A DNA stretch of 64,000 nucleotides from an uncultured Planctomycetota bacterium. Its GTDB lineage: Bacteria; Planctomycetota; UBA1135; GCA-002686595. The position numbers and the translations under genes are program-made. The DNA lies in contig CAIYPP010000109.1 in NCBI GenBank assembly GCA_903928115.1, positions 1-64,000 of the forward strand. Reading direction: 5' to 3'. This document shows, in pieces, positions 1 through 64,000 of the stretch. How positions within the stretch are numbered: position 1 is the stretch's first letter; the number at the start of each line of letters is the position of its first letter. The notes under the pieces were generated by a model. It did not search any database and had not been told where the DNA came from. It saw only the letters and a program-made list of their open reading frames with translations.

Positions 1-460
1 CCGTGGCCTCGGCCGACTGCGTGCACTCCGTCGACACGCTCCGCCTCCTCGAGGCCCTCTCGAGGCTCTCCGTGGAGCACGGCAAGACGATGGATGTCTT
101 CCTCGAGGTCCGGGCCGTCGAGACGGAAGAGCGAACCGGCTTCGCGCCCGCAGAGCTGCTGGGCGCCGTCGAGCTCGCGGCGTCGCTTCCGGCGCTGCGC
201 CTGCGCGGGCTCATGGCCATGGCGGCCCCTTGCCCCGAGGCGCGAGAGTTCGACCTCGCCTCCCAAGCGGCGCCGCGGCGCACCTTCGCCTCGATCGCAA
301 GGCTCGGCGACGCGCTTCCCCGGGAAGCCTTCTTCGCCGGTCGCGTCGAATACTCGATGGGGATGAGCTCGGACCTCGAAGCCGCCGTCGCGGAAGGTGC
401 TACGTGGCTGCGCATCGGCACGGCGCTCTTTGAAGGGCTCGCGCCGGAAGGAAGCGCGTC

Positions 461-464
<4 letters not shown>
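1..464 (+). CDS. yggS: YggS/PLPBP family PLP-binding protein, C-terminal part
   Basis: Family members bind pyridoxal phosphate in the cytosol and buffer PLP and amino-acid homeostasis; they have a single alanine-racemase-like TIM barrel and no proven enzymatic reaction. About 153 codons are visible. The 5' part, including the PLP lysine, lies outside the window, so the GTG at position 3 should not be taken as the true start. The diagnostic C-terminal signature is present: SMGMSSDLEAAVAEG followed by WLRIGTALF, which binds the PLP phosphate in this family. The stop overlaps the next start (GTGA at 461-464), so the gene heads or continues an operon with the FHA-kinase gene. The family call is firm; only the start is missing. 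Confidence 0.88.
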
Positions 465-3336
<2,872 letters not shown>

Positions 3337-3340
<4 letters not shown>

Positions 3341-3648
3341 GCGCCGGGCCGCGGGTCGAGGCGTTGGAAGACGGTCGTTCGCGCCTCTGGATCCGCTCGC
3401 AGCCTGGCGCACGACGCAGCGGTGTGGTCGGCCTTTGGAACGATCACTTGAAGGTGGCCGTTCGAGCGCCGGCAGAAGACGGCCGGGCCAATGAGGAGCT
3501 CCTCGACGTCGTCTCCGAGGCGCTCGGAGTACGGCGCAGCGCCGTCGAGCTCCTCCGCGGCTCCACGGCGCGCACGAAGGAACTTGGGATCGCACTCCCC
3601 GCGGATGAACTGCGAACGCGGTTGCTCGCGGCGCTCGCCGAGGCTTGA
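3337..3648 (+). CDS. DUF167 (YggU) family protein
   Basis: This small cytosolic protein of 103 residues belongs to the DUF167/YggU family, whose biochemical role is unknown. Family features are visible: the basic QPGARRSGV stretch near the N-terminus, the central LKVAVRAPAEDGRANEEL motif that is the most conserved part of the family, and a helical C-terminus. The start was chosen at the GTG at 3337 because it forms a GTGA overlap with the kinase stop, matching the pattern throughout this operon. The length fits the family (about 95-105 residues). Next to yggS in many genomes one finds a yggU-like gene, so the pairing here, split only by the kinase, is a conserved context. Confidence 0.85.
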
Positions 3649-3658
3649 ATCGGCGCCC

Positions 3659-4507
3659 ATGCACACGTCCCCGCTCGACGAGTCCGTCTCCAAGGCCCTC
3701 GACGCCCTCCAGCGCCGCGAGGTCGCTCGACCCGCCGCACTCTATCTGCTCTCGACGGGAGTCAGCGTGCTCTCTGGGCGCCTGCAGCGCGCCGGGAGAC
3801 TCCCCCTCTCCAAGCTGGACGGAACGCCCCGCGCGTGGAGCGACGCTCTTCTGCATTGGGGGCTCCTCGATGGGCTTCCGATCTGGTTGCTCGAAAACTC
3901 GCCGCTCGATCGCGAGCCCTCGGAGCCGGAGTGGCAGCGCGCGTTCCCGCTCTGGCTCGCCGCGGCGGCGGGAGCCTCGACCTTCGTCTCCACCACGGCG
4001 GCGTCGTCACTAGATCCGCAAGTGGCCCCTGGAACCATCGCGCTCGCCCGCGACCACGTCAACCTCTCGGGGTCCACGCCCCTGACGGGCCTCGGCGCCA
4101 GTCGACTCGGTGCTCAGTTCCCCGATGTTTCGCGCGTCCACGACAAGGCCTTGCGCGCCTCGGCGCTCGAGCAGGCGCGCAAGCTCGGCCTCGCCACGGC
4201 GGAGGTCGTCGTCGCATGCGCCGTTGGGCCGTCGATCGAGACACAGGCGGAGCGGGCTTGGATGCACCGCGCCGGCGCTCAGGTGTCCGCGCAAGAGCTC
4301 GCACCCGTGCTGCTCGCAGCAGCCCATGCGGGCCTCGGCGGGCTCGCGATCGCCATCGTGGTTCACGAGGGCAACGATGCCATCGACATCGCGCAGGTGG
4401 CTGCCCGCGCCGAGGCGCTCGCGCCCGCGCTCGACGACTTGCTCGCCTCCCTCGCGACTGTCGTCCAGCGAGAGGCCCGCGCGCGGCTCGAGGATGGGGG
4501 GGCGTGA
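3659..4507 (+). CDS. punA: Purine nucleoside phosphorylase, divergent
   Basis: This enzyme catalyses phosphorolysis of purine nucleosides to base plus (deoxy)ribose-1-phosphate in purine salvage. The product is 282 residues from the ATG at 3659, close to the usual 270-290 of trimeric PNPs. Diagnostic segments are DHVNLSGSTPLTG near residue 125 (canonical DHINLtGxNPL) and GPSIETQAE near 200 (canonical GPxxETxAE), followed by RAGAQVSAQELAPV where most members read GADxVGMSTVPE. The loss of the usual STVPE segment and the unusual N-terminal third make it divergent, so the exact substrate range is open. Its stop overlaps the purN start, which ties salvage to de novo purine synthesis. Confidence 0.8.
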   Translation: MHTSPLDESVSKALDALQRREVARPAALYLLSTGVSVLSGRLQRAGRLPLSKLDGTPRAWSDALLHWGLLDGLPIWLLENSPLDREPSEPEWQRAFPLWLAAAAGASTFVSTTAASSLDPQVAPGTIALARDHVNLSGSTPLTGLGASRLGAQFPDVSRVHDKALRASALEQARKLGLATAEVVVACAVGPSIETQAERAWMHRAGAQVSAQELAPVLLAAAHAGLGGLAIAIVVHEGNDAIDIAQVAARAEALAPALDDLLASLATVVQREARARLEDGGA

Positions 4508-5097
4508 GCCGCACGCGCATCGCCGTGCTCGTATCGGGTGGCGGGCGCTCGCTCGAGAACCTAGCTGAGCGAATCGGCGCCGGAGAGCTCGACGCCGAGA
4601 TCGCTCTCGTTGCGTGCAACGTGCCGACCGCGTTCGCGATCGAGCGGGCCCAGCGACTCGGACTTCCTGTGCGGGTTCTCGATCACAAGGGTTTCGCGAC
4701 GCCTGCCGACTTCAGCGCCGCCATCTTCGACGCGGTCGAGTCCTCCGGCGCGGAGCTCGTCGTGCTCGCGGGGTTCCTTCGACTTCTGCTCGTGCCAGAG
4801 CGCTGGGCGGGGCGAGTGATCAACATTCACCCCTCGCTCTTGCCTCGACACGGTGGCAAGGGGTTCTACGGCGAGCGCGTTCACCGCGCGGTGCTCGCAG
4901 CGGGAGACCGCGAGAGCGGCTGCACGGTGCACTACGTCACCAACGAGTACGACAAGGGCTCCGTGCTCGTGCAGCGCCGCGTCCCAGTCCTCCCCGGCGA
5001 CGACGAACACACTCTGGGCGCGCGGGTCTTCGAAGAAGAGAAGCTCGCGTTGCCCGACGCCATTGCACTCCACCTGCAGCGCCGCGCTGCCCACTAG
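4504..5097 (+). CDS. purN: Phosphoribosylglycinamide formyltransferase (GART)
   Basis: PurN transfers a formyl group from 10-formyltetrahydrofolate to GAR, the third step of de novo IMP synthesis, in the cytosol. The 197-residue product has the N-terminal VLVSGGGRSLENL phosphate-binding loop (usual SGxGSN), the AGFLRLL segment, the catalytic INIHPSLLPRHGGKGFYG region carrying the Asn-His pair, and the late SGCTVHYV motif with its downstream acidic residues. The HPSLLP signature separates it from PurU and from Fmt. It starts with GTG inside the punA stop (GTGA) and ends the overlapped run. A 92-bp gap then precedes the stress-protein gene. Confidence 0.93.
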   Translation: MSRTRIAVLVSGGGRSLENLAERIGAGELDAEIALVACNVPTAFAIERAQRLGLPVRVLDHKGFATPADFSAAIFDAVESSGAELVVLAGFLRLLLVPERWAGRVINIHPSLLPRHGGKGFYGERVHRAVLAAGDRESGCTVHYVTNEYDKGSVLVQRRVPVLPGDDEHTLGARVFEEEKLALPDAIALHLQRRAAH

Positions 5098-5189
5098 CCC
5101 CTTCGAGCCTACGCCGAAGTCCCCGCACGGCGAGGAAGGTGCCAAGGCCTACGAAACTCCGTGACAGCCCCGCTCTCTCGGAGGTCGTG

Positions 5190-6122
5190 ATGAACGCGGA
5201 TTTCTCGCCCAAGGGTTTTGAACGGATCCTCGCCTGCGTCGCAGAGGGCACGACCTCGGATCACGCCGTCCGAGCCGCCGTCTCCCTCGCCAAGCTCTTC
5301 GAAGCGGACCTGCGCCTCCTGCACGTGGTGCCGCCGGTGTTCACGGCGGGCGTGCGCATGGGCGGCGTCACCAGCGAGGCCTTGTCGCACAGCCGGGCCG
5401 AGAATGTCCGCGAAACGCTGCGCGCGCATCTCGCGCATCGCCACGCCGGGCTCGAGTTCCGCGGTCGCCCTCTCGCCGACCTGCTCGAAGTCGATGTGGG
5501 AACTCCGGCGCGAGCGGTGATCGAGCGCGTGGAGCGCGATCATGTAGACCTCGTGGTTGTCGGCGACAGTGGTCGGCGCAAGCAGCTGGATCTCGGCGGC
5601 CTCGCACGCGCGCTCTTCTCCCGCGCCCCCTGCCCGGTGTGGATGCAGGTCGAGCCGCCGCGGCGCGTCGAGCGCATCCTCGTGCCGATCGACCTCTCCG
5701 ATTCGAGCCGTGGCGTCCTCGACCGCGCCTGCGAGATCGCACGCGCCTTCGGGGCGAGAATTCACGTCATGGAGTGCTTCGTCAACCCCGAGCTCTACTA
5801 CGGTGCGGGCCTCGACGTCCCGCCAGGCCCGCTCCCCTACGCGCACGACAACCTGCGCAACCTCGAGCGGGAGGCCTTTGAGAAGTTCGTGGAAGAGTAT
5901 CCGTGGCGCGGCGTCGACCACACGGTCGAGTTCGTCGAAGATGATCCCTCGCGGGCCATCCTCGCGGCGCAGGAGCACCACGACCTGATCGTGATGGGGA
6001 CCCAAGGCCGCAGCGCGATCGCGGCCGCGCTGCTCGGCAGCGTCACGTGGCAGGTTCTCCGTCTGGCGCGGACTCCGATCCTCACGGTGCGTTCTCCGCA
6101 GCGCGTCCTCGCCCACGCCTGA
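5190..6122 (+). CDS. Tandem universal stress protein (UspA family)
   Basis: The 310-residue cytosolic protein has two Usp domains in tandem. The N-terminal repeat (about 10-150) lacks the ATP motif: its equivalent reads VVGDSGRRKQLDLGG. The C-terminal repeat (about 155-305) begins RILVPIDLSDSS and ends with MGTQGRSAIAAALLGSVT, which matches the G-2x-G-9x-G(S/T) ATP-binding motif. Only the second domain is therefore likely to bind nucleotide. Family members help in stress survival by poorly defined means. The ATG at 5190 sits after a GGAGGT ribosome site at about 5180; a GTG one codon upstream is an alternative. The last 41 bp run over the 3' end of mrfB on the other strand. Confidence 0.92.
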   Translation: MNADFSPKGFERILACVAEGTTSDHAVRAAVSLAKLFEADLRLLHVVPPVFTAGVRMGGVTSEALSHSRAENVRETLRAHLAHRHAGLEFRGRPLADLLEVDVGTPARAVIERVERDHVDLVVVGDSGRRKQLDLGGLARALFSRAPCPVWMQVEPPRRVERILVPIDLSDSSRGVLDRACEIARAFGARIHVMECFVNPELYYGAGLDVPPGPLPYAHDNLRNLEREAFEKFVEEYPWRGVDHTVEFVEDDPSRAILAAQEHHDLIVMGTQGRSAIAAALLGSVTWQVLRLARTPILTVRSPQRVLAHA

Positions 6123-7254
6123 CGCAGCGGCCCAGTTCCCGCGCGGCACGGGTGGCAAGTGTCGGATCGGGACCGGACGCGATCTGCGCCAGCAGCGCCG
6201 CCTCGTCGAACGCGGCGCCGGAGTTTCGGAGTGCACGCAGACGTAGGAACTGCAATTCCTGAAGTTCGGCTCCACTGTCGGTACCCGCCTCGGCCCGCAG
6301 CGACCATGCCGCAGCCTCGGTCCAACGACCGAGCTTCGCCGAAGAGCGCGCGAGAATGCCGCTGACGCACGCATCCGCGCCGTCCTCTGCCTGCACGAGC
6401 CGGCCGAGTGCGCCACACAGCGCGGCCAAGCTCAGGATGTCGTCACGGTTGTGGCGGAAGACCTCTTCGAGGAGGTGCGCGCGGCCGGCAAGGAAGTCGT
6501 ACCACGCCGCGGGCGCAAAAGCGCCCGGCAGATCGCGCTCGCGGCGCAGCCCCGCGATCTCACGTTCCATCGTCGCCAGCCGACCGTCGGCGAAGCGTCC
6601 GCCGAAGAGCCTCCGACACGGGTGATAGAGGTCGAAGTGCAGACAGGACTCGAAGGGCGGAGCGATGCCGTGCACGCGCATCTTGTCTTCGAGCCGATGG
6701 CGATCGAAGGACTTGCCGAAGAAGGTCACGATCGCGCCCGCTTCGCGGATGCGCTCGGCGCACGCACTCAGCAGAGCGGCTTCCTCCTCGGGGCCGCGCA
6801 GGAAGCCCTGCCACAGCTCGAAGCCACCTGCTTCGAAACGGCCAAGTCCCACCAAGAAAGCCTTCGTCCCTGCACCGCCTGCAAGTCCGGTCGTCTCGAT
6901 GTCGAGGAACAGTGCCCGCTGCAACTCCAGCTCGCGGAGCTTGGGATCGTGCGCGAGGAGCGCCGCCGCCTCGCCACGCAACTCCAACGCCCAGGCCAGT
7001 GGAGTTTCGCCATGCACGTACTCCCGCGGCCACTCCCCGCGCCGCGCCGCGAACTCCCCGCGCTCGTTCGACTCGGGCTCGAGCGCCGCGGGCAGCCCCG
7101 CAGCGAGGCGATCCTCGTGCGTTGGCGTCGCCGGCACCGCGCGCTCCTGCCGTGCGCGAAACCAAGCCGGGAGGCCCGGCGACGGCTTCGCCCCCTCGCG
7201 AGGTTTCTCCTCGCGGCGAAGCCGCCTCAAGCGATCGCCGAGTCCCTCGCTCAC
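6082..7254 (-). CDS. mrfB: MrfB/YprB-like 3'-5' exonuclease (RNase H-like fold)
   Basis: The 390-residue product carries the RNase_H_2 exonuclease fold of B. subtilis YprB (MrfB), which works with helicase MrfA to remove mitomycin C adducts independently of UvrABC. Visible metal-site motifs are LFLDIETTGL near residue 118, FFGKSFDRHRLEDKM about 60 residues later, and EVFRHNRDDILSLAAL near 250. The last 120 residues are Ala/Leu-rich and helical, probably a TPR-like tail. The start was set at the GTG at 7254, which overlaps the helicase stop (GTGA); a longer in-frame extension upstream would run inside the helicase gene. The order helicase-nuclease and the overlap match the B. subtilis operon. 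The mitomycin role is inferred from homology and context. Confidence 0.85.
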   Translation of the reverse strand: MSEGLGDRLRRLRREEKPREGAKPSPGLPAWFRARQERAVPATPTHEDRLAAGLPAALEPESNERGEFAARRGEWPREYVHGETPLAWALELRGEAAALLAHDPKLRELELQRALFLDIETTGLAGGAGTKAFLVGLGRFEAGGFELWQGFLRGPEEEAALLSACAERIREAGAIVTFFGKSFDRHRLEDKMRVHGIAPPFESCLHFDLYHPCRRLFGGRFADGRLATMEREIAGLRRERDLPGAFAPAAWYDFLAGRAHLLEEVFRHNRDDILSLAALCGALGRLVQAEDGADACVSGILARSSAKLGRWTEAAAWSLRAEAGTDSGAELQELQFLRLRALRNSGAAFDEAALLAQIASGPDPTLATRAARELGRCVRRGRGRAAENAP

Positions 7255-9659
7255 GCCACGGGTTCCGGCTCGCGCGGCTGCGCGCCCGTCCCCGCCACGA
7301 GGTGTTCGAGCAGCTTCTTCGTGGCGCTCTTTCCCAGCTCGCCGCACTCGGCCTTCGGCCCGACGCACGCCGGGCAACCCTGCTGGCACTCGCAACGCGC
7401 CACGACCTCCAGCGCGGCCCGCAGAACGTCCCGATAGCTCTCGAACAGAACCTCGCTGAGCCCCACGCCGCCCTGCACGCGGTCGTACAGAACGATCGCC
7501 GGGCGCAAGAAGTGCGTCGAGCGCACCTCGGTCGAAAGCCCCAAGTCTTGCGGCTGACAGCGTAGGTAGAGCGGCGCGACCTTGCGCAGCAGCCCGCCCG
7601 CCCCGCGCCACGCCGCACCGCGCTGCGATCCCACGAGCCCGAGCTCGTTCGCGGTCTCATTCGAAATCGTGAGCACGAACGCCTGTGTGTCCAGCTCCTC
7701 AGGCGGCAGATGGATCGTCTCCGTCCCGACGTTCTCGCGCGTGTAGAAACGGATCTTCTTGTACTGCGTCGCGACGGTCGTGACGTGCACTTCGCCGGTG
7801 TGGATCCCGAAGTCCTCTTCCCCGCCCTCGCGCAGGCGCTGCGCGAGCTTCTCGAGTCGGAGCACGCGCAAGGTCGTATCGACCTCGGCTTCTGTGAAGT
7901 AGTCGCTTTCCACCGCTCGAACGTAGGCGCGCCGGTTCTCGTAGTCGAAGCGCTCGACCTTCCACGTCTCGCCTTGAACCTGATAGATCGCGCCCTCGTG
8001 TACCGTGGTGAGCGAGCCCTCGCGGTCGATCTCCCCGATGGCCTTCTTCGTCTCGACGTCGAGTATGAGCACGTTGTCCGGCCCGCCGCCCGCGAGCGTC
8101 ACGTCCTGCGCCGGATACGCATCCGCCATCCAGTGCCACGTGTCGGCGCGCCGCAGCAAGAGCTTCGATTCGTCGGCGAGATAGTCGAGAATCTCCGGCA
8201 CGTGGGGTGCTCCGCCAAAGCCCCCCTGCGCGAGCTCGGCGTCGCGGAAGGGCAGCTCGAAGGACGCGCACTTCACTTGCTCGGAGAGAATCACGAGGTT
8301 GTCGGGGTCGAGTCCAAGGCGCTCGCGCGGGGCCTCGAACAGGTAGTCGGGGTGGCCCGAGAGGTACTGATCGAGCGGGTCGGAGCGCGTGATGAGCACC
8401 GTCAAGCTCGGCTGTCCGCGACGGCCCACGCGTCCTGCGCGCTGCCAGAACGATGCCTGAGAGCCGGGATAGCCGACGAGCACCGCCACGTCGAGCCGCC
8501 CGATGTCGATGCCGAGCTCCAGCGCGTTCGTCGAAACCACGACCTTCACGCTGCCCTTGCGAAGTCCATCCTCGATCTCGCGCCGGTGCAGAGGGAGATA
8601 CCCGCCGCGATAGCCGCGGATCTCCTCCGGTGCGAGCCCGAGCTCGTGCGCACTCTCCTTCAAGTAGCGCGTGAGGACCTCGACGCCCGTTCGTTGCTGG
8701 CAAAAGAAGATCACTTGCCGCGCAGGCCCGCAGAGGTGCGTCGCGAGCCGACGCGCCTCTTCGAGCGCATTCGCGCGCAGCCCCGCGACCACGTCGAGCA
8801 TCGGCGGGTTGTAGACGCCGAAGATGCGCTCGCCCGACGGAGATCCATCCTCATCGACGACCGCGACATCCCTTCCTGTGAGGCGCTTCGCGTGCGCGGC
8901 GGCATCGCGCAGCGTCGCAGAGCACAGGATGAACTGCGGGCGGCTGCCGTAGTGCTCGGCGATCCGAAGGAGCCGTCGCAGCACGTTCGCGACGCTCGAA
9001 CCAAACACGCCCGAGAGCGTGTGCACTTCGTCGATCACGATCGTGCGCAGGTTCGCGAAGAGCTCCGACCACTTGGCGTGGTTGGGCAAGATCCCCGCGT
9101 GCAGCATCCAAGGGTTCGTCAGCACGATGTGTCCATCGTCCCGCAACGTGCGACGCACGCTCGGCGGCGTGTCGCCGTCGTACGTGAAGCTGTGCCAAGG
9201 TTCCCCGACCGCCTCGATCAGCGCGTTCAACCCCGTCGACTGATCCTGACTGAGCGCCTTCGTCGGGAAGAGCGCGATGGCGCGCGCATCGCCCTTGCTC
9301 TCGAGCAGCCGCTGGACGAGCGGTGCGACGTAGCAGAGTGTCTTGCCGGACGCCGTCGGCGTGGCGATCAGGACATCCTTGCCCGCAAGGGCGAGCTCGA
9401 TGGCGCGGGCCTGGTGCTCATAGAGCCGCGTCTGGCCGCGCTGCTCCAGCACGGCGCGGAGCCGCGGATCGAGGCTCGCCGGTAGCTCGCGGCTGCGCTC
9501 CTGCCGCGCCGGGATCCGATGCCAATGCGAGAATCGAGGCGAGAGCTCCGGATCGCTGCGCAGGAGCGCCTCCAGCTCCAGCACCGTGCGCTGGGAGCGA
9601 GAGCGGCGCGGTCCGCCGCTCTCGGCCGAGGGTTGACCGGACAGATTTCCGAGGGACAT
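7251..9659 (-). CDS. mrfA: MrfA/YprA-like DEAD/DEAH-box helicase with zinc-binding DUF1998 tail
   Basis: This is an 802-residue superfamily 2 helicase. Motif I reads ATPTASGKT at about 99-107, motif II is DEVH near 210, and the second RecA domain has STNALELGIDIGRLD and QRAGRVGRRGQ. The C-terminal DUF1998-type region ends in a cysteine cluster with CECQQGCPACVG near residue 755, the zinc site found in YprA/MrfA and related Hrq1-like helicases. The length is close to the 750 residues of MrfA. In B. subtilis the pair repairs mitomycin C lesions. A -35/-10 pair lies 64-92 bp upstream (9723-9751). It differs from RecQ or UvrB in having no HRDC or UVR segment. Confidence 0.92.
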   Translation of the reverse strand: MSLGNLSGQPSAESGGPRRSRSQRTVLELEALLRSDPELSPRFSHWHRIPARQERSRELPASLDPRLRAVLEQRGQTRLYEHQARAIELALAGKDVLIATPTASGKTLCYVAPLVQRLLESKGDARAIALFPTKALSQDQSTGLNALIEAVGEPWHSFTYDGDTPPSVRRTLRDDGHIVLTNPWMLHAGILPNHAKWSELFANLRTIVIDEVHTLSGVFGSSVANVLRRLLRIAEHYGSRPQFILCSATLRDAAAHAKRLTGRDVAVVDEDGSPSGERIFGVYNPPMLDVVAGLRANALEEARRLATHLCGPARQVIFFCQQRTGVEVLTRYLKESAHELGLAPEEIRGYRGGYLPLHRREIEDGLRKGSVKVVVSTNALELGIDIGRLDVAVLVGYPGSQASFWQRAGRVGRRGQPSLTVLITRSDPLDQYLSGHPDYLFEAPRERLGLDPDNLVILSEQVKCASFELPFRDAELAQGGFGGAPHVPEILDYLADESKLLLRRADTWHWMADAYPAQDVTLAGGGPDNVLILDVETKKAIGEIDREGSLTTVHEGAIYQVQGETWKVERFDYENRRAYVRAVESDYFTEAEVDTTLRVLRLEKLAQRLREGGEEDFGIHTGEVHVTTVATQYKKIRFYTRENVGTETIHLPPEELDTQAFVLTISNETANELGLVGSQRGAAWRGAGGLLRKVAPLYLRCQPQDLGLSTEVRSTHFLRPAIVLYDRVQGGVGLSEVLFESYRDVLRAALEVVARCECQQGCPACVGPKAECGELGKSATKKLLEHLVAGTGAQPREPEPVA

Positions 9660-9722
9660 GGTGCGAGCCTCCGAGGAATCGGACCCCGCCTGGAGAGGGC
9701 GCCAAGGCCGATCGTTCTCGGG

Positions 9723-9751
9723 ATGTTAGGCCCGCGGGGTGCCCCGCGCAA
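9723..9751 (-). promoter_or_regulatory. Predicted promoter of the mrfA-mrfB operon
   Basis: Reading the minus strand, TTGCGC (9746-9751) and TAACAT (9723-9728) are separated by exactly 17 bp, a good sigma-70-type pair. It falls between the stop of the DUF4340 gene (9760) and the mrfA ATG (9659), so the repair operon can be transcribed apart from the ABC cassette upstream. The leader would be about 55 nt. No LexA-type palindrome is visible in it. Confidence 0.5.
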
Positions 9752-9759
9752 CGCTGGGT

Positions 9760-11505
9760 CTACTCACCCTGCAGCAGCGCGCGGAGCGCGGCGAGGGAGT
9801 CTCCCTTCACTACCGCGAAGCGCTCGCCCGTGCGGTACACGCTGGCGCGCTGGCCATCGGGGAGCGTGCACTCCCCTAGCGTGAACTCCAGAACGTTGCC
9901 GCTGTAGCGCGCGATCCGCACGGTCACGGCGCCCGACAGCTGCTCCTCGCCCCGTCGCAGGACCCGCTCCGCGCGCATGCCGAGCAGAGCGTCGACCTGC
10001 TTGGCGAAATCCCGCGCCTCCAAGCTCGATCCCATCCGAACCCACTTGCCCTTGCCCTCGCGGCCGTAGGAACGCGTGGCCGGCCCCATCGAGAGCTCGA
10101 TGCGCGCGACCTCGATCTCGGGCACCTTGTGCAGCTCGAGGCTGCGCCACGAGTCGGGGGAGCGCTGGGTCAGCTCTAGGAGTTCCAGCGGAACGAGCGA
10201 CACGAGGCCGTCCCCGTCGCGGCGAAACTCGACCCCCTCCGCGCCATCGGTGCGGCGCACGACGCGCCCGAAGACGCCACCCTGAACCGCGTCGGGAAGG
10301 TGCACACGCACCGCCGCCTGAACGTCCTGGGCCGCAAGCGCGCGGCCGAACAGGAAGTCCTCGATGCGCGTCCGTTCGATCGTCCCGAGCGCATCCCCCA
10401 CGAGCTGAGGATCCGCGACATCGGCGGCAAGCAGCAGGAGCTCTCCGTCGCTTGCGCTGACACTCCAGCCGCGCTCCGAGCGAGTGAGCTTGACGGTGCG
10501 CGTACCGTTCACGAGCTCCAGCATCGTCACCGAGTCGCGGGCCGCGCGGGCGAACTCGCGCTCGACGAGCCCCTCGACGGGCGGCGCGAGGTTCATCACG
10601 GCATCCGGCGGGACTCGGAAGACGTGCGGAGAGCCCTCGCGCGCGGCGTACCACATCTCGCCCTGCGGCTCGGGCGCGAGAAGGATCGCTTGGCGCGTTC
10701 CGTCGAGCTGCGTGAGCTCGACGCGGATGCGCGGCGGATCAAGCCCGTATTGTGCCAGCGGCCCCGGCGCGTCGATGAAGCCGAACGCCCGCAGCGCACA
10801 GGCCGACAGTAGGACACGCTCGAGGATCTCGCTGTCGAGCGAGGCCTCGAACGGCTCGGTCGCGCGCCAGCCTCCGTCGTTGACCGCGGCAAAGGAGAGG
10901 TCCGTCGCCTCGCCCTCGGGCGTGAAGAGAATCGTCCCGCTGCGCCGGATCTCGCTCACCTGCCGCGCCGAGATACGCAACAAGAAGCGGGAGCGCCAAT
11001 CGGGGAGGTCGCGCTCCAACACGGTGTCGAGCGCACGCTCGGTGCGGAACACTTGCCCGTCGACGCGCGCAAAGACCCAGTGGTCATCGAGATCGACCGC
11101 ACCCACTTCGATGCGCCGCTTCAGCAGCTTGTCGGCCACGCGCTCTTCCACGTCGAGGATCGCACGCGGCGGGTCGAGCGCGAGCTTCTTCGGATCCGCG
11201 TCGGGCACCGGCTTCGCGTGTTGCGTGGCGAGCGCGTCGAGCAGCGCCTCGACCACCGAAACTTCGGCTGGGAACTCGATCGGATCGACGATCTGCCACT
11301 CGCTCGCGCCGCGCTCGATGCGCAGCTGCAGCGAGCGTTCGAGGTTGTCGACGCGCACGGCGATCAGACGCTGCCGATCGAAGCCGGGAAGAAGAGCCGC
11401 CTCCGCCGAGTCCCGCAGCGATTGCTGCTCACCCCGCTGCCAGAGCGCAATCCCGGCCAAGGCGCCGACGATCACGAGCAACGCGACCAGCTTGCGCAGG
11501 TGCAT
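9760..11505 (-). CDS. DUF4340 domain protein, last gene of a GldG-type ABC cassette
   Basis: The 581-residue protein has one N-terminal membrane segment (LVALLVIVGALAGIALWQ, residues about 7-24) and a large extracytoplasmic part made of repeated beta-rich DUF4340 modules. Such proteins follow ABC-2 ATPase, permease and GldG-like genes in many Bacteroidota, Planctomycetota and delta-proteobacteria. Their function is not established; a role in exporting or assembling surface material has been suggested for the gliding-motility version. It starts with ATG four bases after the gldG-like stop. I see no catalytic motif. Confidence 0.78.
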   Translation of the reverse strand: MHLRKLVALLVIVGALAGIALWQRGEQQSLRDSAEAALLPGFDRQRLIAVRVDNLERSLQLRIERGASEWQIVDPIEFPAEVSVVEALLDALATQHAKPVPDADPKKLALDPPRAILDVEERVADKLLKRRIEVGAVDLDDHWVFARVDGQVFRTERALDTVLERDLPDWRSRFLLRISARQVSEIRRSGTILFTPEGEATDLSFAAVNDGGWRATEPFEASLDSEILERVLLSACALRAFGFIDAPGPLAQYGLDPPRIRVELTQLDGTRQAILLAPEPQGEMWYAAREGSPHVFRVPPDAVMNLAPPVEGLVEREFARAARDSVTMLELVNGTRTVKLTRSERGWSVSASDGELLLLAADVADPQLVGDALGTIERTRIEDFLFGRALAAQDVQAAVRVHLPDAVQGGVFGRVVRRTDGAEGVEFRRDGDGLVSLVPLELLELTQRSPDSWRSLELHKVPEIEVARIELSMGPATRSYGREGKGKWVRMGSSLEARDFAKQVDALLGMRAERVLRRGEEQLSGAVTVRIARYSGNVLEFTLGECTLPDGQRASVYRTGERFAVVKGDSLAALRALLQGE

Positions 11506-11508
11506 GGG

Positions 11509-13077
11509 CTAGCGCCTCCGAGACATCGCGACGACGAGTCCGAGTACCGCGCAGAGCCCCGGAAGCACGCCAAAGGCGAGCACGTTCAGAACCGTGAGTG
11601 CGTTCGTGTTGGCGAGGTCGAGTACGCGGCGATCCGTCTCGCGAGGGCGGATCACGAGCCGATAGTCGCGCTGACTCAGCCAGTTGAAGACGTTCATCAC
11701 GTAGTCGCGGTTGCGCGCGAGGATGTCGTTGCCGAGGACATCCGGCGCTCCCAGCGCGACGACACGCGCGGCCCGCCGCTCCCCTTCGGTCGCATCGACG
11801 AGCCCTTCGGGCGGAAATGCCAGCGCCATCGAGAGGGCAAAAGGCCCGCCTTCCTCTGAGCGCTGATCGAAGCGCCAGTCACCGCGGCCGCCCGACTGCG
11901 GCAGATCGCGCCACGACATGTCCGGACTGCGCAGCAAGTCGACCAAGAGAGAGTTTTGCGGCCGAACCCCCTCCGGCGCGAGCGCGCGCGCATTGGGAAG
12001 CCCGACGCGCTCCTCCGAGCGCCAGAGAGACTCGGTGATCGGATGGCGACGATCCAATCCTGCGCCCGCCACGACGATCGTGCCGCACTGCTCGATCCCC
12101 ATGCGCCACCCGCCGAAGCCGTCGGGAATCGGTTGGGCCACGTACCCCGCGCGCGCGGCGATGCCAAAGCGCGCCAGCAGAGCCTCGGGACTCCCGCTGG
12201 CGCCGAACAGACGCTCGTTGCCTGTGGTCGTGACCAACAGTCGGCCGCCGCTCTCGACGAAGCGCACGATCGTGTCGACTTCGGACGCCGAGAACGGCTG
12301 CTGCGGATCGACGATCGCGATCACGCGCGTCTCGGCAGGGACCTCAGGGCTCGCGCTCGGATCCCAGCGGTCTGCGCGCAGCCCGTCCGCGACGAGAGCG
12401 GAATGTAGCTTTCCGAGCGAGACGGGCTTGTCCAAGTCGAACAAGTCGCGCTCGCCGTGCCCCACGGTGAAGAGCACGCGCGGAGTCTCGTCGATCGACA
12501 CGCGCAGGAGCGCCATGCCGAGAGCCTCCTCGCCGCGGAACGCCTCCAAGGTCGGCTCGCTCTCGACGAGCGGATTGCCCGGATCGACGCGCGCGATGTC
12601 GCGCAGGAGCCGCAGCACGACCTTCTGCTTGCCGCACGTGACGACGACGACATTGTCCTCTTCGAGGTCGAGCTCCTTCATCCGCACCGACACCTTCGCG
12701 ACATCGGTGAGGTCGTGCTCGCGCACCTTGACTTGCGTCGGGAACTGGTTGCGCGCGACGTGCAGGAGCTCGCTCATGCGGCCCTGAGCCTCGGCTCCCA
12801 CGCGCGTGAGCGGATAGTCGAACGGCCGGAAGAAAACCTCGACGAGCACCGGCTCGGGCAGCTTCTCGACGAGCTCGGCGAGCGTCGTGTCGAGCGTGTT
12901 GCGGCCAACTGCGGTGAGGTCGAAGCGCCGCCGCAGCGCTGGGAGCGTCGCCAAGTACGTGACGACCACCGCGCCGAGCAGCGCGAGGGCCACGACCCCA
13001 AAGACCTGAAGCGACAGAGCCCAGCGGGACCAAGCCCCCGTGCCGCCGCGAGAACGATCCTGCGGGCTCACCACCAT
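11509..13077 (-). CDS. GldG-like ABC-transport accessory membrane protein
   Basis: The 522-residue product has a membrane segment near the N-terminus (about 20-42) and another at the very C-terminus (VLNVLAFGVLPGLCAVLGLVVAM). Between them is a GldG/ABC_transp_aux domain: a thioredoxin-like half around VLVEVFFRPFDYPLTR and a half beginning VLFTVGHGERD, the conserved glutamine-amidotransferase-like part (VIAIVDPQQPFSASEV, GGRLLVTT). ATG at 13077 is used; GTG at 13071 would give the GTGA overlap seen elsewhere and is equally likely. Family members are thought to form the periplasmic part of the exporter encoded by the next two genes. Confidence 0.82.
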   Translation of the reverse strand: MVVSPQDRSRGGTGAWSRWALSLQVFGVVALALLGAVVVTYLATLPALRRRFDLTAVGRNTLDTTLAELVEKLPEPVLVEVFFRPFDYPLTRVGAEAQGRMSELLHVARNQFPTQVKVREHDLTDVAKVSVRMKELDLEEDNVVVVTCGKQKVVLRLLRDIARVDPGNPLVESEPTLEAFRGEEALGMALLRVSIDETPRVLFTVGHGERDLFDLDKPVSLGKLHSALVADGLRADRWDPSASPEVPAETRVIAIVDPQQPFSASEVDTIVRFVESGGRLLVTTTGNERLFGASGSPEALLARFGIAARAGYVAQPIPDGFGGWRMGIEQCGTIVVAGAGLDRRHPITESLWRSEERVGLPNARALAPEGVRPQNSLLVDLLRSPDMSWRDLPQSGGRGDWRFDQRSEEGGPFALSMALAFPPEGLVDATEGERRAARVVALGAPDVLGNDILARNRDYVMNVFNWLSQRDYRLVIRPRETDRRVLDLANTNALTVLNVLAFGVLPGLCAVLGLVVAMSRRR

Positions 13078-13814
13078 CGGCGTGCCTCCAAGACGCGGGT
13101 CGCGAGGAACGAGAAGAATCCCGTCCAGACAAGGAAAAACAGGACGTGCTTCGTGTCGAGCGCGCCGACGACGAAGCTCGCTTGGAACTGGGTGATCACG
13201 TTCGCGTGGCCGAGCATCACGCGCAGGGGCGAGCCCGGCGGGAGCGCCAGCAGGGCGTCGAGGAACGGCAGCGAGAGAATCGCCGCGTTGGCGATCGTCG
13301 CGAAGAACGCTGCGAGGAGCGGCGTGTTCGTCACCGCACTGATCGAGAGCCCGATCGCGCAGAAGAGCGCCGACACCAGAGTCGCCCCGAAAACGCCGGA
13401 GAGGAGTGGCGTCCAATCGGGCGCAGTGCCGAGCGCAGCGGCCGCCGCGCCGTAGACCAGCGCGCTCGACCAGAGCACGGCCATCAGAGTCGTCGCGGCG
13501 AGGAGCTTGCCGAGCACGACGGCGAAGTCGTGGACGGGCGCCGTCAACAAAAACTCGAGCACGCCCGTGCGCGCCTCCTCGCTGAACATACGCATCGTGA
13601 CGAGCGGGGGCAGCAGCACGACGAGCAGCCAGAAGGTGTAGCTCCCGCCGAGCAGGAACGACATCGACGCAAGCACGTCGCCGCCGAATCCCTTGACCGA
13701 AAGCACGAAGAAGAAGCCGTTGAACGCGAGCGCGATCGCCAAGAGCACCCACGCCAGCGGCGAGAGGAACAGCCCCGCGAGCTCGCGGCGATAGATCGTC
13801 CAAGCCCCGCTCAC
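13068..13814 (-). CDS. ABC-2 type transporter permease
   Basis: The 248-residue integral membrane protein has six predicted hydrophobic segments (for example WVLLAIALAFNGFFFVL, FWLLVVLLPPLVTM and LFFLVWTGFFSFLATRVL). The conserved ABC-2 element RMFSEEARTGVLEFLLTAPV lies after the second segment. It pairs with the ATPase encoded immediately upstream; its GTG start overlaps that stop (GTGA at 13811-13814). Permeases in this cassette type export an unknown substrate, and GldF is the best-known relative. Confidence 0.88.
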   Translation of the reverse strand: MSGAWTIYRRELAGLFLSPLAWVLLAIALAFNGFFFVLSVKGFGGDVLASMSFLLGGSYTFWLLVVLLPPLVTMRMFSEEARTGVLEFLLTAPVHDFAVVLGKLLAATTLMAVLWSSALVYGAAAAALGTAPDWTPLLSGVFGATLVSALFCAIGLSISAVTNTPLLAAFFATIANAAILSLPFLDALLALPPGSPLRVMLGHANVITQFQASFVVGALDTKHVLFFLVWTGFFSFLATRVLEARRWW

Positions 13815-14983
13815 GCGTGTCCCTCCGGCGGTGCGCCCGGACCGTCGATCGGCTTGGGCTTCGAGAGGTCGCGCGACGCGCCCATGTCGAAGGGATTCAA
13901 GTTGTAGACGATCTTGCCCTGTGCTGGCGCCGCTTGCGGGGCGGGCGACGGAGCCGCGGACTTGAGGGTCGGAGAGACTTCGAGCGCGATCGGAGCCTCG
14001 ACCTGCGCGGCCGGGACCTCGGTCGCAGAGGGCTCCACGAGCTGTTCCGTCGGAAGATCGAGTGCGATCCGTGCGAAGAGCTGCTCCAACGTCGGCCGCT
14101 GCCACGAGAGCTCGCGGATCGCCCAGCGCTTCGCATTGGCGAGCGCGCCGACGTCTTCGCGCAGATCGTCGCTGCACGGAATTTCGAAGACGTGGTGGAC
14201 CCCGAGGCGGCCGCGATCGAGGACGTCTCGCACGCCGGGGAGCGCCTTCAGGAGCCGCACCGCCGCTGCCACGTCGCCTCCGACGAACGCTTCGAGGCGC
14301 AGCTTCGCTCCCCCGCCGAGCTGTCGGACGAGATCGTCCTTGGTTCCATCGGCCGCGATGCGCCCCTTGGAGAGGATGATCACGCGCGGGCACACCGCCT
14401 CGATCTCGGGCAGGATGTGGCTCGAGAGCAGCACCGTGTGCTCGCGGCCGAGCTCGACCAACAGCTTGCGCATCTCGAGGCGCTGCAGCGGATCGAGGCC
14501 GCTGGTCGGCTCGTCGAGGATCAGGACCTTGGGCTCGGGCAGGAGCGCCACCGCGATCCCGACGCGCTGGCGCTGGCCGCGCGAGAGTCCGCCGATGATC
14601 GCGCGGGAGCGATCGAGGATGCCCGCGCGCTCGAGGACGAACGGAATGCGCGCACGGCGCTCGCTGCGCGACAGTCCGTGCAGTCGCCCCTGGAAGTCGA
14701 GCATCTCCTCGACGCGGTGCTCGGCGTACAGCGGCACCGACTCGGGCAGATACCCGATGCGCTTGCGAACCTCGAGCGACTGACGCAGCACGTCGAAGCC
14801 CGCGACCTCCGCCGAGCCGCTCGACGCGGGCAGGTAGCCCGAGAGGATGCGCATGGTGGTCGACTTGCCGGCCCCGTTGGGGCCGAGAAAGCCCACCACC
14901 TCGCCGGGTTCGAGGTGGAACGAGAGCCCCTCGATGGCGGTGTGCGGGCCGAAGCGGCGGGTCAGATCGCGTACGGTGATCAC
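13811..14983 (-). CDS. ABC-2 type transporter ATPase (GldA-like)
   Basis: The 390-residue ATPase carries Walker A GPNGAGKST near residue 37, a Q-loop GYLPESVPLY, signature LSRGQRQRV (Arg in place of the second Gly of LSGGQ, common in this subfamily), Walker B VLILDEPTSGLDP and the switch His in SSHILPE. Residues after about 300 form a Pro/Ala-rich tail unlike the compact GldA. Start GTG at 14983 was chosen because the protein then begins at the first beta strand (ITVRDLTRRFG), and because a promoter lies just 10 bp upstream. An ATG at 15058 would add 25 residues of low conservation. Confidence 0.9.
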   Translation of the reverse strand: MITVRDLTRRFGPHTAIEGLSFHLEPGEVVGFLGPNGAGKSTTMRILSGYLPASSGSAEVAGFDVLRQSLEVRKRIGYLPESVPLYAEHRVEEMLDFQGRLHGLSRSERRARIPFVLERAGILDRSRAIIGGLSRGQRQRVGIAVALLPEPKVLILDEPTSGLDPLQRLEMRKLLVELGREHTVLLSSHILPEIEAVCPRVIILSKGRIAADGTKDDLVRQLGGGAKLRLEAFVGGDVAAAVRLLKALPGVRDVLDRGRLGVHHVFEIPCSDDLREDVGALANAKRWAIRELSWQRPTLEQLFARIALDLPTEQLVEPSATEVPAAQVEAPIALEVSPTLKSAAPSPAPQAAPAQGKIVYNLNPFDMGASRDLSKPKPIDGPGAPPEGHA

Positions 14984-14993
14984 GGGGCGGAGA

Positions 14994-15022
14994 ACAGTAA
15001 CGGGGGCCGCGCGCTTCCTCAA
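14994..15022 (-). promoter_or_regulatory. Predicted promoter of the ABC cassette, leaderless
   Basis: On the minus strand TTGAGG (15017-15022) and TACTGT (14994-14999) are 17 bp apart. The GTG start of the ATPase lies 10 bp after the -10, so transcription would begin about 3-4 nt before the codon. The stretch after the -10 is TCTCCGCCCC, close to the CYYYGCCCC element shared by other promoters in this window. Confidence 0.5.
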
Positions 15023-15068
15023 CGCGGAGCGCAGCCCTCGGAGCGGCGGGCACCCCACGGGAACGAGA

Positions 15069-15101
15069 TCGCCCGCGCCCCCTCAACGCAGCCGCGGGCG
15101 A
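15069..15101 (-). terminator. Hairpin downstream of dnaK
   Basis: TCGCCCGCG (15069-15077) and CGCGGGCGA (15093-15101) form a perfect 9-bp stem with a 15-nt loop, starting 27 nt after the dnaK stop. There is no T-tract, as expected for this GC-rich genome, so it may act as a terminator or as a 3' stabiliser. Confidence 0.5.
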
Positions 15102-15127
15102 CCGGTTCGAGCCAACTTCGCGCGGAG

Positions 15128-17059
<1,932 letters not shown>

Positions 17060-17171
17060 AGGAAGTTCCGTCCTTGTCTGAGGTGCCTGACCTCTCACGA
17101 GGATCAAACTCCGTGCCAGTCGGGGTTCCGTGCTGGGAACGGCCTCCACGGGCCAGAGAAGGGCACCTTTT

Positions 17172-17215
17172 CTGCCAGAATGGCGCACTCATACAGCGCG
17201 CTGCCAGCGTGGCAG
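17172..17215. promoter_or_regulatory. Paired palindromes flanking a possible dnaK -10 element
   Basis: CTGCCAGCGTGGCAG (17201-17215) is a perfect 6-bp inverted repeat with a 3-bp spacer. A second, imperfect copy, CTGCCAGAATGGCGC, lies at 17172-17186. Their centres are 29 bp apart, close to three helical turns. On the minus strand the hexamer TATGAG (17188-17193) lies exactly between them, in position to be a -10 for dnaK. It is neither CIRCE nor HAIR. The layout looks like a dimeric repressor operator, but this is inference. Confidence 0.4.
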
Positions 17216-17259
17216 ATTCCGGGATTCGGATTCCGCCGACCTGCGTCCCAAGGGCGGGA

Positions 17260-17265
17260 TAGCCT
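17260..17265 (+). promoter_or_regulatory. Possible -10 of the large secreted repeat protein gene
   Basis: TAGCCT at 17260-17265 matches the TANNCT form of -10 seen at several promoters here. The -35 region is poor. It would give a leader of about 70 nt before the ATG at 17343. The rest of the 283-bp gap between dnaK and this gene contains only the paired palindromes described separately. Confidence 0.3.
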
Positions 17266-17342
17266 CTCCACAAGGACTCTCTTCCCACGCCCGACGCACA
17301 TCCGCAGCGCCGGCGCAATCACCTGCTCGCAAACGAACACCC

Positions 17343-20300
17343 ATGCAACTCCGCTCTCTCAGCCGCATCCCGACCGCCCTCGTGCTTGCCGCGTCGCTCC
17401 TGCTCACCTCCGCCGCGTCCGCTCAGTCCGGCGACGTGATGGCGATCGGCTACGACGCCTCGAACCCGCCCACGGCCGCCGAGGTCGCGCGCCACAACGC
17501 CGCCAACCCGCGCCCCGAGTACTTCGTGGGCCCGCGCTGGAGCGGTGCCGTCGGCTCTCCGCGCGTGGTCACGTGGAGCCTCGTCCCCGACGGCGTGCTC
17601 ATCCCTTCGGTGATCGGCGAGAACGCCGGCTTCAGCGGTCTGTTCAATCGCCTCGACGGTGCCTTCCTCGCCGCAGGCGGCCGCAGCGCGTGGATCCAGA
17701 GCGTGCAGGAAACGTTCGACCGCTGGGAGGCCCTCTCGGGCGTCGACTTCCAGCGCGTCACGGTTGCTGGACAGGACTGGGATGACGGTGCCGCGTGGGG
17801 CTCGACCGGAAGTGCGACCCGCGGCGACATCCGCATCTCGATGAAGCGCATCGACGCCAACGGACCCATCTCTGCCGTCGCCTACTTCCCCGGCAACGGC
17901 GACATCGTTCTCGACCGCACGGAGAACTGGGGCGACGTCACAAACCTCAACCTATACCTGCGCAACCACTTGATGTGGGCCGAGGGCATCGCCATCGGCG
18001 TCGACCTCGCCTGTCCTTCGGACGGAACGAAGCTGATGGAACCGGTCATCCCGGTCAGCTTCGATGGTCCGCGCCAGGACGACATCCGCGCCGTGCAGCG
18101 CCTCTATGGCGATCCCAACGAGCTCGATGACTCGATTGCCGCGGGAACAGACCTCGGCGCACTGCCGGTCGGCTCGTCGCTCTCGCTGGGCGACCTGCCG
18201 CTGCCCGTCACCGGTGCGAACGACGTCAACGCCTCGCTGCTCTCCATCGATGCCGATGGTGAGAGTGACTTCTTCCGCTTCTCCATCCCGACCCCCGGCG
18301 TCGCGAACATCACGGTGACGCCGATCGGCAGTGTCTATGACCTCGGCCCGAGCGGCGTCGGCGGCTGCATCAACAACGGACGCTACGACGCGAGCATTGC
18401 GGCGGACCTCGAAGTCGAGGTTCTGTCCGCCAGCGGCACCCAGCTCGGTGTGAGCACGGGTACGGCGATCGGTTTGCCCGAAACGCTCCGGCTCGTGGGT
18501 CTGCGGACTGCGGGCAACTACGCGATTCGAGTCTTTGAAAACGGCTCCCCCGTCGCTTCGCAGCTCTACCGCCTCGACATCTCGATCGCGCCTTGCACGA
18601 TCGACAGCGACGGGGACGGTACCGCGGATTGCAGCGACTTCTGTCCCGCAGACCCGCTCAAGACCGCGCCCGGCATCTGCGGCTGCGGAGTCGCGGACGC
18701 CGACACGGACCAAGATGGCACGGCCGACTGCAACGATCTCTGTCCGCTGGATGCGAACAAGGTCGCGCCGGGCGTGTGCGGCTGCGGCGTTTCCGACGTG
18801 GATAGCGACCAAGACGGCACGGCGGACTGCCTCGATCTCTGCCCCCAAGACGCGAGCAAGGTCGCGCCGGGCATCTGCGGCTGCGGTGTAGCCGACGCGG
18901 ACAGCGACCAAGACGGAACGGCCGACTGCAACGACCTCTGTCCGCAGGACGCGGGCAAGATCGCGCCGGGCGCTTGCGGGTGCGGCGTCTCGGACGCTGA
19001 CGCGGACGGTGACGGCACGCCCAACTGCAACGATCAGTGCCCGCAGGATCGCTCGAAGGTTCTCCCCGGGGCGTGCGGGTGCGGCGTGCCCGATACGGAT
19101 TCCGACGGCGACGGCACCGCCAACTGCAACGACGGCTGTCCGCAGGACGCGAGCAAAGTCGCGCCGGGCGTGTGCGGCTGCGGCGTGAGCGACGCGGACT
19201 CGGACCAGGACGGCACCGCGGACTGCAACGACCTGTGCCCGCAAGATGCGAACAAGGTCGCGCCGGGCGTGTGCGGCTGCGGCGTGGCCGACGTCGACAC
19301 CGACGGGGACCTAGTGCTCGACTGCAACGACGGCTGCCCGCAGGACGCCCTCAAGATCGCCGCGGGCCAGTGCGGCTGCGGCGTCGCGGACACCGATGCC
19401 GATGCGGACGGCGTGGCCGACTGCAATGACCTCTGCCCGCAGGACGCCGGCAAGGTCGCTCCGGGCCAGTGCGGCTGCGGCGTCGCCGACACGGACAGCG
19501 ATCAAGACGGCACTGCCGACTGCAACGATCTCTGCCCGCAGGACGCGGGCAAGGTTGCGCCGGGCATCTGCGGCTGTGGCGTGGCCGACACCGACAGCGA
19601 CCAAGACGGAACGGCGGACTGCAATGACCTCTGCCCGCAAGATGCGGCCAAGGTTGCGCCGGGCATCTGCGGCTGCGGCGTGGCCGACGCCGACAGCGAC
19701 CAAGACGGCACGGCCGACTGCAACGACGGCTGCCCGACGGACGCGGCCAAGGTGGCTCCGGGCCTGTGCGGCTGCGGCGTGGCCGACGTCGACAGCGACG
19801 GCGACCTCGTGCTCGACTGCAACGACGGCTGCCCGCAAGACGCTTCGAAGGTGGCTCCGGGACAGTGTGGCTGCGGCATCGCGGATGTCGACGCCGATGG
19901 CGACGGCACGGCCGACTGCAACGACCTCTGCCCGCAGGACGCGAGCAAGGTGGCTCCGGGCACGTGTGGCTGCGGTGTGAGCGACGCCGACTCGGACCAA
20001 GACGGTGCGGCGGACTGCGTGGACCTCTGCCCGCAAGACGCGAACAAGGTGGAGCCGGGCGCCTGCGGCTGCGGCGTCGCGGACGTCGACTCCGACGGCG
20101 ATCAGCTGCTGGACTGCGTGGACGGCTGCCCGCAGGATCCGCTGAAGTCGTCTCCGGGCCAGTGCGGCTGTGGGGCTGCGGACATCGATTCGGACGGCGA
20201 CGGCACGGCCGACTGCGTGGACCTGTGCCCGCAGGACGCGCTCAAGGTCGCCCCGGGCCAATGTGGCTGCGGTGTGCCCGATGCCGACAGCGACAACGAC

Positions 20301-21335
20301 GGCACCGTCAACTGCCTCGACGGCTGCCCGAATGACCCGCTCAAGGTGGCTCCGGGCGCCTGCGGCTGCGGCGTGAGCGACATCGATTCGGACGGGGACG
20401 GCGTCGCCAACTGCAACGACCAGTGCCCCAACGACGCGGCCAAGGTTGCGCCGGGCGTGTGCGGCTGTGGCGTGTCCGATCAGGACAGCGACGGCGACCT
20501 GACGCCGGACTGCAACGATGGGTGCCCAAACGACCCGACGAAGGTCGCGCCGGGAGTCTGCGGCTGCGGCGTGGCCGAGACGGACACGGACGGCGACGCC
20601 GTGCCCGACTGCATCGACAACTGCGTGAGCCTGGCGAACGCGCTCCAGCTCGATGCCGACGGCGACCAAGTGGGCGACGACTGCGACAACTGCCCGTCGC
20701 ACCCGAACTCGGGTCAGGGCGACTGCGACAACGACGGCGTGGGTGACGTGTGCGCCCTCGCCACCGGTCTCGAGCAAGACTGCGACAACAACGGCGTGCC
20801 CGACAGCTGCCAGCCCGACTGCAACCAAAACGGTCGCGTCGACGCCTGCGACATCCTGATGGGCACGAGCCTCGACTTGAACGCAGACTCGATCCCGGAC
20901 GACTGCCAGATCGCCTGCCCGTCGATCCAGACGTACTGCACGGCCAAGGTCAACAGCCTCGGCTGCAGCCCCACGATCGCCGGCCTCGGCGTGCCCAGCG
21001 CCTCCGCATCCTCGGGCTTCATCGTGAGCTGCTCGCAGGTCCTACCGAACCGCACCGGTCAGCTGTTCTACGGCCGGGGCCAGAACAGCGCGCCGTTCCA
21101 AGGTGGCTTCATCTGCATCCAGTCCCCGCTGCGTCGCACGCCGCTTCAGCTCGCGAGCGGCGGCACGGGCTGCGGCGGATCCTACGCCTTCGACTTCAAC
21201 GTGTGGATGGCCTCCGGCGTCGATCCCTCGCTCGTCGCGGGCACGAACGTCTTCGCTTGCTGGTGGATGCGCGATCCCGGCGCGTCGTTCAACACGGGCG
21301 TCTCGAATGCGATGACGTTCACGATCTGCCCCTGA
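17343..21335 (+). CDS. Secreted matrixin-like pseudoprotease with 20 Cys-rich calcium-type repeats
   Basis: The 1330-residue product has a signal peptide ending near ASAQS (residue about 29). Residues about 75-255 resemble matrixin-type metalloproteases, with the downstream block TKLMEP and DDIRAVQRLYGD intact. However, the place of HExxHxxGxxH reads WAEGIAIGVDL (212-222): only the Gly is kept, so zinc binding is lost. Residues about 260-415 look like a PPC-type beta domain. Then come 20 uninterrupted repeats of 33 residues, each with a DxDxDG calcium-type loop and four cysteines. A few TSP3-like loops follow. The tail (about 1200-1330) begins YCTAKVNSLGC and is a C-terminal domain typical of some planctomycetes, perhaps for surface sorting. 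Function unknown; probably an extracellular, calcium-stiffened rod. Confidence 0.85.
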   Translation: MQLRSLSRIPTALVLAASLLLTSAASAQSGDVMAIGYDASNPPTAAEVARHNAANPRPEYFVGPRWSGAVGSPRVVTWSLVPDGVLIPSVIGENAGFSGLFNRLDGAFLAAGGRSAWIQSVQETFDRWEALSGVDFQRVTVAGQDWDDGAAWGSTGSATRGDIRISMKRIDANGPISAVAYFPGNGDIVLDRTENWGDVTNLNLYLRNHLMWAEGIAIGVDLACPSDGTKLMEPVIPVSFDGPRQDDIRAVQRLYGDPNELDDSIAAGTDLGALPVGSSLSLGDLPLPVTGANDVNASLLSIDADGESDFFRFSIPTPGVANITVTPIGSVYDLGPSGVGGCINNGRYDASIAADLEVEVLSASGTQLGVSTGTAIGLPETLRLVGLRTAGNYAIRVFENGSPVASQLYRLDISIAPCTIDSDGDGTADCSDFCPADPLKTAPGICGCGVADADTDQDGTADCNDLCPLDANKVAPGVCGCGVSDVDSDQDGTADCLDLCPQDASKVAPGICGCGVADADSDQDGTADCNDLCPQDAGKIAPGACGCGVSDADADGDGTPNCNDQCPQDRSKVLPGACGCGVPDTDSDGDGTANCNDGCPQDASKVAPGVCGCGVSDADSDQDGTADCNDLCPQDANKVAPGVCGCGVADVDTDGDLVLDCNDGCPQDALKIAAGQCGCGVADTDADADGVADCNDLCPQDAGKVAPGQCGCGVADTDSDQDGTADCNDLCPQDAGKVAPGICGCGVADTDSDQDGTADCNDLCPQDAAKVAPGICGCGVADADSDQDGTADCNDGCPTDAAKVAPGLCGCGVADVDSDGDLVLDCNDGCPQDASKVAPGQCGCGIADVDADGDGTADCNDLCPQDASKVAPGTCGCGVSDADSDQDGAADCVDLCPQDANKVEPGACGCGVADVDSDGDQLLDCVDGCPQDPLKSSPGQCGCGAADIDSDGDGTADCVDLCPQDALKVAPGQCGCGVPDADSDNDGTVNCLDGCPNDPLKVAPGACGCGVSDIDSDGDGVANCNDQCPNDAAKVAPGVCGCGVSDQDSDGDLTPDCNDGCPNDPTKVAPGVCGCGVAETDTDGDAVPDCIDNCVSLANALQLDADGDQVGDDCDNCPSHPNSGQGDCDNDGVGDVCALATGLEQDCDNNGVPDSCQPDCNQNGRVDACDILMGTSLDLNADSIPDDCQIACPSIQTYCTAKVNSLGCSPTIAGLGVPSASASSGFIVSCSQVLPNRTGQLFYGRGQNSAPFQGGFICIQSPLRRTPLQLASGGTGCGGSYAFDFNVWMASGVDPSLVAGTNVFACWWMRDPGASFNTGVSNAMTFTICP
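18603..20582 (+). repeat. Tandem array of 20 in-frame 99-bp repeats
   Basis: Twenty units of exactly 99 bp run without any insertion or deletion, from 18603 to 20582. The consensus amino-acid unit has D at 1, 3 and 5, G at 6, D-C at 9-10, C-P at 14-15, K at 20, P-G at 23-24 and C-G-C-G at 26-29. Units 8 and 13 share a DLVLDCNDGC variant in the same neighbourhood, which suggests duplication of a block of about five units. Confidence 0.95.
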
Positions 21336-21386
21336 GCCTCGGAAAGAGCCTCGCAGGCTAGCGGCCGCGACGAGCGGCGATCACGA

Positions 21387-21421
21387 GCGCGGCGCGCACC
21401 TCGAACGGGGGCGCGCCGCGC
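21387..21421. terminator. Bidirectional hairpin between convergent genes
   Basis: GCGCGGCGCGC (21387-21397) and GCGCGCCGCGC (21411-21421) form a perfect 11-bp stem with a 13-nt loop. On the plus strand it is followed by GCCTGTTTC. It sits between the stops of the repeat-protein gene (21335) and the response-regulator gene (21429), as expected of a shared terminator. Confidence 0.65.
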
Positions 21422-21428
21422 GCCTGTT

Positions 21429-22786
<1,358 letters not shown>

Positions 22787-22790
<4 letters not shown>

Positions 22791-23638
22791 GGAGCAGGCT
22801 CCTTCGATGACTGAGGGCGGGACTCCACAGCGGCTTCGACGTCGACGGCGCGCTCGCCCGGGCCGGAACGCGCGATCTCGACGATCAGAGGCAAGTAGAT
22901 CGAGAACGATGTGCCCCGGCCGCGCGTGCTGGTCACGTGGATCGTGCCGAGGTGCTCCTCGATGATGCGCCGCGCCGTCGGAAGGCCGAGCCCTGTCCCG
23001 CCCTTCTTGTCGGACCAGTATTCGTCGAAGCAATGCTCCAGCGCATCGGGGCTCATCCCCGTGCCGGTGTCCGTGACGAGGACCTCGGCCCAGTTGCCAT
23101 CGCGGCGCACGCTCACGATGAGCTCACCGCCCTGCGGCATCGCCTCGCGCGCATTCTTGAGCAAGTTGAGAAGCGCCTGCTTGATCGCCGTCTCGTCGAG
23201 CATGACGAGCGGCATGCCGACCGCAAGGTCCACGAACTGGCGGATACCCGCCTGCGCATTCTCCGGCTCGACGAAGTCCACGAGCTCGCGCACGATCGCC
23301 GAGAGATCCTTCGGGGCGCGGTTGATCTGCGCGCCGCGGACGAAGCGCAGAAAGTCCTCGAGGATCGCCTCCATGCGTCCCACCTCGCGCTGGAGCGTCT
23401 TGATGCGATGCAGCGAGCGCTGCTCGCGCTGGGTGAGCTCCGGCGTGCCGTTCCCGCGGCCAGCGCCGGCCTTGCCCCAAGCCTCTTCCAAGAGCGCGAG
23501 ATTGATCGCGATCGTCGAGAGCGGGTTCTTGATCTCGTGCGCGAGACCTCCGGCCAAGCGCACCAAGAACGCCATCTGCTCCTGCGACGAGCGCGGCTTG
23601 GGGGAATGAGAGGTTGGCTTGGGCTCGGGGGTGTCCAT
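22787..23638 (-). CDS. Soluble NtrB-type sensor histidine kinase
   Basis: The 283-residue kinase has no membrane segment and no recognisable PAS domain, only about 25 residues before the DHp helix. The H-box reads AGGLAHEIKNPLSTI (His near 36), the N-box LLNLLKNAREAMPQGG, the G1 box DTGTGMS and the G2 box GTGLGLPTARRIIEEHLG. The Pro/Ser-rich N-terminus and Glu/Ala-rich C-terminus carry no domain. Input must therefore come through a partner protein, as for NtrB with PII. It forms a two-gene operon with the NtrC-type regulator and starts 72 bp from the divergent fusion gene. Confidence 0.93.
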
Positions 23639-23710
23639 GAAGCGCGAGGGCCAATAGGCTACAACGTCTGTGAGCGGCGCCCCAAGTGCGCTGCCCTTGG
23701 CGCACTCCCC

Positions 23711-24718
23711 ATGTCCCCTTCGCCCCAACGCATCGTGCCCCAGAAGGACGCGCCCGCCTCCGTGCTGCGGCCTGCAGCGGAGGTGCTTGCGCGTGGGCAG
23801 GTGGTGCTCCTGCCGACGGAAACGCTCTACACGGCCGTGGCGAGTGTCGACGCACGGAGCGCGCTGGAAGCACTCGCCCAGGCTTCGGGTCACGCTCTTG
23901 CGCGGCTCGTCCTCTCGCGGGAAGACGTCGCGGACGCGACCGCCCCGGTACTACGACTCTGCGAGCGGTACTGGCCCGGGCCCTTGATCCTCTCGCTGCT
24001 CGAACCTTGGCGTTCGCCCGCGGACCCCAACGCGCGGCGCGTGATCGAGCTCGCGGGCACTGCGTGTGTCGGCGTCGAGCTGTCCCGAACCGTCGAAGAG
24101 TCCCTCTCGAAGTTCGGAGTGGTGCCCGCGTGCATCGTCGACACCGGCGCTACACGCCTCGGCGAGCCGTCGGCCGTCCTCGAGCTCGCGCCGGGACGCA
24201 TGCGGCTCGTCCGCCCCGGACTGCTCGACCTCGAATCCCTGCGCGCGACGGCGGGGCTTCGGATCGGCTTCGTCTGCACGGGCAACACCTGCCGCAGCCC
24301 GATGGCCGAGGGTATCGCGCGGGCGCGCCTTGCCGCCCGACTCGGAACGCGTCCCGAGAAGCTCCACGAGCTCGGATTCAGCGTGCAATCCATGGGCGTG
24401 TACGCCGGCCCGGGCGATCCCGCCTCGCGCTTCGCCGTGGAGACTCTCGCCGCGCAGGGCATCGACATCTCCGCGCATCGCGCCCAGATGGCGCTACCCG
24501 AGCTGGTGGCGAAGCTCGATCGCGTCTACGCGTTGACGCGTTCCCATCTCGAGGCGCTGCGCATGTCGCTTCCTCCGGGCAAGGATCGACACTGCGCGCT
24601 GCTCGATCCGAAGGGGCGCGACATCGCCGATCCGATCGGTGGCCCGCGCTCGGCCTACGAAGCTACCGCCGCTCAGATCGCCAGCGCGATCGACGCCCGG
24701 CTGTCCGAGTGGGCGTGA
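23711..24718 (+). CDS. Fusion of degenerate Sua5/TsaC domain and YwlE-like phosphatase
   Basis: The 335-residue protein combines two domains. Residues about 15-180 follow the Sua5/YrdC fold (GQVVLLPTETLYTAVA near 30, CERYWPGPLILSL, GRMRLVRPG before the linker), which in active enzymes makes threonylcarbamoyl-AMP for tRNA t6A. Here YGL becomes YTA and the KxR substrate motif is not visible. Residues about 185-335 are a low-molecular-weight phosphatase: P-loop CTGNTCRSP near 190 and the general-acid segment DPIGGPRSAYE. Thr in the P-loop (usual LMW-PTP has Ile) is the mark of the arginine phosphatase YwlE. In B. subtilis ywlC (Sua5) and ywlE are near neighbours. A 7-bp hairpin (23685-23706) sits just before the ATG. 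Confidence 0.85.
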   Translation: MSPSPQRIVPQKDAPASVLRPAAEVLARGQVVLLPTETLYTAVASVDARSALEALAQASGHALARLVLSREDVADATAPVLRLCERYWPGPLILSLLEPWRSPADPNARRVIELAGTACVGVELSRTVEESLSKFGVVPACIVDTGATRLGEPSAVLELAPGRMRLVRPGLLDLESLRATAGLRIGFVCTGNTCRSPMAEGIARARLAARLGTRPEKLHELGFSVQSMGVYAGPGDPASRFAVETLAAQGIDISAHRAQMALPELVAKLDRVYALTRSHLEALRMSLPPGKDRHCALLDPKGRDIADPIGGPRSAYEATAAQIASAIDARLSEWA

Positions 24719-24728
24719 GCACGGCCGC

Positions 24729-27302
24729 TCAACGCGCCGCAAGCCAGTCCGCCGGAAGACCGAGCTGCATCGCGCGAGCTCCGGCGGGCGTCCGTGCGAT
24801 CTGCGGACAACTCTGTAGGGCCTTCTGAGCCGCCGAGCGGGCCGCGCGGAGATCACCCGCCGCATGGAGTGCCGCGGCCGCGTAGGCGTGGACATCTCCT
24901 CGCTCCGGACGCAGCTCGGCCGCGGTGACCACTTCGCGCACGGCCGTCGCGACATCTCCGCTGCCGAGCGCCGCAACACCCCTGCGCAAGCTTGCGGTGA
25001 ACTCGAGTTCCTCGCGGAACGCCAGCACCTCGGGGTCCCTCCTGCCTGCGGGATCCAGCGCGGCGAGCGCCTCGAGTGCGCGCTCGCGCGGAGCTTCCGG
25101 CGAGCTCTCGCCCCGTCGGGCAGCCAGCTCGGCCCAACCGTGGGCAATGCGCGCCTCTCGCAGCACCACGAGCGCGGAATCCCGAGCGGGCTCGCCCCAA
25201 CTCAGCCGACTCCCCTGCTGCTGCAACCGCTCGAGGTTGGCGGGAAGCCACGCGAGAACCGCAGTTCCGCTCGCCTTCGCGCGCCACGCGATCCAGGGAT
25301 CATCGTCCAGCAACGCGCGCGTGCCGCCCTCCCACGCCGCCAGCGAGGCGACATGGCGGGAAGCGATCCCGTCCGTGGTGTCGAGGCCGAGCTGCACGAG
25401 AGACGCGCGACAGTTCGCGCCCAGAGCGCGCAGCCGCTCTTCTCGAACGCGTGGCTCACCTTCTGTTCCCGTCAGCAAGAGCTGGGTGCCGAAGAGCCAC
25501 ACCCGCGCGTCGAGGAACGACCGCCCGAACGCTGCGAGCAGCGCGTCGAGCGTCTCGGGAGGAACCGCGTGCGGCGGAATCCACTGGCAGTAGACACCGC
25601 CGGGCCGCAGCGCACGCCGGGCCACTTCGTAGAACTCCGGCGTGTAGAGGTACACGCCGAACGGCGAGTCGGGCAGCAACGGCTCCATCGTCAGCACGTC
25701 GTAGCGCGCCTCCGCGCCCGCCAACGTGCGGCGTCCGTCGTCGATGATCACCCGAACGCGTGCGTGGTCGCCGAGCGCGCCGCGCTGAAGGTCGTCGAAC
25801 AGCGGCGCAGCAGCCACCACGGCGCTCGAAATCTCGAGCACATCGATCGAGCGCACCTCGTCGTGCAGCGAAACGGCGCCGAGGGTCGTGCCTGTCCCCA
25901 AGGCGAGTACCGCGACTCGCTCCGGCTCGGGATGCAGCAGGACAGGCAAGTGCCCCAGTGCACGCATGTACCGATAGTCGGGCCCATTGCCCGCGGCGCG
26001 GAACTGGTCCGTCAGCAGAGTGCGCTCGCCGAGGATGCCATCATCGACGACCGCGACGGAGAAGTGCTCGTCCTCGCGGAAGGAGCGAACCGTCAGCGCA
26101 GCATCGGTGAGCTTTGGGGAGAAGAGCGCTGGCGGAACGCGCGAGGCCGCGAGGGCTCCGAGCAACGCACCGAACAGCGCGAGAAGAGCCACAGCGCGCC
26201 GTGCACCCGTGCGCCAAGCCACGACGCACGCGAGTGCGGCGCCGAGAACCACCAGCAGTGCAATCGTCCCGCGAATTCCAAAGTGAGGCAGCACGAACGC
26301 ATGAACGAGCGGACCCGCGGCGAGCCCGCCCGCGACCTCAGCCGCGTACAAGTCTCCCAAGCGGCGCCCGCTCTCACCCTCACCGAGCGCATGCAAGCAC
26401 GGCACGACCGCGCCGAGAGGCGCCATCGTCGGGACCACCAAAACGAGCGCCATCGCGACGTCCCCGTACGCGCGAGCCCACTGCAGTACGCCCGCGGCGA
26501 ACAGCGGCCACGTCGAACCCAACGCGCACGCGGCCAGACACAGAGAGATGGCGAGACGGCCCAGTGGAATCCGCTGCGCCACGGCAGAACCGAGAGCGAG
26601 CGCGAGCAGAGAGATCGCGACGACAAGGAGGAGCTGCGACGCCTCGCTTCCGATCCACATCACCGCGACACGGGCGCACACCCACTCCAATCCGAGCCCC
26701 CACAGCGTGGTCAGCGCGACGAGGACCTGCGCCAGGCGGTCCGGCGGTGCGGGCGCCGATGCGACGTAGGTTCCTCCGTTGGAGAATTTGCCGAGCAAGC
26801 CAAACGCGCCCATCAACGCGAGCAGCCCGATCCCCGCGGCGGGAGCACGGCCCCACTCGGAGACGGCGAACCAGCCGACGAACCAAGCGCCCAACAAACA
26901 GCCGAGCAGGTTGCACGAGAGCAGAGCCCCAACGCGCGCCGCCGCACTCGCGCGGGCGGCGAGCGGCAGAAAATACCCCGACGCAACAGCCACGCACCCG
27001 AGGGCGACCAGAGCACGCAGCGTGCCCGCACCGTCGAAGCGTCGCGCGATCTCGGCGAGGACCACACCTGCGATGGCCAGCGCTGCCCCCACGAGCGCGC
27101 CCCGACGCACGGAAGCTCGACTGCGACCCGCGAGTGCGGCACCAAGGGCCCACCCGGCGACATAGGCACCGGGGCCATAGGCACCGGCAGCCGACTGTCC
27201 CGCCATCAGGCCAGCACGGCCAAGCCACACGGCCTGCAGCCCCATGCCTCCGGCCCCGGCCAGCGCCGCGGCGAGGTGCAGACCGAACCTCGGACCCGCC
27301 AT
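24729..27302 (-). CDS. Membrane-bound spermidine synthase-like protein
   Basis: The 857-residue protein has an N-terminal membrane half (about 1-420, roughly a dozen hydrophobic segments) fused to a spermidine-synthase-like Rossmann domain at about 425-650. That domain has VAVLALGTGTTLGAV, the DVLEIS acidic strand, VIIDDGRRTL and LYTPEFYEVARRALRPGGVYCQW. The last 170 residues are helical and TPR-like. Such fusions are common in Planctomycetota and other phyla, and whether they make polyamines is not proven. ATG at 27302 was chosen because it leaves 10 bp after the EIIA stop; an in-frame extension to 27392 overlaps that gene. It ends 10 bp from the convergent fusion gene. Confidence 0.82.
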   Translation of the reverse strand: MAGPRFGLHLAAALAGAGGMGLQAVWLGRAGLMAGQSAAGAYGPGAYVAGWALGAALAGRSRASVRRGALVGAALAIAGVVLAEIARRFDGAGTLRALVALGCVAVASGYFLPLAARASAAARVGALLSCNLLGCLLGAWFVGWFAVSEWGRAPAAGIGLLALMGAFGLLGKFSNGGTYVASAPAPPDRLAQVLVALTTLWGLGLEWVCARVAVMWIGSEASQLLLVVAISLLALALGSAVAQRIPLGRLAISLCLAACALGSTWPLFAAGVLQWARAYGDVAMALVLVVPTMAPLGAVVPCLHALGEGESGRRLGDLYAAEVAGGLAAGPLVHAFVLPHFGIRGTIALLVVLGAALACVVAWRTGARRAVALLALFGALLGALAASRVPPALFSPKLTDAALTVRSFREDEHFSVAVVDDGILGERTLLTDQFRAAGNGPDYRYMRALGHLPVLLHPEPERVAVLALGTGTTLGAVSLHDEVRSIDVLEISSAVVAAAPLFDDLQRGALGDHARVRVIIDDGRRTLAGAEARYDVLTMEPLLPDSPFGVYLYTPEFYEVARRALRPGGVYCQWIPPHAVPPETLDALLAAFGRSFLDARVWLFGTQLLLTGTEGEPRVREERLRALGANCRASLVQLGLDTTDGIASRHVASLAAWEGGTRALLDDDPWIAWRAKASGTAVLAWLPANLERLQQQGSRLSWGEPARDSALVVLREARIAHGWAELAARRGESSPEAPRERALEALAALDPAGRRDPEVLAFREELEFTASLRRGVAALGSGDVATAVREVVTAAELRPERGDVHAYAAAALHAAGDLRAARSAAQKALQSCPQIARTPAGARAMQLGLPADWLAAR

Positions 27303-27312
27303 GGGGGGCGCG

Positions 27313-27792
27313 TCAGCGCCGCGCAGCCGCGTCACCCGCAGCGAGGCTCTCCCAAGCCCGCGCGGCATCTGGCGCCGCCAGGATCGCCTCACGCACCCCG
27401 TCGTTGCCGAGGACGCGCGCGACGTCCGCCAGCGTGCGGATGTGGAGCAGCTTCTGCGAGCGCGGAATCACCAGCAGCACCACGATGCGCGTGGGCTGCC
27501 CGTCGATGCTCTCGAACTCCAGTCCGCGATCGCGCTGCACGATGCCCATGCACGCGACCACATGGTCCACCTGCTCGACGGCGGCATGCGGAATCGCGAT
27601 GCCACGCTCCATCCCGGTCGACATCGAGCGCTCGCGGGCGAGCACCTGCTCCACCACCGAACTGGCCGCGGCCGCGGGCAGCTTCCCCTGCACCACGAGG
27701 TTCTGCACCAGCTTCGAGATCGCGTCCCACTTGTCCCCGGGGTCGAAGCCGACGATCAAGTCGCCCGGCGCGAAGAGCTGTCGCAGTTCCAT
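27313..27792 (-). CDS. ptsN: PTS EIIA-type (PtsN-like) regulatory protein
   Basis: The 159-residue cytosolic protein is a fructose/mannitol-class EIIA domain. The phosphorylated histidine is His69 in RGIAIPHAAVE, and the following GIVQRDRGLEF and VVLLVIPRS strands match the family. With no EIIB/EIIC domain fused, it most resembles PtsN (EIIA-Ntr), which regulates rather than transports. It starts with ATG 12 bp before the window's TACCG-rich intergenic region and is followed directly by the membrane spermidine-synthase-like gene, with which it is probably cotranscribed. Confidence 0.86.
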   Translation of the reverse strand: MELRQLFAPGDLIVGFDPGDKWDAISKLVQNLVVQGKLPAAAASSVVEQVLARERSMSTGMERGIAIPHAAVEQVDHVVACMGIVQRDRGLEFESIDGQPTRIVVLLVIPRSQKLLHIRTLADVARVLGNDGVREAILAAPDAARAWESLAAGDAAARR

Positions 27793-27927
27793 ACACGGAT
27801 GATCCTACCGTGGGACGGGGGCCCTGCGAGATGGGTTGGGATCGACCGCACCTGCGCAGGAAGAAAGCGCAAGCCCGAGCGTCCGTCTGGTCGAGAGACT
27901 CCGTCCTCAAAGCCCACTCCCCCACCT

Positions 27928-27956
27928 TTGACTCGCTCCCGTGCGCTTCCTAGAGT
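27928..27956 (+). promoter_or_regulatory. Predicted promoter of the gspDEFGHIJ operon
   Basis: TTGACT (27928-27933) and TAGAGT (27951-27956) are 17 bp apart, matching 5 of 6 and 4 of 6 consensus positions. The start point would be near 27963 and the leader about 70 nt before the ATG at 28034. The region 27793-27927 between ptsN and this promoter shows nothing else that I can identify. Confidence 0.6.
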
Positions 27957-28033
27957 CCAAACCGCTGTCGCCTTCCGGCGCTAAGTTTGGCCTTTTCAAT
28001 GGGATACGCCCCTTCATGGGACACCTCGACCCG

Positions 28034-30643
28034 ATGAGCCGCCCCACTGCGCTCTGCCGCCCCGTCCTCTTGCCCCTGTGCCTCGCCGCGGCCTTCGCCT
28101 CCCCGACGTTCGCCCAGAGCGACGAGGACGCGGCCAAGCAGGACCTCGCCGAGAAGCAGGCCAAGGAACAGAGCCAAAAGCAGCAAGAACAGGCCAAGGC
28201 GCGCGCGCAGGAGGCCGTGGACGGCTTCGCCCGTGGTGCCCAGCCGCCGCTCCAGCCCGGCGCGGGCCAGCCGGGAGCGGTCCCCGCTCAGCCGGCGGCC
28301 GTCCAAGGCAATCCGCCCGCCCAGCCCGGCCGCAACGGCGCCGCTGCGGCCGGCTCGCAGCCCCCGCGCGGGCAGGGAGCGCCGCGCGGTGGCGCGAACG
28401 CGACCGCGCCCGCAGGTGGTGGGACGCTGCCCGCAGGGACGACGGGTGCGGGCTCGACGGCCACCACCGCCAGCACGGGCTCCGCGCAGGGTGCGGTCCC
28501 CAAGATTCAGGAGTCGGGCGACTTCTACATCCTCAATCTCGACGAAGAGGGTGAGTCCCTCGACCTCCTGTGGCTGACCAAGATGTGCCAGGTCGCCACC
28601 GGAAAGAACTTCAACTTCGACCAGAAGGTGGTTCAGCCCGCCCTGCTCGACGCCAAGGTGCGCATGTTCGGCGAGAAGCGCATCCCGAAGGCGGAGTTCT
28701 ACGAGTTCTATCAGATCCTGATGTTCATCCACGGGTTCACGATCACCAAGGTCGGACCCGACCACCTCGCCGTCTTCCTGATCCAGTCTTCGAGCCCTGC
28801 GCAGGCCGCTGCGGGCAAGGCGGTGCTGAAGGACGAGGCGATCTACATCCTGCCGGACGAGCTCGACAAGTACGCCGACCAAGTCGCGACGCAGATCATG
28901 ACCGTGCTGCACCTGCCGAACACGGACGTGCGCACGCTCGGCAGCTCGCTGCGCGGCGTCGTCGGCGGTCAGGGCAGCGAGCAGATGATCATGCCCGTCG
29001 CCAACACGCAAAGCGTCGTGCTGCGCGGGTTCGCGCCGCAGGTCGTGTCGGTCGCGCGCATCTTGAAGCTCGTCGACGACCTCGCGGGCCAAGACACGGG
29101 CGTCACGCCGCAGTTCGAGGTGATTCCCCTCGTGTTCGCGGCCGCCGAGGACCTCTCGGACATCCTCGAGCAGTTGCTCGAAGCGCGCAAGCGCGAGGCG
29201 CAGACACAGCGTCAGGCGAATCCGCAGGGGGCCACGGGCCAGATCTCCACCGGCGGCGGTGAGTCGAAGATCCTCACGTACCCGCGCACCAACTCGCTGC
29301 TCGTCATGGCGCTGCCCGAGGACATGACGGCGATCAAGGAACTCGTCGCCCGCCTCGACGTCGAGGTCGTCGAACCCGAGCGCACGTACCACGTGTATGC
29401 CCTCGACCACGCGAAGGCCGAGGAACTCGCCGAGGTGCTCGAGGACTTCATCGAAGGCGCGTCGCGCGTCGCGCAAGGTGGTCAGGCCGGCCGCGCGGGC
29501 GCTCAGCCTGCAGCGCAAGGACTCTCCAGCCGCGACAACGAGGTCATCGTCGTCCCCGACGAGACCACGAACTCGCTGCTGATCGCCGCGAGCCGTCGCC
29601 GCTACGAAGAGGTGGTCGAGCTGATCCAGCGCCTCGACCGCCGCCAAGAGCAGGTTCTGATCGAGACGGCGCTGATCGAGCTCTCGGGCCAGAACAACCT
29701 CGACATCGGCGTCGAGCTCGGCGGCGCCGACCTCCCCGGCTCGGGCTCGGGAAGCTTCGGTTTGACGAGCTTCGGCCTGTCGTCGTTCGAGGACTCCGAC
29801 GGCGACGGCGTGTTCGACCAGCGCATTCCCAACGAAGGCGCGCAGGGCATCACCGCCGGCCTGCTCGATGGAGACACGTTCAACCTGCCCGCGCTGATCG
29901 TCGCGCTCCAAGGCCGCACGGACACCAACGTGCTCAACATCCCGAGCGTGCTGGTCACCAACAACACCAGCGCGACGGTGAAGACCCTCGACGAGCAGCC
30001 GACGACGCAGATCACGGCGACGGGCGTCGGCGGTCAGACGCAGCAGAACTTCAACGACTACCAGAGCGCAGGCATCACGATGGAGATCTCTCCGTCGATC
30101 TCCGCCTCCGGCTACCTGCGCCTGCAGGTCTCGCTCGAAGTGGCCAACTTCCTCGGCCAAGCGAGCGGCGCGATTCCCCCGCCGCGAATCACGCGCACGA
30201 TCGTGACGCAGGTCAACGTCCCCAACGGCGACACCATGGTGGTCGGCGGCATCATCGTCGACAACAACACCAAGCAGCGCTCGATGATCCCGTGGCTCGG
30301 CGACATCCCGCTGCTCGGCGCGCTGTTCCGCCGCGACACGGACTCCGACACGCGCACAACGCTGTACTTCTTCGTGACGCCGCACATCCTGCGCGATCCG
30401 AACTTCGCCGACCTCGCGGAGATGAGCTACAAGGTCAAGCTCGAAGCCGCGGAAAAGATCGAGGCGGACCGCGTGCGCATCATCGACCCCAACTTCGGCA
30501 AGTCCGAAGGCGCGGTCGACCTCGGCGGCTTCGACGTGCCGCTGTTCCGCAGCCCCGGCTCCGGTGAGACGACGCCGGACATGGTCGGCGCCGACCCCAA
30601 GAAGCTCGACCAAGCCCAGCCTGACACCAAGGACCCGAAGTAG
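28034..30643 (+). CDS. gspD: Type II secretion outer-membrane secretin GspD
   Basis: The 869-residue protein forms the outer-membrane pore of the type II secretion system. A signal peptide ends near PTFAQS (about 27). An unusual Ala/Gly/Pro/Gln-rich stretch of about 110 residues follows before the N0 domain (about 155). The N1-N3 domains contain the low-complexity loops typical of GspD. The secretin core includes VLIETALIELSG, the VPNGDTMVVGGII segment and IPWLGDIPLLGALFRR before the final FVTPHIL. ATG at 28034 is chosen for the shorter signal peptide; ATG at 28016 is possible. No GspS-like pilotin gene is seen. The long disordered N-terminal insert is not found in the E. coli protein. Confidence 0.96.
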   Translation: MSRPTALCRPVLLPLCLAAAFASPTFAQSDEDAAKQDLAEKQAKEQSQKQQEQAKARAQEAVDGFARGAQPPLQPGAGQPGAVPAQPAAVQGNPPAQPGRNGAAAAGSQPPRGQGAPRGGANATAPAGGGTLPAGTTGAGSTATTASTGSAQGAVPKIQESGDFYILNLDEEGESLDLLWLTKMCQVATGKNFNFDQKVVQPALLDAKVRMFGEKRIPKAEFYEFYQILMFIHGFTITKVGPDHLAVFLIQSSSPAQAAAGKAVLKDEAIYILPDELDKYADQVATQIMTVLHLPNTDVRTLGSSLRGVVGGQGSEQMIMPVANTQSVVLRGFAPQVVSVARILKLVDDLAGQDTGVTPQFEVIPLVFAAAEDLSDILEQLLEARKREAQTQRQANPQGATGQISTGGGESKILTYPRTNSLLVMALPEDMTAIKELVARLDVEVVEPERTYHVYALDHAKAEELAEVLEDFIEGASRVAQGGQAGRAGAQPAAQGLSSRDNEVIVVPDETTNSLLIAASRRRYEEVVELIQRLDRRQEQVLIETALIELSGQNNLDIGVELGGADLPGSGSGSFGLTSFGLSSFEDSDGDGVFDQRIPNEGAQGITAGLLDGDTFNLPALIVALQGRTDTNVLNIPSVLVTNNTSATVKTLDEQPTTQITATGVGGQTQQNFNDYQSAGITMEISPSISASGYLRLQVSLEVANFLGQASGAIPPPRITRTIVTQVNVPNGDTMVVGGIIVDNNTKQRSMIPWLGDIPLLGALFRRDTDSDTRTTLYFFVTPHILRDPNFADLAEMSYKVKLEAAEKIEADRVRIIDPNFGKSEGAVDLGGFDVPLFRSPGSGETTPDMVGADPKKLDQAQPDTKDPK

Positions 30644-30649
30644 ACCGCC

Positions 30650-32353
30650 GTGGCCAGCCTGTCCGACCTGCTCGTCGACGCGGGGCTCTCGCGAGAGCGC
30701 CTCGAAGAGTGCCGCAAGCTCGCGGCGGACTCGGGCGACTCCCTCGACCGAGTGATCCTCCAGCGGGAGTATTTGGCGGAGTCGGCGCTCCTGCGCGCCT
30801 ACGCGCTCCACCTCGGCTTCGAGTACCGAGACTCCCTCGAGGACTTGCCGGTCCCTGCGGCGTTCATCCAGCGCATTCCGGTCCAGTTCGCGCGCAACTA
30901 CAACTTGGTCGCGATCGAGGAGCAGGATGGCATCCTCAAAGTTGCCACCTGCAACCCGCTCGATCCGCACCCGATGGACGACCTCTCGGCGCTCTACGGC
31001 GCCGACGTCGAGCCGGTGCTCGCGCCGAGACAGGAGATCACGCAGCTCATCGCGCGCGCCTATCGCCACAAGGCGGACGGTGTCGACGAGGCGCTGGCCG
31101 ACGTCGCCGAGGACGGCGACATCGCGGGCCTCGCGGAGAAGATCGAGGAGGGCGAGGACGTCCTCGACACCTCGAACAAGGCGCCGATCATCAAGCTCGT
31201 CAACACGATCTTGTTCCAGGCGCTGAAGCTGCGCGCGTCGGACGTGCACTTCCACCCCTATCCGGACCGAATGCAGGTCCGCTTCCGCATCGACGGCATC
31301 CTCTACGACATGGATCCGATCCCGCGGAAGGCGCTCGAAGCGATCGTCAGCCGCGTGAAGGTCATGGGCAAGATGGACATCGCCGAGCGCCGCTTGCCGC
31401 AGGACGGCCGCGCGACGATCAAGATCGGCGACGGCGAAGTCGACGTCCGCATCAGCTCGGTCCCCACGACTCAGGGCGAGCGCATCGTCATGCGTCTGCT
31501 CGACAAGACCGCCAAGCTCTACTCGCTCGAGGAGATCGGCCTCAGCGCGAAGAACGAAGCGATGCTGCGGGAATACTCGAGCTACAACCACGGCATCATC
31601 CTCGTCACCGGGCCCACGGGCTCGGGCAAGACGACGACGCTCTACGCGGCGCTTACCGAGGTCGACACGACCGAGAAGAACGTCCTGACGATCGAGGACC
31701 CTGCCGAGTACTCGCTGCCGGGTATCAGTCAGGTGCAGGTCAACGCCAAGAAGGGCCTGACGTTCGCCTCAGGACTTCGCTCGTTCTTGCGTCAGGACCC
31801 CGACGTGATGATGGTCGGTGAGATCCGCGACTTGGAGACCGCCGAGGTCGCCATCCGCGCGGCGCTCACGGGCCACCTCGTGTTCTCGACGGTCCACACC
31901 AACGACGCTCCCAGCACGGTGACCCGCCTCGTCGACCAAGGGGTCGAGCCGTATCTTGTGTCGAGCTCGATCGTGCTGGTGATCGCCCAGCGCCTCGTGC
32001 GCACGATCTGCAAGCACTGCAAGGTGATCATTCCGATCAACGACGAGTGGGCGGCGAAGTGCAAGAAGCTCGCGCTCACCCCGGAGGAGCTCGGTGGGCA
32101 GATCGCGTACGGAACCGGGTGCCAAGAGTGCTTCAACTCGGGCTACGCGGGCCGGACTGCGATCTACGAGTTCATGGAGATGAGCGAGGATCTGCGCACC
32201 CTCGTGATGAACGGAGCCAACGCGACGCAGCTCAAGAAGAAGGCCGTCGAGAACGGCATGATCTCGCTGCGCGCCGACGGTGTCGACAAGATCCGCTCGC
32301 GCCAGACCACGCCGGACGAGGTGCTGCGTGTGACGCAGCTGGACATGGGCTAG
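30650..32353 (+). CDS. gspE: Type II secretion ATPase GspE
   Basis: The 567-residue cytosolic hexameric ATPase drives pseudopilus assembly. Residues about 1-150 form the N1E domain that contacts GspL. The core has Walker A GPTGSGKTTT near 325, the Asp box VLTIEDPAEYS, Walker B FLRQDPDVMMVGEIRD and the His box HLVFSTVHTNDA. Near the C-terminus a tetracysteine zinc site has CKHC and CQEC pairs. It starts with GTG six bases after gspD, and gspF follows seven bases later. The domain order fits GspE or PilB; the neighbours decide for GspE. Confidence 0.95.
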   Translation: MASLSDLLVDAGLSRERLEECRKLAADSGDSLDRVILQREYLAESALLRAYALHLGFEYRDSLEDLPVPAAFIQRIPVQFARNYNLVAIEEQDGILKVATCNPLDPHPMDDLSALYGADVEPVLAPRQEITQLIARAYRHKADGVDEALADVAEDGDIAGLAEKIEEGEDVLDTSNKAPIIKLVNTILFQALKLRASDVHFHPYPDRMQVRFRIDGILYDMDPIPRKALEAIVSRVKVMGKMDIAERRLPQDGRATIKIGDGEVDVRISSVPTTQGERIVMRLLDKTAKLYSLEEIGLSAKNEAMLREYSSYNHGIILVTGPTGSGKTTTLYAALTEVDTTEKNVLTIEDPAEYSLPGISQVQVNAKKGLTFASGLRSFLRQDPDVMMVGEIRDLETAEVAIRAALTGHLVFSTVHTNDAPSTVTRLVDQGVEPYLVSSSIVLVIAQRLVRTICKHCKVIIPINDEWAAKCKKLALTPEELGGQIAYGTGCQECFNSGYAGRTAIYEFMEMSEDLRTLVMNGANATQLKKKAVENGMISLRADGVDKIRSRQTTPDEVLRVTQLDMG

Positions 32354-32360
32354 GTCCCCC

Positions 32361-33635
32361 ATGCCGATCTTCCAGTACAAGGCGTACGTCGCCGGCGGTG
32401 GCACGACGACAGGGATCATCGACGCCGACACGGCGCGCGACGCGCGTGCCAAGCTCCGACGGGACAATGTGCTCGTCAGCGAGATCAGCGAGCTCCGCGG
32501 CGGGCAGCGGACGCCGGCCACCTCGGGCGCCGGTAAGTCCAAGGGTCCGAGCGTCTTTGCGCGAATCAACGCCATTCGCGCGGCGAGCACCGGCCCCTCG
32601 TCCGCCAACTTGGAGATCGTCGCAGCGGCCACTCGCCAGCTCGGCACGCTGCTCGGCGCGGGTATCCCGCTGATCGAGGCGCTCAAGGCGCTGATCGAGC
32701 AGACCGAGCACCGCAAGGCGCAGACGATGTTTCGCGAGATCCGCGAGCGCGTGAGCCAAGGCGCGTCCTTGGCCGACGCGCTGGCCGAGCATCGCGCGTG
32801 GTTCAACGACCTCTACGTGAACATGGTCCGCGCAGGTCAGGCGACGGGCAACCTCGACGTCGTCTTCACGCGCCTCGCGGACTACATGCAGGCGCAGCGC
32901 GCGCTGCGTCGCAAGGTGGTGAGCGCGCTCACCTACCCGGCGATGATGGTCGGCATCGGCGTGATCGTCGTCAGCATCCTGATGACCCTCGTCGTGCCCA
33001 AGATCACGGCGATGCTGACGGACACGGGCCAGACCCTGCCCGGACCAACGCGGGTGCTGATCCTGATCAGCGACCTGTTCAAAGGCTATTGGTGGGCCGG
33101 CGCGCTCCTGATCGGCGCGGTTTCGTTCACCTTCGAGCGCATCTATCGGCGCAACGGCAAGGGGCGCCTGTGGATCGACCGCACGCTGCTGCGACTGCCG
33201 GTGCTCGGCGATCTCCTGCGCAAGCAGGCTGTGGCGCGCTTCACTCACACGCTCTCGACGCTCCTGCAGTCCGGCGTTCCGGTCGTGCAGAGCCTCGAGA
33301 TCACGCGCAACGTCGTCGGCAATCGCGTGATCTCGGACGCCACCGAGCTGATCCGCTCGCGCATCGTCGAGGGCACCGACATCGGCACCCCGATGCGCGC
33401 TTCCGGCGCGTTCCCTGCCGTCGTGTGCTACATGGTCCAAGTGGGCGAGCAATCCGGCGAGGTCGAGCAGATGCTCGATCGCATCGGCGCCGCCTACGAC
33501 GAGGAGATCGAGATCACCACGGCGCGTCTGACGAGCGTGCTCGAGCCGATCTTGATCGTGTTCCTCGCCCTGATCGTCGGCTACATCGTCATCTCGATCG
33601 TTCTCCCGATCCTCAAGGTCGGGCAGATCCAGTGA
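32361..33635 (+). CDS. gspF: Type II secretion inner-membrane platform protein GspF
   Basis: The 424-residue protein has the two repeated T2SSF domains (about 90-215 and 290-415) and three membrane segments (near 195-215, 245-265 and 395-415). The first repeat includes LGTLLGAGIPLIEAL and the second LSTLLQSGVPVVQSLEITR; both end in the conserved AGQATGNLD / VGEQSGEVEQML type. It is the polytopic platform that couples GspE to the pseudopilus. A 51-bp gap with a hairpin separates it from gspG. Confidence 0.96.
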   Translation: MPIFQYKAYVAGGGTTTGIIDADTARDARAKLRRDNVLVSEISELRGGQRTPATSGAGKSKGPSVFARINAIRAASTGPSSANLEIVAAATRQLGTLLGAGIPLIEALKALIEQTEHRKAQTMFREIRERVSQGASLADALAEHRAWFNDLYVNMVRAGQATGNLDVVFTRLADYMQAQRALRRKVVSALTYPAMMVGIGVIVVSILMTLVVPKITAMLTDTGQTLPGPTRVLILISDLFKGYWWAGALLIGAVSFTFERIYRRNGKGRLWIDRTLLRLPVLGDLLRKQAVARFTHTLSTLLQSGVPVVQSLEITRNVVGNRVISDATELIRSRIVEGTDIGTPMRASGAFPAVVCYMVQVGEQSGEVEQMLDRIGAAYDEEIEITTARLTSVLEPILIVFLALIVGYIVISIVLPILKVGQIQ

Positions 33636-33660
33636 TCTCGGTCGTCCAAGGCCCCTAGAA

Positions 33661-33677
33661 GCCGCGCCTGTCGCGGC
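33661..33677 (+). other. Intercistronic hairpin between gspF and gspG
   Basis: GCCGCG (33661-33666) and CGCGGC (33672-33677) form a perfect 6-bp stem with a 5-nt loop, ending nine bases before the gspG ATG. Such a position could protect the downstream transcript carrying the major pseudopilin, or adjust its translation. Confidence 0.45.
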
Positions 33678-33686
33678 GAACCCTCC

Positions 33687-34130
33687 ATGAAGCTCTCTCT
33701 CCGCTCCAAGGCACGCCGCGCGCGCGCCGGTTTCTCGCTCGCCGAGCTGATGGTCGTGATCGTGATCCTCGGACTGATCGCGACCTTCGTCGTGCCGAAC
33801 TTGCTCGACCGTCTGACCTTCGCGCAGAAGAAGAAGGCCGAGATGGATATCGCCGCACTCGAACAGGCGATCGACACCTTCGCGATCGAGAACGGCGGCC
33901 GCTACCCGGACAACCTCGAGATCCTCGTGACGCCGGACGACAACGGCCGCACCTTCCTCAAGGGTTTCACCTCGGTCCCCAACGACCCGTGGAACAACCC
34001 TTACGTCTACGAGCCTGCGTCGGCGGGCAGCACGCCCAAGATCATCAGCTACGGCAAGGACGGACAGCCGGGTGGCGAGGGCGACGACGCAGACCTCGAC
34101 AACTTCACGATGCGCAACAAGGAGAAGTGA
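33687..34130 (+). CDS. gspG: Major pseudopilin GspG
   Basis: The 147-residue protein has a 14-residue basic leader and the prepilin cleavage site AG/FSLAELMVV with Glu at mature position 5. The hydrophobic helix runs to about 35. The C-terminal part has the GspG fold: NGGRYPDNLE, the DPWNNPYVYEP strand and the calcium-binding end with GQPGGEGDDADL. It is cleaved and methylated by GspO, and no prepilin peptidase is encoded in the window. It is the main building block of the pseudopilus. Confidence 0.96.
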   Translation: MKLSLRSKARRARAGFSLAELMVVIVILGLIATFVVPNLLDRLTFAQKKKAEMDIAALEQAIDTFAIENGGRYPDNLEILVTPDDNGRTFLKGFTSVPNDPWNNPYVYEPASAGSTPKIISYGKDGQPGGEGDDADLDNFTMRNKEK

Positions 34131-34134
34131 GCGC

Positions 34135-34713
34135 ATGGCGTTCGGGCGGCGCGACAGCGAACGGAGGGCCGGCTTCAGCCTGATCGAGCTGATGCTGGCC
34201 ATCCTCGTCCTCGCGCTGCTCTCGACGCTCGTGTACGTCACTTGGGAGGCGCTGCTCCCGCGCACGCGGCTGAACTCGGCCGTTCGCGAGCTTGCCTCCA
34301 CCCTGCAGGAGACGCGCTCCGACGCCGTCGCTCGCGGCGCAGAGTTCCGCATCGAGTACTACTTCGAGGCCGAAGACGGCCACCCGCGCGGCTACCGCGT
34401 CATCACGCCGTTTCGGGCGGGCGGAGTCGGTGGGCTCGCCGTCAACGACGAAGAGCGCATGGCGCTCGACTGGCACGAGTTGCCCGAGGGCGTCGAGTTC
34501 CAGTCGATTACGATCAGCGGCCAAGTGATCAACCGCGGTCGCTGCGAGGTGCGCTTCGACGCACGCGGCAGCGCCAGCGATCACACCATCGCCTTGCTTC
34601 AAAAGCCCTTCGAGAACGTGTACACGATCGAGGTGCAGGCGCTGACCGGGCTCATTCAGTTCCACGACGGCGAGTTCCAACGGCGTCCGCCGGAGGATCG
34701 GGACTTTCAATGA
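34135..34713 (+). CDS. gspH: Minor pseudopilin GspH
   Basis: The 192-residue product has the prepilin site AG/FSLIELMLAILVLALLS with Glu5, followed by a beta-rich domain of the GspH type (RGAEFRIEYYF, RCEVRFDARGS). It starts four bases after gspG and overlaps gspI by the sequence ATGA. It would cap the pseudopilus tip together with GspI, GspJ and GspK. The fold assignment rests on gene order and general sequence character, so FimT-like naming is also possible. Confidence 0.85.
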   Translation: MAFGRRDSERRAGFSLIELMLAILVLALLSTLVYVTWEALLPRTRLNSAVRELASTLQETRSDAVARGAEFRIEYYFEAEDGHPRGYRVITPFRAGGVGGLAVNDEERMALDWHELPEGVEFQSITISGQVINRGRCEVRFDARGSASDHTIALLQKPFENVYTIEVQALTGLIQFHDGEFQRRPPEDRDFQ

Positions 34714-35381
34714 GCTCACCCACGCGCCGCAAGGGTTTCACGCTAGCTGAGGTCGCCGTCACGATCGCGCTGATCGGCCTCGCCCTCGCGTGGATGCTGC
34801 AGGTGCTCAACGCGAGCAAGCTCAACGCCGCCTACTCGCGCAACTTGAAGCTCTCGCGCGAGCTCGCCCTTCTGACCTTGGGGCAGATCGAGTCCGGGCA
34901 GTTCGCCGATGACATCGACGACGAACGCATCGAGGGGACCTACGCCGAGGAGGGCTATCCGGACTTCTCCTTCGAAGTCGTGCTCGGCGATGAGAACTTC
35001 CGCCCGGATCCCACGGATCAGCGCGCCTTCGACAACTGGCAGTACGAGCGCGACCGCCGCGAGCGTGAGAAGCGCGCCGAGGACTCGAGCAGCGCCTCCG
35101 AGGGCGAGGACGAGGAAGAGGACAAGGCGTACGAGAAGATCCAGATCAAGGTGACCTTCCCCAAGGTGCAGGAGATGCGCAACGAGTACACGCTCGAGCG
35201 CTGGCTGCCCTGGCGACAGCTTCACCCCGAGGAAGCCGCGGCCGACGAAGAGGCCGCTGCTGCAGAGAGCGGCTCGTCCTCGAACCAAAACAACTCTGGC
35301 GGCACCACCGGCGGCAATCGCACGACCGGTGGGCGCTCGGGCGGCACAGGTACTGGCACCAGCGGGGGGACGCGCAAGTGA
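34710..35381 (+). CDS. gspI: Minor pseudopilin GspI with acidic and Gly/Ser/Thr tail
   Basis: The 223-residue protein has the prepilin site KG/FTLAEVAVTIALIGL with Glu5 and then the NLKLSRELALLTLGQIESG helix typical of GspI. Most GspI proteins are about 120-130 residues. Here an acidic, Ser/Glu-rich linker sits at about 110-135, and the last 45 residues are a low-complexity Gly/Ser/Thr/Asn tail. Start ATG at 34710 overlaps the gspH stop; its own stop overlaps gspJ. Confidence 0.85.
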   Translation: MSSPTRRKGFTLAEVAVTIALIGLALAWMLQVLNASKLNAAYSRNLKLSRELALLTLGQIESGQFADDIDDERIEGTYAEEGYPDFSFEVVLGDENFRPDPTDQRAFDNWQYERDRREREKRAEDSSSASEGEDEEEDKAYEKIQIKVTFPKVQEMRNEYTLERWLPWRQLHPEEAAADEEAAAAESGSSSNQNNSGGTTGGNRTTGGRSGGTGTGTSGGTRK

Positions 35382-36346
35382 AACGACTCGCAATGGCTAC
35401 GGCTCGCTCTGCGCGCGCGGCGTTCAGTCTGGTTGAAGTCCTCGTGGCCCTCATGATCGTCAGCGGGATCATGCTGGCGCTGACACAGCTCCTCGAAGCG
35501 ACGCGCATCAGCCGCGACACGATCCACAACATTCAGGAGACCCAGCTCGCGGGGCCCGCGATCATGGACCTCATCGAGCGGGACCTGCGCGGCATTTTCC
35601 TCTACGACCGAGAAGCCGATCAGTCCCTACGCGTGAAGAACCGCGTGCTGCTCGGACGCGATGCGGATCGAGTCGACTTCGTCACGACGACCGACAGCGT
35701 GGTCCTCACCGAGGCCGACCGTCGGTTGGTGCGCGCCGACGTCAACGAGGTCGGCTACGCGCTGCGGCTCTCGCCCAGCGACGACGAGTTCCTCGAGCTT
35801 TATCGCCGCGAGGATTTCGGCATCGATGAAGAGCCCTTCGACGGCGGAACGTACACGTTCCTTCACGACCACGTGAAAAACTTCGAGATCCAGATCTACG
35901 AAGAAGATGGTCAGGATGTCGAGGGCATCGACGACTGGGGTGATGACGAGGAGCACACCGGCTTACCCCGACGCATCGAGATCCGCCTCACGCTCGAGCT
36001 CGCTCCGCGCTTGAGCCATGAGCAGCTGCGCATCGCCCCGGTCGACAAGCGCATCGTGACCTACACGCGCATCGTGCGTTTCAGCGAGGATCTGCTCACT
36101 CAGCTCGAGATCCAGCCCGTTCCCGTCGTACCCGCGATGGTTGCCGCGCAGGACAACAGCTCCGCGGGCAATGCCAACAACAACGCAAACGGTGGCGGCG
36201 GTGGAGGAATGCCCGGCGGCGGAGGCCAGGGAGGCGGAGGCCGTGGCGGTGGCACGGGCGGAGGTTCCACGCGCGGCGGCGGCGTCGGTGGCGCCCAAGG
36301 CGCCCCGGTGGGCGGCGGCGGAGGAGGAACTCGCGGCGGCGGCTGA
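35378..36346 (+). CDS. gspJ: Minor pseudopilin GspJ with Gly-rich tail
   Basis: The 322-residue product starts with GTG overlapping the gspI stop. Its leader ends ARAA/FSLVEVLVALMIVSGI, with Glu5 present but Ala, not the near-invariant Gly, at the cleavage position. Residues about 60-250 form the GspJ domain, including an acidic EEDGQDVEGIDDWGDDEE loop. The last 55-60 residues are almost pure glycine with Arg, Thr and Ser. No gspK, gspL, gspM or gspC follows: the next gene is convergent serS. The remaining system parts must lie elsewhere. Confidence 0.82.
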   Translation: MKRLAMATARSARAAFSLVEVLVALMIVSGIMLALTQLLEATRISRDTIHNIQETQLAGPAIMDLIERDLRGIFLYDREADQSLRVKNRVLLGRDADRVDFVTTTDSVVLTEADRRLVRADVNEVGYALRLSPSDDEFLELYRREDFGIDEEPFDGGTYTFLHDHVKNFEIQIYEEDGQDVEGIDDWGDDEEHTGLPRRIEIRLTLELAPRLSHEQLRIAPVDKRIVTYTRIVRFSEDLLTQLEIQPVPVVPAMVAAQDNSSAGNANNNANGGGGGGMPGGGGQGGGGRGGGTGGGSTRGGGVGGAQGAPVGGGGGGTRGGG

Positions 36347-36360
36347 GCCGCTTGCCGGAC

Positions 36361-37641
36361 TCACGCCAGCGGCTTGCCGAGCGTCGAGCGACCCTGCAGG
36401 TACGACTGCAGCGGCTTGGGAACGCGAACCGTTCCGTCCGCGCATTGGTGGTTCTCCAGAACGCAGATCAGCATGCGCGAGCTCGCGGCGACCGTGTTGT
36501 TGAGCGTGTGGCAGAAGCGCACCTTGCCCTCCGCGTCGCGGTAGCGCAGGTTGAGCCGCCGGGACTGATAGTCGTGGAAGCGGGACGCGGAGTGCGTCTC
36601 GCCGTATCCGCCGCGTGAAGGCATCCAGCTCTCGATGTCGTACTTCTGAATCTGCGGCGCGCCGAGATCCCCGCCGCACACGTTGACGATGCGGTACGGA
36701 ATCTCCAGCGATTGCAGGACGAACTCGGCGTTGTCCACGATCGAGCGATGGTGCTCGATCGAGCGCTCGGGATCGGCGATGTCGAGCACCACCTGCTCCA
36801 CCTTCTGGAACTGGTGCACGCGGTAGAGGCCACGCGTGTCGCGACCGGCCGCGCCCGCTTCGCGGCGATAGCAGGAGGACAGCGCTACGTAGCGCACCGG
36901 CAGGTCGCTCAACGCGAGAACCTCGTCCTGATGCAACGCCGTGACCGGCACCTCGGCCGTGCCGACGAGGCACAGGTCATCTCGACTGTCCGTGCGATAG
37001 GCCTGCTCTTCCCCGCCAGGGAAGTAGCCCGTGCCCACCATCACCTGACTGCGAACGAGCGTCGGCACCGTGAGGGGCGTGAAGCCACGACTCACCATGA
37101 CGTCGAGCGCATAGCGCATGACAGCGCCCTCGAGGAGCGACAGATCGCCCTTCAAGACGTAGTTGCGTGAGCCCGAGATGCGCGCGGCGCGCTCGATCTC
37201 GAGCCAACCCTGCGCCTCGGCGAGTGCCACGTGGTCGCGTGGAGCAAAGTCGAACTTGCGCGGCTCGCCCCAACGCTTCACTTCGACGTTCTCTGTGTCG
37301 TCCTTGCCCTCGGGAACGCCCTCGGCCGGGACGTTGGGAATGCGCAGGAGGCGAGCATCGACGTCCGCCTGCGCGTCGCGCAACTTGCCTTCGAGCTCGC
37401 CGAGCTGCGTCTTGAACGAGTTCACCTCGGCGATGAGCTTGGGACGGTCCGCGGCGGAAGCCTTGCCCACTTCCTTCGAGAGGGCGTTCTGACGCGCACG
37501 CAGCGCGTCCACCTCCGTCTGAAGCCCGCGCGCGGCGGCGTCCGCTGCGAGCAGCCCCTCGACGTCGACTTGGATACGCTTCTTGCGGGCGCCTTCGAGG
37601 ACGGCTTGCGGGTTCTGGCGAATGAACTTGAGGTCGAGCAT
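36361..37641 (-). CDS. serS: Seryl-tRNA synthetase
   Basis: The 426-residue class II synthetase charges tRNA-Ser and tRNA-Sec. The N-terminal coiled-coil arm spans about 30-100 (ALSKEVGKAS... to KLRDAQADVD). The core has motif 2 CYRREAGAAGRDTRGLYR and motif 3 in LNNTVAASSRMLICVLENHQ, where bacterial enzymes usually read LAVGR; the essential Arg is kept. The length matches the family. ATG at 37641 is preceded by a 48-bp gap from the unknown exported protein gene, so it may be cotranscribed with it. It ends 14 bp from the convergent gspJ. Confidence 0.96.
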   Translation of the reverse strand: MLDLKFIRQNPQAVLEGARKKRIQVDVEGLLAADAAARGLQTEVDALRARQNALSKEVGKASAADRPKLIAEVNSFKTQLGELEGKLRDAQADVDARLLRIPNVPAEGVPEGKDDTENVEVKRWGEPRKFDFAPRDHVALAEAQGWLEIERAARISGSRNYVLKGDLSLLEGAVMRYALDVMVSRGFTPLTVPTLVRSQVMVGTGYFPGGEEQAYRTDSRDDLCLVGTAEVPVTALHQDEVLALSDLPVRYVALSSCYRREAGAAGRDTRGLYRVHQFQKVEQVVLDIADPERSIEHHRSIVDNAEFVLQSLEIPYRIVNVCGGDLGAPQIQKYDIESWMPSRGGYGETHSASRFHDYQSRRLNLRYRDAEGKVRFCHTLNNTVAASSRMLICVLENHQCADGTVRVPKPLQSYLQGRSTLGKPLA

Positions 37642-37689
37642 CGGTGCGTTGCGGGGAGGCTTGGGTGGAGTGCGTGGAGAGAAGCGCGA

Positions 37690-39756
37690 TCAGCGCCAGT
37701 CGCTCTCGAGTTCGCCGAACAGCTTGTTTTTCTTCTCCAACAGCTGGAGCTCGACCTTCTCGCCCTTCTCGATCTTGAAGGCGCTGTCGACCGGACGCCA
37801 CGTGTCCATCTCGCTGTACTTGTAGCTGCCATCCTCCTTGCGCTCGAGGAGGTCGAGGACGACGCCCATCTTCTCCGGCTTGCCGCCCTTCTTCGCGCCG
37901 GCCTTGCGGATCGAGACCTCAGGACGCGGCACGCAGTTCCACAGCCGCTCGTAGCGCTCGCGCGCCGAGCCGAGGATGGCGACGCTCTTGCCCTTCACGG
38001 TGACGGCCTCGTCGGAGAGCTCCGTCGCGAAGTCGAGCTTGAAGGGACCGCCGAGCGTGACGACGGTCTCCGCGCCGGCCTTCACGACCCACTTCTTGGT
38101 GTCGCTGCCCGGCACGATCAAACACTTCATCGTCTGCGCCTTCTTCCCCTGCCGCAGCTCGCCCGCGAACAACTCGTACGTGCCTGCAGGGACGCTGACC
38201 GGCTTCTTGGCGGGGTCGACGATGTCGAAGTAGCAGCCGTCGAGCTTGTCGATGCCCTTCAGGATCAGCCATGTCGGCGCCGGCCCCTTGAAGTCGAGCT
38301 TGAGGGTGCCCGTATCGAGCGTCATCGGCGTTGCCTGAATCGTCGTGCCGCCCTTTTGGCTCTCGAGCTGGTACCACGCGCCGTTGAAGTCCGCGTACTT
38401 GCTCCACGGACGCGCACGCTTGGAGGCGCCGACGACCATGCAGTCGTATTCGTACTGGTAGATGCCGTCCGACAGGCCTCCGTAGGAAAAAGGCTTCGGA
38501 GCGCTGCCGTAGACGCCATCCATGTTGTCGTCGATCACGCGCAGCGGCACGCCGTTGACGCTCGCGGTCACGCTGCCGGCATTGAGCACGTAGAAGCGCA
38601 TCTGCAGATCGTCGGGCTGCAGGTTGGTCTGCAGGCCTTGGAAGACGTCCTGCTGGATGCCGGTCCTGAAGACGAAGGCCCAGCGGCGCTTCTCGGCGCC
38701 GTCCCCGAGCTCGAAGTCCACCACCGCCGCGTTGCCGGTGATCGGAATCACCTTGTCCGCCGTACCGTCGCGGTCGAAGTCGAGGGCAACCTTCGAAGGT
38801 TCCGTCCGCAAGACGAGCGGCCCCTTCTCCAACGACTGGAAGACGCCCGAGCTACCCTTCGCGCCGAGCGGAACGATCGGCCAGATCGCGTAGATGTCGT
38901 CGGCGTTGTAGATCGGCCGCTGGACGTCGTCGAGCGTCTTCAGCGCCTCGAAGGCGGTCGTGGCACTGACCGGCGCGGCCGCGGGCTCCAGCTTCGGCTG
39001 CGCCGGAGGCGTCGGAGCGTTCGGGTCCGCGGGTGCGGGCGCCCCGTAGCCCTCGCGCACGAGCCACTCCCAGCGCTGCTTGCACTGGGTGTAGAAGTTG
39101 TGCTTCAGGTCGATCTTCTCGAAGTACTCGGTCGCCTTGCCGTAGTACTCGCAGGTCTTCTTCAGGTCCTCCTGCCCCTTCGCGCGGTACGTGACGTCGT
39201 GACAGATCGCCACCGCGCTCGCGGTCCGCGCCGCCATGAAGTAGTCGCCGATCGCCACAAAGCCGTCGGTGATCGCGACGAACTCGGCCGAGCACAGCTC
39301 GAAGGCCGGGCCCTCCTTCGCGCCGTTGCGGTTCGACTCGAACTTCTGCATCGAAGTGCGGAACTGGTCGATCAGCACGTAGCGCTGCTTGCGATTCTGG
39401 GGGTCGGTCGCCAGCGTCGAGTGATACACATAGATCTTGCTGACGAAGTCGCTCTTGAAGGCGTCCTTCCAGCACTTGGTCAGCATCTCGAACTCCTTCT
39501 CGATCTCATCGGAGTTCGCGGAGGCCATCTGCGCGGCCAGCTCGTCGACGTAGTTGACCGCCTCGTCTTGGTACGACTTGAGAAGCTTGGTGACCTCGTC
39601 GTAGTTGCGGATCGCGATCTGAGGCCGGAGCTTGCTCTTGAACTCCGCGTTTCGGTCCTGCACCGCAGCGACGGCGACAGGCTCCGCCGAGGGCGCGGCG
39701 GTCGGGGAGAGCGGTGCGACAGACCCGAGGCACGCGAGGAGGGTCGAGAGCATCAT
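37690..39756 (-). CDS. Large exported protein of unknown function
   Basis: I do not recognise this 688-residue protein. It begins with a short hydrophobic stretch (MMLSTLLACLGSVAPL) that looks like an export signal and could be a lipobox (LLAC). A Ser/Pro/Ala linker follows. Residues about 40-230 are helical and charged. A Pro/Ala linker near 240 leads to a large beta-rich C-terminal half, which includes an EF-hand-like DFDRDGTADK loop near 330 and PAGTYELFAGELRQG near 540. Lysine content is higher than in neighbouring genes. An in-frame TTG at 39804 would give a longer, more basic leader. A promoter candidate lies at 39857-39886. It probably acts outside the cytosol. Confidence 0.75.
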   Translation of the reverse strand: MMLSTLLACLGSVAPLSPTAAPSAEPVAVAAVQDRNAEFKSKLRPQIAIRNYDEVTKLLKSYQDEAVNYVDELAAQMASANSDEIEKEFEMLTKCWKDAFKSDFVSKIYVYHSTLATDPQNRKQRYVLIDQFRTSMQKFESNRNGAKEGPAFELCSAEFVAITDGFVAIGDYFMAARTASAVAICHDVTYRAKGQEDLKKTCEYYGKATEYFEKIDLKHNFYTQCKQRWEWLVREGYGAPAPADPNAPTPPAQPKLEPAAAPVSATTAFEALKTLDDVQRPIYNADDIYAIWPIVPLGAKGSSGVFQSLEKGPLVLRTEPSKVALDFDRDGTADKVIPITGNAAVVDFELGDGAEKRRWAFVFRTGIQQDVFQGLQTNLQPDDLQMRFYVLNAGSVTASVNGVPLRVIDDNMDGVYGSAPKPFSYGGLSDGIYQYEYDCMVVGASKRARPWSKYADFNGAWYQLESQKGGTTIQATPMTLDTGTLKLDFKGPAPTWLILKGIDKLDGCYFDIVDPAKKPVSVPAGTYELFAGELRQGKKAQTMKCLIVPGSDTKKWVVKAGAETVVTLGGPFKLDFATELSDEAVTVKGKSVAILGSARERYERLWNCVPRPEVSIRKAGAKKGGKPEKMGVVLDLLERKEDGSYKYSEMDTWRPVDSAFKIEKGEKVELQLLEKKNKLFGELESDWR

Positions 39757-39856
39757 GGGGCGGAGCGCGCAGGGCGCGGTTCTACAGGCAGCCCTAAGCT
39801 CCAAGTGGTCGCCGAAGGCACCTCCGAACGATCACCCGACGCGGGCTGCACGCAGG

Positions 39857-39886
39857 AGTCTAGCCTCGCGCCCGAGCAGGTCACAA
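39857..39886 (-). promoter_or_regulatory. Possible promoter of the unknown exported protein gene
   Basis: On the minus strand TTGTGA (39881-39886) and TAGACT (39857-39862) are 18 bp apart. The -35 overlaps the rhomboid stop codon. The leader would be about 95 nt. Confidence 0.4.
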
Positions 39887-40705
39887 TCCGCCGCTGCGTC
39901 GGCCGCTCATCCGCTTCAAGAACTCCCGTTCCCGATCGCTGAGCGAGCCGATCCCTTGCTTGTGGATCCGCTCCAAGAGCTGGTCGAGACGCGCCTCGTC
40001 CTCGGCCGCGCTGGCCTGCCTGCGGGCCTCCTTGCGCGCCGCGGCGGCAGCCCACGGGTCCCACCAGAGGGCACCGCTCTTGGCGAGAGCGAAACCCAGC
40101 GCCGCACCGGCCAAATGGACGAGGTGCGCCACGCCGACCGCACCACGCACGAGCCCGAACAGGTCGAGGCCCACGTAAACTGTTGCGACAAGCCACAACC
40201 GTACGGGGATGAACAGCACGATCACCATGGCCTGCGGTCGCAGAGTTGCCATGGCGACGACGAGCAGGAGCACCGCGCCCGACGCACCGACGACGGGCAG
40301 GCTCTGGCCGAAGAGGAGAGCGACCAAGAGCTGCAGCACGCCGGGCACGACGATGCCAAGGCCATAGATGAGCAGAAACCGCCTAGGTCCCAGCAGGCTC
40401 TCGAGCCACGTCCCGAAGAAATACAAGCCGATCAGGTTGCCCAAGAGGTGCATCGGCTCGTGGGCGCTGTGCAGGAATCCATAGGTGAAGACCTGCCACA
40501 AGGGGAACCACGGCGCGAGTTCGCGCCACATCGGCGCGTTCAGTGCCAGCGCGTTGTGAACCTGCGCAACGAACGGAACCGCGTCGTAGAGAAAGAGGAA
40601 CGGCAGCGCGAGCGCCACGTTGACGACGAGCAGCGCCTTCACGACCGAGGTCATGCGCGGGAGCGCAAACTGACCGGCCGTGTCTGCGGGATCGACGTAC
40701 GCCAT
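39881..40705 (-). CDS. Rhomboid-family intramembrane serine protease
   Basis: The 274-residue membrane protein has six to seven hydrophobic segments and the full rhomboid signature: HLLGN (His86, Asn90), the catalytic Ser142 in VVGASGAV and the partner His197 in HLAGAALG. It would cleave transmembrane substrates within the lipid bilayer; substrates are unknown. The soluble C-terminal tail (about 210-274) is basic and helical, ending LSDREREFLKRMSGRR, a motif often found at the end of planctomycete rhomboids. It lies 12 bp after folD. Confidence 0.93.
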   Translation of the reverse strand: MAYVDPADTAGQFALPRMTSVVKALLVVNVALALPFLFLYDAVPFVAQVHNALALNAPMWRELAPWFPLWQVFTYGFLHSAHEPMHLLGNLIGLYFFGTWLESLLGPRRFLLIYGLGIVVPGVLQLLVALLFGQSLPVVGASGAVLLLVVAMATLRPQAMVIVLFIPVRLWLVATVYVGLDLFGLVRGAVGVAHLVHLAGAALGFALAKSGALWWDPWAAAAARKEARRQASAAEDEARLDQLLERIHKQGIGSLSDREREFLKRMSGRRSGGL

Positions 40706-40717
40706 GTCGCGGGGGCT

Positions 40718-41602
40718 CTAGCGGCCGTACGCCAGATCCAAGTGCCCGCTGCGGCGCGCGGCGGCGGTGAGCGTGTTCGCCATCAACATCGCGATCGTCA
40801 TCGGACCGACGCCGCCGGGCACTGGAGTGATCGCCCCGGCGACCGCGCTCGCCCCAGCGAAGTCGACGTCGCCCACGAGCCGCCCGTCGGCGAGCCGATT
40901 GATGCCGACGTCGAGCACGATCGCGCCGGGTCGAATCCAGTCGGCCTTCACCATCTCCGGGCGCCCCACCGCGGCCACGAGCACGTCGGCTTCGCGGCAC
41001 ACCGCTGGAAGATCGGCGGTCTTGCTGTGGCAGATCGTCACCGTCGCGTCGCGAGCGAGCGCGAGCAGCGCGAACGGCTTGCCCACGAGCATCGAGCGTC
41101 CGATCACGACCACGCGCTTGCCCGCGAGCTTCGCGCCGAGCTGGTCGCACAGCTCGATGCAGCCCGCCGGGGTGCAAGGAACGAGCCCCGGCGCCCCCAT
41201 CGCGAGCGCCGCGACGTTCTCGGGGTGGAGTCCGTCCACATCCTTGGCTGGATCGAGCGCCCGGACGATGGCGTCGGAGTCCAAGCCCTTCGGCAGCGGC
41301 AGCTGCACGAGGATCCCGTGGACGCTCGGGTCGCCGTTGAGCTCGCGAACGAGCGCGAGCAGCTCGCCCTGCGAGATCGTCGCGGGCCGCCGCAGCGTGC
41401 GCACCGCGAAACCCGCCTCGGTCGCGGCCTTGTCCTTGTTCTTGACGTAGACCTGACTCGCGGGATCCTCCCCCACGAGCACGACGACAAGCCCGGGGGT
41501 CACTCCGCGCTGCTTGAGCGCATCACAGCGCTCTCGCACGCGCGCGCGAACCAGCTGAGCGGAAGCCTTGCCATCGATGATGCGCGCACGGGTCTCGATC
41601 AT
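40718..41602 (-). CDS. folD: Bifunctional methylenetetrahydrofolate dehydrogenase/cyclohydrolase
   Basis: The 294-residue cytosolic enzyme interconverts 5,10-methylene-, 5,10-methenyl- and 10-formyl-tetrahydrofolate, which supplies the formyl donor for PurN. Visible motifs are [14 protein letters not shown] with the catalytic Tyr and Lys, [17 protein letters not shown], the NADP-binding [13 protein letters not shown] and the C-terminal [11 protein letters not shown]. Length and motifs are standard. It heads the folD-rhomboid pair. Confidence 0.97.
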
Positions 41603-41690
41603 GTGCCTGCGGGTCCAAGTCGTTGCCGGAAGAGCGTGTGGAGGCGCGCACGATAGCGCTCGCTCCGGCGACCCGCAGCCGCTTTCGTCC

Positions 41691-42677
41691 CTACCAGCTG
41701 CGGGCGAGCACGAACGAGGCGATGTTCTCGAGCGAGCGCCGCGCCGGACTCGGCGGGAGGGTCCGAACGCTCTCGAGCGCGGACGCGATCAGGTCATCGG
41801 CACGCTTGCGCGCGAACTCCACCCCCGCGTCGAGCTTGCAAACCCGCCGCAGGTGCGAGACACGGTCCGTGAGGCCCGGCGTCGTGTAGACGTCGCGGAT
41901 CGCTGCGCGCTCCGCCTCGCTGGCGCGGGAGTACGTCCAGAGCACCGGCAGCGTGACCTTGCCGTCCTCGACGTCCGTCCCCACGGACTTGCCCACTTCG
42001 GCTTCCGTCGCGGTCAGATCGAGGCAGTCGTCGATGATCTGGAAGGCGAGCCCGAGGTCCCAGCCGAACTGGCGCATCTTGGCGCCGAGCTCGTCTCGAC
42101 CGCCCGGGTAGCGCGCGCCGAGCTCGCACGCCGCGGCATACAACGTGGCCGTCTTCGCCCCCGCGATCCACTCGTAGCGCGTCTGCGTCGCCTCGAAGTC
42201 ATAGCGCCCCGCGGCCTGCTCGATCTCCCCCGCGCAAATGCGCCGCGTCGCTTCGGAGAGCACGCGACTGCAAAGGCGCGAGGACAGGTCCGTGGAGACG
42301 GCAAACGCCCGCGCGTACAAGAAGTCCCCGAGCAGCACGGCCGTCTGGTTGTCCCAGCGGTGGTTGACGCAGGCCACGCGGCGACGCACTTCGGCCCCGT
42401 CGAGCACGTCGTCGTGCACGAGGGTCGCGAGGTGAATCATCTCGACCACCGCCGCGATCGTCGGATGCTCGTCGGTCGTGTTCGAGGTCGCCTCACCCGA
42501 GAGGAGCACCAGCGCCGCGCGCAGCTGCTTGCCTTGGAAGCGCCCGACGTGCTCCACCATCTCCCGCACCGCCGGAGACTGCTCGGAGAGCTCGTGCGCG
42601 ATCGTCTCGCGCATGCGCTTGATCCCGTCGGCGACGGGTGCGATCAGTTCCTGAAGCTGGACGGAGGGCGAGCTCAT
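41691..42677 (-). CDS. ispB: Trans-polyprenyl diphosphate synthase (octaprenyl/heptaprenyl type)
   Basis: The 328-residue enzyme adds isopentenyl diphosphate units to make the long prenyl chain for quinones. It has the first aspartate motif HDDVLD (Asp89, Asp90, Asp93) followed by the two Arg, the [10 protein letters not shown] substrate loop and the second aspartate motif FQIIDDCLD. Chain length cannot be read with certainty. ATG at 42677 overlaps the mobA stop (ATGA), so it is translated from the tatA-mobA-ispB transcript. Confidence 0.92.
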
Positions 42678-43294
42678 GGCGCGTCCATTGTGTCGGCCGA
42701 ACGCCGTTCCTGTTCCAGTGACCTGAGATCTTCTGGCGTGTTGAGATTGATGCCCGCGCGCTCGGCGGCGCCGCCCAGCTCGACCGCGGCGACCGAAACG
42801 ACCCGCAGCCCCCCGTGGAACGACACCATGCGCCTCTCGCCCGCGCGCAGCGCCGCTCGGACGGCAGGTGCGCAAGAGGCCGCCCGATAGACCGCGTAGA
42901 GAGGCTGAGATCCTCTGGCGAGCCCCAAAAGGGCTGCGTCCCACCCGCCGGCCTCGGCGCGCTGCAGCAACCCGCGCAGCGTGACTGCATCCGCACGCGG
43001 CAGATCGCAAGCGAGCACCGCCATCCACGGCGTGCGGCACTCCAGCAGTCCGGATGCGAGCCCCGCGAGCGGCCCAGAGCCGGGCTCGCTATCCAACACG
43101 CAGCGCAGCCCGAGATGCTCGTAGCGCGGCCCGACACCACTCGCGAGCCACACCTCCTCCGCGACATCGCGCAGCGCAGCGAGGGGCCGCTCGATGAGCG
43201 CACGCCCCTCCAACTCCATCAGAGCCTTGTCGCGCCCCATGCGACGGCTTTCGCCACCGCATACGAGCAGGCCCGTCACCCGAGATCGATCCAC
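42674..43294 (-). CDS. mobA: Molybdenum cofactor guanylyltransferase
   Basis: The 206-residue cytosolic enzyme transfers GMP to molybdopterin. The N-terminal nucleotide loop reads LLVCGGESRRMGRDKALM, close to the canonical LAGGxSxRMGxDK, and the metal-binding LACDLPRA follows near residue 95. The late INLNTPEDL matches the family's substrate-end motif. Its stop overlaps the prenyl-synthase start by ATGA, and it starts 21 bp after tatA. Confidence 0.9.
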   Translation of the reverse strand: MDRSRVTGLLVCGGESRRMGRDKALMELEGRALIERPLAALRDVAEEVWLASGVGPRYEHLGLRCVLDSEPGSGPLAGLASGLLECRTPWMAVLACDLPRADAVTLRGLLQRAEAGGWDAALLGLARGSQPLYAVYRAASCAPAVRAALRAGERRMVSFHGGLRVVSVAAVELGGAAERAGINLNTPEDLRSLEQERRSADTMDAP

Positions 43295-43315
43295 GACCTG
43301 GGCGTCCGCCAGCGC

Positions 43316-43534
43316 TCAGTGGTGAGCGTTGTTGGAGTGCCCGTCGGTCTTGGGCTTCTCTTCGGCCTTGTGGGCGTCTTCCGCGCCGTCGCGCATGCCC
43401 TTCTTGAAGGCCTGCACGCTCGAGCCCATCGAGTGCGCCAGCTCGGGCAGCTTGCGCGCGCCGAAGAGGAGCAGCGCGATCAGGGTGATCATCAGGATCT
43501 CGGGGAAGCTAAGATTGCCGAGGAGGGCCAGCAT
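43316..43534 (-). CDS. tatA: Twin-arginine translocase subunit TatA
   Basis: The 72-residue protein has the short TatA layout: one membrane helix (FPEILMITLIALLLFG, about 10-25), the FGARKLPELAHSMG hinge and amphipathic helix, then a charged Lys/Glu/His tail. ATG at 43534 was chosen because the longer open frame lacks any membrane-compatible start. TatA forms the translocation pore for folded proteins with twin-arginine signals. tatC is not in the window. The tail ends in several His residues. Confidence 0.93.
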   Translation of the reverse strand: MLALLGNLSFPEILMITLIALLLFGARKLPELAHSMGSSVQAFKKGMRDGAEDAHKAEEKPKTDGHSNNAHH

Positions 43535-43584
43535 GGGGAGTCCTGTGGGTTCGGAGAGGTCCGAGGGAAACGCGTCGGCTCCGG

Positions 43585-43615
43585 ATTCTACGCGAAGACG
43601 AGCATGAATTCGCAA
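43585..43615 (-). promoter_or_regulatory. Predicted promoter of tatA-mobA-ispB
   Basis: On the minus strand TTGCGA (43610-43615) and TAGAAT (43585-43590) are 19 bp apart. The -10 matches consensus at 5 of 6 positions, and the leader would be about 45 nt. The mnmA gene has an identical TAGAAT followed by a similar CC-rich stretch. Confidence 0.45.
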
Positions 43616-43633
43616 GGGAGGGTCAAAACAAGG

Positions 43634-44356
43634 TCAGGGTGAGCCGCAGGAGCGGCGCTCGATCCGGCGCTGCAGGCGAGGCTCGAGCGGCGGCAGATCG
43701 GCTCGGGCGCTCGCGAGCGTGCCCTCGTTCTTGCGCCCCACGCGCGGCCCCCGCCCCACGCGCAGCCCCGCGCGGGCGAGGCCGAGCCGTACGGAGAAGG
43801 CCGCAGAGTAGGTCGAGAGCACGGCGTGCGGCGCCATGCGGCGCGCGACCTCGAACAGAAACGACTCCCCCCACAGGTCCGGCGCGACTTGCGGCGAGAA
43901 CGGATCGAGGAACACCGCATCGAAATCGAAGCGCTCGACGCGCCGAAGGGACTCGCGCGCATCTCCGAGTTCGAGGTGCAGCTCCAACGACTCGTCGGAA
44001 GAACAAGCGATGCAGCGCTGAACACGCTCCACGAACGGCGCCGCGTCCGCAGGCCACTCGGAGAGCTTCCGTGCCGCTCCGAACACGCTGGAATCGACCT
44101 CGAAGCTCACGGCCTGCAGGCGGGCTCCCGTGCCCTCCAGCGCGGCGAGCGCCGCCGCGAGGTTCAGCCCCAAGCCCGTGCCGATGTCGAGCAAGCGCAC
44201 CACCGGTCGCTCCAGCGCGAGCTCGCGGAGTCGGCATGGCCCCGCGTAGCGCAGCCGCGCCTGCTCCCACGCGCCGCTCGTCGAGTGGCACGTCTGAGCA
44301 AGCTCTTCTTGGCGCAGAGTCCAAGAACCATCGTCGGTGCGAACCGGCGTCCACAT
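43634..44356 (-). CDS. MnmD-like tRNA U34 methyltransferase (DUF752)
   Basis: The 240-residue protein has a class I SAM-binding motif LLDIGTGLGLNLAA near 57 and the DUF752/MnmC(m) signature: DPFSPQVAPDLWGE near 150, LSTYSAAFSVRLGLARAGLRV and the conserved G.G.K element (here RGPRVGRKNEGTLA). In MnmC the equivalent domain methylates nm5U34 of tRNA to mnm5U34. It stands alone here, like MnmD of plants and some bacteria. ATG at 44356 lies only 22 bp from the divergent methyltransferase start. With mnmA and mnmG, three U34-modifying enzymes fall in this window. Confidence 0.82.
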   Translation of the reverse strand: MWTPVRTDDGSWTLRQEELAQTCHSTSGAWEQARLRYAGPCRLRELALERPVVRLLDIGTGLGLNLAAALAALEGTGARLQAVSFEVDSSVFGAARKLSEWPADAAPFVERVQRCIACSSDESLELHLELGDARESLRRVERFDFDAVFLDPFSPQVAPDLWGESFLFEVARRMAPHAVLSTYSAAFSVRLGLARAGLRVGRGPRVGRKNEGTLASARADLPPLEPRLQRRIERRSCGSP

Positions 44357-44377
44357 GGTCGCTACGATGCCACCCGC

Positions 44378-45034
44378 GTGGATCCCGAGGAAGCACAGCG
44401 CCGCAAGCTCGCGTCCTACGGCGACTCCGAGCTCGCCCAACGCTACGACGACCGTTGGTCCGGGCTCCGCGGGCCGGGCCGAGATCGTCGACAGCACCGT
44501 GCGATCCTCACGGCGCTCGACTCGCTCGCGCCGGTCCGCAGCGTGCTCGACGTGCCGTGCGGAACGGGACGCTTCACGGCCCTCTTCGCGACGCGCGAGG
44601 TGTCCTACGTCGGCATGGACGCTTCCTTGGCGATGCTCGGGGAGGCGCGCCGCAAGCACCCGCACGCCCGAGTCGCGCAGGCCGACCTCGCGCGACTCCC
44701 GCTGCCGAACAAGAGCTTCGATCTGGTGCTCTGCATCCGCCTGATGCACCTCCTGCGCGATCCGTCGCTGCGGGCCGCGTTCTTGCGTGAATTGGCCCGT
44801 GTCGCGCGCGTCGGGGTCATCGTCGACTTCCGCCACAGCCGCTCGCTGCGCGTGGCGCTGGGCCACCTACGCCATCGCGTCGGATTGCGGAGCAAGGCGC
44901 CGAGCGCGCAGAGCGTCGACGAGCTCCGCGCGCTGCTGTCCGACGCAGGACTCGAAACGACGCGTGTCGTGCACGTGCGCTCGATCCCTTGGCTCACCGA
45001 CAAGGTCGTCTTCGCGGCACGGCCCAAAGACTGA
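44378..45034 (+). CDS. Class I SAM-dependent methyltransferase, UbiE/Methyltransf_11 type
   Basis: The 218-residue cytosolic protein has SAM motif [17 protein letters not shown] near 55, the acidic VGMDAS end of the second strand, and motif [13 protein letters not shown] near 120. This is the Methyltransf_11 pattern; the substrate cannot be read from sequence. No ATG or TTG is in frame upstream near the MnmD start, so GTG at 44378 is chosen. The gene ends just before a strong hairpin shared with sucD. Confidence 0.85.
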
Positions 45035-45068
45035 CCCCGCGCGAGCCCGATGCGGGGCCCGCGCGGGG
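45035..45068. terminator. Bidirectional hairpin between methyltransferase gene and sucD
   Basis: CCCCGCGCG (45035-45043) and CGCGCGGGG (45060-45068) pair perfectly over 9 bp, and an inner GCCC/GGGC pair extends the stem. It begins right after the methyltransferase stop and ends 22 bp before the convergent sucD stop. Confidence 0.65.
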
Positions 45069-45090
45069 TCGGAACGACATCGGGCGCGAA

Positions 45091-45990
45091 TCAGCCGCGC
45101 GCAGCGGCCAAGAGGCCCATCTCGGCGAGGCGCTTCTCCATCATCTCGCCCAGCCGCGCCGGGCTCGGGCTGCAGGTGACGCCCGCACGCTCGAGCGCGG
45201 CGTACTTCTCCTTCGCCGTGCCCTTGCCGCCGGAGATGATCGCGCCCGCGTGGCCCATGCGACGGCCCGGAGGCGCGGTGGCGCCCGCGATGAATCCGAC
45301 GACCGGCTTCTTCACGTGCTTCTGGATGAACTCGGCGCCCTGCTCCTCGGCGCTGCCGCCGATCTCGCCGATCATGATGATCCCGAGCGTGTCGGGGTCG
45401 TTGTTGAAGAGCGTGAGGGCTTCGACGAAGTTCGTTCCGTTCACCGGGTCGCCACCGATGCCGATGCACGTCGACTGGCCGATGCCGCGGCTGGTGAGCT
45501 GCCAAACGGCTTCGTAGGTCAGCGTTCCCGAGCGCGACACGACGCCGATGCGGCCCGGCTTGTGGATGTAGCCCGGCATGATGCCGATCTTGCAGGCACC
45601 CGGCGTGATGATGCCGGGGCAGTTCGGGCCGATCAGGCGCGACTTCGAGCCGCGCAGCTTCTCCATCACCTTGACCATGTCGAGCACCGGGATGCCCTCG
45701 GTGATGCACACGATCGTCTCGATGCCCGCGTCGGCGGCTTCGAGGATCGCCGCGGCCGCGAAGGGCGCGGGCACGTAGATCATGGTCGCGTTCGCGCCGG
45801 TGGCGTCGACGGCCTGCTTGCAGGTGTCGAAGACCGGACGGTCCAAGTGCTTCGTGCCGCCCTTCTTGGGGGTCACGCCGCCGACCAAGTTGGTTCCGTA
45901 GGCGATGGCCTGTTCGGAGTGGAAGGTGCCGTTCTTGCCGGTGAATCCTTGGCAGATCAGGCGCGTGTGCTTGCCGACGAGGACGCTCAT
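45091..45990 (-). CDS. sucD: Succinyl-CoA synthetase alpha subunit
   Basis: The 299-residue subunit binds CoA and carries the phospho-histidine. The CoA site is in [17 protein letters not shown], and the active His is in [14 protein letters not shown] near residue 245. It also has [15 protein letters not shown] and [12 protein letters not shown]. Together with SucC it makes ATP or GTP from succinyl-CoA in the TCA cycle. It starts 15 bp after sucC behind a strong AAGGAG ribosome site. Confidence 0.97.
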
Positions 45991-46005
45991 GGGGATCGCT
46001 CCTTC

Positions 46006-47172
<1,167 letters not shown>

Positions 47173-47204
47173 GGGAAAGCTCCGCTTCGGAGTTAGGGGC
47201 AAGG

Positions 47205-47234
47205 AGCATAGTGTCCCCCCACCCATGGCGGAAA
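47205..47234 (-). promoter_or_regulatory. Predicted promoter of sucCD
   Basis: On the minus strand TATGCT (47205-47210) is the -10 and TTTCCG (47229-47234) a weak -35 at 18 bp. The -10 is followed at once by CCTTGCCCC (47196-47204), identical to the stretch after the rpmH -10. Confidence 0.45.
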
Positions 47235-47259
47235 GCCTGTCGCGCTCGCCTCGGGGCCC

Positions 47260-47288
47260 TTTCCCCGACAGCGCGCCCACGCCATCCT
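47260..47288 (+). promoter_or_regulatory. Predicted promoter of the KefB/C-like antiporter gene
   Basis: TTTCCC (47260-47265) and CATCCT (47283-47288) are 17 bp apart, the same hexamers and spacing as at dcd. The GTG start at 47296 follows the -10 by seven bases, so the mRNA would be leaderless. Confidence 0.45.
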
Positions 47289-47295
47289 GCCCTCG

Positions 47296-48987
47296 GTGCA
47301 CGGGGCGGATCTTCTACTGGACCTCGCAGTGGTCCTCGCGGCGGCCATCGTGGCCGTGCTCCTGTTGCACCGGCTGCGTCTCCCGGCCATCGCGGGATTC
47401 CTCGTCGCCGGGGCCCTGATCGGCCCAGCGGGCCTCGGACTCGTCGACCGCAATGAGGACGTCGATCGGCAAGCCGAGATCGGCGTCGTGCTCCTGCTGT
47501 TCACGATCGGCCTCGAGTTCTCCCTCGCAAGCCTGCGCCACATCGCGCGCATGGTCTTCGTCGGCGGCGGTCTGCAGGTCGCCCTGACCACCGCCGCGAT
47601 CTACGCCCTCGCGCGGCTCGCGGGCTTCACGCCGGAGCGTGCACTCTTCGCGGGGTTCCTCGTAGCGCTGTCGAGCACCGCGATCGTTCTGCGCAGCCTC
47701 TCGGAGCGCGGCGAGCTAGGCGCCCCCCACGGGCAGCTCACGGTGGGCGTGCTCCTGTTCCAAGACCTGTGCGTCGTGCCGATGATGCTGATCGTGCCGA
47801 TGCTCGCGGCCGGCACGGCGAGCGCGCTCTCGGTGAGCTTCGCCGTCGGCAAGGCGGCCATCGTGATGGTGGGAACCGTCGTCCTCGCGCGCTTCGTGCT
47901 CCCGCCGGTGCTGCGCGCCGTCGCACGGACCGGGCGTCGCGATGTGTTCCTGCTCACCATCCTCGGCGTGTGCGCGGGCATTGCCTGGGCCACGAGCCTC
48001 GTGGGCCTCTCCCTGTCGCTCGGCGCGTTCCTCGCGGGCCTCGTCCTCGCGGACAGCGAGTACGGGCATCAGGCGCTCGCCGATGTCCTTCCGCTGCGCG
48101 ACCTGTTCACGAGCCTGTTCTTCGTCTCGCTCGGGATGCTGCTCGACTTTCAGGTGCTGCGCGACGAGTGGCTGCTCGTCGGCCTGCTCGCGCTCGGCCT
48201 GATGCTCGGCAAGTTCGCACTCGCCACGCTCGCGGGGCTCCTGATGCGCGCGCCAGTGCGTGTCGCGCTGTTGGCGGGTGCGGGCGTGGCACAGATCGGA
48301 GAGTTCAGCTTCGTTCTGGCCCAGCTCGGGTTCGACGTCGGCCTCGAGAGCGAGCACGAACTGGCGGAGTTTCTGAATGCCAGCGTGATCACCATGCTGC
48401 TCGCGCCGCTCGTTGGATCCCTGAAGCCGCACCTCGGACGGCTCGCGGCACGCCTGCGGCCTATCGATCGCTGGCTGGCCGCACGTCCGATCGCCGAGCG
48501 CGTCACACGCGAGCGCTCGGGGCACATCGTGGTCCTAGGCTTCGGAGTCGGAGGGGAGCTCCTCGCCAGCGCGCTGCGCGCCGCCGAGCTCCCCTACGAG
48601 ATCCTCGATCTATCCATCGAGCGTGTTCGCTTCGCGCGCGAGCGTGGCGAACCGATCGAGTTCGGCGACGTCACGCACTCGGACTTGCTCGAGCGCGTCC
48701 ACGTGCGCCACGCAGCGCAGGTCGCGATCCTCTTGAATGATCCGGACGCCACCGTTCGAGCCGTCCGGGCTGTGCGCAGCATGAACCCCGGGGTCCCGAT
48801 CACGGCACGAGCACGACTCCGCGCCGACGTCCCGCGCCTGCGAGCCGCGGGCGCGACCCACGTCGTCGCCCAAGAGGTCGAAGGCTCCCTGCAGGTGAGC
48901 TCCGAGGTGCTCGTCCTCGCCGGGCGGCGGGTCGAGGACGCCGAGCGCATCGTCGCGGAGGCCCGCAGGGGCGCGGGCTGCGGCTAG
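47296..48987 (+). CDS. CPA2-family K+/H+ antiporter with TrkA-N domain (KefB/C-like)
   Basis: The 563-residue membrane protein has about 12 hydrophobic segments (about 1-390) with the CPA2 elements [25 protein letters not shown] and [14 protein letters not shown], followed by a cytosolic Rossmann RCK_N domain ([18 protein letters not shown] near 410). It would exchange K+ or Na+ for protons. The KefC glutathione-binding features cannot be confirmed, and no KefF/KefG ancillary gene is adjacent, so KefB/C-like is only a family label. It starts with GTG and is divergent from sucC with 123 bp between. Confidence 0.9.
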
Positions 48988-49011
48988 CGTCGAGACTGCT
49001 CGTCCAAGGCC

Positions 49012-49040
49012 TTTCCCGCGGCGGCGTTCGACGTCATCCT
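49012..49040 (+). promoter_or_regulatory. Predicted promoter of the dCTP deaminase gene
   Basis: TTTCCC (49012-49017) and CATCCT (49035-49040) are 17 bp apart. CTCTGCCCC follows directly, and the ATG at 49052 lies 11 bp after the -10, so the leader is at most about 5 nt. A start at the second ATG (49064) would give a 17-nt leader without a ribosome site. Confidence 0.45.
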
Positions 49041-49051
49041 CTCTGCCCCCC

Positions 49052-50194
49052 ATGAGCCAGCCCATGTCCGATCGCGGTCAGCTCCTCGTCGACCGCGACC
49101 TCCGCGCGCGCTTTGGTTCGCTGGTGCGCCCGAGCTCCGGCGCACCCGCGATCGCCGAAGCCCAGCTTCAGGCCGCGAGCCTCGACCTGCGCTTGGGAGC
49201 CTTCGCCTCGCGTATTCGCGCAGGCTTTCTCCCCGGATCGACCCCGCTCGAAGAGCGCCTCGAGCAACTGGAGACGAGTCGCCTGTGGCTCGGTGGTGAG
49301 GGCGCGGTGCTCGAAAAAGGCTTGGTCTACCTCGTCCCGCTCGAAGAGGAGCTCGCCCTCCCGCCGGACGTGAGTGCGTCGTTCAACCCGCGCAGCTCCA
49401 CCGGACGCTGCGACCTCTTCACGCGCGTGCTCGTCCCGGGTCACCCGCGCTTCAACGAGGCGCCCGCGGGGTACCGCGGCAAGCTCTGGCTCGAGGTCTC
49501 TCCGCTCTCCTTCCCCGTGCGCCTCAAGCGCGGCGACCGGCTCTGCCAACTGCGCCTCTCGCAGGGCGATCCGGCCCTGACTCGCGAGGAGCTGCGCTCC
49601 GAGTACGAGCGCACCCCGCTGTGCTGGGAAGGCGACCGCCCCGTGCCCATCGAGCAGGTACGCTTCGACGACGAGGGCGGTATCGAGCTCCGACTCGGTC
49701 TCGCAGGTCGCGACCCCGCCGGCTGGCGTGCCCAACACCACACGGGCGTCGTGCATTTCTCGCGCGAGGGCGCGCACGACCCGCGCGACTTCTGGGAGCC
49801 GGTGTTCGCCAAGGACGGAACCTGCATCCTCTCGCCCGGCAGCTTTTACATCTTCGCCAGCCGCGAGCGCGTCGTGATTCCGCCTCACCTCGCAGCCGAG
49901 ATGCTGCCCGTCGACGTCGACGTCGGTGAGATGCGCAACAACTACGCCGGTTTCTTCGACAACGGCTTCGGCTGGCGCGACACGACCGCCGGCGGCCGCA
50001 TGGGCACCGCCGCGGTGCTGGAAGTGCGCGCCCACGACGTGCCGTTCCTCGTCGAGGACGGACAGGTCTTCTTCCGCCTTCGTTTCTATCGCTCGAGCGG
50101 AGTCCCCGAGCGCCTCTACGCCGAAGGGCGCTCGCAAAGCTCCTACCGCGATCAGGACCTCACGCTCGCGCGTTGCTTCAAGAGCGCGCGCTGA
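49052..50194 (+). CDS. dcd: Two-domain 2'-deoxycytidine triphosphate deaminase
   Basis: The 380-residue protein has two dUTPase/Dcd-type jelly-roll domains, as in the alphaproteobacterial dCTP deaminase family. The first (about 15-185) has NPRSSTGRCDLF near 112, and the second (about 195-375) has ERVVIPPHLAAEML and the NYAGFFDNGFGW strand that binds the triphosphate nucleotide. It deaminates dCTP to dUTP, feeding dTTP synthesis; a dUTPase is not in the window. The last 17 bp overlap the convergent symporter gene. Confidence 0.85.
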   Translation: MSQPMSDRGQLLVDRDLRARFGSLVRPSSGAPAIAEAQLQAASLDLRLGAFASRIRAGFLPGSTPLEERLEQLETSRLWLGGEGAVLEKGLVYLVPLEEELALPPDVSASFNPRSSTGRCDLFTRVLVPGHPRFNEAPAGYRGKLWLEVSPLSFPVRLKRGDRLCQLRLSQGDPALTREELRSEYERTPLCWEGDRPVPIEQVRFDDEGGIELRLGLAGRDPAGWRAQHHTGVVHFSREGAHDPRDFWEPVFAKDGTCILSPGSFYIFASRERVVIPPHLAAEMLPVDVDVGEMRNNYAGFFDNGFGWRDTTAGGRMGTAAVLEVRAHDVPFLVEDGQVFFRLRFYRSSGVPERLYAEGRSQSSYRDQDLTLARCFKSAR

Positions 50195-51644
50195 GCACGG
50201 ATCCCCGTCGAGCGGCGTACAGCACGCCGAGCACCGCCACGTTGAGCCCGAGCCCGACGATGCCTTCGTGTAGTCCCCATGGGCTCCACTCCGGCATGGC
50301 CTTCAGCGTCACGCACGCCGCCACGCCCACGAGCATCGCGATGTGCACGGCCACTCCGTCGCGACGCCGCGCGCACAGCGCGATCAACATTCCAGGGAGA
50401 AACTGAGCGATCGGTCCGTAGGCGTAGAGGAGCAGCGAGACCAGATCGCCCTCGTAGAACACCGCGAGGACATACGAAACCAGCATCAAGACCACCACGA
50501 AGACGCGCACCCAGCGCCGTTCCTGCGTGGACGTGAGCTTGCGCCCGAGCGCCGTGATCCAACCATCTCGCACGAGGATGGAAGCCGACGCATGGACGAT
50601 CGCGTCGCCAGTCGACATGCCCGCGGCGAGTGCTCCCGCGCAGAACAGCCCGACGATCACAGCGGGCAGATCGAGGCTCATCAGCATGTGGGGCAGCACC
50701 TGTTCCGGGCTCGGCGGAGGAGTCGGGAACAGCACACCGGCGAAGCCGATCAAGAAGATCGGCACGAGGAACACCATGAAGGTCGGATAGAACACGACCG
50801 TGCGGCGCAGAGTGCGGTCGTCGCGGGCCGAGAAGGCCTTCATGAAGAGATGCGGCCAGCAACCAAAGCCGATCATCGAGATCACGCCCGCAGAGATGAA
50901 CCACTGCCACGACTTCGTGCCGGGCGCAGAGAGCAGCTCAGGGCGCACCTCGTCGATGCGTTCGAACATCGGCCCCACGCCACCGTACAGCTTGTAGGGC
51001 AGCCACAAACCAAAGGCCCACGCGAGGCCCATCATCAGCACGCCCTGAAAGACGTTGGTCCAACCCACGCCCATGACGCCGCTCTTCAGCACGTACGCGA
51101 GCACCACCGCGTAGCACACGGCGCCGCCGAGCCACTGCGGGACGTGTCCCTCGGTGAGCCGCTCCACGACGAGGCCGGCACCCTTGATCTGCAGCGCGAG
51201 GTACGGGACGAAGGACAGCGCACTCACGAGCGCCATCGTGCCCGCCATCGCGCGGTGCCCGCACTCCCCCGCGACCATCTCCGCTTGGGTGATGTAGCCG
51301 GCCTCACGCCCGATCCGCGCGGCGCGGGGACCGAGGAAGTAGAACGGAATGAACCCGACGAGGCCGTAGCCGATCACATAGAAGACGGCGGCTCCGGAGG
51401 TGTAGGCGAGCCCCGGGGTCGCGAGAAACGAGAAGGCCGAGAAGACCGTCGCGCCGATCACGAAGTACATGAGCAGTGGGCCCATGGCGCGGTCCCCAGC
51501 CACGTAGCCCACGGCGCTGTCGCTGGCGTCCTTGCCGCCGCGCATGCCAACCCACAGGCAGCCGAGCAGGTACAAGAGCGAGACACCCGACACGACCCAC
51601 GCGTCGGTGCTCATGCCCAAGACGAGCTCCGCCTCACTCGCCAC
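50178..51644 (-). CDS. Sodium:solute symporter (SSS family)
   Basis: The 488-residue membrane protein has about 12-13 hydrophobic segments and the SSS core: GVIGATVFSAFSFLA-like sodium-site helix (here VIGATVFSAFSFLATPGL), GWTNVFQGVLMM, and the ALAAGMSTGDAIVHASASILVRD helix of TM8, with the Ser residues that contact Na+. The substrate cannot be read; monocarboxylates, proline or pantothenate are all possible. GTG start at 51644 overlaps the 3' end of the small DUF3311-like gene by 11 bp. That pairing is typical of monocarboxylate-type SSS transporters. Confidence 0.9.
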   Translation of the reverse strand: MASEAELVLGMSTDAWVVSGVSLLYLLGCLWVGMRGGKDASDSAVGYVAGDRAMGPLLMYFVIGATVFSAFSFLATPGLAYTSGAAVFYVIGYGLVGFIPFYFLGPRAARIGREAGYITQAEMVAGECGHRAMAGTMALVSALSFVPYLALQIKGAGLVVERLTEGHVPQWLGGAVCYAVVLAYVLKSGVMGVGWTNVFQGVLMMGLAWAFGLWLPYKLYGGVGPMFERIDEVRPELLSAPGTKSWQWFISAGVISMIGFGCWPHLFMKAFSARDDRTLRRTVVFYPTFMVFLVPIFLIGFAGVLFPTPPPSPEQVLPHMLMSLDLPAVIVGLFCAGALAAGMSTGDAIVHASASILVRDGWITALGRKLTSTQERRWVRVFVVVLMLVSYVLAVFYEGDLVSLLLYAYGPIAQFLPGMLIALCARRRDGVAVHIAMLVGVAACVTLKAMPEWSPWGLHEGIVGLGLNVAVLGVLYAARRGSVLSARS

Positions 51645-51870
51645 GCTCAGCCTCTTCGCAGTGGCGTGTCCAGCGCTCGTAAAGCAGCAGCGAAACGAAA
51701 ACGGAGATCAGCCAGCCCACCGCCCACGCCAACGAGAACGGCAGCCCGAACACGAACGGCCGCGCGCTCGCGCCCCACCACTTGTAGCCTGGCCCGACGA
51801 CGCACAGCGTCGCGAGCGCGGAGTGGAGTGCGAACAGGACGTGAGGGACCTTCGACCGGCGATCGAACAC
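51634..51870 (-). CDS. Small membrane protein, DUF3311-like, partner of the symporter
   Basis: The 78-residue protein has two hydrophobic segments (about 8-27 and 42-63). The segment FVFGLPFSLAWAVGWLISV matches the P-x-x-F-G-L-P-F pattern of DUF3311 proteins, which are encoded next to SSS symporters and probably stabilise them. The charged C-terminus RWTRHCEEAERGE is cytosolic. It overlaps the symporter by 11 bp, so the two are very likely coupled. Confidence 0.72.
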   Translation of the reverse strand: MFDRRSKVPHVLFALHSALATLCVVGPGYKWWGASARPFVFGLPFSLAWAVGWLISVFVSLLLYERWTRHCEEAERGE

Positions 51871-51888
51871 GGGTCCAGCCTAGCGTCC

Positions 51889-51913
51889 CCTCGGTCGAAC
51901 GCGCCGACCGAGG
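51889..51913 (-). terminator. Hairpin downstream of rpmH
   Basis: CCTCGGTCG (51889-51897) and CGACCGAGG (51905-51913) form a perfect 9-bp stem with a 7-nt loop, starting 17 nt after the rpmH stop. No T-tract follows. It lies between rpmH and the symporter operon, so it probably ends the rpmH transcript. Confidence 0.55.
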
Positions 51914-51930
51914 AGACCGCATCCACGCGC

Positions 51931-52056
51931 TCAGATCTTGCCGTGGCGGCGACGCTGACGACGGTTCGTCTTGCGGCCGCCCTTGGTGCGCTGGCGCGTG
52001 CGGTAGCCGGTCTTCTTGGCGTGCTTGGTCGTGCTGCGACGAGTGTTGATCTTCAT
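51931..52056 (-). CDS. rpmH: Probable 50S ribosomal protein bL34, divergent
   Basis: This 41-residue, very basic protein ends TKGGRKTNRRQRRRHGKI. The middle segment TGYRTRQRTKGGRK fits the bL34 pattern HGFRxRMxTxxGRxxLxxRR. The usual KRTYQPS start is replaced by KINTRRST, so the call rests on length, composition and the C-terminal half. It stands alone: rnpA, yidC and dnaA, the common neighbours of rpmH, are absent. It has its own promoter (52078-52106), an AGAGG ribosome site, and a hairpin downstream. Codon reading is unambiguous; the identity is less certain. Confidence 0.65.
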   Translation of the reverse strand: MKINTRRSTTKHAKKTGYRTRQRTKGGRKTNRRQRRRHGKI

Positions 52057-52077
52057 GGATACCTCTAGGGGGCAAGG

Positions 52078-52106
52078 AGTGTAGGGATCGGGGACGCGCC
52101 CGTCAG
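52078..52106 (-). promoter_or_regulatory. Predicted promoter of rpmH
   Basis: On the minus strand CTGACG (52101-52106) and TACACT (52078-52083) are 17 bp apart. CCTTGCCCC (52069-52077) follows the -10 directly and is identical to that of sucC. The leader is about 15 nt with an AGAGG ribosome site. Confidence 0.55.
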
Positions 52107-52139
52107 CCCAAAACTCTCGCCAGCCGCCCGCGGCGGCTC

Positions 52140-53564
<1,425 letters not shown>

Positions 53565-53622
53565 GGGTGCTCTAGGGCAAGGGTGCGAAGGTCTGCCCGC
53601 GTGGCGCGCACGCGGGCGAACG

Positions 53623-53652
53623 AGGATAGGAGCCCCGCCGCGGGCGCTGCAA
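53623..53652 (-). promoter_or_regulatory. Possible promoter of fumC
   Basis: On the minus strand TTGCAG (53647-53652) and TATCCT (53623-53628) are 18 bp apart, giving a leader of about 50 nt. Within that leader, CACCCTTGCCCT lies 11-22 bp before the ATG and resembles the CCTTGCCCC element of rpmH and sucC. Confidence 0.4.
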
Positions 53653-53687
53653 CGCTGCACCTCGGCGTAGCGCGCCGCCGCCCCGCC

Positions 53688-54797
53688 CTAGCCCGCCTTG
53701 GGCCGCTCCTTGTCCCACCACTCGCGCCACGCCTTGATGCGCTTGGCGCGCTCGGCCGCATCGGGCGAATGGGCGTCGAACTGCAGGTCGCGCTTCGTGA
53801 TCGAGCGCAGCGAGAGGTAGGCCGCTTCGCGCACGAGCGCCTCCTCGTCGTCGAGGGCATCGATCAGTGCGGGGATCGCCTCCTGACTGGCGAGGTCCCC
53901 GAGCGCCCGCGCCGCAGCCATGCGCAGAAAGATGTCGGCATCCTTGAGGGACGGCAGCACCTCGGCTGTCGCGCGCGGATCCCGCGATGCGGCCAGCCCG
54001 ACCAGCGCGACATAGCGCTCGCTGACATTGGCGCTGCGCAGTTGTTCGAGCAGCGCGAGCCACGCAGGATCCTCGGGTGCTGCGGACGGTGCCGCGCCCC
54101 CTCCTTGCTTCGCTGCGGCGATCCTCGCTGCCAGCTCCGCAGACAGCGCGTCGAGCGCCCCGCGCGTCTCGATCAACTTCTGCTGCAAGCTCAGGAGTTC
54201 CGCCTCGTGCTGCTCCACCTTCTTCAGCGCCTCGTCGGCGGCGATCAGGCGCTCCGACGTCCCGGCGACGGCCGATGCGAGCTCCGCGAGTCGAGCTTCC
54301 GCCCGCGAGCGCAGCTCCGCGAGATCCGAGCGCAGCTCGAGCACCTGCTGGCGCCGCTCGCTCGCCTCCGAGTCGCGCCGGGCGCTGGCTTCGAGTTCGA
54401 AGGCAGCGAGGCGAGCTTGACCGTCGCGAAGAGCCACCGCCGAGCGCTCGGCCGCAGCGGCAGCGCGGGCCTCGACGGCATCGAACTCGCCGTGCGCCCA
54501 CACCCCGACAGAGATCGCCACCGCGAGGCCGAGGACTCCAAAGGTCAGCGCCGCGCCGGAGCCGCTCGGGGCATGGTGCGTCGCCGTGTGGGTGTGGCCA
54601 TGGGAATGAATCGTCCCCGCCGCCGGAAAGCCGAGCGGAACAGACGGATGGGGCGCATTGGCGGAGCTAGGGCCGCCCATCGCGCGGTTGCACGCAGCGC
54701 ACACCACGCGCTCCTTCACGCGCAGCGCGTGCCCCTGATCGAGGTCGGCGACGGGCACCGACTCGTTGCAGACATCACAGAAGTAGATCTCGCTCAT
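53688..54797 (-). CDS. Zinc-ribbon, membrane, coiled-coil and HEAT-repeat protein
   Basis: The 369-residue protein has an unusual order of parts. Two CxxC pairs (Cys7/Cys10 and Cys33/Cys36) suggest a zinc ribbon. A His-rich stretch HSHGHTHTATHH covers 64-75. One membrane segment is at about 83-101. A long Ala/Glu/Arg coiled coil spans about 105-235. HEAT-type repeats at about 250-330 end with the planctomycete-style IKAWREWWDKER motif. The ribbon would be cytosolic and the coiled coil plus HEAT part outside. Function is unknown. It shares its C-terminal motif with the lipoprotein encoded at 55336-55950. Confidence 0.82.
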   Translation of the reverse strand: MSEIYFCDVCNESVPVADLDQGHALRVKERVVCAACNRAMGGPSSANAPHPSVPLGFPAAGTIHSHGHTHTATHHAPSGSGAALTFGVLGLAVAISVGVWAHGEFDAVEARAAAAAERSAVALRDGQARLAAFELEASARRDSEASERRQQVLELRSDLAELRSRAEARLAELASAVAGTSERLIAADEALKKVEQHEAELLSLQQKLIETRGALDALSAELAARIAAAKQGGGAAPSAAPEDPAWLALLEQLRSANVSERYVALVGLAASRDPRATAEVLPSLKDADIFLRMAAARALGDLASQEAIPALIDALDDEEALVREAAYLSLRSITKRDLQFDAHSPDAAERAKRIKAWREWWDKERPKAG

Positions 54798-54863
54798 ACG
54801 ACCTCCCGAGGCACTCTAGCGCGGGCCCCTGACGGGCGAGCATCCGCGCACGCTCCCTGCCGC

Positions 54864-54869
54864 TATACT
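54864..54869 (+). promoter_or_regulatory. Possible -10 of the small TPR gene
   Basis: TATACT at 54864-54869 lies 65 bp before the ATG at 54934, in the 136-bp gap between divergent genes. GCTAT/ATAGC (54862-54866 and 54877-54881) forms a small inverted repeat around it. No good -35 is visible. Confidence 0.25.
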
Positions 54870-54933
54870 CGGACAAATAGCGCCAGTTTCGACGGGGCGA
54901 AGGTACGCAGTTTTGCCCCGCGGTGCGCTCGGT

Positions 54934-55335
54934 ATGCCCCAGATCCCCCGCCCTGAACAAGACGCAGCCTTCGAACGACTGGGGTTGCAGTTTCTCGCGG
55001 ACATCCTCACGCGCTCCCGCCTGCACCGACCGGACAACGTCGAGGTCTTGTCGGAGCTCGCCACGGTGTTGACGCGGCTGGGTCGCCACGAGGAGGGCCT
55101 CGCGCTCGACCGACACCTCGTCGAGCTCGTACCCGACGATGCGACGGCACGCTACAACCTTGCGTGCTCACTCGCGCTGTGTCGTGCGAGCGCAGCGGCG
55201 CTCGTCGAGCTCGAGCGCGCCATCGAACTGGGCTACGACGATGCCGAGCACCTGCTGACCGACGACGACCTCGCGAGCTTGCGCAGCGAGCCTCGCTTCA
55301 ACGCTCTCGTGGCGCGTCTCTCGCGCCCGCGTTGA
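54934..55335 (+). CDS. Small TPR-repeat protein
   Basis: The 133-residue cytosolic protein has three TPR-like helix pairs, the clearest being VEVLSELATVLTRLGRHEEGL followed at once by ALDRHLVELVPDDATARYN (about 43-85), then an ELGYDDAEHLLTDDDLASLR end. The C-terminal DDDLASLRSEPRFNALV segment is a common ending of planctomycete TPR proteins. TTG at 54913 could extend it by seven residues. The stop TGA abuts the stop of the convergent lipoprotein gene, so the pair reads TGATCA (55333-55338). Confidence 0.72.
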   Translation: MPQIPRPEQDAAFERLGLQFLADILTRSRLHRPDNVEVLSELATVLTRLGRHEEGLALDRHLVELVPDDATARYNLACSLALCRASAAALVELERAIELGYDDAEHLLTDDDLASLRSEPRFNALVARLSRPR

Positions 55336-55950
55336 TCAGCGCCCAGCGTCGGCGCCAGAGACGATGCCTTCGCGCGTGCGCTGCGCGATCCAGTCGCGCC
55401 AGCGCTTCACGGCCGCGGCGCGCGAGGCTGCGTCCCCGTTTGCGGCGTACCCGAAGTCGATGCGGGTCGCTTCGCGCAGGGTCACGATCGAGAGGCCGCG
55501 CACCCACGGAGAGTCGTCTTCGAGCCCGTCGACGAGGACATGGATCTGCTCCCAGTCTCCGAGGCGGATTCCGGCTCGTGCGCGCTCGAAGCGCAGTGCC
55601 TTGTCTTCGCCGGACTTCCACTCGACGCGCCGCAGCGGCTCGACGAGTCGGCTGTCTCCCGTCGCGCCGAGCGCGGCGACCGCGCTCGCGGCGACATCCG
55701 GTCGCGGGTCGGCGCACAGCTCCAGCAGGTAGGGATAGGCCGGTTCGCCGACACCCGCGAACCACGAGATCTGCTCGACGCGCTCGAGACCGTGAGTCCA
55801 AGGCAGGCGCGTGATCTGGTCCTCGATCTGCCGCTGGAGCGTCTTGGAAGGCTTGAGCCACTCCGGCTCGGTCCCCTCCGAACCCGCGTCGGTCGACGCG
55901 CAGGCCGCGAGGAGAAGCAACAGCGAGAGCGGGCGATAGACGTGGCGCAT
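55336..55950 (-). CDS. HEAT-repeat lipoprotein
   Basis: The 204-residue protein begins with a lipoprotein signal, RPLSLLLLLAACAS, with Cys17 as the lipidated residue. HEAT-type repeats fill about 60-165 (VAASAVAALGATGDSRLVE, SPWVRGLSIVTLREAT). The C-terminus FGYAANGDAASRAAAVKRWRDW is the recurring planctomycete HEAT-protein ending, also seen in the protein encoded at 53688-54797. It should be attached to a membrane and mediate protein contacts. Its partner is unknown. Confidence 0.8.
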   Translation of the reverse strand: MRHVYRPLSLLLLLAACASTDAGSEGTEPEWLKPSKTLQRQIEDQITRLPWTHGLERVEQISWFAGVGEPAYPYLLELCADPRPDVAASAVAALGATGDSRLVEPLRRVEWKSGEDKALRFERARAGIRLGDWEQIHVLVDGLEDDSPWVRGLSIVTLREATRIDFGYAANGDAASRAAAVKRWRDWIAQRTREGIVSGADAGR

Positions 55951-55994
55951 GGACGGAGCTCCTGCGGGCGCTCACCAAGGCCCGCGGCATCCGT

Positions 55995-58493
55995 CTATCG
56001 ACCGCCACTCCCCGGCGCTTGACGCACCAGAAGGCTCTCCCGGCGGCTCCCCTTTTTCAGGACCGACAGGAGGGCTCCCAAGGCCACGAGGGCGCTCCCG
56101 AGGACGAGAGCGCCCCATCCAAGGCCCGGATGGCGTGGACGCGGGGTCGAGCCGACCGCGACGGTCGGGACGACCCTGCCAACCTGCTTCCGTGGCAGGC
56201 GATACTCCTCTCCCACGCGAAGTGGGACGGTCCAAAGCCCGAGCAGGCGACCGTTCGCCTCCACCCGCAGAACTTCGAGCTCCTCGAACTCGACTCGCTC
56301 GGGCTCGAGCGCCAGGTACGTGCCGCGCTCGAAGGCGGCGCTCGCCACGGGACGTAGGACGAGTTCCACGTGCGTGTCGGCGCGTCGGGACGCACCCGAG
56401 GCTCGCACGCTGAGGCCCTCGCCAGGATCGAACGGACCGAGGATGAGCTCGCCGTCTGGCGACCATTCCAAGCTAGGCCGCTCCCGAGCCGCCATCTGCC
56501 GTCCGCGAGCGAGGGCGCGCACCAAGGGAAGCCACGCGGAGCCGCGAGCCCAAGCCGGCGAGCCACGTTCCGACGGAAGCGTGGCGAACGTCGCGCACCA
56601 GCCCAATCCATGCGGCCGCACGGCGAGCAACGGATGGCCCTCCGAGTCCGAAAGCACTTCGAAGTCGCCGAGTCGCGCACGGAGAGCGAGCGTGCGATCG
56701 ACGCCGGGGGAAGCTCGCAGCGCTCGCGCCAACTCCGCGGCAAACGGGTCGCCCGCTCCCAACTGCGGCGAAACGCCGCGTGCTCCCGAGCGCCAGCGTC
56801 CTTCGTTCGCGGACTGCTCCAGCGCGAGAGCGAGCTCGCCCTCCACCGAGCGCACGCCACACCCGACGTCCGAGCGTTCGAAGACGGAGAGGAACTCGCG
56901 GTCGCACTCGGAGCCGCTGGCGAACACCACGGTGCGCACTCGAGCCTCCGCGAGCCGCTCGACGGCGACACCGAGGCGACCGAGAGCACTCGGAAGCGCG
57001 CGCTGGTCCCGACCATCCGTCAGCACCAACAGCAGCGCCGGACGGCGGAGTTGCTCGCGCAGCTCGACAAGCTGCTCGAACACCTGCGGCAAGTCGGTCG
57101 GGCCGCTCGGACGCGCGAGGTCGAGTAGCCCGCGTGCGAGTTCCCGCTGCCGCGCCGCATCGCTCGCACCTTGCCCGAGGTCCTGCGCTGGACCCAAGCG
57201 GTCCGTGAAGAGGTGCAGCGACATCCGATCCGCGCGCCGCAACTTCCCGACGAGCTCGAGCGCCGCATTGCGCACGCTGTCGAACGCTGCACCGTCCATG
57301 CTGCCGGAGGCGTCGACCGCGAGCACGACGTCCCGCGGCGCGTCGTCATCCTCGGGCTCCAGCGGCAGCAGCTCCGCACAGTCCGCCTCACTGCGCGCAT
57401 CGAGCCCCGCGAGCAGCGCCCCACCGCCCGCCGCGATCCAGCCCCCACCCTGCTCGACGAACGGACGCACCGCATCCGATGCCAAGCTCCGCGGATCGAC
57501 ATCGAGTGTCACGAGCAGGTCCGCCTGCGGCGCGAAGGCCCCGCTCTCTCGCAGCGTTTCCACGCGTGCCTCGACGCCCGGCTCCGAGCTCCATCCGCGA
57601 GCCAAGTCCTCGGCCGACGTTCGCTCCAAATCGGACGCGAGGATGACCACGTCGAGCGCCGAACGCGCACGGACCTTCGCGGTCGCGACATTGTTCTCCT
57701 CGGTCGGGTCCTGCGGCACGCGCAACTCGAACGTGAGTTCGAGCACGTCCTCGGGCATCGCGCCGAGCTCCAGCCGAACGCTCGAAACGCCGTCCGTGAG
57801 CGGGAAGCTCCGCTCGCCCGTCGCCAAGCCACGCACGACGATTCTGGCCTGCGCCCCGGCGCTCGACGCCCAACCCACCAGCTCGACTCGCGCGGCCAGC
57901 GGAGCCCCGGCCTCGACTTCTCGCGGAACCTCCACGCGCACCAAGCAGGGGTCCGAATCCGCCGCCTCGGGCAACGGCACAAGCTCGACTCTGTTGCGAA
58001 CGAGCCACGCGCTGGGGTCTGCCCCTGTGTACGTACCGTCGCCGAGCACGCGCACCGTGGCCTGCGAGCGTTCGGCTTGCGCCATGCGCTCGGCCGCTGC
58101 GAGCGCGCTCGCCAATGCGGTGCCATCCCGACGCAACGGTGCGCCCGAAAGCCACTCCGGCGCCACGCGGAACTCCGATGGAGAAGCCGGTCCGTACCAG
58201 CGCACGACCTCGCGAGCGAACCCGAACAATGCGAGCCGCTCGCCCCGCTCCTCCGCCGCGCGCGCCTCCGCCACTAGCGCTTGCGTCAGCGTCGCTGCGA
58301 ACTGCGCGCGGCCCCGAGTGACGCTGTCGGAGACATCGACGAGCACGATGCGCAGGCGAGACTCGCTTCCCGCCGAAGACGGGACCTCCGCGAGCGCCCA
58401 GCCCGCCCATGCGCACAAGAGCGCGCCGAGAGCGATGAGCGTCGTCGACGCACGAGCCCCGATGCCGCGCCTAGCCGTGATGACTCTCCCCAT
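55995..58493 (-). CDS. VWA-domain membrane protein, BatA-like
   Basis: The 832-residue protein has membrane segments at the N-terminus (about 17-37) and C-terminus (about 790-810). Between them are a first Rossmann/VWA-like region starting LRIVLVDVSDSV, a glutamine-amidotransferase-like region near FVEQGGGWIAAGGGALL, and a full VWA domain from about 385 with the MIDAS DASGS and later T and D positions (LLLVLTDGRD). VWA domains bind metal and protein ligands. Such proteins are common in planctomycete clusters with MoxR ATPases, but none is adjacent here. ATG at 58493 overlaps mnmA by 23 bp; GTG at 58499 is an alternative. Confidence 0.82.
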   Translation of the reverse strand: MGRVITARRGIGARASTTLIALGALLCAWAGWALAEVPSSAGSESRLRIVLVDVSDSVTRGRAQFAATLTQALVAEARAAEERGERLALFGFAREVVRWYGPASPSEFRVAPEWLSGAPLRRDGTALASALAAAERMAQAERSQATVRVLGDGTYTGADPSAWLVRNRVELVPLPEAADSDPCLVRVEVPREVEAGAPLAARVELVGWASSAGAQARIVVRGLATGERSFPLTDGVSSVRLELGAMPEDVLELTFELRVPQDPTEENNVATAKVRARSALDVVILASDLERTSAEDLARGWSSEPGVEARVETLRESGAFAPQADLLVTLDVDPRSLASDAVRPFVEQGGGWIAAGGGALLAGLDARSEADCAELLPLEPEDDDAPRDVVLAVDASGSMDGAAFDSVRNAALELVGKLRRADRMSLHLFTDRLGPAQDLGQGASDAARQRELARGLLDLARPSGPTDLPQVFEQLVELREQLRRPALLLVLTDGRDQRALPSALGRLGVAVERLAEARVRTVVFASGSECDREFLSVFERSDVGCGVRSVEGELALALEQSANEGRWRSGARGVSPQLGAGDPFAAELARALRASPGVDRTLALRARLGDFEVLSDSEGHPLLAVRPHGLGWCATFATLPSERGSPAWARGSAWLPLVRALARGRQMAARERPSLEWSPDGELILGPFDPGEGLSVRASGASRRADTHVELVLRPVASAAFERGTYLALEPERVEFEELEVLRVEANGRLLGLWTVPLRVGEEYRLPRKQVGRVVPTVAVGSTPRPRHPGLGWGALVLGSALVALGALLSVLKKGSRRESLLVRQAPGSGGR

Positions 58494-59619
58494 CCGCACC
58501 TGAGGCGAGCGCGTTCACGAGCTTCGTCGAGCGAATCCATCCGCCGCCGATCAGTCGATCGCCGAGATAGAACGCAGCGCCCTGCCCCGGCGTGACCGCG
58601 AGCTCCGGAACGTCGAAGACGACCTCGCCCGAGGCGCCCTGCGCGTGGACCGTCGCCCAGACGGGTGTGTGGTGGTAGCGCACTTGCACCTCGACGCGCA
58701 GCTGCGCTCCCGGGGCGACATCGACGCCGATCCAGTTCAGCTCGTCGACGGTCATCGCCTGCGCGCAACACTCTTCGCGCGTCCCGAGCACCACGGTTCC
58801 GCTCGAAGGGTCGAGCGCGACGACGTACAGCGGATACGCGCCCGCCACGCCGTGGCCGCGGCGCTGGCCGATCGTGAAGTGTTCGGTTCCCTCGTGCGCA
58901 CCGAGCACGCGACCCGACGTATCGACGATGTTGCCGGCATGCGTCGCGATGCCGCGCTCCTCGAACAGCTTGCGGTAGTCGTTCGAAGGCACGAAGCAGA
59001 TCTCCTGACTGTCGGCCTTCTTCGCGGTGCGGAGCCCCGCCGCCTCCGCGAGCTCGCGGACGCGGGGTTTCTCGTAGCCACCGAGCGGCAAGCGCGCGCG
59101 AGCGAGGTGGCGCTCGGCGACGCTGAACAGCTGGTAGCTCTGGTCCTTCCTGCGATCGACGCCGCGGCGCAGCTCGACCCTGCCGTCGCGCACCTCGATG
59201 CGCGCGTAGTGGCCCGTGGCGACGCCTTCGCAGCCGAGCTCGTCCGCAAAGTCGAGCAGCCGCTGGAACTTCAGGTCGCGATTGCAGATGGCGCAGGGGT
59301 TCGGAGTGCGTCCCGCCGCGTACTCCGCGAGGAAGTAGCGGATGATCCCGCCGAACTCGCCCTTCAAGTCGACAGCCTGAAATGGAATTCCAAGAGAGGC
59401 CGCGACCATGCGGGCGTCCCGAGCGTCGGACACGGAACAGCAGGACTTCTTGTGAGACTCCGCCGCATCGACATGGACCCCGTTGCGCATGAAGAGCCCC
59501 ACCAGCGGGTGTCCGGCGCGATGCAGGAGGTGCGCCGCGACGGAGCTGTCGACGCCGCCGCTCATCGCGACGACGACGCGCGCGCCAGGGGTGAAGCCGG
59601 AGAGGAACTGGGGATCCAT
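58471..59619 (-). CDS. mnmA: tRNA 2-thiouridylase MnmA
   Basis: The 382-residue enzyme activates U34 of tRNA-Lys, -Glu and -Gln with ATP and inserts sulfur. It has the PP-loop VVVAMSGGVDSSVAAHLL, the first catalytic Cys in NPCAICNRDLKF near 110, the second Cys in SQEICFVPSNDYRK near 207, and the TEHFTIGQRRG loop that holds the tRNA. Length and motifs are standard. It is followed, with a 23-bp overlap, by the VWA gene. A TAGAAT -10 lies at 59674-59679, inside the divergent yajC promoter. Confidence 0.97.
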   Translation of the reverse strand: MDPQFLSGFTPGARVVVAMSGGVDSSVAAHLLHRAGHPLVGLFMRNGVHVDAAESHKKSCCSVSDARDARMVAASLGIPFQAVDLKGEFGGIIRYFLAEYAAGRTPNPCAICNRDLKFQRLLDFADELGCEGVATGHYARIEVRDGRVELRRGVDRRKDQSYQLFSVAERHLARARLPLGGYEKPRVRELAEAAGLRTAKKADSQEICFVPSNDYRKLFEERGIATHAGNIVDTSGRVLGAHEGTEHFTIGQRRGHGVAGAYPLYVVALDPSSGTVVLGTREECCAQAMTVDELNWIGVDVAPGAQLRVEVQVRYHHTPVWATVHAQGASGEVVFDVPELAVTPGQGAAFYLGDRLIGGGWIRSTKLVNALASGADGESHHG

Positions 59620-59657
59620 GGGGAGTCGAAGGCCCCGCGGGCCCTGTGGGCGCGGGT

Positions 59658-59686
59658 TTGGTCGCTGGCCGGGATTCTAGTAGCCT
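59658..59686 (+). promoter_or_regulatory. Predicted promoter of yajC, overlapping the divergent mnmA -10
   Basis: TTGGTC (59658-59663) and TAGCCT (59681-59686) are 17 bp apart on the plus strand, followed directly by CTTTGCCCC (59687-59695). The minus-strand hexamer TAGAAT (59674-59679), a likely -10 for mnmA, lies inside the spacer, so the two promoters cannot both be occupied. Confidence 0.5.
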
Positions 59687-59752
59687 CTTTGCCCCTTTCC
59701 TCTGGCTCCGGCAGCAAACTGCCGCCTCCCACCCCCACACCCCCGCCCGACG

Positions 59753-60103
59753 ATGACCTTCCTCGCGCTCCTCAACTGGCTTCAGGAAACCGCCCCGGCC
59801 GCCGCGGACGCAGCGGCGAGCCCCACGGCCCCGCAGGCGACTTGGGTGGACACGGCGATGCAGTTCCTGCCGATGGTCGCGATCTTCGCGATCTTCTACT
59901 TCGTCCTGATCCGCCCCGAGCGCGCGCAGCGCAAGAAGCGCGAGGAGATGCTCGGCGCGATGAAGAAGGGCGACCAAGTCATGACGACCGGCGGCATGTT
60001 CGGCACGATCACCGCGCTGAACGAGAAGGACGTGACGCTGGAGATCGCGGACGGCGTGCGCGTGAAGTTCGTGCGCCAGTCGATTCAAGAAGTCCGCAAC
60101 TAG
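59753..60103 (+). CDS. yajC: Preprotein translocase accessory subunit YajC
   Basis: The 116-residue inner-membrane protein has one membrane helix (FLPMVAIFAIFYFVLIRP, about 38-55) and the conserved RPERAQRKKREEMLGAMKKGD segment followed by the VMTTGGMFGTI strand. It associates with SecDF. Here an extra Ala/Pro-rich stretch precedes the helix. secD and secF, its usual neighbours, do not follow; yraN does. The leader is about 60 nt. Confidence 0.95.
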   Translation: MTFLALLNWLQETAPAAADAAASPTAPQATWVDTAMQFLPMVAIFAIFYFVLIRPERAQRKKREEMLGAMKKGDQVMTTGGMFGTITALNEKDVTLEIADGVRVKFVRQSIQEVRN

Positions 60104-60117
60104 GCTTAGTCGCGGCG

Positions 60118-60549
60118 CTGTGCCGGTGGCTTTGCCGCGAGCGCTGGGGACGAGTCCCCGCGCTCGCCGGCCGCCGAGCCGAGTTGTACGTCCGACGCGA
60201 GCTCGAAGCGCGCGGGTGGAGCTGCGTGGGCGAGCGCGTCCGCACACGGAGCGGCGAGTTGGACCTCGTCGCCCGCTGTGGCGGCGGGTGGATCTGCGTC
60301 GAGGTGAAGTCGGGGAGCGCGGCGGACTTCGCTGGCCCGCATCCTCCCGCTCAGCACTACTCCCACCGCCAGAGAGAGCGGCAGCAGCGCGCCTGCCGCG
60401 AGCTGGCGCGGCAGGTCGGCGTCGACGAGATCCCGATCTGGCTCGCCGAGGTGCTGACGGACCCCTCGGGGCGTGGCACGCGCATCCGCTGGTCCAGACC
60501 ACGGATCGAGCGACGCCCCCCTGCGGAAAAATCGTCCCGAGGACCCTAG
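60118..60549 (+). CDS. yraN: UPF0102 (YraN) family endonuclease-like protein, start codon unclear
   Basis: The frame encodes a YraN-family protein: GRRAELYVRRELEARGW, then RTRSGELDLVAR with the conserved Glu and Asp, ICVEVKSGSAADF and a basic KWR-type end. These residues match the Holliday-resolvase-like fold of the family, whose function is unknown. No ATG, GTG or TTG lies in frame before the conserved GRRAE segment. CTG at 60118 is the most plausible start, giving 143 residues. TTG at 60184 would give 121 residues and lose part of the first helix. The frame stays open into yajC upstream. Confidence 0.78.
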   Translation: MCRWLCRERWGRVPALAGRRAELYVRRELEARGWSCVGERVRTRSGELDLVARCGGGWICVEVKSGSAADFAGPHPPAQHYSHRQRERQQRACRELARQVGVDEIPIWLAEVLTDPSGRGTRIRWSRPRIERRPPAEKSSRGP

Positions 60550-60610
60550 ACACGCTCGCGGCGGTCAACCCGACGCGCGAGGGCGGTCGATGGAGTCGGA
60601 CCTAGGGGCC

Positions 60611-60616
60611 TACAAT
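60611..60616 (+). promoter_or_regulatory. Possible -10 of the sugar transferase gene
   Basis: TACAAT at 60611-60616 lies 26 bp before the ATG at 60643, which gives a leader of about 20 nt. No convincing -35 is seen upstream. Confidence 0.35.
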
Positions 60617-60642
60617 CCCCGCTGTCCGCGCGCCTCGTCCCC

Positions 60643-62250
60643 ATGATCCGCGTCCTCCGCCACTACCTGCCGCTGCGCAGAGCGCTCCTGCTCTTCAGCG
60701 AGACCGTGCTGCTCACCGCGGCGCTGGGAGTGACGATGTCGTGGCACCTCCTGCGCCCCACGGGGATCGTGATCGGACGCGTGACCGCCGACGGCCTCGG
60801 CCTCGAAGCCGCGCAGTGGCGCGTGTGGATCTCGGCCTTCTTGGTCGCGGCGCTGAGCCAGATCGCGATCGCCTTCAACGAGCTGTACGACTTCCGCGTC
60901 TCCGCCTCGCGCTACGACCGCGCCTCGCGCTTCGTCGGCTCGACCGGCAGCGCCATCGCGCTCTCCGTGCTGGTCGTGATGCTCGCACGCACCTGGGACC
61001 TCCAGCGCGTCCTCGACTTTCCCGGCCTGACCACGTCGCAGCTCCTGCGCACGCTCGTCTTCGCGCTGCTGCTGGGCTTCTCGCTCCTGTATCTGTGGCG
61101 CCACCTCTTCCATGGCGCCCTACGCCGCTGGAACTTCAACCAGCGCGTCCTGATCCTCGGGGCGGGGCCGCAGGCACGATCTCTCGCCCACGTCATCGGA
61201 GACCACCCCGATTCCGGCTTCGAAGTGGTCGGGATGCTGCCCGAACGGAGCGTGTCCAAGGCGGAGCGAGGTCCCGGTAACGACAGCGGATCGAGCGCGC
61301 GTGCGAGCCACCGCACGAGCACTCCGCGGGTCACGCTCACCGAAGAAGTCGAGGCGCTCAGCGAGGCGTCCTTGGCGACGCTGCTCCTCGAACCCCTCGA
61401 GGAGCGTGCGGCGGAGTCCGCCGCGAAGCCCGAGCCTCGGCGCAACCTGCTCGAGCTCGTGGAGCGGCTCCACGTCGACGTCGTGGTGGTTGCGCTCGAA
61501 GACCGCCGCGGCAACCTACCGACCGAAGACCTCTTGCGCTGCCGTCTCGCGGGCACCGAAGTGCGCGAGCGCGAGGCGCTCTACGAGCAGGTCACGGGCA
61601 AGCTCGCAGTCGAGGCGATGCGACCGTCGTACCTGATCTTCAACGAAGGCTTCGCTCGCTCCCACCGCTCGGACACCGCCAAGCGCACCGGCGACGTCGT
61701 CCTCGCGACGATCGGCATCCTACTCACCTGGCCGCTGATGGCGCTCACGGCAGTGCTCGTGAAGCTCGACTCGAAGGGGCCCGCGCTGTTCAGCCAAGAA
61801 CGCGTCGGACTGAACGGCGCGCAGTTCACGCTCTACAAGTTCCGCAGCATGCGCACGGATGCGGAGAAGGCCACGGGCCCCGTCTGGGCGACCAAGGACG
61901 ACCCGCGCATCACGCGCATCGGCCGCTTCATCCGCAAAACGCGCCTCGACGAGCTGCCGCAACTCTTCAACGTGCTCTGGGGTCACATGTCGCTCGTCGG
62001 GCCGCGTCCCGAACGCCAAGTCTTCTGCGACGACCTCGCGCGCCAAATTCCCTACTACAACCAGCGCCACATCGTGAAGCCCGGCGTCACGGGCTGGGCG
62101 CAAATCAACTATCCGTACGGCAACACCGTGCAGGACGCGCTGCAGAAGCTCCAGTACGACCTGTTCTACATCAAGAACCAGTCGTTGCTGTTCGACCTCT
62201 CGATCCTGTTCCAGACGATCAAGACGGTCGTGCTGCGCAAGGGCACGTGA
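60643..62250 (+). CDS. EpsB-type undecaprenyl-phosphate sugar transferase
   Basis: The 535-residue membrane enzyme would transfer a sugar phosphate to undecaprenyl phosphate and start an exopolysaccharide repeat unit. Four N-terminal membrane segments (about 15-165) lead to a CoA-binding-like domain with VLILGAGPQARSLAHVI near 170, an insert rich in Glu and Ala (about 205-280), a fifth membrane helix near 350, and the catalytic bacterial-sugar-transferase core: KFRSMRTDAE, then RKTRLDELPQLFNVLWG and LVGPRPE. It resembles the exosortase-associated EpsB family. It stands alone, with no glycosyltransferase cluster around it. Confidence 0.93.
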   Translation: MIRVLRHYLPLRRALLLFSETVLLTAALGVTMSWHLLRPTGIVIGRVTADGLGLEAAQWRVWISAFLVAALSQIAIAFNELYDFRVSASRYDRASRFVGSTGSAIALSVLVVMLARTWDLQRVLDFPGLTTSQLLRTLVFALLLGFSLLYLWRHLFHGALRRWNFNQRVLILGAGPQARSLAHVIGDHPDSGFEVVGMLPERSVSKAERGPGNDSGSSARASHRTSTPRVTLTEEVEALSEASLATLLLEPLEERAAESAAKPEPRRNLLELVERLHVDVVVVALEDRRGNLPTEDLLRCRLAGTEVREREALYEQVTGKLAVEAMRPSYLIFNEGFARSHRSDTAKRTGDVVLATIGILLTWPLMALTAVLVKLDSKGPALFSQERVGLNGAQFTLYKFRSMRTDAEKATGPVWATKDDPRITRIGRFIRKTRLDELPQLFNVLWGHMSLVGPRPERQVFCDDLARQIPYYNQRHIVKPGVTGWAQINYPYGNTVQDALQKLQYDLFYIKNQSLLFDLSILFQTIKTVVLRKGT

Positions 62251-62254
62251 GGCG

Positions 62255-64000
62255 TCACTCGCCGCGCGCGCGCTGAACGTGGATCGCGAGCAAGGCGACG
62301 TCGGGTGGGCGCACGCCCGCGATGCGGGCGGCCTGACCGAGCGTGCGAGGGCGCAGCGAGGCAAGGCGTGAGCGCGCTTCGTTCGCGAGTCCGCGCAGAG
62401 CGTCGTAGTCGAAGTCGCGCGGAATCTCGACCTCTTCTTGCCGACGCAAGCGCTCCACCTGCTCGCGCTCCCGCGCGATGTAGCCCGCGTACTTGATCTC
62501 GCTCTCCACGGCGGTGCGTTCCTCGAAGGCGAGCCCGAGCGCCGCAAAGGCCTCACAGCCGGCCTCGACGACCTCCAAGGTGACCTCAGGTCGTCGCAGG
62601 ACCTCGGACCAAGGCTTGTTCGCATGCGCCGACGAACGCGACTGGGCGAGCACCGCCAACGCCTGCGAGACCCGGGCCTCACGCGCACGCAGCCGCTCGA
62701 GCGCGGCTCCGTCCGCGAGCCCGAGCTCGTGGGCGAGCGGGACCAAGCGGCGATCCGCGTTGTCCCAGCGCAAGAGGAGGCGATGCTCGGCGCGCGACGT
62801 GAACATGCGATAGGGCTCGGTGGGTTGCGCCACCACGAGGTCATCGATCAAGACGCCGATGTAGGCTTGATCGCGACCTAGAACCAGCGGCGCGCGATCG
62901 AGCGCCCAGAACGCCGCGTTCGCGCCCGCCACCAGACCTTGCGCCGCCGCTTCTTCGTAGCCGGACGTGCCGTTGATCTGCCCGGCGAGGAAGAGCCCGG
63001 GGACAGCGCGAGCAGCGAGTGTCCGATCGAGTTGACTCGGGTTGACGAAGTCGTACTCGACCGCGTACCCCTCGCGAAGGAACACCGCCCGCTCGAGGCC
63101 CTCGATCGTGTGCACGAATGCGTGCTGAACCTCCGCAGGCAGCGAGGTCGACACACCGTTGATGTAGATCACATCGGTGTCGAGCCCCTCGGGCTCCAAG
63201 AAGATCGGATGGCTCTCCTTGTCGGCGAAGCGCATCACCTTGTCTTCGACGGAGGGGCAGTAGCGCGGCCCGACACCTTGGATGCGGCCCGCGTACATGG
63301 GCGCCCGATGGATGTTGGCGCGGATCAGCTCGTGCGTGCGCGAGTTGGTCTGCGTGAGATGGCACAGCACCTGCGTCAGGCGCGGAAACTGGCGCGGGTC
63401 GGTCGCGTGCGAGAACGGCTGGGGCCGAGCGTCGCCGTGCTCGGGCTTGGTGCGCTCCCAGTCGATCGAGTCGCGCGCGAGCCGGGGCGGGGTGCCGGTC
63501 TTGAGACGACCGAGCGTGAGCCCCAGGCGCACGAGGTCCGCCGAGATGCCCTGCGAAGTCGACTCCCCCACGCGCCCTCCGCTCGACTGGGCCTCGCCCG
63601 TGTGCATCACGGCGCGCAGGAAGGTCCCCGTGGTCACGACCACGGCGTCGGCGCGCAGCTCGCGCCCATCGCCGAGCCGCACACCGCTCACGCACGTCGC
63701 AGCGGCACCGTCCGAGAGCAACAAGCCCGCCACCGTGCTCTCGATCACCTCGATGCTGCCGTGCGCGCGAATCCGCGCGGTGGCGGCCTCGCGATAGCGA
63801 TGGCGATCCGACTGGCAGCGAGGGCCCTGCGCCGCGACGCCCTTGGCGGTGCCGAGCATCTTGAATTGAATGCCCGTGGCGTCGGCGAGCTCGCCCATCG
63901 CACCGCCGAGTGCGTCGACCTCGCGCACCAGCTGCCCTTTTCCGAGCCCGCCGATGGCGGGATTGCAGCTCATCTCGCCGATGCGGTCCGCCCGCATCGT
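62255..64000 (-). CDS. mnmG: tRNA uridine-5-carboxymethylaminomethyl modification enzyme MnmG, 5' end missing
   Basis: About 582 codons are visible; the N-terminal 45 or so, including the FAD-binding GxGxxG, lie beyond the window end. The protein reads straight off the edge, so the internal ATG at 63997 is not the start. Visible family motifs are GEMSCNPAIGGLGKGQLV, the KTGTPPRLARDSIDW segment (GidA signature 1), GYEEAAAQGLVAGANAA (signature 2) and the C-terminal YAGYIAREREQ. With MnmE it modifies U34 of several tRNAs; mnmE is not in the window. It ends four bases from the convergent sugar transferase gene. Confidence 0.97.
   Translation of the reverse strand, partial: TMRADRIGEMSCNPAIGGLGKGQLVREVDALGGAMGELADATGIQFKMLGTAKGVAAQGPRCQSDRHRYREAATARIRAHGSIEVIESTVAGLLLSDGAAATCVSGVRLGDGRELRADAVVVTTGTFLRAVMHTGEAQSSGGRVGESTSQGISADLVRLGLTLGRLKTGTPPRLARDSIDWERTKPEHGDARPQPFSHATDPRQFPRLTQVLCHLTQTNSRTHELIRANIHRAPMYAGRIQGVGPRYCPSVEDKVMRFADKESHPIFLEPEGLDTDVIYINGVSTSLPAEVQHAFVHTIEGLERAVFLREGYAVEYDFVNPSQLDRTLAARAVPGLFLAGQINGTSGYEEAAAQGLVAGANAAFWALDRAPLVLGRDQAYIGVLIDDLVVAQPTEPYRMFTSRAEHRLLLRWDNADRRLVPLAHELGLADGAALERLRAREARVSQALAVLAQSRSSAHANKPWSEVLRRPEVTLEVVEAGCEAFAALGLAFEERTAVESEIKYAGYIAREREQVERLRRQEEVEIPRDFDYDALRGLANEARSRLASLRPRTLGQAARIAGVRPPDVALLAIHVQRARGE

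Follow-up and report, generated by a model that had tools for sequence, protein, structure and literature searches.

The window analysed here is a 64,000-nt stretch of DNA from an uncultured Planctomycetota bacterium. It contains, on the forward strand, an unbroken ORF of 335 aa with an ATG start and a TGA stop, in which a domain derived from TsaC/Sua5 precedes a phosphatase domain of the YwlE type. The gene and its main features are as follows:

23711..24718, + strand: fusion gene, TsaC/Sua5-derived domain plus YwlE-type LMW phosphatase, 335 aa
23780..24253, + strand: degenerate TsaC/Sua5 (YrdC-fold) domain, approximately residues 24-181; KxR, SxN and YGL lost, WPGP kept
24254..24715, + strand: putative YwlE-type arginine phosphatase domain, residues 182-335; Pfam LMWPc match and solved relatives
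24275..24298, + strand: P-loop, C189 TGNTCR S196, with the catalytic Cys and Arg; Thr193 corresponds to YwlE Thr11
24629..24643, + strand: general-acid motif D307-P-I-G-G311; YwlE counterpart DPFGG

The genes flanking it run in the other direction: upstream are a histidine kinase and an NtrC-type regulator, downstream is a spermine-synthase-like gene. The fusion gene thus looks like a single transcription unit. The ORF at 24729-27392 (-) encodes 887 aa, with a spermine/spermidine synthase domain following a hydrophobic N-terminal part. Elsewhere in the window, a 1401-aa protein encoded at 17130-21335 (+) carries many Cys-rich and Asp-rich repeats resembling thrombospondin type 3 repeats, and is probably secreted and calcium-binding.

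Both halves of the fusion protein were recognized by several approaches. Pfam LMWPc matched residues 185-327 (E 8e-22) and Sua5_yciO_yrdC (PF01300) matched residues 24-96 (E 2e-10), the latter match being confined to positions 1-81 of the 178 in the profile. An AlphaFold2 model built with 101 homologues had a pLDDT of 97.5 and a pTM of 0.92, with high confidence in both halves, and a Foldseek search with this model returned YwlE, Sua5, TsaC2 and YciO. The best solved relatives are TsaC2/Sua5 for the N-terminal half and, for the C-terminal half, the LMW phosphatase of Thermoanaerobacter tengcongensis (4egs) followed by YwlE (4pic/1zgg/4kk3). That is, the N-terminal half has the YrdC/Sua5 fold according to Pfam, AlphaFold2 and Foldseek, and the C-terminal half has the CX5R P-loop and catalytic Asp of an LMW phosphatase; C189, R195 and D307 do not vary across the 136 genomes with the fusion. 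The initial annotation, made from the sequence of the locus, had proposed a degenerate Sua5 fold joined to a YwlE-type phosphatase in one protein, and Pfam, the motifs, AlphaFold2 and Foldseek all support this; the P-loop (C189-T-G-N-T193-C-R-S) is present exactly as it described. Homologues from the same genus, 60-62% identical, carry both halves, so the fusion is not a chance or mis-called frame. A chance frame or mis-assembly was ruled out by the recurrence of the fusion in more than 100 genomes.

The catalytic motifs of TsaC/Sua5 are missing from the window protein. Neither KxR nor SxN was found anywhere in residues 1-181, the stretch between residues 13 and 133 is free of Lys, and the sequence reads PTETLYT where the intact motif is PTETVYG. 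The score against TIGR00057, the NCBIfam model of the threonylcarbamoyl-AMP (TC-AMP) synthase, was 41 bits, below the cut-off of 123.2. The loss of KxR and YGL had been pointed out before and was borne out here, with the loss of SxN coming on top, and a profile search did not recover the full set of TsaC active-site residues. The N-terminal half therefore reads as non-catalytic, with the reservation that motif loss is not proof of lost activity.

The genome to which the window belongs (4.3 Mb, 88% complete) was searched for the proteins that the initial annotation had named for checking, and all of them were found. An McsB (G000:C124:22430-23047) matches 6FH1 with an E-value of 2e-69 and keeps the catalytic blocks, and scores 354 bits against NF002194, under the 385-bit cut-off of that model. 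A ClpC-type protein (L321:3797-6478) aligns both N-domain Glu residues corresponding to Glu32 and Glu106 of B. subtilis ClpC, which bind phosphoarginine. A ctsR-mcsA-mcsB-clpC operon was not seen: mcsB and the ClpC-type gene are on different contigs (C124 and C141, respectively), and no neighbours belonging to a ctsR operon were seen. A second TsaC, separate from the fusion and with intact motifs, is split across two contigs that have 141 identical bases in common. The only other LMWPc protein carries CVENSCRS, a loop like that of arsenate reductases, which leaves the fusion as the sole YwlE-like LMW phosphatase detected in the genome. The B. subtilis genome included for comparison gave no match for PF00217 (McsB) or PF02861 (Clp_N) and was not relied on as a control; the species has both genes, and the mcsB-clpC stretch may be absent from the copy used.

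Of the 147 Planctomycetota genomes sampled, about 107 have the full fusion; as fusion status was defined by profile coverage, genes that are split or lie at a contig edge may have been counted wrongly. In a scan of a larger genome collection the fused relatives were almost all from Planctomycetota, with single loci from Omnitrophota and Aerophobetes. Protein-arginine phosphorylation has been studied almost entirely in Gram-positive bacteria, and here McsB was present in 142 of the 147 planctomycete genomes, i.e. in 106 of 107 genomes with the fusion versus 36 of 40 without it (p 0.02, kinship ignored). With so many planctomycetes carrying McsB without the fusion, the two are not obligately linked, and a strict McsB-fusion coupling was set aside. 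Several families, f16 and f45 among them, have McsB and a stand-alone TsaC without the full TsaC-YwlE fusion. In nine of the ten loci tested, including the one from Omnitrophota, rpiB directly follows the fused gene; in the window genome rpiB does not adjoin the fusion gene. The ywlC / ywlE / ywlF (rpiB) region of B. subtilis has this same gene set and order, and the fusion arose most simply by the joining of neighbouring genes. No paper describing the TsaC-YwlE fusion was found among open-access papers, and public databases may already include this domain architecture.

A pattern emerged when the state of the fused TsaC half was compared with the presence of a separate TsaC. The 136 genomes, each with one fused gene, were scored for the catalytic Lys of KxR and for the SxN motif, and free TsaC was sought separately via PF01300; second matches in frames of about 760-1070 aa were excluded as HypF (two, L114 and L126, were checked, the rest judged by frame length), an extra match in G141 was a real free TsaC and one in G160 was not a clear one. 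As the genomes are mostly incomplete metagenome-assembled genomes, absence of a free TsaC means that none was detected. Where none was detected (104 genomes), both motifs were kept in 101 cases, one motif in two and none in one; where a free TsaC was present (32 genomes), the corresponding counts were two, four and 26 (Fisher p ~2e-24 over the 136 genomes, kinship ignored). The best tree for the phosphatase half, which is weakly resolved, yielded 15 independent pairs differing in decay; 13 of them agreed with the association and none opposed it. When only supported branches were used, five independent pairs were left, about four agreeing and none opposing; the sign test was not significant (median p 0.125), significance being unreachable with five pairs. 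Three genomes depart from the pattern: the fused half is decayed in G127 although no free TsaC was found there, and it is intact in G007 and G069 although both have one. The genus of the window itself contains both states: in five members (G000, which is the window genome, G002, G003, G005 and G006) the fused TsaC half is decayed and a free TsaC is present, and in G001 the fused half is intact, passing TIGR00057 with 135.7 bits against the cut-off of 123.2, and no free TsaC was found, the sole other PF01300 match being HypF-like. Loss of the catalytic residues is likewise seen, at the level of sequence, in at least several other lineages. In most fused members the motif-intact TsaC half is the only TsaC detected, which makes the protein probably bifunctional there. 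The phylum-wide occurrence of the fusion, the usually intact state of its TsaC half and the tracking of decay with free TsaC had all been overlooked in the initial annotation.

The explanation we favour, with a probability of roughly 0.7, is that the window protein is a YwlE-type arginine phosphatase bearing a dead N-terminal TsaC domain, descended from an old bifunctional fusion that became a pseudoenzyme after a free TsaC was gained. The sequences themselves show the fusion, the loss of motifs, the free TsaC, McsB and ClpC in the genome, and the association of motif loss with a free TsaC; the enzymatic activities, the order of gains and losses and what the dead domain does are inferred as follows. 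An ancestral TsaC-YwlE fusion, old and widespread in Planctomycetota, would have combined synthesis of the t6A precursor with removal of phosphoarginine. A separate Sua5-type TsaC would then have been gained in several lineages, including that of the window, and the TsaC duty would have moved to this free copy. The fused TsaC half would subsequently have lost KxR and SxN while staying folded and under purifying selection, and may now serve the phosphatase as a non-catalytic module, either for stability or for delivery to clients, possibly the t6A machinery. The C-terminal half would reverse phosphorylation by McsB, such that tagged proteins are spared from ClpC.

A link between t6A and phosphoarginine has indeed been published in B. 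subtilis, where R282 of TsaD is a target of McsB/YwlE and the protein is degraded by ClpCP (PMC7546277); this part of an earlier suggestion stands, whereas its other part, sensing by the N-terminal half, is unsupported (see below). The TsaD result makes targeting to t6A proteins a reasonable role for the dead domain. The stronger proposal, that the dead TsaC module has repeatedly been turned into a targeting module bringing the arginine phosphatase to TsaD or to the free TsaC, is unlikely and is put forward only tentatively. If it were true, t6A and phosphoarginine quality control would be coupled in one polypeptide, by catalysis or by binding depending on the lineage.

It is also conceivable, although rather doubtful, that the fusion has no meaning, that is, that neighbours in the tsaC-ywlE-rpiB order became one frame when a stop codon was lost and that the dead half is mere baggage, kept for folding or translation of the phosphatase. 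The position of rpiB right after the fused gene would fit this, as would two planctomycete loci (L096 and L104) in which an ORF with the CTGNTCRS loop has no Sua5 half. Selection on the domain speaks partly for it: among three relatives in the window genus, dN/dS was 0.43-0.56 for the N-terminal half versus 0.18-0.24 for the phosphatase half, which suggests that relaxed constraint is partly involved. Across pairs, however, dN/dS of the decayed half was mostly 0.1-0.55, and among the closest pairs it was 0.28 (G002/G005), 0.11 (G083/G101), 0.12 (G042/G072) and 0.16 (G141/G127), i.e. 0.11-0.16 in three separate lineages. The domain is moreover full-length in the decayed lineages sampled and its predicted fold is confident, which also argues against baggage.

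That the C-terminal half is an ordinary phosphotyrosine phosphatase instead of an arginine phosphatase appears improbable. The Pfam assignment is to LMWPc in general and no curated YwlE model was matched, but Thr193 occupies the position of YwlE Thr11, and in both YwlE and S. aureus PtpB a change of this residue to Ile moves activity away from phosphoarginine (PMC8001253). The DPIGG motif is YwlE-like, the best matches include YwlE structures and McsB is present in the genome. The predicted arginine specificity of the window protein is based on one loop residue and on similarity to YwlE. Thr is found at this position in 113 of 136 fused relatives and is replaced in the other 23 (by Ser in 7, Ile in 6, Leu in 6, Arg in 3 and Met in 1); McsB was present in those non-Thr relatives that were checked. 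Ile, Leu, Met or Arg at the specificity position, as in G028, G032, G036, G041, G052, G065, G078, G087, G096, G103, G152 and others, suggests that the fused phosphatase selects different substrates in these lineages, and the occurrence of such residues lends the phosphotyrosine reading some weight.

Still less probable is a role of the N-terminal half as a regulatory sensor that would gate the phosphatase by still binding TC-AMP, threonine or ATP. The fold is kept in the AlphaFold2 model, the substrate-side loop PTET.Y is partly retained in many decayed copies, and the B. subtilis work ties t6A to phosphoarginine (PMC7546277). Sensing of TC-AMP, as initially proposed, is nevertheless less likely because the ligand-site motifs are lost: KxR and SxN are gone together with other residues that are invariant in intact copies. 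What the decayed copies have in common (W88, P89, G90, P91, D144, G146 and G170) is mostly structural and excludes the catalytic positions, and evolution in the window genus is faster for this half than for the phosphatase half. Finally, it is extremely unlikely that the decayed half still makes TC-AMP through a modified active site while the free copy has another role: no catalytic position in the domain is occupied by Lys or Asn, the motifs of the free copy are intact and motif loss is almost confined to genomes with a free copy.

In planctomycetes the phosphatase that would counteract McsB is often joined to the enzyme for the first step of t6A, a near-universal tRNA modification, which suggests that the two pathways are tied and fits the TsaD result from B. 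subtilis. Repeated loss of TsaC motifs, nearly always beside a free TsaC, is also a natural experiment in the origin of pseudoenzymes, and the window genus offers intact and decayed versions for comparison.

Like the YwlE proteins of B. subtilis and G. stearothermophilus and PtpB of S. aureus, the window protein has the LMW-PTP fold, the CTGNTCRS loop with the specificity Thr and the catalytic Asp, and its genome encodes McsB and a ClpC-type protein as YwlE systems do. It differs from them in carrying a TsaC-derived domain and in that its gene is not beside rpiB, and its phosphatase activity is a prediction. With the TC-AMP synthases TsaC/Sua5/YwlC it shares the overall YrdC fold and WPGP, and its relative G001 passes TIGR00057, whereas the window domain lacks KxR, SxN and YGL, falls under the TIGR00057 cut-off and coexists with a separate intact TsaC. 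In the B. subtilis ywlC / ywlE / ywlF (rpiB) region, unlike in the planctomycete fusion, the genes are separate and both enzymes intact. The closest solved sequence, the YwlE-like LMW phosphatase of T. tengcongensis (PDB 4egs), is named RpiB; this molecule name suggests a phosphatase-RpiB fusion, i.e. with the other neighbour in the tsaC-ywlE-rpiB order. There the partner is a different one and the RpiB half, inferred from the name, lies outside the solved chain.
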